The notes under the pieces: generated by a model | What the model was told of the DNA's origin: nothing | The model's database searches: none | What the model saw: the letters and a program-made list of their open reading frames with translations, nothing else | Shown here: one piece after another, positions 1-37,481 of the stretch | How the letters are laid out: each line of letters opens with the position of its first letter | How positions within the stretch are numbered: the first letter of the stretch is position 1 | NCBI GenBank assembly: GCA_027315255.1 | Contig: DAHUYL010000055.1 | Location: forward strand, 1 to 37,481 | Direction of reading: 5' to 3' | Source: Solirubrobacterales bacterium | GTDB lineage: Bacteria > Actinomycetota > Thermoleophilia > Solirubrobacterales > Solirubrobacteraceae | Length of the DNA stretch: 37,481 bases | Made by a program: the position numbers and the translations under genes

Positions 1-1
1 G

Positions 2-883
2 GCGCGCGCCGACTACGCGGAGGTGGCGAATGCGATCGCCGCGTTCGAGCCGGTGACGATGGTCGCGAACCCTGGGGATCAGGCGGAGCAGGCACACCAG
101 GCCTGCTCCGCCACGGTCGACGTGGTCGAGCTTCCAATCGACGACTCGTGGCTGCGCGACTGCGGCCCGATCTACGTGCGCGAAGGGGATGGCCGGGTCG
201 CCGTCCACTTCCGCTTCAACGCGTGGGGCGGCAAGTTCCCACCGTGGGATCGCGACGCCGCGGTGGGGCGGCTGATCGCCGAGCACCTCGGGGACCCGGT
301 GCGGGAAGCGCCGCTGGTGCTCGAGGGCGGCTCGATCGTGACCGACGGTGCCGGCACGATCCTGACGACCGAGCAGTGCCTCCTGCACCCGTCGCGAAAC
401 CCGGCGCTGTCCCGCGAGCAGATCGAGCAGGCGCTCGCCCAGCAGCTCGGAGCCGAGCGGGTCGTGTGGCTGCGCGACGGCCTCGTCGAGGACCGCGACA
501 CCGACGGTCACGTCGACCTGGTGGCCGCGTTCGTCGAGCCGCGCCGCGTGCTGCTGCAGACGGCGCCTCCCGGTAACCCGAACCACGAGCGCTGCGAGGA
601 GAACCGTCGCCGCCTCGAGGCGGCCGGGATCGAGGCCGTCGAGCTGCCGCACCTCCCGTACGTCGAAGTCGCCGGCGAGCGGGTCGCGGCCGGCTACCTC
701 AACCTGTACGTGTGCAACGGTGCCGTGATCGTCCCGGTCACCGGCGCCGACACCGACGGGGACGCGCTCGCGATCATCGGGGCTGCGTTTCCGGGTCGCG
801 AGGCGGTGCCCGTCCCCGGCGCCGTGATCGCCTACGGCGGCGGCGGCCCGCACTGCATCACCCAGCAGGTGCCCGCGCTGTGA
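2..883 (+). CDS. aguA: Agmatine deiminase, 5' end cut by window edge
   Basis: Hydrolyses agmatine to N-carbamoylputrescine and ammonia in the cytoplasm, the first step of the agmatine route to putrescine. The frame is open to the first base of the window and the residues before the first GTG (position 23) read as continuing protein (ARADYAEV), so the true start lies upstream. Family signatures visible are SWLRDCGPIYV, EGGSIVTDG followed by TTEQCLL, the DTDGHVDL segment carrying the catalytic His, and the C-terminal GGGGPHCITQQVP with the nucleophilic Cys at codon 854-856. The visible part is about 293 residues against roughly 340-370 for the family. The stop overlaps the start of the next gene by 4 bp (GTGA), which indicates translational coupling with the amidase that uses its product. 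Confidence 0.95.
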   Translation, partial: ARADYAEVANAIAAFEPVTMVANPGDQAEQAHQACSATVDVVELPIDDSWLRDCGPIYVREGDGRVAVHFRFNAWGGKFPPWDRDAAVGRLIAEHLGDPVREAPLVLEGGSIVTDGAGTILTTEQCLLHPSRNPALSREQIEQALAQQLGAERVVWLRDGLVEDRDTDGHVDLVAAFVEPRRVLLQTAPPGNPNHERCEENRRRLEAAGIEAVELPHLPYVEVAGERVAAGYLNLYVCNGAVIVPVTGADTDGDALAIIGAAFPGREAVPVPGAVIAYGGGGPHCITQQVPAL

Positions 884-1869
884 GCGCCGAGCTGATCACC
901 GCCTTCGAGCCCCCGCCCTCGCTGGCGCGGACACGCCCGCCAAGCCGGGGGCCGCTGCGGATCGGGCTGGTACAGGAGCGCTGGCACCCTGACCCCGCCG
1001 AGCACACCGCCGCGCTGTTGGCCGGGATCGTCACCGCCGCCGGCGCCGGTGCCCGGATCGTCTGCCTGCAGGAGCTGACGCTGTCGCGCTACTTCGCCGT
1101 CGAGCCCGACGGCGCGGAGGCGCTCGGCGTCGAGCCCGAGGAGCTCGAGACGGGGCGGACCCTCGCATTCGCCCGGCACGCAGCCACCGCCAACGGCGTC
1201 TACGTTCACGCTTCGCTGTTCGAGCGGGCGCCGGACGGGCCCGGCGGGCCGGACGGGCTCGGGTTCAACACGGCAGTGCTCGTCGCTCCGGACGGTTCGC
1301 TCGTCGTGCGCACGCCCAAGCTCCACATCCCGGTGACGGCGGGCTACCACGAGGACCGCTACTTCCGCCCCGGCCCTGCCGGAGCCGACGCATTCCGGCT
1401 TGCGAGGATCGCGACTGGCGCCGCCGACGGGGGGGAGGCGCGGCTCGGGCTTCCGACCTGCTGGGACCAGTGGTTCCCGGAGCTGGCGCGCGTGTACTCG
1501 CTGGGCGGTGCCGACGTGCTGATCTATCCGACCGCGATCGGGTCCGAGCCCGACCACCCGGAGTTCGACACCCAGCCGCTGTGGCAGCAGGTGATCGTCG
1601 GCAACGGGATCGCGAACGGCACCTTCATGGTGGCGATCAACCGGACCGGCGTCGAGCCCCCGCTGACCTTCTACGGCTCGAGCTTCATCTCCGATCCGTA
1701 CGGCCGGGTGCTCGTCCAGGCGCCAAGGGACCGCCCCGCCGTGCTCGTCGCCGACCTCGATCTGGACCAGCGGCGCGACTGGCTCGAGTTGTTCCCCTTC
1801 CTGCGCACGCGCCGCCCGGACGCGTACGCCTCGCTGGTCGAGCGTTCAGAGGACTCCGGGCGGTCCTGA
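880..1869 (+). CDS. aguB: N-carbamoylputrescine amidase
   Basis: Nitrilase-superfamily enzyme that hydrolyses N-carbamoylputrescine to putrescine, CO2 and ammonia, completing the pathway begun by the upstream deiminase. It has 329 residues from the GTG at 880, which overlaps the aguA stop. Longer in-frame readings start inside aguA and were rejected. The Glu-Lys-Cys triad is visible: E65 in CLQELTLSRYF, K147 in TPKLHIPV and C194 in LPTCWDQWFPE. The CWDQWFPE context is typical of the putrescine amidase branch rather than generic nitrilases. A short N-terminal extension of about 25 residues precedes the conserved fold (RIGLVQ). It is convergent with the sigma factor gene, with only 6 bp between the two stop codons and no obvious hairpin there. 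Confidence 0.95.
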   Translation: MSAELITAFEPPPSLARTRPPSRGPLRIGLVQERWHPDPAEHTAALLAGIVTAAGAGARIVCLQELTLSRYFAVEPDGAEALGVEPEELETGRTLAFARHAATANGVYVHASLFERAPDGPGGPDGLGFNTAVLVAPDGSLVVRTPKLHIPVTAGYHEDRYFRPGPAGADAFRLARIATGAADGGEARLGLPTCWDQWFPELARVYSLGGADVLIYPTAIGSEPDHPEFDTQPLWQQVIVGNGIANGTFMVAINRTGVEPPLTFYGSSFISDPYGRVLVQAPRDRPAVLVADLDLDQRRDWLELFPFLRTRRPDAYASLVERSEDSGRS

Positions 1870-1875
1870 GGCGGC

Positions 1876-2760
1876 TCAGCTGTCCGAGCCCCGGACGAGC
1901 GCGGCGAAGTCGCCGATCGGCCATCCGAGGTGCGCCAGCTTGTCGGGGTTGACGACCGACCTCACGCCCCGGACCTCGCCGCCGCCGATCTCGATCGCCA
2001 TCACGCCCAGCAGCCGTTCGTGCGCGTCGAGGATCAGCGCTCCGGCGCCGCCGTTGACCTCGACCGGGCGCCACGTCAAGCCCGGCGTGCGTGCGCGCAG
2101 TCGCGCCCATTCGGCGAGGGTCTGCGCGACCACGCTGCGTCCGTGCAGACTCTGCGCGAGCGCGGGCACCTTCCCGCCGCCATCGCCTGTCAGCTGGACG
2201 TCGTGTGCCAGCAGCGCCTCGAGGTCGGCGAGGTCACCGTTCTCGGCGGCGGCGAGAAATCGGGCTGCGAGCTGATCGCGCTCGGCCGGCGTCGTCTCGA
2301 AGCGCGGGCGTCGCTGTTCGACGTGCTTCCTCGCCCGGCTTGCGAGCTGGCGGACGTTGTCCTGGCTCTTGCCGATGACCGCGGCGATCTGCGCGTGGTC
2401 GTAGTCGAACACGTCGTGCAGGAGCAGCACCGCCCGCCGCTCCGGCGACAGGATCTCGAGCACCAGCAGCATCGCCATCGACAGCGAGTCGGCCATCTCG
2501 GCGTGCTCTGCCGGATCTTCGCCGCTGTCGGTGAGGATCGGCTCGGGCAGCCACTCGCCGACGTAGCTCACGCGCCGGGCACGGGCCGAGCGCAGCTCGT
2601 TGATCGCCAGCCGGGTGGTGACGGTCGAGACGAACGCGGGCGGCGAGTCGATCCGCCCGCCGTCCTCGAGCACCTGGTGGAGGCGCAGCAGCGCCTCCTG
2701 GACCACGTCCTCGGCCTCGGTGACGCTGCCGAGCATCCGGTAGGCGATCGCGAACGACAC
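1876..2760 (-). CDS. ECF41-type sigma factor with SnoaL-like C-terminal domain
   Basis: RNA polymerase sigma factor of the extracytoplasmic-function class. Region 2 (AYRMLGSVTEAEDVVQEA, residues 6-23) and region 4 (residues 99-147, with SPERRAVLLLHDVFDY) are followed by an NTF2/SnoaL-like extension. Three ECF41 hallmarks are present: WLPEP in the linker (70-74), DGGGK (193-197) and NPDKL (271-275). In that group the C-terminal domain modulates sigma activity in place of a separate anti-sigma factor. The gene follows the c-di-GMP enzyme by 23 bp on the same strand, so it is probably last in that operon. The usual genomic partner (carboxymuconolactone decarboxylase, oxidoreductase or epimerase) is absent here. 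The GTG at 2760 gives a protein lacking the first ~10 residues normally seen before region 2. The frame is open upstream but has no other standard start codon, so the start is uncertain. Confidence 0.88.
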   Translation of the reverse strand: MSFAIAYRMLGSVTEAEDVVQEALLRLHQVLEDGGRIDSPPAFVSTVTTRLAINELRSARARRVSYVGEWLPEPILTDSGEDPAEHAEMADSLSMAMLLVLEILSPERRAVLLLHDVFDYDHAQIAAVIGKSQDNVRQLASRARKHVEQRRPRFETTPAERDQLAARFLAAAENGDLADLEALLAHDVQLTGDGGGKVPALAQSLHGRSVVAQTLAEWARLRARTPGLTWRPVEVNGGAGALILDAHERLLGVMAIEIGGGEVRGVRSVVNPDKLAHLGWPIGDFAALVRGSDS

Positions 2761-2783
2761 GGGCCTCGCCGGGGCACGCCGGC

Positions 2784-5195
2784 TCAGCTCGGCTGCTCGA
2801 GCAGCTGGCGGATGTGGCCCAGGATCTCCGCGACCTGCTGGTCGTGGTCGATCGGCGCGTACCGCGGCCGGGGCGGCTCGATCGGCTCCGCGTCATCGGT
2901 GTCGCGATCGAGCTCCTCGAGGAACGTATCGACCACGGACGGGTCGAACTGATGGCCCGCTTCGCGGCGCAGCTCGGCGCGTGCCGCTTCCGCGTCGCGA
3001 CCCGACCGGTAGCAGCGGTCGGTGATGATCGCGTCGTAGGCATCGCAGACAGCCACGATCCGGGCGGCGAGTGGGATCTGCTCGCCCGACATGCGGTCCG
3101 GGTAGCCCGACCCGTCCCAGCGCTCGTGGCTCGAGCGGACGATCATCGCGACCGGCCGCAGCGCCGGCGCTGCACTGAGGATGCGGTCGCCGAGGATCGT
3201 GTGTTGGCGCATGAACTCCCACTCGTTCGGGTCGAGCGGGCCGGGCTTGGTGAGGATCGCGTCGGGAATCCCGACCTTGCCGATGTCGTGCAGCGCCGCG
3301 GCTCGCGCCAGCTCGTCGATCTCCTCGCCGCTCATGCCGAGCCGGCGCCCGACCCGGATCGCCAGGCGCTCGACCATCGTGGAATGGTCGGGGAGTCCGT
3401 TCTGCTTGGCGCGCAGGATGTGGACGAGCACGTCGTGTGCCTGCTCGCGGGCCCCTGAGCGACGTGCATGCTTGTGGCCGTACATGCGCTTGTCCGCGAC
3501 CTGCAGCGCGTAGTCGCCGCTCGTCGCCTCGTGCGGGAGCAGCACCGAGCCGCATGACGCCGTGATCGTGAACGTCTCGCTGCGCTCGGACAGCGCCACC
3601 AGGGCGGCGGTCGCGCTGCACTCGAGCTGCGCGTCGGCCGGCACCAGCACGCAGAACTCGTCACCGCCGAGCCGGAAGGCGGAGCCGTGCGGGGCGACCG
3701 CCGTCTCCAGCTTGCGCGCCAGCCGGGCGAGCAGCGCGTCGCCGGCGAGGTGGCCGAAGGTGTCGTTGTATGCCTTGAACCCGTCGAGGTCGAACAGCAT
3801 CAGCACGAGCGGCCGGATCTGCGAGGACTGCTCGAGCGCGGCGAGCTCCTCGGACAGCTTGCGGCGGTTGCCGAGCCGCGTCAGCGGGTCCGTGTGGGCC
3901 TGCTCTCGCAGCAGCTCGTGCGCGACGATCTCGTCCGCCGCGGTCTCCGCACGTTCGACCAGCCGCATCAGCAGCCGCTGCTCGTCGTCGCTGAACGGGC
4001 GGCCGCTGCGCGCGACCGACACCGCGCCGCGGGTCTCGCCGCCAACCCGGAACGGCACAGCCAGCGCCCAGGTGTCGTCGAGGTCGCGCTGACGGGGCTC
4101 GCCGGCCGATTTCGCCTCCCCGCACGCGGTTCGCACGAGCCGATCGTGCTCGGGCAGCCCGGCGCTCGAATCGACCGGCGCGGCCGTCGGAACGATCAGG
4201 GTGAGGTGCCCGGCGGCTGCGTCGAGCGCGTCGAGCGAGCCGTTCAGCAGCACGTCGGTCAGGGCCCGCAGCTCGAGCTTGGCGGCGAACGCCTCGCCGA
4301 GCCGGTGGACGGCGGCCTGCAGTCGCGTCCGCTGGCGAGCCACGACCGCGAGGCGCCGCTGCGCCTCGGTGATCCGGGCCGAGCGGTCGCGGTCGGCGAG
4401 GATCATCAGCGCGTTCAGCGGCACCAGCAGCAGCAGCTCGGTCGGGCGGTGACGCGCGGCGTCCGCCAGCAGCAGGCCCATCGGCGCGATGCAGGCGTCG
4501 ACCATCCAGACGGTCGCGATCACGCGGCCCTGGAGCTGGGGTGCGATCCCCATGATCAGCGACTCGCGCACCGTCGAGCCGGCGAGGTCGAACAGGCAGC
4601 CCGCGAAGAACGCGGCCACGTAGACGCCTACCTGAGGGAGGCCGCGGACGCCTGGCGCGAGCGCCAGGACGATCGCCGGGCCGAACGCGTGGAAGCCGTC
4701 GGGAATCGCGAACAGGAGCTCCTGGGTGGACCCGCGGCGCGCGAGCAACCGACCGAAGGACCCGAGCACGAGCCCGGCAGAGGCCAGCAGCGGCACAGCC
4801 AGCGGCGGCAGCAGGACCAGCATCGGCACCAGCACCAGGTAGGACGGCACGAAGTAACCGGCGCCGATCGGGAAGCGGACGGTGCGCGAGACGACCGCGT
4901 ACAGCACGACCAGCCCGCTGGCGAGCAGCAGGTTGGGGCGACCGTGTCCCAGTGCTGCGACCGCGGCCGGCACCGCCGCGATCAGGAATGCGAGGGCGCT
5001 CGAGCTCTCGACGAGCAGCTCACGCGGGCTTGCTCGGCGCGAGCGCGTGTCCCACGACTCCTCGAGCAGCCGCTCGACGGGGTCGCTGGCGAGCATCTCC
5101 TCGGCGGCGTCGCCGCGGCGTGAGAGCCGGCTGGCCGTACCGCCGACCAGCTCGAGGCGCGTCGGGCGCTCAGCCTCGGGTGTAGGGATCGACAT
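2784..5195 (-). CDS. Membrane GAF-GGDEF-HD-GYP bifunctional c-di-GMP enzyme
   Basis: Predicted to both make and degrade cyclic di-GMP. Residues ~65-275 form a hydrophobic multi-pass sensor region (MASE-like), ~295-430 look like a GAF domain, ~440-570 are a diguanylate cyclase and ~610-760 an HD-GYP phosphodiesterase. The cyclase signature is intact (RLGGDEF, GGDEF at 510-514). The HD pair lies in ALHDIGKVGIPD (H636, D637) and GYP at 697-699 within DGSGYPDRMSG. The inhibitory I-site RxxD expected just before GGDEF reads APHG, so product inhibition at the usual site is probably lost. The ATG at 5195 lies 26 bp inside the upstream secreted-protein gene, indicating coupled translation. The riboswitch leader at 5811-5887 heads this operon, so expression is likely to respond to the enzyme's own product. 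Confidence 0.93.
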   Translation of the reverse strand: MSIPTPEAERPTRLELVGGTASRLSRRGDAAEEMLASDPVERLLEESWDTRSRRASPRELLVESSSALAFLIAAVPAAVAALGHGRPNLLLASGLVVLYAVVSRTVRFPIGAGYFVPSYLVLVPMLVLLPPLAVPLLASAGLVLGSFGRLLARRGSTQELLFAIPDGFHAFGPAIVLALAPGVRGLPQVGVYVAAFFAGCLFDLAGSTVRESLIMGIAPQLQGRVIATVWMVDACIAPMGLLLADAARHRPTELLLLVPLNALMILADRDRSARITEAQRRLAVVARQRTRLQAAVHRLGEAFAAKLELRALTDVLLNGSLDALDAAAGHLTLIVPTAAPVDSSAGLPEHDRLVRTACGEAKSAGEPRQRDLDDTWALAVPFRVGGETRGAVSVARSGRPFSDDEQRLLMRLVERAETAADEIVAHELLREQAHTDPLTRLGNRRKLSEELAALEQSSQIRPLVLMLFDLDGFKAYNDTFGHLAGDALLARLARKLETAVAPHGSAFRLGGDEFCVLVPADAQLECSATAALVALSERSETFTITASCGSVLLPHEATSGDYALQVADKRMYGHKHARRSGAREQAHDVLVHILRAKQNGLPDHSTMVERLAIRVGRRLGMSGEEIDELARAAALHDIGKVGIPDAILTKPGPLDPNEWEFMRQHTILGDRILSAAPALRPVAMIVRSSHERWDGSGYPDRMSGEQIPLAARIVAVCDAYDAIITDRCYRSGRDAEAARAELRREAGHQFDPSVVDTFLEELDRDTDDAEPIEPPRPRYAPIDHDQQVAEILGHIRQLLEQPS

Positions 5196-5778
5196 AGAGG
5201 TCGGCGATCTGCACGGGACCGCCCTCGTTGACGAACTGGATCTGCACCATGTAGCTGGCGCCGTTCCAGGTCGGCAGCAGCGCCGCGAGGTTGAAGATGC
5301 CGGTCGGCGTCCATTGGTTGCCGGCGCCGGCCCAGCCGGTCGTCACGTCCTCCTGCTGACCCCAGGGGCTGGTCCAGATCACGTTGACGAGCATTCCGTA
5401 CCACCAGGCCGGGCCGTGCTGGCGGGCGTAGAAGCGGAAGGTCGGCGTCTGCGAGCTGACGCAGAACGGCGCCGAGGTCACCGACTGGCCGGGCGGGATC
5501 GTCAGCGCGTGGGGTGCGGGGCCGCCCTGACTGTTGTCGACGGTGGCGCCACCCAGCGACCACCCGGCGCCGCCGGTGCTGAAGTCACCACCGGGTGCGA
5601 GCGTGTACCAGGAAGGGTCGCCGAACTGCGAGAAGGCCTGCATCGCACCGGCGGTCGTAACGCTGCAGTTGGCGGTGGCGGCAGCGGCGACCGCTGGGAC
5701 CGCGGCGCTCAGCGCCAGCGCGCCCGCGGCGGCGCATGCGAAACGTCGGACCCTCGGCCGGCGGATCAGGTACGGCAT
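5170..5778 (-). CDS. Secreted protein of unknown function under c-di-GMP riboswitch control
   Basis: 202 residues. The N-terminus has an Arg-rich stretch followed by a hydrophobic Ala-rich core ending near AAAATANC, a convincing Sec-type signal peptide. The mature part is rich in Gly, Trp and beta-prone segments (PGGDFSTGGAGWSLGG, PTFRFYARQ, ADLYVDPYTRG). From memory this pattern recurs in secreted proteins of Solirubrobacterales and looks like a beta-sandwich, possibly carbohydrate-binding, but no function is established. The ATG at 5778 is preferred over the TTG directly before it because GGAGG lies 5 nt upstream of the ATG. The 3' end overlaps the next gene by 26 bp. It is the first gene after the riboswitch, so it is the primary target of that RNA. 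A surface or matrix role is inferred only from secretion and c-di-GMP control. Confidence 0.82.
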   Translation of the reverse strand: MPYLIRRPRVRRFACAAAGALALSAAVPAVAAAATANCSVTTAGAMQAFSQFGDPSWYTLAPGGDFSTGGAGWSLGGATVDNSQGGPAPHALTIPPGQSVTSAPFCVSSQTPTFRFYARQHGPAWWYGMLVNVIWTSPWGQQEDVTTGWAGAGNQWTPTGIFNLAALLPTWNGASYMVQIQFVNEGGPVQIADLYVDPYTRG

Positions 5779-5810
5779 CAAGACCTCCGTGTGTCGATGC
5801 TTCGCTTACC

Positions 5811-5887
5811 TTCCCTCGGCAGCTGGGCCGCCTCGTCCGAGACCCCTGGCTTTGCGGTCCCCGCCTCGCGACGGGTTTGCCCTTTCT
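5811..5887 (-). ncRNA. Class I cyclic di-GMP (GEMM) riboswitch aptamer
   Basis: Reading the minus strand, the conserved core is present in order: GGGCAAACC (5882-5874), a 6-bp hairpin capped by a GCGA GNRA tetraloop (5875-5870 pairing with 5865-5860), then CCGCAAAGCC (5857-5848). The GGC of the first block can pair with the GCC of the last to close P1. A second hairpin follows (GGCGGC-CCA-GCTGCC, 5832-5818, then GAGG), matching the tetraloop-receptor stem that ends GGTAGC...TTACCGA.GG in well-studied members. The remaining ~30 nt to the ATG carry the GGAGG of the secreted-protein gene. No clear terminator is visible, so control of translation initiation is the simpler reading. Confidence 0.9.
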
Positions 5888-5897
5888 GGTGCCCTGT

Positions 5898-5924
5898 GAA
5901 TCGGCACGCGGGCAGGGGTCTTTA
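5898..5924 (-). promoter_or_regulatory. Sigma-28 (FliA/WhiG)-like promoter upstream of the riboswitch
   Basis: On the minus strand TAAA (5924-5921) is followed by exactly 15 nt and then GCCGATTC (5905-5898). The sigma-28 consensus is TAAA-N15-GCCGATAA, so the -35, the spacing and six of eight -10 bases match. The predicted transcription start falls at about 5887-5891, a few bases before the first aptamer nucleotides, which independently supports both calls. No sigma-28 gene is in this window. Confidence 0.7.
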
Positions 5925-5925
5925 T

Positions 5926-5940
5926 CCGTAGGAACTACGG
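5926..5940. promoter_or_regulatory. Palindrome abutting the sigma-28-like promoter
   Basis: CCGTAG-GAA-CTACGG is a perfect 6-bp inverted repeat with a 3-nt centre, ending 1 bp before the TAAA -35 element of the minus-strand promoter. The position suits a dimeric activator site or an operator. It is also upstream of the plus-strand peptidase gene at 6071. The bound factor is unknown, and chance occurrence cannot be excluded. Confidence 0.4.
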
Positions 5941-6070
5941 CTCTTGGTAAGGGCGCGTTTGCCGCTGCGACGCGTGACCGGGTCTCACTTAGCGGGCTCT
6001 TGCACTCCTCGTCGCCGGCTCTTCGTCGACTGCGAGGTCGTTCTTACGGGCGCTGTCCACAGTTATCGGC

Positions 6071-7036
6071 ATGAGCCCGAGAATCCTGATCCCGGTGGTT
6101 CCGGCGCTTGCAAGCGTTGCGGTAGCCATACCGGCGTTGAAGGCGTCAGCATCACGGCCGCCGGCGTCGGAGCCGGCCGCCGCGGTGCCGGGGTCGGCGG
6201 CGGTCGCAGCGGCGGCGATCTCGGAGCCGACAGGGGTCAGTGAGAACTGGGCCGGCTATGAGGCGGCTTCGACGCGAGCGAGCGGATTCACCGCGGTCTC
6301 CGCCTCGTGGACTCAACCGGCCGCGAAATGCGTCGCCTCCTCGAGTGCGACGTATGCGGCGTTCTGGGTCGGGCTCGGCGGCGGCAGCGGCGGTTCGACC
6401 GCGCTCGAGCAGGCCGGCACCCAGGCCGACTGCACCGCCGGCGGCGCCGCCTACTACTACGCCTGGTACGAGCTCGTCCCCGCGGCGCCGGTCAGGCTGC
6501 CGTTGAAGGTCCGGGCCGGCGACCGGATCGATACGCGGGTGACGGTCCACGGCAGCGCGGTCACGATCCACGTGGCCGACCAGACGACCGGCAGGTCCGC
6601 GGACCGGACACTGACGATGAGCGATCCGGACACGTCCACCGCCGAGTGGATCGCGGAGGCGCCGTCGGCGTGCGCCGCCGGTGTCGCCGAGCAGTGCGCG
6701 CCGTTGCCGCTCACCGACTTCGGCTCGGTTCGGTTCCGCAACGCACATGCGACCGCGGGCGGTCACACCGGTGGGATCGGCGACTCCGCCTGGCAGACCC
6801 AGGCGATCGTGCTCGATGCGACCGGCGGCGCGGGCCGTTACGGCGGTCCGGGTGGCTACGGCGGTCCGGGTGGCTACGACGTTCCGGGTGGCTACGGCCC
6901 TCCCGGCGGCTACGGCACCTACGGCGCCGACCCGTCGTCCCTCACCGGCAGCGGTGCGACGCCGTCGGCGTTGAAGCTCGGCGGCACCGCGTTCACCGTC
7001 ACATACGGCTTCCAAGGAGGCACCTACGGCTACTGA
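6071..7036 (+). CDS. Secreted glutamic (G1/eqolisin-type) endopeptidase with GGY-repeat tail
   Basis: 321 residues. A signal peptide-like N-terminus and a low-complexity Ala/Pro stretch (~20-55) precede an eqolisin-type fold. Signatures visible are SENWAGYEA (57-65), ASWTQPAAKC, FWVGLGGG, the LEQAGT segment with candidate catalytic Gln Q114, YYAWYELVP and TAEWIAEAPS with candidate catalytic Glu E192. Family G1 enzymes use a Gln/Glu dyad and usually act in acid. The C-terminus has four tandem PGGY-type hexapeptides and ends in GTYGY, a tail outside the catalytic fold that could bind the wall or a polymer. No strong ribosome site precedes the ATG, and leader signals are weak. It is divergent from the c-di-GMP-controlled operon, so the two share an upstream region, but shared regulation is not shown. 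Confidence 0.85.
   Translation: MSPRILIPVVPALASVAVAIPALKASASRPPASEPAAAVPGSAAVAAAAISEPTGVSENWAGYEAASTRASGFTAVSASWTQPAAKCVASSSATYAAFWVGLGGGSGGSTALEQAGTQADCTAGGAAYYYAWYELVPAAPVRLPLKVRAGDRIDTRVTVHGSAVTIHVADQTTGRSADRTLTMSDPDTSTAEWIAEAPSACAAGVAEQCAPLPLTDFGSVRFRNAHATAGGHTGGIGDSAWQTQAIVLDATGGAGRYGGPGGYGGPGGYDVPGGYGPPGGYGTYGADPSSLTGSGATPSALKLGGTAFTVTYGFQGGTYGY
6842..6913 (+). repeat. Four tandem 18-bp repeats encoding the GGY tail
   Basis: Four consecutive 18-bp units encode GGPGGY, GGPGGY, DVPGGY and GPPGGY. Units 1 and 2 are identical at nucleotide level (6842-6859, 6860-6877), unit 3 differs in a few bases and unit 4 is the most diverged. Copy number could vary by slippage without breaking the frame. 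Confidence 0.9.
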
Positions 7037-7053
7037 TCCACCGATCTGACTTC

Positions 7054-7071
7054 GGGGCTCGTGAGAGCCCC
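7054..7071 (+). terminator. Hairpin after the G1 peptidase gene
   Basis: GGGGCTC-GTGA-GAGCCCC is a perfect 7-bp stem with a GTGA loop, 17 bp after the peptidase stop. There is no U tract, as is common for high-GC actinobacterial terminators. Confidence 0.55.
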
Positions 7072-7141
7072 GGGGCGGCTTCGCACGCGACGCGTCACTC
7101 CACCCGCATGCCGACGGTCCCCGAGCCGCCCCACCTCAGCG

Positions 7142-7170
7142 CCAGCGCCACCGCCTCGCGGTGGCGCTGG
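7142..7170. terminator. Strong 13-bp hairpin between convergent genes
   Basis: A perfect 13-bp inverted repeat (7142-7154 and 7158-7170) with a CTC loop lies between the ends of the peptidase gene (+) and the PHP-glycosyltransferase gene (-). Position and symmetry suggest a bidirectional terminator. Confidence 0.6.
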
Positions 7171-7202
7171 TCGTCGTGGCGGCGGGTCAGCCGGGTGCGT
7201 CG

Positions 7203-7227
7203 GCTCAGCTCAGCTCAGCTCAGCTCA
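7203..7227. repeat. GCTCA microsatellite, five copies
   Basis: Five perfect tandem copies of GCTCA. On the minus strand they read TGAGC, and the copy at 7223-7227 supplies the TGA stop of the PHP-glycosyltransferase gene. Length changes would therefore fall after the stop and not alter the protein. Confidence 0.9.
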
Positions 7228-9516
7228 CGCGACCGAGCGTGCGCCGGGCTGCGCCTCGCGCGCGAGCGCGGCGTGGTAACCCTGGGCGAGTCGCTCGAGC
7301 GACGCCTCCCAGGTCCGGGCGCGCACCGCCGCCAGTCCCGCCCGCCTCAGCCGCTGGGCCAGCAGCGGCGCACCCGCCACCTGCAGCACCGCCTCGGCCA
7401 GCGCCTCCGGCTCGGCGGCGTCCAGCAGCCCCGTCTCGCCCGGCTCGATCAGCGACGCCGGGCCGCCCTCGCCGACGGCGACGACCGGGAGCCCGCTCGC
7501 CTGCGCCTCGAGCACGACCTGCCCGAACGTGTCGGTCCTGCTCGCGAACAGGAACACGTCGGCGCTCGCGTACGTGCGCGCCAGCTCGGCGCCGTACTGC
7601 CAGCCGAGGAATGTGGCCCGATCGCCGAGCCGCTCGCGCAGCGACTGCTCCTCGGGTCCGCCGCCGGCGAGCACCAGGTGCAGTCGCGGGTCGCGCCCGC
7701 GCGCCGTCTCGAACGCGTCGGCCAGGAGCTCGACGCCCTTCTCCTTCGTCAGCCGGCCCGCGTACAGGACGTTGACCTCGCCGGGCAGCAGGTCGGGGTC
7801 GCGCAGCGCCGGGTCGAACCGGTCGAGGTCGACCCCGCGGTCCCAGCGGCCGATCCTCGAGCGCTCGATCCCGAGCTGCTCGAGCCGCGCATCGGTCGCC
7901 GGGCTCGGCGACAGGACCGCGTCGCATGCCCCGTAGAACTTGCGCAGAGCGAAGCTCGCGATCAGCTCGAGGTGCGCCTGCCCCGACCGCAGCCCCGCGT
8001 ACGCCGCGAGCTCGGTGTGGTAGCTGCCGACGAGCGGCAGCTCGAGCACGCGGGCGAGCAGCCAGGCGGCGGCGCCGGCGGGGCCGGGGGTGCACACGTG
8101 GACGAGGTCGTAGCGGCCCTCGGCGAGCGCGTCGGTGATCGCCGGGAGGCTCGGGACTCCGATCCGCAGGCCGGGGTAGAACGGCACCTCGAGCTCGGCC
8201 ACCGCGCTCAGGCGCCGGTCGACGTCCGCGTCGGTGCCGATCACCTCGACGTCGAACCCGGGCACGCCGCGGTCGCGGATCTGGCGGACGGTGTGCGTGA
8301 CGCCGTGCATCGCGCCGAGCCCGTCGGCGATCAGCGCGACCCGCGGCCGGTCACCCTCGGAGCGGGTCAGCTTCAGCTTCTCGCGCCCGAGGAACGCCGC
8401 GGCGGCCGCATACGGGATCGCGGGAAGGCACGCGTCGAACAGCTCGCCGGGGGCGCGCAGCAGTGCCGGCATCCGGCGGCTCTCGAGCGCCGCCGCCGTC
8501 TCGCGCACGACGCGGCCGAGCTCGCGCTCGTGGATCCGCCGGGCGCGGCGGTACAGGTCGGCGTGGCTGAGCCGGCCGTCCTGCAGGTCTGTGAGGAGCT
8601 TGTGCTCGTCGACCTCGAGCTCCATCGTCTCGAGCCACGCGCGCAGCAGCGCGAGCGCGTCCCGCGGCCCGAGGTCGCCCGAGTCGCTGCCGGAGCGCAT
8701 GCTTCCCTCGCGCAGCACCCGCTCGGTGATCTTGAGGACAGCCTCGGGGTCGGGGCGGGTGTCGCAGTCGCCGTCGCCGAGCGCTCGGATCGCCAGCGAC
8801 ATCGCCGCGTGCGTCCACTTCGCGGCGCTGCCCTGGTCGCCGTGCGCGACCGCTTCGCCGGCGCGAACGAACGCGAGGAACTCCTGCGGTGTGGCGGCCG
8901 CCGGCGTCTCGGTGAAGGTGCGCCCGATGTCGATCCCGGCGTGGTCGTCGGTGCCGCCGATCGCGGTCCCGCCATGGGTCTCGATGTAGACGAACGCGGG
9001 CAGGTTCAGCTCCTTCGCGCGCGAGCCGTTGCGCGTCTCCCAGATCGGGAACAGCTGCGCCAGCCGGCGGCGATGCCGCGCAGTCAACGGTGCCTCGACC
9101 GCGAAGAACGGATGGGCGAGCGCCGCGGTGAGGCCGTTTCCGTGCAGGTACTCGGCGCACGCCTCGACGTCGTCGTGGTGTGCCTGCAGCCACTCGTGGT
9201 CGTCGGGCGTGATCCCGTAGCAGAGGACGTGGACCGCCTGCGGCTCGCCCTTGAAGTGGACGGTCAGCTCCTCGGAGACGAACGTGTCGGGCAGGTGGCT
9301 GAGGGCGAGCGCCCCCGCGATCGTGTCGTGGTCGGTGATCGTGACGAAGTCCATCCCCCGGCGCTTGGCCAGCTCGTACACCTCCGCCGGCTCGGTGGCA
9401 CACTCGGGCAGCGCGAGCGACCGCTGAACCCCCAGCTTCGACAGCGCCGAGGCCGTCGAGTGCACGTGCATGTCGACGCGGCTGACGTGCAGTTCGGTGC
9501 GGCTCTGATCATCCAT
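7225..9516 (-). CDS. PHP-domain metallohydrolase fused to a GT4 glycosyltransferase
   Basis: 763 residues from the ATG at 9516 (MDDQSRTELH); an ATG 12 bp upstream is also possible, while longer readings run into the divergent promoter region. Residues ~10-270 form a PHP domain: DMHVHSTAS with H17 and H19, DFVTITDHDT, AHPFF and GTDDHAG, the usual metal ligands of a phosphoesterase or hydrolase. After a helical connector, ~390-755 form a GT-B fold retaining glycosyltransferase of family GT4, with YAGRLTKEKGVELL, the nucleotide-sugar region FLFASRTDTFGQVVLEAQ and GLPVVAV. GT4 enzymes transfer sugars from NDP-sugars to lipids, inositols or glycans. The PHP half could act on a sugar phosphate or the glycosylated product, but the substrate is unknown. 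It is divergent from a GH31 glycosidase, which suggests a glycan-related role. Confidence 0.88.
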   Translation of the reverse strand: MDDQSRTELHVSRVDMHVHSTASALSKLGVQRSLALPECATEPAEVYELAKRRGMDFVTITDHDTIAGALALSHLPDTFVSEELTVHFKGEPQAVHVLCYGITPDDHEWLQAHHDDVEACAEYLHGNGLTAALAHPFFAVEAPLTARHRRRLAQLFPIWETRNGSRAKELNLPAFVYIETHGGTAIGGTDDHAGIDIGRTFTETPAAATPQEFLAFVRAGEAVAHGDQGSAAKWTHAAMSLAIRALGDGDCDTRPDPEAVLKITERVLREGSMRSGSDSGDLGPRDALALLRAWLETMELEVDEHKLLTDLQDGRLSHADLYRRARRIHERELGRVVRETAAALESRRMPALLRAPGELFDACLPAIPYAAAAAFLGREKLKLTRSEGDRPRVALIADGLGAMHGVTHTVRQIRDRGVPGFDVEVIGTDADVDRRLSAVAELEVPFYPGLRIGVPSLPAITDALAEGRYDLVHVCTPGPAGAAAWLLARVLELPLVGSYHTELAAYAGLRSGQAHLELIASFALRKFYGACDAVLSPSPATDARLEQLGIERSRIGRWDRGVDLDRFDPALRDPDLLPGEVNVLYAGRLTKEKGVELLADAFETARGRDPRLHLVLAGGGPEEQSLRERLGDRATFLGWQYGAELARTYASADVFLFASRTDTFGQVVLEAQASGLPVVAVGEGGPASLIEPGETGLLDAAEPEALAEAVLQVAGAPLLAQRLRRAGLAAVRARTWEASLERLAQGYHAALAREAQPGARSVA

Positions 9517-9580
9517 GCCACAGAGCATCAGGCCGCGCCCGCGCGCACTCGTGAAGAACCTGGCCCCGTCCTGTGAAGTT

Positions 9581-9602
9581 GTGGTGAACGCGGGGACGTT
9601 TA
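9581..9602. promoter_or_regulatory. Possible operator between divergent GT4 and GH31 genes
   Basis: GGTGAAC-N8-GTTTACC is a 7-bp inverted repeat with one G-T mismatch in the 115-bp divergent promoter region, 29 bp before the GH31 start. It could be the site of a sugar-responsive regulator. No regulator gene is adjacent, so this is tentative. Confidence 0.3.
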
Positions 9603-9631
9603 CCGACCGCGATCGAGAACCATTGCGAGGG

Positions 9632-11941
9632 ATGAGCTCCGGAGCTTCACCCACTTTCACGGCTGGCGCCGAGCTGGTCACCCTGGCGCACGGACCGCTG
9701 TCGGTCGAGATCGCGCTGCGACCGTTCGCAGTGACGGTGCGCTGCGCCGGACGCCGGCTGCTGCGAGGCGCCGGCGCGTGGGTCGCCGAGGGGACGGCGC
9801 ACGATCACTTCATCCACCTGACCGAGGGCGTGATCGCGAACGAGGCGCTTGCGCCGTTCGAACGGGCTGTGCGCGCTGCTGTCCTCGCCCCCGGGGCGCC
9901 TTCGGCAAACGGCGCCCCGGGGGGGTCCGTCATCGACGAGGGCTTGACCGACGGGGTGATGCTGGCGATCCGGTTCGAGGGTGGGCGCGAGGGGCGTTTG
10001 GCGATCCGGGTTCCCTCCGGCCGGCGGATCTCGTTCGAGCTCTCCGTGTCAGGCGAGCCGCTGCGGCTCGCGCTCGACTGGGACCGCCGCAGCGACGAGC
10101 GGTTCGTCGGGCTCGGCGTGCGCCACTGCACCCAGTTCGAGCAGAGCGGCAGGACGGTGCAGCTCGGCGCCGACCGCCGCTACACCGGCCCCGACTGCCC
10201 GCCCGAGATGCTCGCCGCCGGCGGCATCCCACAGGGGGACTGTGCGCCGCTGCCGTGGCTTCAGTCGAGCCGCGGGTACGGGGCGCTGGCGCTGAGCGAA
10301 TCGAACGGGATGCGGTTCGATCTCTCCGGCGACCGCACGTCGGTCTCGACCCGCGCAGCTGCCGGGCCGCTCGTGCTCGAGCTGCTGTGCGACCCGACGC
10401 CGGCCGGGCGGCTGCGGTCGCTGTGCCGCGCGACCGGCTTTCCGATGCTGCTGCCCGAGTGGGGCTACGGCTTCTGGAAGAGCCGCGACTTCCACGAGCA
10501 CGCCGATGACGTGATCGACGACCTCGAGGGGTTCCGCCGCTGCGGGATCGCGCTCGACGCGATCGTGATCGACTCGCCGTGGGCGACGCAGTACAACTCG
10601 TGGGAGGTCAACCCATGGCAGTTCCCCGACGCTTCCGGGATGTTTCGCCGGCTGCGCGAGGACGGGGTGCGAACCGTGCTGTGGTGCACGCCGTGGGTCA
10701 ATCTCGACTCGAGCGACGGCCAGATCCCACCCCAGCCGGAGTCCGAGCGCTCCCACCACGAGCCTTCGCCGAACTACTCCGAGGGCGCCTTGGCGGGGCA
10801 CTTCGTCCGTGGCGCTGACGGGAAGCCGTGGGTCGGGCGGTGGTGGATGGGGACCGGCTCGCTCGTCGACCTCACGTCGTCGGCTGCGGAGGAGTGGTGG
10901 CGCTCGCAGGTGAAGCGCGTGCTCGAGCTGGGCGTCGAGGGGATCAAGATGGACGACGGCGAGGGTTACTACGTCCCCGACGACGTGCGGCTGTCTGACG
11001 GCACGGCGGGCGTCGCCCGGGCGTGGGGGCTGGGGGGCCTGCACCGGCTGTCGCTGCAGCGCGCGCTCGACGAGGTGTGGCCGGGCCGCGGCGTCCTGTT
11101 CGGGCGCAGCGGCTGGATCGGCCAGCACGCCACCGGCATCACCTGGGCCGCGGATCAGGCGTCGGACTTCTGGTCGCTGAACGTGCTCGTCGTCGCCACG
11201 CTCGCCGCCGCGTGCAGCGGCTTCTCCAACTGGTCGCACGACGTCGGCGGCTACCTCGGCCACCGCCTGGTCGAGCGCTGCCCGCCGGAGCTCTTGATCC
11301 GCTGGCTGCAGTTCGGCTGCTTCACGCCGCTGATGCAGGCGCACGGGCGGATGCCCCAGGAGCCGTGGCGATACGGGGACGACGTCGTCGGGCTGTACCG
11401 AGCGTACGTGTCGCTGCACGAGCAGCTCGTCCCGTACGTCCGCGCGGCCGCCTCGGTCGCGGCGCGCACCGGGCTTCCGATCGTCCGACCGCTGTGCCTC
11501 GTCGACCCGTCCGACCCGCGCGGCTGGACGATCGGCGACGCCTACGGCTATGGCCCCTCGCTGTGGGTCGCGCCGGTGCTCGACGACGGCACCCGCGAGC
11601 GCGAGGCGCCGCTTCCGCACGGCGACTGGATCGAGACCTGGTCGGGTCGTGCGGTGCGCGGGGGCGGAGAGGTGGTGGCGCCGGCGCCGCTGTCGACGAT
11701 CCCGGTGTGGGTCAGGCGGGGGTCGCTGATCGTCACCTACCCGGCTTCGCATGTTGCGCGCGGGCTCGGGGACGTGCCCGAGTCCTCGCGGCCGCTGCTC
11801 GCGACCCTATGGGGACGGCCCGCCTGCGGGCGGGTCACCGTGCGGCTGGCCGACGGCACCCGGGTCCGCTGGTCCGAGGTGGCCGGGTTGTCGGTGTCGG
11901 ACCCGAGCCGCGAGGTCGAGCTGCGCCGCCTCGACATGTGA
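9632..11941 (+). CDS. GH31 family alpha-glycosidase (alpha-xylosidase/alpha-glucosidase type)
   Basis: 769 residues, no signal peptide, so probably cytoplasmic. Retaining glycoside hydrolase of family 31, with an N-terminal beta-sandwich (~1-260), a TIM barrel (~270-600) and C-terminal beta domains. In the barrel the nucleophile is D441 in IKMDDGEGYY, and the acid/base is D508 in TWAADQASDFW. Other family marks are GYGFWKSRDFHEH, SPWATQYNSWEVN, the WSHDVGGYLGHR segment and FTPLMQAHGRM. It releases alpha-linked glucose or xylose from oligosaccharides; the exact linkage cannot be read from the sequence. The ATG at 9632 follows a GCGAGG motif and fits the family N-terminus, whereas in-frame starts further upstream run through the divergent promoter region. 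Its neighbour on the other strand is the PHP-GT4 fusion. Confidence 0.92.
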   Translation: MSSGASPTFTAGAELVTLAHGPLSVEIALRPFAVTVRCAGRRLLRGAGAWVAEGTAHDHFIHLTEGVIANEALAPFERAVRAAVLAPGAPSANGAPGGSVIDEGLTDGVMLAIRFEGGREGRLAIRVPSGRRISFELSVSGEPLRLALDWDRRSDERFVGLGVRHCTQFEQSGRTVQLGADRRYTGPDCPPEMLAAGGIPQGDCAPLPWLQSSRGYGALALSESNGMRFDLSGDRTSVSTRAAAGPLVLELLCDPTPAGRLRSLCRATGFPMLLPEWGYGFWKSRDFHEHADDVIDDLEGFRRCGIALDAIVIDSPWATQYNSWEVNPWQFPDASGMFRRLREDGVRTVLWCTPWVNLDSSDGQIPPQPESERSHHEPSPNYSEGALAGHFVRGADGKPWVGRWWMGTGSLVDLTSSAAEEWWRSQVKRVLELGVEGIKMDDGEGYYVPDDVRLSDGTAGVARAWGLGGLHRLSLQRALDEVWPGRGVLFGRSGWIGQHATGITWAADQASDFWSLNVLVVATLAAACSGFSNWSHDVGGYLGHRLVERCPPELLIRWLQFGCFTPLMQAHGRMPQEPWRYGDDVVGLYRAYVSLHEQLVPYVRAAASVAARTGLPIVRPLCLVDPSDPRGWTIGDAYGYGPSLWVAPVLDDGTREREAPLPHGDWIETWSGRAVRGGGEVVAPAPLSTIPVWVRRGSLIVTYPASHVARGLGDVPESSRPLLATLWGRPACGRVTVRLADGTRVRWSEVAGLSVSDPSREVELRRLDM

Positions 11942-12050
11942 GGCGGGTGTGTTGTGGCGTGTACGGTTCTCGTCACATTCCTTGACAGCGCTGCTTCGTG
12001 CGCCCACCCTGCGCCGGTGCCACGCCCCGCCCCGCGTTCCCGCTGAGGGT

Positions 12051-12095
12051 TGCTGGCGAGGTTCGGGCCCGTAGCGGGCCCGAACCTCGCCAGCA
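12051..12095. terminator. Perfect 21-bp hairpin between convergent genes
   Basis: A 21-bp perfect inverted repeat (12051-12071 and 12075-12095) with a TAG loop, located between the GH31 gene (+) and the surface-protein gene (-). Very likely a bidirectional terminator. There is no T tract. The rest of the 217-bp gap (11942-12158) shows no gene. Confidence 0.7.
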
Positions 12096-12158
12096 GGCGC
12101 TGATCGCGCCTGCCGACCGCACGATCCTCCGCGGCAGCCGCCAGCGCCGCGGGAACTG

Positions 12159-15100
12159 CTACGGGCGGAAGCTGGTGACGAACGCGTGCTGCGCCGCGCG
12201 GGTGCTGGTCAGGCTGCGATCGGCGATCCCGATCTCCTGCACCAGGTTGTCGCGGAGCTTGACGATCGCCGTCACCGAGCCGTACGGCGCGAGGTACCAG
12301 TAGTTGAGGCCGACGTGGAACAGGTTTCCGCCCGGGAGGTTCCGGCGTACGACGGTCAGAGTCGCGCCGGTGCTGATCGTGCTCAGCACGAAGTGGGGGT
12401 TCGAGGTGGATGCCCAGATCACCCGGCCCGAGACCTGCGCCCGTTGCACCGCCGGAAGCGTGGCGAGGAGGTGGGTTGATGGGTAGCCGACGCGGACGCC
12501 GATCGGCGTCAGGCAGAAGAAGTCCTCGGTCGGGTTGCCGTGGTCGGAGCTGTGCGTGTAGACGAGCCGGGCCTGGTCGCGAGTCATCCCGAGCGTGACC
12601 AGCCCGAGCGTCTGTCCCGCGAGCTGGCCGGTCGCGGCGGGACACCTGGGCACGACCGGCACGGGAACCGTGACGCCGGCGCTCGTTGCCGAGTTGCCGA
12701 GCCCGGCGGCGTTGGCGGCGACCAGGGTGCAGGTGAGCACCGAGCCCTCGTCGAGCGTCTGGACCGTGTACGTCTGGCCGGTGGCGCCGGCGAGTGGCGT
12801 GCCATTGCGCGCCCACTGGTAGCCGTACGCGGACGCGGCCGGATTCCAGTCGCCAGGGGAGCAGGTCAGCGTGTCCCCGGCCTTGACCGCGCCCGTGATC
12901 GCCGGCGCGCCGGTGTTGACAGGCGTGGCTGCCGGCTGGGGCGGCGGTGGGGCGGTCACGGTGTAGCTGACGGTCTGGGTGCCTGTGAGCCCGTCGCTGC
13001 CCGTTGCCGTGACCGTGAACGAATGCGGGCCGATGACCGAGGTGTCGATCGCGGCGCCGTTGGCGACCGGTCCGGCGCACCCAGCCGCGCCGGCGAGGAG
13101 CCCGGGGCCGTTGCTCGCCTCGACGCACTGATAGTTGGCGTTGACCGACTGCCCTTGCGTGTAGGTCGCATTCGCGGTCGGGCTCGAGATCGACACGCTC
13201 GGTGGGCCGATCACGGTGATCGTGACCTTCGCGGTGTTCGACGGGCCGGTCCCGTTCGATGCCGAGAACGTGAAGCTGTCCGGCCCGCTGTACCCTGCGG
13301 TGGGGGTGTAGGTCACGAACCCGGTTGCCGAGTCGAACTTCGACAGGGCCCCGTGCGACGGCGACCCCAGCGGACCGAAGGCCAGGTTCTGCCCGGCGCA
13401 CGACAGCTGGATCGAGATCGCGGTTCCCGCGGGTGTGGAGGCGCTCACCGGGCTGCACACCGGCGCGGGAGGGTTCACGGTGTAGGTCACCGTCTGCGCG
13501 GCGGTCAGCCCGTCCTGGCTGGTCGCGGTCACCGTGAACGAGTGCTGGCCGGGGGTCGAGGTGTCGATCGCGGCGCCGTTCGCGACCGGCCCGGCACATC
13601 CCTGAGCACCCGGCTTCAGCCCCGGTCCGTTCGCGGCCTCGGTGCACACGTAGTCGGCGTCGACCGACTGGCCCTGGGTGTAGACGGCGCCGCCGGCCGG
13701 GCCCGAGATCGACACGCTCGGCGGCCCGATCACGGTGATCGTCACCGTGGCGGTGTTCGACGGGCCAGTGCCGTTCGAGGCCGTGAACGTGAAGCTGTCG
13801 GTCCCGCTGTACCCGGCGGTAGGCGTGTAGGTCACGATCCCGGAAGCCGAGTTGAAGCCGGACAGCGATCCGTGCCCGGGCGTCCCTGGCGTCTGGTAGG
13901 TCACGTTCTCTCCGGCGCAGGAGAGCTGGATCGCAACCGCGGTCCCAGCCGGGGACGAGACGCTCACGGGACCGCACACCGGCGCGGACACCGTCTCGAC
14001 CGCGCCGAGGTCGCACCCGGTCCCGGCCAGGTCGGGGCGCGGCAGGCCGCGTTCGTCGACTGCGAGCGGGCAGGTCCCTGCGTCGATCGCGGGGCTGCCG
14101 GCGCCCGGAAGCTGTGTCTGCTCGCCGCCGCCGTTGTTCGCCAGTGGACCGAGCTGCGGGTTCGCTGCCGAGGTCACGCCCGTGATGATCACTCCCGACG
14201 ACGATCCGACGATGTTCGGCGCGGTCGCGGCTGCGCTCGCCGATGACACGTTCACGCCGGCGGCCGTACTGCCCGGAACCTGGCTGACCACGTCACCGCC
14301 GGTGCCGTCTCCGTACACGATGCTGTCTGCGAGCGCCAGCGTTGCGGTCCGCTGAGTCGCGGAGTCATAGCCGAGGTTGAACACGCCGCCGCCGTCGCCC
14401 TGGCTCGCGGCGTTCCCGTAGATCGTCGCGTCCGTGAGTGTCATCGACCCGTTGAGGTTGAAGATCGCGCCGCCCAAGCCCTGGCCTGGCTGGCCGCCGT
14501 CGCTTCCGACGGCCGCTCCACCGGCGGCGGTGTTGCCCTCCAGCGTGGAGTTCTCGATCGTCACCGAGCCCTGCATGTTGAAGATGGCGCCACCCATTCC
14601 GGCGCCGCCTCCCCCGGCGAGGTTGCTGGTGCTGCCCGCACCGCCACCGAAGCCGCCGTTGTTGGGGAGCCCGCCCAGCGTCGCGCCGCCGCCACCGCCG
14701 AATCCTCCTGGACCCTGGATGCCACCGCCGCCACCGAAGCCGCCGCCAGCATCGACCGCGCCGCCGCCGCCGCCGGCGCCGCCGCCGCCGCTGTAATCGG
14801 TGGTCACGGTCGTGGGGCCGAGCGTGCCGCCGGCGCCGAAGGCACCACCGTTGCCCCCTCCGCTGTTTGGACCACCGTCGCCACCGGCGCCGCCGCCGCT
14901 TCCATCGCCGCCTGACCCGCCCGCGAACAGGAACGTGGCCCCGGCGCCACCGAGCCCGGTGTACGCGCCGCCGCCGCCGCCGCCGGCGCCCGCGTCAGAA
15001 GCGTTGGCGCCCGTCTCGGTCACCCCGAAGCCACCGCCTCCGCCACCGCCGAAGCTCGAACCCGTGCCGCCGGCCGCGCCGCCAAAGGTGCCGGGGCCGA

Positions 15101-15920
15101 AACCGCCGCCTGCACCGACCGTCAGGTCGCCGTCGGCGCCCATGCCCCCGGCGCCGGACTCGAGGCCGCCCGCGAGCGCGGCACCGCCCTGGGCGCTGTC
15201 GCCGGTCAGCGTGACGGCGTCGAGCACGAGGCTTCCCTGATTGAAGATCGCGCCTCCCATTCCGGCGCCGCCGCCGGTCCCGACAGCGGCGCCACCGAGC
15301 GCCTCGCCGCCGGACAGCGTCAGGTTCTCGAGCGTGAGGCTGCCGGCGCCCGGGGTCGTGTAGCCCTGCGTGCTCGCGCTCCCGGGGTCGGCGCCGACGT
15401 AGAAGAAGCGAAAGTCGGGGTTGTAGCCGGCACCGCTCGCCTCATCCGGCGTTGCCGGTTGGGTGGCCATCAGGGCCGCCCCGTTGCCCTGGATCGTGAT
15501 CGCGGTCGCGATCGCCGGCAGCGCCGACGGGCCGTACCAGTCCTCGAGCCCGACCGTGCCCTCGGCGCCAGGCCCGGTGACCGTGGCGGACCCGAGATAC
15601 GCCGAGGTGAAGTCGTACGCGCACCCCGGTGAGAGCGTCAGCGTGTACGGCGCGCCACCGGAACCGGTCTGGTCGGCCATGACGATCGCATTGACCAAGC
15701 TGGTCGTGGAGCACGACACCGGGATCGTGGTCCCGGCCGCCAGCGCGTTACCCGTCGCCAGGCTGCTCGCGGCGACGAACGCGGCCGCGCCGACGCCGCC
15801 GAGCAGCGAGCGCGCGGCGCGTGCACACCCCGTCTTCCCAGCCTTCGGTCCCGTCGTGGTTCCCCCAGTCGATCTCCGCCGGGGCAGATCGTTGCAAATC
15901 CGCGAGCAAGCCGCGCGCAA
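12159..15920 (-). CDS. Large secreted glycine-rich protein with choice-of-anchor Q region and Ig-like repeats
   Basis: About 1253 residues. A basic segment and hydrophobic Ala-rich core ending in GNALAAGTT look like a signal peptide. A parallel-beta-helix-like region follows, interrupted by long Gly-rich PGRS-like tracts and recurring GGAIFN motifs. Next is a choice-of-anchor Q-like segment (NNGGGEQTQLPGAGSPAIDAG ... ERGLPRP ... GCDLGAVE), two copies of a ~168-residue module (cadherin/Ig-like with VTYTPTAGYSGTDSFTF, then an Ig-like SVSISGP domain with paired Cys), an Ig-like domain of the GDTLTCSPGDWNP type common in Thermoleophilia, and a unique C-terminal domain (~1080-1253). No LPXTG or C-terminal membrane helix is seen. 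The start is uncertain: the only in-frame standard start after the transporter stop is TTG at 15920, with a weak ribosome site. The open frame continues upstream through the MMPL gene, but that part reads as its shadow. A surface or adhesin role is inferred. Confidence 0.8.
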   Translation of the reverse strand: MRAACSRICNDLPRRRSTGGTTTGPKAGKTGCARAARSLLGGVGAAAFVAASSLATGNALAAGTTIPVSCSTTSLVNAIVMADQTGSGGAPYTLTLSPGCAYDFTSAYLGSATVTGPGAEGTVGLEDWYGPSALPAIATAITIQGNGAALMATQPATPDEASGAGYNPDFRFFYVGADPGSASTQGYTTPGAGSLTLENLTLSGGEALGGAAVGTGGGAGMGGAIFNQGSLVLDAVTLTGDSAQGGAALAGGLESGAGGMGADGDLTVGAGGGFGPGTFGGAAGGTGSSFGGGGGGGFGVTETGANASDAGAGGGGGGAYTGLGGAGATFLFAGGSGGDGSGGGAGGDGGPNSGGGNGGAFGAGGTLGPTTVTTDYSGGGGAGGGGGAVDAGGGFGGGGGIQGPGGFGGGGGATLGGLPNNGGFGGGAGSTSNLAGGGGAGMGGAIFNMQGSVTIENSTLEGNTAAGGAAVGSDGGQPGQGLGGAIFNLNGSMTLTDATIYGNAASQGDGGGVFNLGYDSATQRTATLALADSIVYGDGTGGDVVSQVPGSTAAGVNVSSASAAATAPNIVGSSSGVIITGVTSAANPQLGPLANNGGGEQTQLPGAGSPAIDAGTCPLAVDERGLPRPDLAGTGCDLGAVETVSAPVCGPVSVSSPAGTAVAIQLSCAGENVTYQTPGTPGHGSLSGFNSASGIVTYTPTAGYSGTDSFTFTASNGTGPSNTATVTITVIGPPSVSISGPAGGAVYTQGQSVDADYVCTEAANGPGLKPGAQGCAGPVANGAAIDTSTPGQHSFTVTATSQDGLTAAQTVTYTVNPPAPVCSPVSASTPAGTAISIQLSCAGQNLAFGPLGSPSHGALSKFDSATGFVTYTPTAGYSGPDSFTFSASNGTGPSNTAKVTITVIGPPSVSISSPTANATYTQGQSVNANYQCVEASNGPGLLAGAAGCAGPVANGAAIDTSVIGPHSFTVTATGSDGLTGTQTVSYTVTAPPPPQPAATPVNTGAPAITGAVKAGDTLTCSPGDWNPAASAYGYQWARNGTPLAGATGQTYTVQTLDEGSVLTCTLVAANAAGLGNSATSAGVTVPVPVVPRCPAATGQLAGQTLGLVTLGMTRDQARLVYTHSSDHGNPTEDFFCLTPIGVRVGYPSTHLLATLPAVQRAQVSGRVIWASTSNPHFVLSTISTGATLTVVRRNLPGGNLFHVGLNYWYLAPYGSVTAIVKLRDNLVQEIGIADRSLTSTRAAQHAFVTSFRP
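12957..13980 (-). repeat. Two-copy intragenic duplication of a ~168-residue Ig-like module
   Basis: Two tandem segments of about 505 bp (roughly 13476-13980 and 12957-13461) encode modules that start VC(G/S)PVS, share VTYTPTAGYSG and SFTF, ASNGTGPSNTA, VTITVIGPPSVSIS, YTQGQSV, GCAGPVANGAAIDTS and HSFTVTAT, and end in TYTV/SYTV. They have diverged enough that the duplication is not recent. Confidence 0.85.
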
Positions 15921-15937
15921 GCCGCGCCCCGCGGAGA

Positions 15938-17278
15938 TCAGGCCCGAGCGGGGGCGGTCCCCGGGGCGCTGCCACCGCCCGCGCCAGCGCTGCCGCCCGA
16001 GCCGTCGCGACCGTCGCCCTCGGCCAGCCCGGAGCGCGCGTGCAGCCGCCGCAGCGGCGCCGGCGCCCACCAGTTGGCGCCGCCGAGCAGCGACATCAGC
16101 GACGGCACCAGCAGCGCCCGGATCACCGAGGCGTCGATCAGCACGCTCAGCGCGGTGCCGAGCCCGAGCTCCTTGATGAACACGATCTTCGAGGTGACGA
16201 ACGCGCCCATCGCGACGGCGAACAGCGCCGCCGCGGCCGTCACGATCCGCCCGGTCCGCTCGAGACCGATCGCGACTGCCTCGGCGTTGGAAGCGCCGGC
16301 ACCCCACGCCTCCTTGATCCGGCTGAGCAGGAACACGCCGTAGTCGGTCGCCAGCCCGAACCCGAGCACGAACAGGAAGATCGGCTGCGTCGAGTCGAGC
16401 GCGCCGGAGCTCTGGAAGCCGAGCAGGCTCTGAAGGTGGCCGTCCTGGAAGATCCACACGAGGATCCCGAGCATCGCGCTCAGCCCGAGCCCGTTCATCA
16501 GCACCGCCTTCAGTGGCAGCACGACCGAGCCCGTGAACAGGAACAGGACGAGCAGCGTGTCGGCGACGACGATCGCGAGCACCACCGGCAGGTGGCTCCC
16601 CAGGCTCGACTCGAGGTCGAGGTAAGCCGCCGTCGTGCCCGCGACCCCGAGGTAGTACGGCGTCCGCAACGCCCGCACCAGGTGAACGAGCTGCTTCGTC
16701 GCCTGCGTCAGCGGGCCCCGTCGCGGGACCACGTAGACGACCGCATTGCCGCGGCCGGCGGGCTGGACCGGCGACACCGACGCCACGTCCGGCAGCCGGG
16801 CGAGGGTGCGCCGCAGCCCGGCCGCCGCGCGGGATCCGGCCGGGACACCCGCGACCACGTCGAGCGGATCGCCCTGGTGGGCGGGGAACTGCGCGTTCAT
16901 CGCCTGCTGCACCTGGCGCGCCGAGGCGCTCGCGGGCAGCACTCCCGCGGTAGCGCTGATGAAGCGGATCCCGGTGAACGGGATCCCGAGCGCGATCAGC
17001 ACGGCGGCGGCGGCGATCGCGATCCGCGCCGGCCGGCGCATCACGAACCGGCTCAACCGGTACCACGCGCCGTCGTGCATCGGCCGCGCCTCGCGAGCAC
17101 CGGCGCGTGCCAGCCACCCCGGCGCCAGCGCGTTGACCCGCGGCCCGAGCGCCGCCAGCCCCGCCGGCAGCACCACCAGCGCGAGCACCGCCGACACCAC
17201 CGCCGCCACGAGCGCCACGCACAGCACCCGCCGGCGCCATCGGTACACCCGACCCGCCAACCGCTCGAGCATCGTCAT
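15938..17278 (-). CDS. Half-size MMPL/RND transporter lacking its first half
   Basis: 446 residues; full-length MMPL proteins are usually about 700-750. The first residues (MTMLERLAGRVYRWRRR plus a hydrophobic stretch) match the normal N-terminus. The sequence then runs directly into VLPAGLAALGPRVNAL, which normally sits at the middle of the protein after TM6. The first periplasmic loop and five helices are therefore missing. The second half is complete: periplasmic domain 2 (FISATAGVLPASA onward), five helices and the ATDYGVFLLSRIKE signature of the proton-relay helix. The ATG at 17278 overlaps the PadR stop (ATGA), so the pair is translationally coupled. Full-length MMPL proteins move lipids or other hydrophobic compounds. 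This one could be an internal deletion product, or work as a dimer of halves. The surface-protein gene follows within 20 bp. Confidence 0.85.
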   Translation of the reverse strand: MTMLERLAGRVYRWRRRVLCVALVAAVVSAVLALVVLPAGLAALGPRVNALAPGWLARAGAREARPMHDGAWYRLSRFVMRRPARIAIAAAAVLIALGIPFTGIRFISATAGVLPASASARQVQQAMNAQFPAHQGDPLDVVAGVPAGSRAAAGLRRTLARLPDVASVSPVQPAGRGNAVVYVVPRRGPLTQATKQLVHLVRALRTPYYLGVAGTTAAYLDLESSLGSHLPVVLAIVVADTLLVLFLFTGSVVLPLKAVLMNGLGLSAMLGILVWIFQDGHLQSLLGFQSSGALDSTQPIFLFVLGFGLATDYGVFLLSRIKEAWGAGASNAEAVAIGLERTGRIVTAAAALFAVAMGAFVTSKIVFIKELGLGTALSVLIDASVIRALLVPSLMSLLGGANWWAPAPLRRLHARSGLAEGDGRDGSGGSAGAGGGSAPGTAPARA

Positions 17279-17814
17279 CCCTCCGGCTCGGAGGCGAGGC
17301 GCCGCTCGGCCGCCTCGCACCATTCGATCAACCACTGCGACATGCCGATTCCCAGCTCGAGCGTCAGCCGCGGCCCGACGGGCCCGAGCGCCGCGTGCGG
17401 CTCGAGCGCCCGCAGCTCCGCCAGCTTGCGCTCGTTGCGCGCCCGCATCGCGCGGACGATCTCGATCCGGCGATCCGGCGCGCTGTCCGAGAAGAACAGC
17501 TTCAGCATCGCCTCGTCGCGCAGCTCGTAGAGCAGCTCCGCGTCCGAGCGCAACCACGCTTCGAGCGCCTCGCGTCCGGCCTCGGTCAGCGCGTATTCCG
17601 TTCGGGCCCGCTCGCCGGTCGGGGCCGCGCTGCCGACGACGAGCCCCGCCTCGGCCAGCCGCTTCAGCTCCGGGTACAGCTGCCCGTAGCTGATCGCCAT
17701 GAAGTGGCGGGTCGTCTTGTCGACGAACCGCTTGATGTCGTAACCCGTCCGCTGGCCGCAGGTGATCATCCCGCACACGATCCGGCCCGTCATCGACAGC
17801 TCTCGGTCACTCAT
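17275..17814 (-). CDS. PadR-family transcriptional repressor
   Basis: 179 residues. The N-terminal winged helix (~8-85: GMITCGQRTGYDIKRFVD ... SYGQLYPELKRLAEAGLV ... RTEYALTEAGREAL) is the PadR DNA-binding domain, and the helical C-terminal half (~90-175) is the Vir-type dimerisation region. PadR proteins typically repress neighbouring efflux or stress genes and release DNA on ligand binding. Immediately upstream of the ATG lies a 12-bp-arm palindrome containing ATACAT/ATGTAT, the sequence type bound by PadR proteins, so autoregulation is likely. Its stop overlaps the start of the half-MMPL gene, making this transporter, and probably the downstream surface protein, its regulated targets. Confidence 0.93.
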   Translation of the reverse strand: MSDRELSMTGRIVCGMITCGQRTGYDIKRFVDKTTRHFMAISYGQLYPELKRLAEAGLVVGSAAPTGERARTEYALTEAGREALEAWLRSDAELLYELRDEAMLKLFFSDSAPDRRIEIVRAMRARNERKLAELRALEPHAALGPVGPRLTLELGIGMSQWLIEWCEAAERRLASEPEG

Positions 17815-17821
17815 GCAGCAG

Positions 17822-17858
17822 CGCGATACATCGCGTCGATGTATCGCGTCAATACATC
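17822..17858 (-). promoter_or_regulatory. PadR operator overlapping the padR promoter
   Basis: A perfect 12-bp inverted repeat with a CGT centre spans 17822-17848 and contains ATACATCG/CGATGTAT. An extra ATACATC half-site lies at 17852-17858, overlapping the stop codon of the upstream kinase gene. On the minus strand a promoter fits the same DNA: -35 TTGACG (17852-17847), 18-bp spacer, -10 TATCGC (17828-17823). The start would fall within a few bases of the ATG at 17814, giving a nearly leaderless mRNA. Repressor bound here would cover the spacer and -10. Confidence 0.75.
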
Positions 17859-18384
17859 ACCCGGCTCGGCCGCGCAGCTCCGCGATCACGTCGTCCGCCA
17901 GCCGCGCCGGGCTCGCGGCCGCCGCGTCGAGCGTGAGGCGCGCGACCGACCCGAACCGCGCCTCCCGCACGAGCAGCTGTGCGGCGAGGAAGTCCGCGGG
18001 GTCCGGGCCGTAGGAGGGTCGGTGGGGATCGGACGCGAAGCGGCGCGCGAGCGCCGCCGGTGAGGCTTCGAGCCAGACCGTGAGCACGCCGGGCGCGCAC
18101 AGCGCGTCGCGGCAGTCCTCGCGATCGACGACACTCGCCGCCGCGCAGACGACGGCGGGACCGCCCGCGGCCAGCGTGCTCAGCAGATGCTCGGCCTCCA
18201 GCTCGTGCAGCGCGTCGGCGCCGAGCCTCAGCTTCAGCTCGCGGGCGGTCTGGCCGGTGCGCGCCTCGAGCTGCTCGTCGCTGTCACTCAGCGGCCAGTG
18301 AAGGCGCCTCGCCAGCTCGCGACCGACGGTCGTCTTGCCGACGCCCATCAGCCCGAGCAACGCGACGAACCTTGCCTGACTCAC
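17857..18384 (-). CDS. Shikimate-kinase-like P-loop protein with altered substrate site
   Basis: 175 residues, the size of AroK. The P-loop is intact (LLGLMGVGKTT, K17), as are the DSD motif (D36) and the EARTGQT segment. The lid-type RP (HRPSYG) and a late Arg (REARFG) are retained. However, the shikimate-contacting FR dipeptide of AroK reads LH in the LGADALHELE segment, and the GGG loop reads CAAASVV. It is therefore more likely a nucleotide-binding kinase with a different substrate than the housekeeping shikimate kinase. Start is the GTG at 18384, divergent from the YceH-family gene with a 38-bp gap. It lies upstream of the PadR unit on the same strand, but that unit has its own promoter. 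Confidence 0.75.
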   Translation of the reverse strand: MSQARFVALLGLMGVGKTTVGRELARRLHWPLSDSDEQLEARTGQTARELKLRLGADALHELEAEHLLSTLAAGGPAVVCAAASVVDREDCRDALCAPGVLTVWLEASPAALARRFASDPHRPSYGPDPADFLAAQLLVREARFGSVARLTLDAAAASPARLADDVIAELRGRAG

Positions 18385-18422
18385 GCACGTCGAGTGAAGC
18401 GCGCTTGCACTACCCTCGCCGC

Positions 18423-19142
18423 GTGCACATCGGCGAGCTGACCCCGCCCGAGCAGCGCGTGCTCGGATGCCTGATCGAGAAGCGGTTCACGACCCCCGAG
18501 CAGTACCCGCTGACGCTGAATGCGCTGCGGCTCGCCTGCAACCAGTCGACCAACCGCGACCCCGTCGTCAGCTACGACGAGGACACCGTGCGCGAGGCCG
18601 CGCAGCGACTGTCGCGGTACGGGCTCGCGCGCCTGGCGAGCGGCCACTCGAGCCGCGCGACCAAGTACCGCCATCTCGCCGAGGACGCGCTCGGCCTCGA
18701 CCAGCCGCAGCTCGCGACCCTGTGCGTGCTGCTGCTGCGCGGCCCGCAGACCCCGGGCGAGCTCAAGGGCCGCACCGACCGGATGGTCCGGTTCGAGTCG
18801 CTGCAGGCCGTCGAGGAGGTGCTCGCGGCGCTCGGCGAGCGCGGCTACGCCCGCCGCCTCGAGCGCCGGCCCGGGCAGAAGGAGGACCGCTTCGAGCACC
18901 TGCTGGGCGCCGCGGCGGGCGCGCCGGCCGCGGCTCCGTTCATGTCTGCGGTGGAGGGGCCTGGTGATGGCCCCTCCACCGAGCGTCCGCCGCCCGCCAC
19001 GGCTCCCGCTGGGCCTGCGACACCTCGCGCGAGCGCCTCGCCGGCAGCCATGGACGGCCTCGTCGCCCGTCTCGACGCACTCGAGGCGGAGGTCGCCCGC
19101 CTCGGCGCCGAGCTCAGGCAGCTGCGCGAGCTGCTCGACTAG
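18423..19142 (+). CDS. YceH/DUF480 family protein
   Basis: 239 residues from the GTG at 18423 (HIGELTPPEQRVLGCLIEK), the conserved start of this family; the upstream in-frame extension reaches into the divergent gene and lacks similarity. Two winged-helix domains follow, with the family signature TTPEQYPLTLNALRLACNQSTNRDPVVSYDE (about residues 19-49) and a second domain containing RGPQTPGELKGRT. A Pro/Ala-rich linker (~170-205) leads to a C-terminal heptad-like coiled coil (MDGLVARLDALEAEVARL...). The molecular function is unknown; the fold suggests DNA or protein binding. A TACCCT sequence 7 bp before the GTG could be the -10 of a leaderless transcript. Confidence 0.88.
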   Translation: MHIGELTPPEQRVLGCLIEKRFTTPEQYPLTLNALRLACNQSTNRDPVVSYDEDTVREAAQRLSRYGLARLASGHSSRATKYRHLAEDALGLDQPQLATLCVLLLRGPQTPGELKGRTDRMVRFESLQAVEEVLAALGERGYARRLERRPGQKEDRFEHLLGAAAGAPAAAPFMSAVEGPGDGPSTERPPPATAPAGPATPRASASPAAMDGLVARLDALEAEVARLGAELRQLRELLD

Positions 19143-19164
19143 AGCGGCACACTCGCGGGGAGCG

Positions 19165-20367
19165 CTACGTCGGCAGCGCCAGCCCGACCAGGTAGGTGGC
19201 GCCGCCGACGATCACGCCTGCCAGCGTCATCTCGAGCCCGGCGGACCACCAGCTGCGCAGCGTCACCAGCGACTTCGCGGCCCCGACCAGGAAGTGGGCA
19301 ACGAGCGAGATCGCGGCCGCCAGGACGATCGCGACCGTGCCGGTCGTGAAGATGAACGGGATCACCGGGACGATCGCCCCGGCGCCGGTCGAGATCCCGC
19401 CCGCGACGGCGGCCTGCACCGGATCGCCGCTGTCGCCCGTCCCGCCGAACTCCTCGACCGCGAGCGCCTTCAGCATCGCATCCGGGTTGCGCGCCAGCTG
19501 CTCGGCCATCCGGTTCGCGGTCTCCTCGTCGATCCCCTTGAGCTGGTAGAAGAGCGACAGCTCCTCCTTCTCCTCCTCCGGGCGCTCGCTGATCTCCATC
19601 CGCTCGCGCGCGACGTTGGCGGCCGCCATCTCGGAGGTCGAGCGCTCGGCCAGGTAGGCGCCGGTCGCCATCGACAGGGCGGAGGCGATCGCGCCGGCGA
19701 TCCCGGCTGTGAGCACGAAGCTCGAGCCGCCGGTCGCGCCCGACACGCCGGCGACGATCCCGAACACCGCGGCAAGACCGTCGTTGGCGCCGTAGATCGC
19801 GCCGCCGATCCAGCTGCCCCCCGACTTGTGCCACCCCTTCTCGCGGGCCATGATCCGGTCGATCCGCGTCTGCGCGCGCTGCTGGGCCGGCGTCGGCGGC
19901 GGCGCGAGCTCGCCCGCGGGTCCACCATCGGCAGATGCGCCCGACCTGATCTCGTTGACCGCGAGCGAATGGGCGCGCTCCTCGTGGCGGATCTCCCGCA
20001 GCAGCTGGTCAGTCGCGTCGTCGCCGGTCGAGCGGCGGTAGAGGTCGTCGACCTCGTCGTCCTCGGCCGCCTCGCGCGCGGCCAGCAGCCGGTCGACCGG
20101 CGCGATCCGGGCCTGCAGCCGCATCCAGCTCGAGATGCGAACGGTGTCGGCCGCCGGGATCGGGATTCCGAGCTCCGTCATGCGCCGCTCGAGCCGCTCG
20201 CGGTGGCTCGCCTCCGCGGCAGACATCCGCCGCAGGATTCCCGCCTCGCGCTCGGGCAGCCGGGCCGCGATCAGCTCGTACATCTTGCCTGCGACGATCT
20301 CGCCGCGCCACGCTTTCAGCAGGCGCTCGCGGGCCTCAGCGGTCGTCGTCGACGTCGGATCGCGCAC
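19165..20367 (-). CDS. Ferritin-like domain fused to VIT1/CCC1 iron-manganese transporter (MbfA-like)
   Basis: 400 residues from a GTG start. Residues ~10-150 form a rubrerythrin/ferritin-like four-helix region with di-iron ligand motifs (EIVAGKMY, AEASHRERL, EIRHEERAH). Residues ~185-400 are a VIT1-family transporter with GGAIYGANDGLAAVFGIVAGVSGA, MATGAYLAERS and hydrophobic C-terminal helices; a charged cytosolic metal-binding stretch (RMEISERPEEEKEEL) lies between helices. Proteins of this architecture (MbfA in rhizobia) export iron from the cytoplasm and use the ferritin-like domain as sensor or carrier. It converges with the YceH-family gene. The upstream gene on the same strand ends 11 bp before this start, suggesting one transcript. 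Confidence 0.9.
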   Translation of the reverse strand: MRDPTSTTTAEARERLLKAWRGEIVAGKMYELIAARLPEREAGILRRMSAAEASHRERLERRMTELGIPIPAADTVRISSWMRLQARIAPVDRLLAAREAAEDDEVDDLYRRSTGDDATDQLLREIRHEERAHSLAVNEIRSGASADGGPAGELAPPPTPAQQRAQTRIDRIMAREKGWHKSGGSWIGGAIYGANDGLAAVFGIVAGVSGATGGSSFVLTAGIAGAIASALSMATGAYLAERSTSEMAAANVARERMEISERPEEEKEELSLFYQLKGIDEETANRMAEQLARNPDAMLKALAVEEFGGTGDSGDPVQAAVAGGISTGAGAIVPVIPFIFTTGTVAIVLAAAISLVAHFLVGAAKSLVTLRSWWSAGLEMTLAGVIVGGATYLVGLALPT

Positions 20368-20378
20368 GGCGCCGCAGC

Positions 20379-21161
20379 CTAGCCCTCCGCCTGCTGCCGT
20401 GCCCGTTCGGTCTCCCTAACTCCCTGCAACGCAGCGGTTTCTGCGGTCGCCCAATCGATCCGCCCGAGGAAGGAGGCCGCCAGCTCGGAGCGGGAAGCAC
20501 CGTCGAGCTGGGGCGTGCCGGCGGCGATCAGCGCCTCGATCGCGAGCCCGCCCTCGGGTTCGCCGCCCACGAGCAGGGAGGCGAACGCGCGCCCGGCTGC
20601 GAGCCGGCGCGCAGCCTCGAGCTCGCGCACGAGCCGGCAGCGCGCCGGAAGCCACGGCGTCGCGGACGCGAGCGGGTCGGTCGCATCGGTCACGACGGTG
20701 ACCACGAGCCGGTCGCTCATCAGCACGCATTCGGGCGTGAACGCGTCCTCGAACCGCCACCACGCGCGGCCGTACGGCGACGCCGTCGGGAGCTGCTCGC
20801 GTGCTCGCTGCTGCGCCCGCGCCCGGAGACCCCCATCCCGATCGTCGAGCAGCAGCCGCCGGAGCCGAACCGTCTCGGCCGGATCGTCTTCGGCGGTCGC
20901 GTCGGTCAGCGCCTGCGGGTGGTCGACGTACCAGGCGAGCAGCTCCCGCGGCGGCGCGGTCCGGCGCTCGAATGCGCCGAGCCGGCCGCTGACGCCGGCG
21001 ACCGACAGCATGATCTCGAGCGAGCCGGGACGCTCGACGAGCTCGCCGAGAACCTCGCGGCCCCGCGGAGCGGCGGCCAGCAGCCGCGGCAGCCATGCGC
21101 GTCCCGAGGGGTCGTGCCGGAGCGCCGGACCCATCAGCGTCTCTGCGTTGGGGGCTACCAT
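20379..21161 (-). CDS. Hypothetical protein upstream of the VIT1 transporter
   Basis: 260 residues, not recognised. It has no signal peptide or membrane helix. The composition is helix-prone and Arg/Ala/Leu-rich, with a central aromatic stretch (YGRAWWRFEDAFTPE) and a hydrophobic beta segment (RLVVTVVTDATDP). The ATG at 21161 follows an AAAGG ribosome site. The stop lies 11 bp from the transporter GTG, so the two are probably co-transcribed; a link to metal homeostasis is inferred from that alone. It is divergent from the phosphodiester glycosidase gene across 65 bp. Confidence 0.7.
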   Translation of the reverse strand: MVAPNAETLMGPALRHDPSGRAWLPRLLAAAPRGREVLGELVERPGSLEIMLSVAGVSGRLGAFERRTAPPRELLAWYVDHPQALTDATAEDDPAETVRLRRLLLDDRDGGLRARAQQRAREQLPTASPYGRAWWRFEDAFTPECVLMSDRLVVTVVTDATDPLASATPWLPARCRLVRELEAARRLAAGRAFASLLVGGEPEGGLAIEALIAAGTPQLDGASRSELAASFLGRIDWATAETAALQGVRETERARQQAEG

Positions 21162-21226
21162 CGCCTTTGAGCATTTTCACCTGCGCTTGAGGGCGCGCTT
21201 GGGCGCGACCGGGAGATTCGCCAAAC

Positions 21227-22027
21227 ATGCAGCTGTTCGCCCACCTATTCGTGAGCGTGATCACGTCCGCCGCGACCGCGCTGACGCCCGTTGCGAGCTT
21301 TGGCGGCCGTACGGTCGCGTGGCTCGCGCACCGCCCGAACGGCGTCACCGTGCTCCAGCTCGACCAGCGTGGCGTCGAGCTGCACCTGCACTCGGGCACG
21401 CTCGACGCCGGCGCGAGCGGCTGGCGCTACGGGCCGCAGGTCAGCTCGAGCGAGGCGCCGCGGCTGCTCGCCGCGTTCAACGGCGGCTTCAAGTTCAACA
21501 CCGGCTCGGGCGGGTTTCTGTCCTACGGTCACAGCGGCGCCCCGCTGCAGCACGGGCTCGGATCGATCGTCACCTACACCGACGGGACGACGGACATCGG
21601 CGCCTGGGGCTCGGAGGTCCCGCGCCCGGGGACGAAGGTCGCCTCGGTGCGCCAGAACCTGCCGTTGCTGATCGACCATGGGACGGCCGCCAGCAACCTC
21701 GACTGCCTCGACTGCTGGGGCGCGACCCTCGGCGGCGTGATCGATCCAGCCCGTTCGGCGCTCGGGATCACCGCCGCCGGACGGCTCGTGTGGGCGGGCG
21801 CCGAGCACCTGACCGTCGCCCAGCTCGCGGCCGCGATGCTGTCCGCCGGCGCGGTTCGCGCCGTCGAGCTCGACATCAACCCCGAGTGGGTCAACGGCTA
21901 CCTCTACGGCCATCGCGGCGGGCGCGGCCCGCTCGCGCCGGTCGCGATCGTCGCCGGACAGAACGGAATTCCCGGCGAATACCTGGCTCCATGGAGCCGC
22001 GACTTCTTCACGGTGGTGACGCGATGA
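21227..22027 (+). CDS. Phosphodiester glycosidase (NAGPA-like) family protein
   Basis: 266 residues. The hydrophobic N-terminus (MQLFAHLFVSVITSAATAL) is a possible signal peptide. The body matches the NAGPA/phosphodiester glycosidase domain: AFNGGFKFN near residue 85, a GGVIDPARSALGI segment near 170 and VELDINPEWVNG near 220, the positions of the family's active-site motifs. Family members cleave sugar-phosphodiester bonds; in bacteria they are linked to wall or exopolymer glycans, with few direct data. GGGAG precedes the ATG at normal distance. The stop overlaps the lipoprotein start by 4 bp (ATGA), so the two are translated together, probably at the cell surface. Confidence 0.88.
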   Translation: MQLFAHLFVSVITSAATALTPVASFGGRTVAWLAHRPNGVTVLQLDQRGVELHLHSGTLDAGASGWRYGPQVSSSEAPRLLAAFNGGFKFNTGSGGFLSYGHSGAPLQHGLGSIVTYTDGTTDIGAWGSEVPRPGTKVASVRQNLPLLIDHGTAASNLDCLDCWGATLGGVIDPARSALGITAAGRLVWAGAEHLTVAQLAAAMLSAGAVRAVELDINPEWVNGYLYGHRGGRGPLAPVAIVAGQNGIPGEYLAPWSRDFFTVVTR

Positions 22028-22497
22028 GACGGACCAGTACAGCCCTCCTGAGCGGCGGCGCAGCGCTTGCGACTGCGGTGGCACTCGCGGCCTGCGGCGG
22101 CTCGAGCCCGTCGGCCCCGGCCGCGTCTGCTGCGAGCGGCGGAGCCACAAGCCCGCCGCTCGCGATCTACCGTGCGACCCTGACCGGCAACGGCTCGCCC
22201 GCCGGCGCGCCGCTGGGCAGCGGCTTCGCGATCGTCGCGCTGCACCCCGGTCAGCTGCTGTGCTGGCGCTTTGCGCACCTGCACGGGTTCACGGTCGCGA
22301 CCCACGCCTGGATCTACGCGGGTGCCCAGCCGCGCGGGGGCGCGATCCGCGTCTCGTCCGGACCGCGCCTGCACCATCGCGGCTGCACGCGCCTGACGAC
22401 GACGACGGCGAAGTCGATCGCCAGCCGGCCGAGCGGTTACTCGGTCGCGGTCGACAGCGTCCGCTACCCGGGTGGCGCGGTCCGCGGCCGCCTGTAA
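22024..22497 (+). CDS. CHRD-like lipoprotein
   Basis: 157 residues. The N-terminus is a lipoprotein signal with lipobox ALAAC (Cys 24), followed by a Ser/Ala/Pro linker. The remaining ~105 residues resemble the CHRD fold (YRATLTGNGSPAG, GSGFAIVALHPGQLLCWRF, HAWIYAGAQPRGG), a beta-rich extracellular domain of unknown bacterial role; the match is by pattern and moderate. It is coupled to the phosphodiester glycosidase by the ATGA overlap, so a shared envelope function is likely. Confidence 0.75.
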   Translation: MRRTSTALLSGGAALATAVALAACGGSSPSAPAASAASGGATSPPLAIYRATLTGNGSPAGAPLGSGFAIVALHPGQLLCWRFAHLHGFTVATHAWIYAGAQPRGGAIRVSSGPRLHHRGCTRLTTTTAKSIASRPSGYSVAVDSVRYPGGAVRGRL

Positions 22498-22515
22498 CGG
22501 TCCGCTCCGGCCGCG

Positions 22516-23254
22516 TCAGGCCGCGCGGCGCCCGCCGAGGAAGGTCGCGACGAAGTCGTCGCTGGCCGACAGCTCCGCCGGGGTCCCGTACATCCGTACC
22601 TGGCCACCGCCGAGCACGTAGGTCCGGTCGGAGATCTCGAGCACGGCCCGCGCCCGTTGCTCGACCACCAGCACCGACGCCCCCGTCGTCGCGAGCTGGC
22701 GCACGTGCTCCTGCAGGACCGTGTTGGCGATGATCGGCGCCAGGTTGGCGGTCGGCTCGTCGAGCAGCACGAGCCCCGGCTCGAGCATCAGCGCCCGCCC
22801 CATCGCGAGCATCTTGCGCTCGCCGCCGCTGAGCTTCCCGGCCGGGCGGCGCAGCATCCGGCTGAGCTGCGGGAACACCGCCAGCACGTGCTCGATCCGG
22901 CCGGCGACGGCTCGCGGGCGCAGCAGGTAGCCGCCCATCTCGAGGTTCTCGCGGACGGTCAGCGGCCCGAACACGTCGTCGACCTGGGGCACGTACCCGA
23001 CCCCGAGCCGCGCGATCGCGTCCGTCCGCATCCCGGTCGTCTCGCGCGCGCCGATCGTGACGGTGCCGGACAGGGTCTCGGCGACGCCGACGATGCTCTT
23101 CAGCAGCGTGCTCTTGCCCGCCCGAGCCGTTCGGTCCGACGATCGAGACGATCTCGCCGGGCGCGACCGCCACCGACACGCCGTGCACGACCGGGCTGCC
23201 GCCGTAGCCGGCGGTCAGCTCGTCGGTCCGGCACGCAATCCCCTCAACCGACAA
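22516..23254 (-). pseudogene. livF: Branched-chain-type ABC transporter ATPase LivF, frameshifted in Walker A
   Basis: Second ATPase of the importer. The first frame from the TTG at 23254 (GGAGG 6 nt upstream, inside the livMG 3' end) reads a normal LivF N-terminus up to VGPNGSG, then breaks. The second frame continues KSTLLKSIVGVAETLSG, YVPQVDDVFGPLTVRENL, LSGGERKMLAMGRAL and LLDEPTANLAP to the stop at 22516. The junction is a 4-bp tandem duplication (GCCCGCCC on the plus strand, 23116-23123). Removing one GCCC restores a perfect GPNGSGKST Walker A and a 244-residue protein. Everything else is intact, so either the mutation is very recent or it is a sequencing/assembly error in a GC-rich stretch. 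Confidence 0.9.
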
Positions 23255-25073
23255 GGTAGGCCTCCACGACCTCCTCCTTGGCGCGCAGCGCCTCCATCGT
23301 CCCCGCTGCCAGCACGCGGCCGTCGGCCAGCACGAACACCGGGTCGCAGAACTCGTCCATGATCGACAGCTCGTGCTCGACCATGACCACGGTCGTGCCC
23401 TCCTCGCACAGCGCCACGAGCGCCATCCCCAGCTGGTGGGCGAGGTGCGGGTGGACACCGGCCATCGGCTCGTCGAGCAGCAGCACGTCGGGCTCGGCCA
23501 TCAGCGCGCGCATGATCTCGACCAGGCGGCGCTGGCCGCCGCTGAGCTCGCCGGCGTAGCGGTCGGCGAGCGCCAGCAGCCCGAAGCGCTCGAGCATCCG
23601 CTGCGCCCGCTCGATCCCGTCGCGCTCCTGGGCGCCCCAGTAGCGGCGCCCGAGCAGCGCCCCGCGGACGGTCTCGCCGCGCTGGCCGGGAATCGCGCAG
23701 ACGAGGTTCTCGAGCACGGTCAGCCGCTTGAACTCGCTCGCCAGCTGGAACGTGCGCACCAGCCCGAGCCGGGCGCGGCGATACGCCGGCAGGCCCGTCA
23801 CGTCGTGACCGTGCAGCAGCACCCGACCGCTGGTGGGCTGAAGCGTGCCGGCGAGCATCGCCAGCACCGTCGACTTGCCGGCGCCGTTGGGTCCGATGAT
23901 CCCGGTCAGGCGGCCGCGCTCGAACGTCATCGAGACGCCGTCGACGGCGCGCACGCCGGCGAAGCTGCGAGTCAGGTCGCGGCACTCGAGGATCACCTCC
24001 GACCCGCTCTGGGCCGGCAGGTCCGCGATCGCGACGGGTCCGGTCGCGGCGCCGGCCGGGATGCCGGCGCCACGGTCATCTGGGGTCCGGATCGCGAACG
24101 GTAGCCCTGGGTCCTCGGGAGCTGCCCGCGTCGCGAGCTTGCGGCGGCGCTCGGGCAGGATCCCCTGTGGCCGGAACCACAGGAAGGCGAGGATCAGCAG
24201 GCCGATCACGACCCATTGCAGCGCCGGGACCAGGTTCGGGTCGTTCGGGACCGGCGGGATGTAGCGGGTCGCCTCCTCGAACGCGACCGGCACGAGCAGC
24301 GCGCCGAGCATCGCGCCACGGTGGTTGCCGAGGCCGCCGATGATCACGGCCGCGAACAGCACGACCGTCTCCGCGTAGCCCCACGCCTGCGGGTCCCAGA
24401 GGTTGATGAACCCGACCAGGATCCCGCCGGACAGCCCGGCGATCGCGCCGCCGACGATCAGCGACGAGGTCCGCAGCGCCAGCAGGTTCTTGCCGAGCGA
24501 GTCGGCCACGGCGTCGTTGTCGCGCATCGCCCGCAGCGTGCGTCCGTAGGGTGAGTTCGTCAGCCGGGTGACCACCCAGTAGACCGCGAACGCGAGCAGG
24601 ATCGCGACCGCGCCATACCCCCACTGATAGCCGGTCGATTGCGGGTTGAGCGCGCTCTGCAGCGGCGAGGGGACCAGTGACAGTCCGGCGGCGCCGTTGA
24701 ACAGTGGCACGTAGTTGTTCACCAGCACGTTGAACATCACCGCGGTGACGAGCAGCCCGATCGCGGCGAAGTCGCCGCGCAACCGCCGCCCGACGATCCA
24801 CGCGAACGGGATCGCGAGCAGGCCGCCGACCAGCGCCGCGCCGATCCACGGCAGCGGGAACGGCAGGTTCCACCCGAGGATGTAACTCTGGAAGCCGCCG
24901 TTGGCGCTGTCCGAAGGCAGCGACAGCACACCGGCGGCGTACGCGCCCGCCGCCTGGAAGATGATGAAACCGAAGTTGGTGACACCGCCGACGCCGAACT
25001 GCTGGCTGAGCCCGAGGCACGCGATCGCGTCGACCCCGGCGTACACCATCAAGGTGGTGATGTAGTAGACCAC
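23244..25073 (-). CDS. Fused LivM permease - LivG ATPase of a branched-chain-type ABC importer
   Basis: 609 residues. Residues ~1-320 are a LivM-type permease with about nine hydrophobic helices and the EAA-like contact segment (GRTLRAMRDNDAVADSLG). A ~45-residue Pro/Ala/Gly linker leads to a LivG-type ATPase (~360-609): GIIGPNGAGKST (Walker A), LVRTFQLASEF (Q loop), LSGGQRRLVEIMRAL (signature), VLLLDEPMAG (Walker B) and MVEHELSIM (H loop). Such M-G fusions occur in actinobacterial and proteobacterial systems. The GTG at 25073 lies 8 bp after the livH stop. The family imports amino acids, amides or small carboxylates; the neighbouring FAH-family hydrolase suggests a substrate other than a plain branched-chain amino acid. 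Confidence 0.93.
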   Translation of the reverse strand: MVYYITTLMVYAGVDAIACLGLSQQFGVGGVTNFGFIIFQAAGAYAAGVLSLPSDSANGGFQSYILGWNLPFPLPWIGAALVGGLLAIPFAWIVGRRLRGDFAAIGLLVTAVMFNVLVNNYVPLFNGAAGLSLVPSPLQSALNPQSTGYQWGYGAVAILLAFAVYWVVTRLTNSPYGRTLRAMRDNDAVADSLGKNLLALRTSSLIVGGAIAGLSGGILVGFINLWDPQAWGYAETVVLFAAVIIGGLGNHRGAMLGALLVPVAFEEATRYIPPVPNDPNLVPALQWVVIGLLILAFLWFRPQGILPERRRKLATRAAPEDPGLPFAIRTPDDRGAGIPAGAATGPVAIADLPAQSGSEVILECRDLTRSFAGVRAVDGVSMTFERGRLTGIIGPNGAGKSTVLAMLAGTLQPTSGRVLLHGHDVTGLPAYRRARLGLVRTFQLASEFKRLTVLENLVCAIPGQRGETVRGALLGRRYWGAQERDGIERAQRMLERFGLLALADRYAGELSGGQRRLVEIMRALMAEPDVLLLDEPMAGVHPHLAHQLGMALVALCEEGTTVVMVEHELSIMDEFCDPVFVLADGRVLAAGTMEALRAKEEVVEAYLVG

Positions 25074-25081
25074 GCGTCAGC

Positions 25082-25948
25082 TCACGCCCGTGCGCCGAGC
25101 AGCCCGGACGGCCGCACGGCGAGCATCGTCAGCAGGATCACGAACGCGATCACGTCCTTGTAGTCGGAGACGATGATCGAGGCGCTGACCTCGGTCGCGA
25201 GGCCGATCACGAGCGCGCCGAGCATCGCGCCGTACGGCTGGCCGGGGCCGCCGAGGAACACCGCCGCGAGGATCAGCACGAGGAAGATGTCGGTGCTGGT
25301 GGCGCCGAACGTGCCCGAGTTCATCGCGAACGTCGCGCCCGCGAGGCCGCACAGGCAGCCGCTGATCAGCCACGTCATCGTGATCACCAGCTCGGTCCGG
25401 ATCCCGCAGTTGCGAGCGAGATCGCGGTTGGCGGCGGTCGCGCGCATCGCCTTGCCGAGCCGGGTGTAGCGGACGAGGCCGTGGACCAGGAGCATCACCA
25501 CGATGCTGAGCCCGATGATCACCAGCTGGACGACGGTCAGGATGATCGAGCCGAGCTTGACCGTGGCGCCCTGGCTCATGTTGAGCGAGACGTTGGTCGG
25601 TCCGGCGATCGCCTGGGTGCCGAACTCGAGGATCAGCGTCATCCCGAGCGCGACGATCACCATCGCGATCGGGGTCGTCCCCCGCCGCTGGAACGGCGTG
25701 TAGACGACGTTGTTGAGCGCCACCGACAGCACGCCGCCGGCGGCGATCGCGGCGAGCGACGCCACCCAGGCGTTGACGCCGTGCTCGTTCAGCAGGTACG
25801 CCGCGTAGGCGGACACGATCATCACCCCGCCGTAGGCGAGGTTGAGCACGTTCGTGACCGCGAACTGGAGCGTGAAGCCGACCGCCGCCAGTGCCAGCAC
25901 GGCGGCGGTGACGAGGCCGAACCCGATCGACGCGACGAACAGGCTCAT
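25082..25948 (-). CDS. livH: LivH-type permease of a branched-chain-type ABC importer
   Basis: 288 residues with about eight hydrophobic helices. The N-terminal VGFTLQFAVTNVLNLAYGGVMIVSAY is the usual LivH opening, and the cytosolic contact loop LGKAMRATAANRDLARNCGI near residues 160-180 meets the ATPase. It pairs with the LivM half of the downstream fusion to form the membrane channel. The ATG at 25948 follows the binding-protein stop by 36 bp with no visible terminator, so they form one operon. Confidence 0.94.
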   Translation of the reverse strand: MSLFVASIGFGLVTAAVLALAAVGFTLQFAVTNVLNLAYGGVMIVSAYAAYLLNEHGVNAWVASLAAIAAGGVLSVALNNVVYTPFQRRGTTPIAMVIVALGMTLILEFGTQAIAGPTNVSLNMSQGATVKLGSIILTVVQLVIIGLSIVVMLLVHGLVRYTRLGKAMRATAANRDLARNCGIRTELVITMTWLISGCLCGLAGATFAMNSGTFGATSTDIFLVLILAAVFLGGPGQPYGAMLGALVIGLATEVSASIIVSDYKDVIAFVILLTMLAVRPSGLLGARA

Positions 25949-25984
25949 CGTTCGATCGTGGTCCGGCCTCGTCCGTGGTTGTCG

Positions 25985-27331
25985 CTAGAGCCCGAGCGCG
26001 CGCAGCTGGCTGTCGGACAGGTTGCCGACGACGCCGACGGCTCCGGCGGCCGAGTAGTCGTCGACCTGGAACAGTCCCGCCGAGTCGTGATAGGCGTCGA
26101 AGTTGGTCGGGCCGCCAGGTCCGATGTAGCGGACCTTCTTGCCGGCCTTGATCGCCGCCGCACCCTGCGCGAACGAGTTCACCACCTCGGCTCCGGGCAC
26201 CCCGTTGCCGATCTTCTCGATGTACGGCGCCCACGCCGCGGTCGACGTGCTCTTGGCCTCGAGCATCGCCAGCGCCGCCAGGTTGATCCCGTCGTACAGG
26301 TGCACCGCTCCCGGCGCGGTCAGATAGGTGGAGAAGTCGCCGGTGTTGCCGACCTTCCCCTTCTCCGCGTAGAGCGCGGTCTTGAACGCGTTGAACGCCG
26401 GACCGCTCGTCTGGGTCACGAGGTTGTCGGCGACGAAGTTCGAGGCGAGCGTGCTCGCTCCGAGCGCCTGCGACACCGACTTGAACCAGTCCGGCGAGAT
26501 CGTCGCCGAGGTGCCGATCACCGGGATCATCTTGCCGCCGTTCAGCTGCTTGACCTCGCTCAGGAACGTCGCCTCGCTCGGTCCGAGCGCCTCGGTCAGG
26601 ATCACCTGCGGCTTTGCGCCGACGACCGCGTCGGCCTCGGTCCGGAAGCTCGTCGCGCTCAGGTCGAGCGTCTCGTTGGCGACCAGCGACATGCCGGCCT
26701 TCTGGATCGCGGCCTTGGCTGGGCCGATGAACGTCTGCGACCCGATGTCGTTGCCGAACGCGAGCGCGATCCGCTTGTAGTGGTGGTTCTGGGCGATCGC
26801 CACCATCGCGTAGGACTCCGACAGGTCAGGTGGCACCAGCCGGTAGAAGTACGGGTACTTCACGTGGTCGAACTCCGACTGGCCGGTCATGCAGAACGAC
26901 ACGGTGTGGTTCGAGCTGAAGATCGGCACGACGGAGGCTGCCTCGTCGGAGGTGCACCCGATCACGAACGCGAGGTTCGAGGTCGAGGCGTACATCTGCC
27001 GGACGGCCGGAACGGCGTCGGCCGGGTCGCCGCGGGTGTCGACCGATTTGCAGCTGAAGTCGTGTCCGAGCACGCCGCCGGCGCTGTTGATCGCGTTCGC
27101 GGCGCCGTCGCACGACACCAGGTAGGTGGGTCCGAGCGCGGCGTCGGTACCGGTGAACGGCGCGACGTCGGCGATCGTCAGGCTGGCGGCGCTCGCGCGG
27201 CTCGCGGGGGTCCTGGCGGCCCCCGCGCCGTCGCCCAGGGCGGCGGTCGCGACGAGCGCCGCGACGGCCGTCACGCCTGCGGCGAGCACTCGCACGCGGA
27301 GTCGCACCGATGTACTACTGCGTCTGGTCAT
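25985..27331 (-). CDS. Periplasmic-type substrate-binding protein of the Liv-type importer
   Basis: 448 residues. An Arg-rich start and Ala/Val core (VLAAGVTAVAALVATAALGDGAGA) form a signal peptide; there is no lipobox Cys, so it may be released or held by the uncleaved signal. The mature protein is a type 1 periplasmic-binding fold (LTIADVAPFTGTDAALGPTYL, GCTSDEAASVVPIFSSNHTVSF, PVIGTSATISPDWF). A strong ribosome site (GGAGGAGGAG) precedes the ATG. The usual ligand is an amino acid or related small acid, but binding-site residues do not allow a specific call. It lies between the FAH-family gene (67 bp upstream) and the permeases, on the same strand, so the hydrolase and importer are probably one operon. 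Confidence 0.92.
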   Translation of the reverse strand: MTRRSSTSVRLRVRVLAAGVTAVAALVATAALGDGAGAARTPASRASAASLTIADVAPFTGTDAALGPTYLVSCDGAANAINSAGGVLGHDFSCKSVDTRGDPADAVPAVRQMYASTSNLAFVIGCTSDEAASVVPIFSSNHTVSFCMTGQSEFDHVKYPYFYRLVPPDLSESYAMVAIAQNHHYKRIALAFGNDIGSQTFIGPAKAAIQKAGMSLVANETLDLSATSFRTEADAVVGAKPQVILTEALGPSEATFLSEVKQLNGGKMIPVIGTSATISPDWFKSVSQALGASTLASNFVADNLVTQTSGPAFNAFKTALYAEKGKVGNTGDFSTYLTAPGAVHLYDGINLAALAMLEAKSTSTAAWAPYIEKIGNGVPGAEVVNSFAQGAAAIKAGKKVRYIGPGGPTNFDAYHDSAGLFQVDDYSAAGAVGVVGNLSDSQLRALGL

Positions 27332-27398
27332 GTCTCTCCTCCTCCAGGGCCTGGGCCCGGTTGCTCCCTCGTCGGGCTTGCGCCCGCTTGCTCTCTCC

Positions 27399-28304
27399 TC
27401 AGAACCTCGCTCCGTCGGGCGTCGGAGGCATCCACGGCCAGCCGTTCAGCGCCGCCGCCTCCTCGACCACGCGGTTGGCGATCCGGCCGACGCCCTCGAT
27501 CTCCACCTCGAGCACGTCGCCGGGCTTCAGCCAGACCGGAGGCGTACGCGCGAAGCCGACTCCGCCCGGGGTGCCGGTCGCGATCACGTCACCCGGCCGC
27601 AGCGTCGTGAACGACGACAGGTACTCGATCGTCCGCGGGACGTCGAAGATCATCTGCGCCGTGCTGGCCGATTGCATCACCTCGCCGTTGAGCGTGGTCG
27701 TCAGCCGCACGTCGGAGACGTCGACCTCGTCGACGGTCACGAGCTCGGGTCCGATCGGCATCGTGCCGTCGAAGTTCTTGCCCGGTGTCCACTGGCTGGC
27801 TGCGCGCTGCCACTCGCGGGCGCTGCCGTCCATCACGACCACGTAGCCGGCGATCGCGTCGAGCGCCTTCGCGGCGGGGATGTACCGCCCACCGGTGCCG
27901 ATCACGACGCCGAGCTCTCCCTCGAAGTCGAAGCGCGAGGTGAGATCCGGCTTGACCAATTCGCCGTACGGCGGCGCGACCGAATCGCTCCCGCGCACGA
28001 ACGTCTCCGGCCACGTCGTCGGCGGGCGGCCGCCTTCGAGCGCGTGCTCGAGGTAGTTGACTCCCAGGCACAGGATCCGCCGGGGTTCCGGGACCGCCGG
28101 CCCGAGCTCCGCGTCGTCGAGCTCGCGGCCTTCATGCTCGGCTGCGGCCCGGACGCGCTCGAGCACGTCGGGCCCGCCGGCGAGAACCGCCTGCAGCTCC
28201 GACAGCCGCTCGTCGCCGGTCGCGTGCGCCACGTCGACGTAGCCGCTTGCGCCGCGGACGTGCAGCCGCAAGCCGCCGTTCGCGATCACGCTCGCCAATC
28301 TCAT
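27399..28304 (-). CDS. Fumarylacetoacetate hydrolase (FAH) family protein
   Basis: 301 residues. The FAH fold occupies ~75-300, with the metal ligands in FDFEGELGVVIG (two Glu) and VVMDGSAREWQ (Asp), then GKNFDGTMPIGP, SFTTLRPGDVIATGTPGGVG and a C-terminal GD(V)LEVEIEGVG. FAH-family enzymes hydrolyse or decarboxylate C-C bonds of acyl pyruvates and related beta-diketo acids from aromatic, sugar-acid or hydroxyproline catabolism. The substrate is not determined here. Start is the ATG at 28304, after AGGAGG. It is first in the operon with the Liv-type importer, and divergent from an FCD-type GntR regulator, so it probably degrades what the importer brings in. Confidence 0.92.
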   Translation of the reverse strand: MRLASVIANGGLRLHVRGASGYVDVAHATGDERLSELQAVLAGGPDVLERVRAAAEHEGRELDDAELGPAVPEPRRILCLGVNYLEHALEGGRPPTTWPETFVRGSDSVAPPYGELVKPDLTSRFDFEGELGVVIGTGGRYIPAAKALDAIAGYVVVMDGSAREWQRAASQWTPGKNFDGTMPIGPELVTVDEVDVSDVRLTTTLNGEVMQSASTAQMIFDVPRTIEYLSSFTTLRPGDVIATGTPGGVGFARTPPVWLKPGDVLEVEIEGVGRIANRVVEEAAALNGWPWMPPTPDGARF

Positions 28305-28348
28305 GGGCGAACCGCCTCCTCTCAGCTCTCTCGACCGACCGCTCGGTT

Positions 28349-28423
28349 GACCATTGGTCCGATTTGTCGGATTGGTTTGACCCTACAGACTTGGCACCCG
28401 CAAGTCAAATCGGAGCCGATTGG
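28349..28423. promoter_or_regulatory. Multiple operator-like repeats for the GntR regulator
   Basis: Four related half-sites surround the FAH promoter: CCGATTTG (28359-28366), CGGATTGG (28368-28375), CAAATCGG (28406-28413) and CCGATTGG (28416-28423). The last two form the palindrome AATCGG-AG-CCGATT (28408-28421) over the -35. A further palindrome, GACCATTGGTC (28349-28359), resembles FadR-type TGGT...ACC sites and falls just downstream of the predicted start. Their placement fits repression of the hydrolase-importer operon by the adjacent regulator, relieved by a ligand. Confidence 0.65.
28380..28408 (-). promoter_or_regulatory. Promoter of the FAH-importer operon
   Basis: On the minus strand TTGACT (28408-28403), a 17-bp spacer and TAGGGT (28385-28380) make a good housekeeping-type promoter. 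The start would be near 28373, giving a leader of about 70 nt with the AGGAGG site. Repeated CCGATTKG motifs flank it on both sides. Confidence 0.65.
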
Positions 28424-28516
28424 CCCGGTTTGGTAGGGGAAAGGTAGTATTGGTTCGCGAGCGGTCCGGGGCGATCTGCCGGCGCGCCGCCGCGTGAGTC
28501 AGGATTACCATTGCAA

Positions 28517-29239
28517 ATGGCCAGCCTCCCGACACTCCAGGAGCCTCCGGCGCCCGCCGACGGTCGGGGTCTCGCCGAGCTGATCCGGGCCCGGTTCGAG
28601 CTGCCGGGGTTCGCTCCCGGTGGCCGGCTGCCGACCGAGCGGCGCCTGGCCGACGAGCTCGGCGTCTCGCGGACCCAGGTGCGCCATGCGCTGGCGGTGC
28701 TCGAGGCCGAGGGCCGGATCTCGCGCGAGGTCGGCCGCGGTACCTTCCTGCGCCCGCCCGAGTCTCGCCAGCGGGCTGGCGCGCCGCTCGCCGGCACCGG
28801 TGCCGACGCCGGCGTGAGCCCGGCGGATGTGATGGCGGTGCGCCGCCTGCTCGAGCCGCAGGTGCTCCCGCTGGTCGTCGCATGGGCGACCCAGCGCGAC
28901 TTCGACGAGTTCGAGCGCTGTCTCGAAGGTGGCGCGGTCGCCGGCAACTACGAGGAGTTCGAGGTCTGGGACTTCGCCCTGCACCATGCGATCGTGGCGG
29001 CGAGCCGCAACCCGCTGCTCGTCTCGATGTACGGGTTCGTCGAGCGCGCGCGCGAGGGCGAGATCTGGGGCAGCCTCAAGCGCCGCGGCGACACGCGCGA
29101 GCGGCGTGCCGCCTATCAGGCCGACCACGTCGAGCTGGTCAGGGCGCTGTGCGCGCGCGAGCTCGACCGGGCCGTTGCGGCGATGGACGCGCACCTCGCC
29201 CGGGTTGAGGTGAACCTGCTCGAGCGGGTTTCCTACTGA
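28517..29239 (+). CDS. GntR-family regulator, FadR/FCD subfamily
   Basis: 240 residues from the ATG at 28517; a TTG two codons earlier is possible. The N-terminal winged helix (~15-80) contains GGRLPTERRLADELGVSRTQ followed by VRHALAVLEAEGRI and GRGTFL, the classic GntR recognition region. The FCD ligand domain (~97-230) has the metal-binding pattern Asp/His in EVWDFALHHAIV, His in ADHVELV and His in MDAHLARV. FCD regulators usually sense small organic acids through the bound metal. It is divergent from the FAH-importer operon with repeated operator-like motifs between them, so it is the likely repressor of that operon. Confidence 0.92.
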   Translation: MASLPTLQEPPAPADGRGLAELIRARFELPGFAPGGRLPTERRLADELGVSRTQVRHALAVLEAEGRISREVGRGTFLRPPESRQRAGAPLAGTGADAGVSPADVMAVRRLLEPQVLPLVVAWATQRDFDEFERCLEGGAVAGNYEEFEVWDFALHHAIVAASRNPLLVSMYGFVERAREGEIWGSLKRRGDTRERRAAYQADHVELVRALCARELDRAVAAMDAHLARVEVNLLERVSY

Positions 29240-29297
29240 GCGCAAGCACGGCTTGGCGACGATGCGCGCGGTACGGCGCGCCTTCATCGTGCGAGCT

Positions 29298-30071
29298 ATG
29301 CGGACCGTTTCCGATCCGCCTGCCAGCGGCGCGCAGCGCAAGACGGCGGACACTGTTGTCAGCGGGCACGAGCTCGTCAAGTCCTACGGCGTGGGCGATG
29401 CGATCGTCGAGGCGCTGCGTGGCGTGACGATCGACTTCCCGCGGGGATCGTTCACCGCGATCATGGGCCCGTCGGGGTCGGGCAAGTCAACCCTGATGAA
29501 CGTGCTTGCGGGGCTCGACCGGCCGAGCGACGGATGGGTCGAGATCGACGGGGCGCGCCTCGATCGGATGTCCGACCACGAGCTGACGCTGCTGCGGCGG
29601 CGTGCGATCGGATTCGTCTTCCAGAGCTACAACCTGCTTCCCGTGCTGAGTGCCGAGGACAACATCGCGCTGCCGGTGCGGCTGGCAGCCGGCCGGGTCG
29701 ATCGCGCATGGATGCAGACGTTGATCGAGACAGTCCGTCTGGGTGATCGCGTGCGGCACGTTCCGGCCGAGCTGTCCGGCGGCGAGCAGCAGCGGGTGGC
29801 GGTCGCGCGGGCGCTCGTCACCCATCCGGCCGTCGTGTTCGCCGACGAGCCGACCGGCAACCTGGACTCCGCCTCCGGGCGGGAGGTGCTCGCGCTGCTG
29901 CGCCGCGCCGTCGACGAGTTCGGCCAGACGATCGTGATGGTGACCCACGATGCGGCTGCGGCTGCGGTCGCCGACCGGGTCCTGTTCCTCGCCGACGGGT
30001 CGATCGTCGACTGCGACGAACGGCCGTCCGTGGGGGAGATCCTCGACCGGGTGAAGGCGCTCCAGCGATGA
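29298..30071 (+). CDS. MacB/LolD-type ABC transporter ATPase
   Basis: 257 residues. Walker A GPSGSGKST, Q-loop FVFQSYNLLPVLSAEDNIALP, signature LSGGEQQRVAVARAL, Walker B VVFADEPTGNLDS and H-loop MVTHD are all intact; the DEPTGNLDS wording is specific to the MacB/LolD/FtsE group. It drives the FtsX-type permease next to it. Several in-frame starts exist; the ATG at 29298 gives the usual short N-terminal lead, whereas upstream ones add an Arg-rich stretch. The stop overlaps the permease start (ATGA), a translationally coupled pair. This group extrudes lipids, peptides or drugs, or transmits mechanical signals to the envelope. Confidence 0.92.
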   Translation: MRTVSDPPASGAQRKTADTVVSGHELVKSYGVGDAIVEALRGVTIDFPRGSFTAIMGPSGSGKSTLMNVLAGLDRPSDGWVEIDGARLDRMSDHELTLLRRRAIGFVFQSYNLLPVLSAEDNIALPVRLAAGRVDRAWMQTLIETVRLGDRVRHVPAELSGGEQQRVAVARALVTHPAVVFADEPTGNLDSASGREVLALLRRAVDEFGQTIVMVTHDAAAAAVADRVLFLADGSIVDCDERPSVGEILDRVKALQR

Positions 30072-32626
30072 TCCAGGTGGTGCTCCGCGGGATGCTGGAG
30101 CGCCGCCTGCGGTCGATCCTGACCGCGATGGCGATCGTGTTCGGGGTGGCGATGATCGCCGGCGCGTTCATCACGACCGACGCGATCAACAGCGCATTCG
30201 GGAAGATCGAACAGACCGCGTACAAGGGGGTTTCGGCGGCGGTCACGACGAAGACCGCGTTTCGCTCCCAGTACACCCCGCCGAAACCGTTCGGCGAAGG
30301 GCTCGTGACGCGGATCCGAGGGCTCGGCGGCGTGTCCGCCGCCGAGGGCCAGCTCGAGGAGCTCGGCCAGCTGGTGGTCGGCGGCAAGGCGGTGAACAAC
30401 ACGTTCGCGCCCACGCTCGTGATCTCCACCAGCGGCAGCTCTCGTCCACTGTTCGAGCAGGTCACGGTCGATCGCGGACGGCTGCCGACCGGACCGGGCG
30501 AGATCGCGCTCGACGACCACACCGCCGCAGCGCAGGGACTGAAGCTGGGGGATGCAGCCGGGGTCGCCGCCCGGCTCGGGCTGCAGCGGGTGCGGCTCGT
30601 CGGGACCGTGCGGTTCGGCGGCGGTACCTCGCTCGGCGGGGCGATCCTGATCCTGGCGCCGCTGCGGGACGTTCAGCGCTGGTACGGCATGCAGGGCCAG
30701 GTCACCTCGGTCATCGTCGGCGCCAGGTCCGGCGTCTCGCCGGAGGCCCTGGTGAGCCAGATCCGCCCGCTGCTCCCGCGCGGGCTCCAGGTCCGGACCG
30801 GTCAGCAGCAGGCGAGCAAGGAGACGAGCGACATCACGAGCGGGCTGAACAGCTTCCTCAACCCGATGCTGCTGTCGCTCGCGGGGGCCGCGCTGCTGGT
30901 CGGCGCGTTCATCATCTTCAACACGTTCTCGATCACCGTCGCTCAGCGCACTCACGAGTTCGCGCTGCTGCGCGCGCTCGGCGCCTCGAGACGGCAGCTG
31001 CTGGCCGTCGTCTCGAGCGAGGCGCTGCTGGTCGGATCGCTCGCCTCCGTTACCGGACTGTTCGCCGGGCTCGGGTTCGCGGCGCTGCTCGGCTGGCTGT
31101 TCGACGCGGCCGGGTTCGGAATCCCGCGCAGCGGGCTGCCGCTACATGCCCGCACGGTGATCGTGGCGCTCGCGGCGGGCGTGCTGGTCACGCTCGCGGC
31201 AGCCCTGGCGCCGGCGCTCCGGGCCACGCGAATCCCGCCGGTGGCGGCACTCCAGGCCGCCAGCGGCGCGCACGGCCCGACCCGCTTCGCGCGCCTGCGG
31301 GCGGCGGTTGCGCTCGTGGCCGGTTTCGCGCTGATCGCAAGCGGCCTGTTCGGCGTCGGGCCGGCAATGAGCCGTCTGTCGACGATCGGCGCCGGGATCG
31401 TGGTCGTGTTCATCGGGATGACCCTGTCGGCGCGCTGGTTCGTCCGGCCGCTCGCCGCGCTGATCGGGTTGCCGGTTGCACGCGTGTTCCACGAGCCTGG
31501 CGCGCTCGCGCGGGAGAACGCGATGCGCAATCCGGTCCGGACGGCGAACACCGCCGCGGCGCTGATGGTCGGGCTCGGGCTGGTCGTGTTCGTGTCCGTG
31601 TTCGCGGCCGGCCTGAAGGCGACCGTCGCCGGCAGCCTCGACCGGTACGTGAAGGCGCAGTACATCGTCACCTCGAGCCAGATGTACCCGCTGCCGGCCG
31701 GCGCGGGACCGGCGATCGCGCGGACCGCCGGCGTGGCCGCTTCGAGTCCGCTGATGATGGACCAGATCGAGGTCAACGCTCACTCCGTGGGTGCGACGAC
31801 CGACATGCTCGAAGGCGTCGATGCGGGCGCGCTGCTGCACGTGTACAAGCCCGACTGGATCCACGGCTCGAGCGCGCTGGTCGCGCAACTGGGCGGCGAC
31901 CGCGCGCTGGTCGAGCGGCAGTTCGTGAAGGCGCACAAGCTCCGCCTGGGCCAGTACTTCACGGTGACGACGGCGTCGGGCGGCCGGATGCGGCTGCGGG
32001 CGATCGGCGAGTACAACGACCCCAACCTGCTGCCGGGCGTGCTGGTCGACACCGCGACGTTCGCTGCTGTGTCCACGTCCAAGGACCCGTACGCGTGGTT
32101 CGTCGCGCTCGCGCCGGGAGCATCGCGTGACGCCGTGCACGCCGCGCTCGAGCAGGCGGTGAAGCCGTTTCCACCGGCCGGCGTCGACTCGCTGTCGCAG
32201 TACAAGCAGCTGATGAGCGACCGGTTGAACCAGATCGTCAACATGCTGTACGCGCTGCTCGCGATGTGCCTCGTGATCGCGCTGTTCGGGATCGCGAACG
32301 CGCTGCTCCTGTCGATCCACGAGCGGACCCGCGAGTTCGGGCTGTTGCGCGCGGTCGGTGCCACCCGCACCCAGGTCCGCCGGATCGTCCGCTACGAGAG
32401 CGTGATCACCGCCGTGATCGGTGGCGTGCTCGGGATCGTCGTCGGGATCGCCTTCGCCGGGCTCGTCACGATCGCGCTGTCCGATCTGGGGTTGTCGTTC
32501 AGCCTGCCGGTCAGCCAGTTGATCGTGTTCCTGATGCTGGCGGTGATCGTCGGCGTGCTCGGCGCGGTTGCGCCGGCGCGGCGCAGTGCGCGGATCGACG
32601 TGCTCCAGGCGTTGCACCAGGAGTGA
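30068..32626 (+). CDS. FtsX-like ABC permease with two FtsX domains
   Basis: 852 residues. A first helix (~15-38: ILTAMAIVFGVAMIAGAF) is followed by an extracytoplasmic MacB_PCD-type domain (~40-250), a first FtsX domain with three helices (~265-395, with EFALLRALGASRRQLLAVV), two more hydrophobic segments (~405-455), a second extracytoplasmic domain (~515-725), and a second FtsX domain (~735-850, with EFGLLRAVGATRTQVRRIV). The R/G-A-T/S-R coupling helices contact the ATPase. This two-FtsX layout is common in actinobacteria. With the coupled ATPase it likely exports a lipid, peptide or drug, or shapes envelope lipids; no accessory gene indicates which. Confidence 0.93.
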   Translation: MIQVVLRGMLERRLRSILTAMAIVFGVAMIAGAFITTDAINSAFGKIEQTAYKGVSAAVTTKTAFRSQYTPPKPFGEGLVTRIRGLGGVSAAEGQLEELGQLVVGGKAVNNTFAPTLVISTSGSSRPLFEQVTVDRGRLPTGPGEIALDDHTAAAQGLKLGDAAGVAARLGLQRVRLVGTVRFGGGTSLGGAILILAPLRDVQRWYGMQGQVTSVIVGARSGVSPEALVSQIRPLLPRGLQVRTGQQQASKETSDITSGLNSFLNPMLLSLAGAALLVGAFIIFNTFSITVAQRTHEFALLRALGASRRQLLAVVSSEALLVGSLASVTGLFAGLGFAALLGWLFDAAGFGIPRSGLPLHARTVIVALAAGVLVTLAAALAPALRATRIPPVAALQAASGAHGPTRFARLRAAVALVAGFALIASGLFGVGPAMSRLSTIGAGIVVVFIGMTLSARWFVRPLAALIGLPVARVFHEPGALARENAMRNPVRTANTAAALMVGLGLVVFVSVFAAGLKATVAGSLDRYVKAQYIVTSSQMYPLPAGAGPAIARTAGVAASSPLMMDQIEVNAHSVGATTDMLEGVDAGALLHVYKPDWIHGSSALVAQLGGDRALVERQFVKAHKLRLGQYFTVTTASGGRMRLRAIGEYNDPNLLPGVLVDTATFAAVSTSKDPYAWFVALAPGASRDAVHAALEQAVKPFPPAGVDSLSQYKQLMSDRLNQIVNMLYALLAMCLVIALFGIANALLLSIHERTREFGLLRAVGATRTQVRRIVRYESVITAVIGGVLGIVVGIAFAGLVTIALSDLGLSFSLPVSQLIVFLMLAVIVGVLGAVAPARRSARIDVLQALHQE

Positions 32627-32631
32627 CGCGC

Positions 32632-32649
32632 GCCCGGGCTACTCCGGGC
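32632..32649 (+). terminator. Hairpin after the FtsX-type permease
   Basis: GCCCGG-N6-CCGGGC is a perfect 6-bp stem 5 bp after the permease stop, in the 75-bp gap between convergent genes. No T tract follows. Confidence 0.5.
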
Positions 32650-32701
32650 ACTCGTGACCGTAGAGGCGGCTACGTCGGCGCGTCGTCGAACAGGCCGTCT
32701 A

Positions 32702-33733
32702 CTAGGCGGGGATGAGGTGGAGGATCAGGACCGTCGGCGGTGGAGCTCTGAATCCGTTCTGCGCGGCGACGGTGACCGTAAGCCGCCACGTGCCCGGATG
32801 AAGCCTTGCCAGGCAGCGGAACGCCGGACCGACGCGACTGACGGAGAATCGGACGGTACTCCCGCCAGAGGCCGCGGTGGCGTTCACGGTGCCGGCGCCG
32901 GCGCTGAGGCGTGCGGTGAAGCTGAGATAGCCGCCCTGCTGGAGCTGGGGCCGGCCGAGGGTGACGCTGACGTAGCGGGTGGGTGCCGCAGCGTACGGGG
33001 TGCTTGCGCCGTCGGCCAGCGCCTGCGCCCAGGTGTACGTGTACGCGAGCTTGTCGGCGTGCGCAAGCTGTGCGAGGAGCATCGTGTACCCCGGCTTGCC
33101 GTTGCGGTCCTCGCCGGCCGCAACTCCCATCGCAAGCGGCCCGACCGTCGGGTTGAATTGCGACAAAATGTCGTGCCGGTGGCCCCAGCAGCCGGACGTG
33201 TTCGCCGGCGTGCAGTCCTCGTTGTTCGATCCCGGTCCGTCGTCGTACATCCAGCCGAGATATGCGTAGAGCACGTTTGGATAGCCGCCGGCCCAATTGG
33301 ATGTGTAGTCGCTGACGCCCGACGCACTCGGCCGGGGGTCAGCGTCGGCCGTCACGCCGGCGGCCGCGTCCGCGGACAAGCCGCCGCTGATGCCGGGAAT
33401 CGGCGTGAGTCCGTACTGAACCCGATCGAGGTCGGCTAGCACGAACTCCTGCTCGCCGGGGGTGAGCGAGTCGAAATCGCGCGGCAGCACGTATGGAGGC
33501 TTGCCGAGCCAGGCGCGTGCCTGATCGAGCGCAGCCACGGCGGCGCTCAGACACGCCCCAGAGGCGCCGGCACCCGCGTTGAAGCAGGCGCTCTGGTTGA
33601 ACGAGGTGAAGTTCGAGGTGGGGTCTGAGCCGGCCCAGCTCACGTCGGCTGCGGCGGGACCCGCGGCAGTCCACATGAGGACGGCGGCGACCGTCGCCGC
33701 GCGGGTCAGCAGCCGGCGTGTCTGATTGATCAC
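32702..33733 (-). CDS. Secreted CAP/SCP-like protein
   Basis: 343 residues with a clear signal peptide (RRLLTRAATVAAVLMWTAAGPAAA). The central region (~85-220) resembles a divergent CAP/SCP domain: the LADLDRVQYGLTPIPGI segment parallels the first CAP helix, and CWGHRHDILSQF matches the [GH]-H-R-x-x-[IL]-L motif that carries metal-binding or active-site His. Two Cys pairs are probable. The C-terminal ~110 residues are beta-rich (TRYVSVTLGRPQLQQGGYLSF ... GTWRLTVTVAAQNG), like an appended Ig-type domain. CAP proteins are extracellular with varied roles. The GTG at 33733 is preferred because it gives the full signal peptide, though no good ribosome site is seen. No neighbour suggests a pathway. 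Confidence 0.75.
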   Translation of the reverse strand: MINQTRRLLTRAATVAAVLMWTAAGPAAADVSWAGSDPTSNFTSFNQSACFNAGAGASGACLSAAVAALDQARAWLGKPPYVLPRDFDSLTPGEQEFVLADLDRVQYGLTPIPGISGGLSADAAAGVTADADPRPSASGVSDYTSNWAGGYPNVLYAYLGWMYDDGPGSNNEDCTPANTSGCWGHRHDILSQFNPTVGPLAMGVAAGEDRNGKPGYTMLLAQLAHADKLAYTYTWAQALADGASTPYAAAPTRYVSVTLGRPQLQQGGYLSFTARLSAGAGTVNATAASGGSTVRFSVSRVGPAFRCLARLHPGTWRLTVTVAAQNGFRAPPPTVLILHLIPA

Positions 33734-33941
33734 GTTCTAGGAAATCGGCCGCCAGCCGATCGCGCCGTTAGCGACGGGCCTTGGATCTCGACGGGTCGGC
33801 CACTGAACCCTCGCCGACGCACCGCAAGCCGTTGAATCGTTGGGCTTCCCGGTCCAGGTGATCCGGCGGGGCTGGCCAGCCACCCGCGCCGACGCGGCAC
33901 AGCGGTCGTCCAAACCGGACCAACCTGTCATCGCCGGGACC

Positions 33942-33969
33942 ACGAGCTCGAGTTCCCGCTCGAGCTCGT
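33942..33969. terminator. Possible hairpin in the 33.7-34.4 kb gap
   Basis: Perfect 11-bp arms (33942-33952 and 33959-33969) with a TTCCCG loop. It could terminate minus-strand transcription from the aminotransferase-SDR gene, but it is 400 bp past that stop and lacks a T tract. Confidence 0.35.
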
Positions 33970-34262
33970 CATGATCGCCGCTTCGCGATCTGGGGCGCAA
34001 GCGTTGGCGGGACTGCTGCTGCGATCCCGTCCGCGGAGCTTCTCGCGCTTGCCGCGATCGCGCAACCGGGAAGGTTCGCTGCGTGCTGCGCCACGATCCC
34101 ACGAAGGCTGCCCGACCGCCTGCGCGTCCCATTCGAGCTCACCCGTGTTCGCGCGGCGGCCAGCGTGGGATCGGTGAGATCCCATTGCTCCCCGGCTGGC
34201 CGGCGACAGGCGCGCAGGCGGCGGCGGCCGGGCGTTTCGACCGGACCGGACCGACTGCGGGG

Positions 34263-34296
34263 GGTCGCTTCTGCCTCGCGGTCGCTTCTGCCTCGC
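34263..34296. repeat. 17-bp tandem duplication
   Basis: GGTCGCTTCTGCCTCGC occurs twice back to back (34263-34279, 34280-34296) without mismatch, in non-coding sequence. This looks like recent slippage duplication. Confidence 0.9.
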
Positions 34297-34373
34297 GGCC
34301 AAAGCGCCGAGGTCACGCGCCCCGGGCCGGCGAGGTGCCGCTCCTCGACCGTCTCCGCGAAGCGAACAGCCTG

Positions 34374-36914
34374 CTACACCCGCTCAGTCTGAAGCCACGC
34401 GATCGTGGCCTCGAGACCATCGCCGTAATCGACGCGCGGCTGCCAGCCCAGGAGCTCCCGTGCCTTGCGGTTACTGAAGCTCTGGTCGATGCCCATCACG
34501 TGTACCGCTTGGCGCGTCAGCAGAGGGCGCGTGCGCACCCGTGTGGTCGCGCGAAGCGCGCGGTAGCCACACTCGATGCCGAAGCCGATCCTTTCGGCCA
34601 GCCAGTAGGGGATGCTCCAACGAACCCGTGAGCAGTCCAGTCCATCGGCCAGCCCGTCCGCGAACTCGCGCCAGGTGACGTCGAGGCCGTCGGTCAGGTT
34701 GAACGCCTGGCCGCGAGCAGCGTCGTGACGCAGAGCGAGCAGCGCGGCGTCGATCAAGTTGTCCACATAGCACAAGCCGGCGATCGCGCGTCCGCCACCC
34801 ACGAGGACCATGTTCCCCCGCCGGACCGCAAGCGCGATCTCCCGGACCATCTCCTTGGACCCGGGCCCGTAGACCGTGGCTGGACGAAGGATGACGGTTT
34901 CGAGAGCGCGCTCGGAGTCAGCGCGGAGGACCTCGGCCTCGGCGACCAGCTTCGTCTGTGCGTACCAGTTGCGAAAGCCGGCTGGTCTGTAGCTCTCGTC
35001 GATCTCGAAGCCGCCTGGATACCCGTACACGTCAGTGGTGCTGAAGTGAACGAAACGTCGCACGGACGCGCCGCGCGATGCGGCGAGCATGTTCCGGGTG
35101 CCGTCGACGTTGGCGCGCCTCACCTCCCTCGAGGTGCCCCAGTCCGACACCATGGCCGCGCAGTGGAGGACGTAGCGGCAGCCGGCGACGGCGTCTGCGA
35201 CCGAACGGACGTCTGCGATGTCGCCGGCGACCAGTTCCACCCCGAGGCCGCGAAGACGGGAGGTGTCGCTGGTCCTTCGCACCATGCAGCGCACCGCGTA
35301 CCCCTCCGTCAGCAGGCGGTGCACGAGGTGGCCACCGATGAACCCGGTCCCGCCCGTGACCAGGCAGACGTCGCCGCTCGACCGGTCGATCGTGGGTCGC
35401 GGTTCGGGCTTGACCCGGGGCGCATCGGGAGCTGCGCCGTTGGACGTGACCGGCGCCGAGCGCCGGTCAGAGGCTGCTCCGTCGGACCTCACGGTCGCGG
35501 CGGTACGCCGGCGCAGCGTTGCCGTCGCGATGTCACGCACAACCGCCCAGCTCTTTCCAGCGCCGCTCTCGCATTCGGTGAGGACGGCGTCAAGCGCGCC
35601 GAGGAACATACGCGCCTCTGGCTCCGCCAGCGTCAGAGGCGGCAACAGCTTGATCACGTCGTTCTTGCCGGCCGCCATCGTGATCACGCCGGGGTCGCGA
35701 TGGAGGGGAATCACGACCAGCTGCGGAAACAGCCCCTCGCTCGCCATCCGCATCAGCCGCACCCCGAGCTGTGCCTTGCGCGAGCTGGGCGCCTGCAGCT
35801 CGATCCCGATCATCAGCCCTGCTCCCCGCACCTCGCCGATCAGCTCGTGACGCTGCTGGAGCTCCGTGATTCCGTCGAGCAGGATCGCACCGGTGCGAGC
35901 TGCGCAGTCCACGAGCCGATCGCGAGCGATGATCCGCATCGTCGCGACCCCGGCCGCCATCGAGAGGCGGTTGCGACCGAATGTCGACTGATGCACGTAG
36001 CTGCGCTCGAGCGCGCCGACCGCTCGCTGGTAGATCTCCCGCTGCGTGACCATTGCGGCGACCGGCATGTAGCCACCACTGAGCGCCTTGCCGATCAGCA
36101 CCACGTCGGGTTCCAGGCCCCACCGCTCGAGCGCGAACCACGATCCGGTTCGTCCCAGACCGGTCTGCACCTCGTCCACGACGAACAGCGTGCCGTACTG
36201 CCGGCACAGGGCTTGAGCCGCCTCGAGGTAGCCGGGCGGCGGCGGTGTGACTAGGCGCCCCTGGATCGGCTCGACGATGAATGCGGCCACATCTTTGGCG
36301 CGCAGCTGTGCCTCCAACGCGGCGAGATCGCCGAACGGAACGCAACTGCACCCTGGCAGCAGCGGGCCGAAGCCCTCCTTGAAGAACTCATCGCCGACGA
36401 TCGAAAGCGGCCCGAGCGTGACCCCGTGAAAGCCGCTCTCGCATGACAACAGTCGTGGCCGCCCGGTCGCTGCCCGAGCGAACTTCATCGCCGAGTCGAC
36501 CGCCTCGGCCCCCGTACTTGCGAAGAACACCGCATCGAGCGCGGACGGCAGGCGAGCCACCAGCTCCTCAGCCAGCATGCCCGCGAGCACCGAGTAGTGA
36601 ATCTGCACGCCGTCGACGAGGTCCGCGTCAAGTGTGGCGGACAGGACCGCACGCACGTCGGGGTGACAGTGGCCGAGGCTCGCGAAGCCCTCGCCAGTGT
36701 GGAAGTCGAGGTAGCGACGACCGGCGGCGTCATATAGAAATGACCCGCGAGCCGAGCGGTACTCCTTGTCGAATCCCAGAATCCGCAGCACGTCGACGAG
36801 CGAGCGGTCGAGGTGACGCGAGGCGAGAACGAGAGCTTCGTCCGCTCGGGTGGTGGCGTCGGCCACCACCCGAAGTGGATCTCCACCGGATTCGATCGGG
36901 GCGTCGGTGCTCAT
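34374..36914 (-). CDS. Class III aminotransferase fused to an NAD(P)-dependent SDR/epimerase-type reductase
   Basis: 846 residues. Residues ~40-450 are a PLP-dependent class III aminotransferase of the ornithine/acetylornithine type: FASTGAEAVDSAMKFARA, VVDEVQTGLGRTG (D247) and the Schiff-base lysine K276 in LIGKALSGGYMPV. A ~50-residue Pro/Ala/Arg-rich linker (~465-513) leads to an extended SDR (~515-846) with VTGGTGFIGGHL (nucleotide-binding Gly motif, 520-530), the DxAD-type segment, FVHFSTTDVYG and the Y651-x3-K655 catalytic pair in NWYAQTKLVAEAE; it resembles the 3-beta-HSD/dihydroflavonol-reductase group. The two activities could set an amine and reduce or epimerise an adjacent keto or hydroxyl group on one intermediate, as in lipid, sugar or secondary metabolism. 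The substrate is unknown and no pathway genes are beside it in the window. Confidence 0.9.
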   Translation of the reverse strand: MSTDAPIESGGDPLRVVADATTRADEALVLASRHLDRSLVDVLRILGFDKEYRSARGSFLYDAAGRRYLDFHTGEGFASLGHCHPDVRAVLSATLDADLVDGVQIHYSVLAGMLAEELVARLPSALDAVFFASTGAEAVDSAMKFARAATGRPRLLSCESGFHGVTLGPLSIVGDEFFKEGFGPLLPGCSCVPFGDLAALEAQLRAKDVAAFIVEPIQGRLVTPPPPGYLEAAQALCRQYGTLFVVDEVQTGLGRTGSWFALERWGLEPDVVLIGKALSGGYMPVAAMVTQREIYQRAVGALERSYVHQSTFGRNRLSMAAGVATMRIIARDRLVDCAARTGAILLDGITELQQRHELIGEVRGAGLMIGIELQAPSSRKAQLGVRLMRMASEGLFPQLVVIPLHRDPGVITMAAGKNDVIKLLPPLTLAEPEARMFLGALDAVLTECESGAGKSWAVVRDIATATLRRRTAATVRSDGAASDRRSAPVTSNGAAPDAPRVKPEPRPTIDRSSGDVCLVTGGTGFIGGHLVHRLLTEGYAVRCMVRRTSDTSRLRGLGVELVAGDIADVRSVADAVAGCRYVLHCAAMVSDWGTSREVRRANVDGTRNMLAASRGASVRRFVHFSTTDVYGYPGGFEIDESYRPAGFRNWYAQTKLVAEAEVLRADSERALETVILRPATVYGPGSKEMVREIALAVRRGNMVLVGGGRAIAGLCYVDNLIDAALLALRHDAARGQAFNLTDGLDVTWREFADGLADGLDCSRVRWSIPYWLAERIGFGIECGYRALRATTRVRTRPLLTRQAVHVMGIDQSFSNRKARELLGWQPRVDYGDGLEATIAWLQTERV

Positions 36915-37481
36915 CGCTGCGCCGCGATTCTACGAGTCCGGCGATCATCGTCGCGTGTCGGAGATGACCGTCGTCTGTGCGCTCACGCGGGTCGCCACCC
37001 ATGCCCCCCGGCCCGGAGGCGCGACGGTGCCTCTGGGACTGCTGGAGTGAATTGCAGCAAGAGACGGTCAGCGATACCGCCACTCGGGCGCGCTCGACAG
37101 TGCGCCACCCCGGCCAGGTCGCGGACCCCGTCGCTCGCGTGGGTCAGCCCGACGAGAACACGTTGACACCCGGCATGGATGCCGGCGCCGCTCGATCGAG
37201 CGTAGGGCTCCGATCGTGTCCAAGCGCTACGCGAGCGATGAATTGTGAGGCTCCGAGGGTGATCGGAGGTGACTTGGGGCCTTGGAGGTACGCGTGTTCC
37301 TTGGTCTGAGCGGGCTTTCTTCGCTGGTTGCGGGGTACGGCCTGGGGTGTGGGACTCGACGACGATCCCGGCAGCAACTCGTCGAGTCGCCGGGCGCAAG
37401 GCACTCCACCTCGGGAGCGCCGCAACCAATGGCCATCGGCGCAGGATCCACATCCCTGACGACGTAGGCGACAACCACGAC
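36915..37481. other. 567-bp right-end region without a supported gene
   Basis: No frame on either strand gives a recognisable protein, and frames longer than 100 codons lack ribosome sites. The sequence holds several palindromes: CCGGCAT-GG-ATGCCGG (37170-37185), GCTCGATCGAGC (37190-37201), CTCCGATC and GATCGGAG 45 bp apart (37208-37268), and a 10-bp-arm hairpin at 37353-37388. The promoter of the aminotransferase-SDR gene should be in its first part, but no clear -35/-10 pair was found. Confidence 0.55.
37353..37388. repeat. 10-bp inverted repeat near the right edge
   Basis: GACTCGACGA (37353-37362) and TCGTCGAGTC (37379-37388) are perfect arms around a 16-nt loop. It may be a terminator for a gene beyond the window or a protein-binding site; nothing nearby decides. 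Confidence 0.4.

Follow-up and report, generated by a model that had tools for sequence, protein, structure and literature searches.

The riboswitch operon and its neighbors

We have analyzed a stretch of 37,481 nucleotides from the genome of a Solirubrobacterales bacterium (the window), in which a c-di-GMP-I (GEMM-I) riboswitch aptamer lies on the minus strand at 5815-5891. The full Rfam model RF01051 (positions 1-87) matches at 5891-5815 with 50.8 bits against a gathering score of 35, and E = 3.2e-7. This is the single gathering-level match obtained on searching the whole window against Rfam, and the only match to RF01051 at E ≤ 0.001 in the genome (4.31 Mb in 231 contigs, 92% complete). One further candidate (C87:45876-45951) was rejected; it scores 30.6 bits, below the cut-off, and the core blocks are absent by eye. 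The initial annotation had placed a class I c-di-GMP riboswitch on the minus strand at 5811-5887, and had proposed a search with the Rfam covariance model. That search, with its match above the gathering score, bears out the riboswitch and its place, the coordinates being displaced by four bases.

The leader between aptamer and start codon (5776-5814, minus strand) contains GGAGG at 5788-5784 and ATG at 5778-5776, the gap from the end of the aptamer to the ATG being 36 nt. The gene that follows (5170-5778, minus strand) encodes a protein of 202 amino acids with a signal-like N terminus, in agreement with the secreted-protein gene that had been proposed to lie behind the riboswitch. The protein belongs to no Pfam family, and relatives at E ≤ 0.001 were found in 36 of the 121 genomes of the family sample. 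Its structure, predicted from an alignment of three sequences, has a mean pLDDT of 55.8, which is too low for a fold search.

Next comes the gene for a membrane-type GGDEF/HD-GYP enzyme of up to 803 amino acids (2784-5195, minus strand), assigned by Pfam and by motifs, the start of which is uncertain. It had been described as a GAF-GGDEF-HD-GYP protein. The GGDEF (107 bits) and HD_5 (125 bits) domains are both above the Pfam cut-offs and both catalytic domains carry their motifs (GGDEF, HDIGK and GYP), but the GAF-like stretch reaches only 19.2-19.4 bits against cut-offs of 22.4 and 28.6. No inhibition site, which we take to have the form RxxD, was seen by eye ahead of GGDEF. An enzyme of this composition may on balance either make or break c-di-GMP. 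The reported overlap with the secreted-protein gene amounts to 26 bases, but it depends upon the assumed ATG of the enzyme. Homology of the N-terminal part to the two nearest relatives starts at residue 33, and thus translation may in reality begin downstream of that ATG.

Beginning 23 bases after the enzyme, and possibly cotranscribed with it, is a sigma-70-family (ECF-type) gene with a SnoaL-like tail (1876-2760, minus strand). Its Sigma70_r2 (46.5 bits) and r4_2 (51.1 bits) domains are above cut-off, with SnoaL_2 (25.4 bits) just under. No relative of this gene was found at 80 loci, L168 to L247. Divergent from the riboswitch, a Peptidase_A4 (glutamic peptidase) gene lies at 6071-7036 on the plus strand (118 bits), with a signal-like N terminus.

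Is this gene order found elsewhere? The nearest relatives of the enzyme in a scan of named genomes are in Solirubrobacterales, which would place the window in Thermoleophilia. At two loci of one related Solirubrobacterales MAG (L168 and L169, both included in the 80 above) the order aptamer, secreted protein, enzyme is kept. The secreted proteins are 42% and 29% identical to that of the window by tblastn, and the best segments of the enzymes 61% and 51% identical, respectively. The earlier view that the riboswitch is combined with a secreted output and an enzyme of c-di-GMP metabolism in one apparent transcription unit is supported. In genome G244, one locus (L043) carries the aptamer together with two secreted paralogues and a homologue of the enzyme, all in the same orientation, and at another (L042) the enzyme is convergent. 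Of the 80 enzyme-relative loci fetched, 17 were scanned, and 15 of these lack the aptamer; their enzymes align with the query from about residue 405 onward only, and look like paralogues. The aptamer is likewise absent at 18 of the 20 secreted-protein relatives scanned.

The aptamer has its core blocks and a first hairpin capped by GCGA (GNRA), both as annotated. The second hairpin had been called receptor-type. It is in fact short, and the CUAA and UAUG receptor consensus positions are deleted in the RF01051 alignment. With the c-di-GMP-I-GGC model RF03167 the aptamer scores 50.8 bits, under the cut-off of 59 and so outside the GGC subtype, and the outer helix is weak in that alignment. Loci L089, L101, L168 and L169 have aptamers above this cut-off. 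The low RF03167 score, the weak helix and the missing tetraloop-receptor letters could signify a degenerate aptamer, or one for a different ligand such as cGAMP. We regard this as very improbable, given that the RF01051 cut-off is exceeded with the core blocks present, that the aptamers retained at the same-order loci L168 and L169 score 63.3 and 62.0 bits with RF03167, and that there is a G at what we take to be the ligand-contacting position G20, which discriminates between c-di-GMP and cGAMP. The aptamer of the window is predicted, from its sequence, to bind c-di-GMP.

The level at which the RNA might act was approached through the expression platform. In a scan of 5650-6100 the minus strand proved free of terminator-like sites; the single such site is on the plus strand (6021-6037; 0.5 expected). 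Folding and analysis of pairing between aptamer and ribosome-binding site gave no demonstrable platform for the aptamer of the window, nor was any sequestering of its ribosome site seen. Of 141 aptamers examined, 25 are followed by a hairpin with a T-run no more than 220 nt away, 20 of these 25 being outside the class (Thermoleophilia), and a start codon lies within 26 nt of the aptamer at 25 of 60 examined. Actinomycetota riboswitches tend to translational platforms, according to a riboswitch survey (PMC12452182). Taking the lack of a minus-strand terminator and the nearness of start codons together with that reported tendency, translation is the likelier target of the window aptamer.

Some individual loci have suggestive structures. 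At L256 the 5′ arm of the hairpin is the 3′ end of the aptamer itself, like a termination-controlling ON switch, and on folding at L060, L061 and L042 the second-hairpin stretch is complementary to the ribosome site or the start codon region. The idea that the aptamer as a general rule sequesters the ribosome site was rejected; over 60 loci, 1927 of 2000 permutations were at least equally strong.

A putative sigma28-type promoter ahead of the aptamer

On the minus strand at 5924-5898 the sequence TAAAGACCCCTGCCCGCGTGCCGATTC agrees with the consensus for sigma28 (WhiG/FliA), its end lying six bases ahead of the aptamer. It comprises a -35 element TAAA (5924-5921), 15 nt, and a -10 element GCCGATTC (5905-5898). 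We have scored sites against TAAA-N14-16-GCCGATAA, allowing two mismatches at most, the rule used in PMC8325347. The site has 2 mismatches in 12 positions, and is thus counted as sigma28-type. The regulation by riboswitch alone that was previously envisaged is therefore incomplete.

The window contains a single copy of the exact core TAAAN14-16GCCGAT, against 0.03 expected. Across the genome the exact pattern is found at five sites, of which some may be chance, since the reversed pattern has three matches. The genes behind the five are the present operon, FliO, an HDOD-LuxR protein, a PAS-EAL protein and a GGDEF-EAL protein. With two mismatches there are two sites in the window, at 5924-5898 and 6089-6063, and of about 4000 random windows drawn from the same sequence, 2 contained one. 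The second (6063-6089, minus strand, 2 mismatches) lies 171 bases ahead of the aptamer on the strand of the riboswitch, overlapping the start of the divergent peptidase gene. A scan of 5650-6100 for the sigma70 consensus alone gave no sigma70-type promoter. Judged on such matches, the putative sigma28-type site is the sole recognizable promoter of the aptamer operon, and transcription from it would be expected to start at or beside the first base of the aptamer.

We have examined the recurrence of this pairing in two samples, in each of which the genomes are related and are not independent events. The class sample contained 71 loci: that of the window, the 30 best scorers, and 40 picked by place among the matches listed before the upstream DNA was inspected. 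L040 duplicates L026 and was left out of the later counts, giving 70 class aptamers. A site with ≤ 2 mismatches lies ahead of 21 of these, and with ≤ 3 mismatches ahead of 40. The corresponding frequencies are 0.64% and 2.9% for random windows of the same loci, and 0.5% and 5.3% for dinucleotide shuffles. At ≤ 2 mismatches, reading the region backwards gave 1/70 and the opposite strand 0/70. The second sample contained 68 aptamers from other Actinomycetota (29 returned, plus 39 by place among the matches listed). Here the counts rise to 43/68 and 54/68 for ≤ 2 and ≤ 3 mismatches, with 0.88% and 5.0% in random windows. The 43 sites span 15 labeled families, one of which (f26) supplies 12.

The same signal emerged with no consensus supplied. 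The most enriched upstream 6-mer is CCGATA, at 27 of 71 class loci (a set that includes L168 and L169, with L028 left out for its short upstream DNA) and at 33 of 68 outside. The next outside the class are CGATAA, CTAAAG and GCTAAA; within the class GTCTAG is second, followed by CGATAC and CTAAAG. At L168 and L169 a -10-like GCTCCGATAA or TGCCGATCC ends 7 bases ahead of each aptamer, the full sites having 4 and 3 mismatches.

A simpler model would have an ordinary promoter, with feedback through the riboswitch alone. Sigma28-type matches can arise by chance, and 30 of the 70 class aptamers (and 14 of the 68 from other Actinomycetota) have no site within 3 mismatches. Against this model, the position of the site and the enrichment of such sites ahead of aptamers far exceed chance, and the scan of 5650-6100 for the sigma70 consensus found nothing for an ordinary promoter to be. 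We therefore think it improbable for the present operon.

Two other elements were observed upstream of class aptamers. GTCCA, perhaps an activator site, is present in the 110 nt ahead of the aptamer at 25 of 71 loci (for example L045, L057 and L168), and in 18 of the 33 in the family set of the window (L168 and L169 included), against 10% of random 100-nt windows. In four class genomes an aptamer is preceded on its own strand by a sigma-70-family gene that scores below the FliA_WhiG cut-off, the gap being about 90-125 bases (G018:C10, G044:C140, G066:C47 and G094:C6); the third of these is locus L023, where the aptamer heads a pilin.

WhiG, FliA and RsiG

Which factor might read the promoter? 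Two FliA_WhiG factors are above cut-off in this genome, at 283 bits (WhiG) and 199.7 bits. The latter shares its contig, C87, with a flagellin-like gene, and FliO, behind another of the exact sites, is on the same contig. The consensus is moreover common to FliA and WhiG promoters, as stated in PMC8325347. FliA could therefore read the promoter here, making the operon a flagellar-class unit with the riboswitch as its single c-di-GMP input. Among the 21 genomes with a class site at ≤ 2 mismatches, however, flagellin was found in just four (this one, G160, G157 and G234), and the other 17 keep the arrangement without it. Since the 21 include several incomplete drafts, the absence of flagellin is no proof genome by genome. 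A FliA/WhiG factor above cut-off is present in 20 of the 21, the exception being G182, with a fragment of 142 amino acids. With flagellin missing from 17 of 21, WhiG is the likelier factor across site-bearing genomes generally. The present genome also encodes WhiG together with RsiG, and we consider the use of FliA here to be possible but rather unlikely. WhiG would then be the factor acting at the promoter of the window.

RsiG is a protein of 89 amino acids encoded on contig C206 (L156:1429-1698), matching PF22802 with 68.2 bits against a cut-off of 27, and PDB entries 6pfj and 7lq2-7lq4 at 7.8e-12 to 1.8e-8. It carries one E-x3-S-x2-R-x3-Q-x3-D motif, EIEISYKRRILHGKID, with H in place of Q. 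In PMC8325347, H is described as common in the first RsiG motif and suited to the same contact as Q, single-motif RsiG as occurring in Rubrobacteria and Thermoleophilia, and RsiG as holding WhiG when c-di-GMP is bound. In the class sample RsiG is found in 113 of 118 aptamer-bearing genomes (a hand count from two listings) compared to 122 of 181 others, giving 4e-10 by the Fisher test with kinship ignored. Outside the class, where the search covered aptamer-bearing genomes, it is found in 64 of 68.

The genes behind the aptamers were surveyed through 59 proteins, from 57 class loci plus L168 and L169; the gene starts were picked by script and some are perhaps wrong. Eleven match the pilin methylation motif, 11 match subtilase and 4 match CAP, and two glycosyl hydrolase families account for 6 and 5.

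Two proposed c-di-GMP sensors in series

An aptamer, a promoter-like site, the genes of the operon, WhiG and RsiG are thus found in one genome, and the pairing of site and aptamer recurs elsewhere. The reading that we favor, and hold to be reasonably probable, is that c-di-GMP is sensed twice in succession at this operon, first by RsiG-WhiG when transcription initiates and then by the aptamer in the RNA. WhiG would read the sigma28-type promoter, and at high c-di-GMP RsiG would sequester WhiG, such that transcription would take place when c-di-GMP is low. The transcript would open with the class I aptamer, tuning expression of the secreted protein and of the GGDEF/HD-GYP enzyme, probably at translation. 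The enzyme would alter c-di-GMP and may so close a loop. Given a sigma28/WhiG-type promoter and the hold of RsiG on WhiG, the feedback would bear on both transcription initiation and the RNA. One signal molecule therefore probably controls the genes of the operon twice, when the message is made and on the message itself. The outcome would depend upon the sign of the RNA switch: an OFF switch would create a double lock, and an ON switch a band-pass or a pulse.

Both parts of this arrangement, the WhiG-RsiG switch and the GEMM-I riboswitch, are already known; their pairing is, provisionally, new. Like other RF01051/RF03167 riboswitches, the aptamer has sequence and secondary structure scoring above the RF01051 cut-off and precedes a secreted-protein gene. 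It differs in that the second hairpin is short and lacks the usual receptor letters, in starting at a sigma28-type promoter, and in an operon that adds a c-di-GMP enzyme. A c-di-GMP-I riboswitch reportedly lies before the flgB operon of Clostridioides difficile, which is said to include the sigma28 gene. That too is a c-di-GMP riboswitch on motility genes, but there the RNA would govern the operon of the sigma28 gene, whereas here the promoter itself appears to be sigma28-type. The WhiG-RsiG-(c-di-GMP) switch of Rubrobacter and Streptomyces resembles the present case (PMC8325347) in that WhiG and a single-motif RsiG are encoded and WhiG-type promoters precede DGC/PDE genes and, at relatives, pilins. 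The transcript here adds a c-di-GMP aptamer, unlike that switch; the word riboswitch occurs zero times in the main text of that paper. A full-text literature search, with most subscription papers outside it, returned no titles that deal specifically with c-di-GMP riboswitches following promoters of WhiG or FliA type.

More speculatively, and with distinctly less confidence than we have in the circuit at this operon, the c-di-GMP-I riboswitch might across Actinomycetota form an inherent second step in the WhiG-RsiG regulon. Pilin, secreted-protein and c-di-GMP-enzyme genes would be transcribed only below the c-di-GMP level at which WhiG is held, and the far tighter-binding RNA would then set their translation. 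If this is true and the RNA is an ON switch, the result would be a band-pass or transition-pulse circuit on one messenger. Two known c-di-GMP effectors, RsiG-WhiG and GEMM-I, appear to be stacked on shared transcripts in many lineages of one phylum. This offers a testable two-threshold circuit and a candidate WhiG regulon in bacteria without flagellin, and gives the c-di-GMP riboswitches of Actinomycetota a concrete setting.
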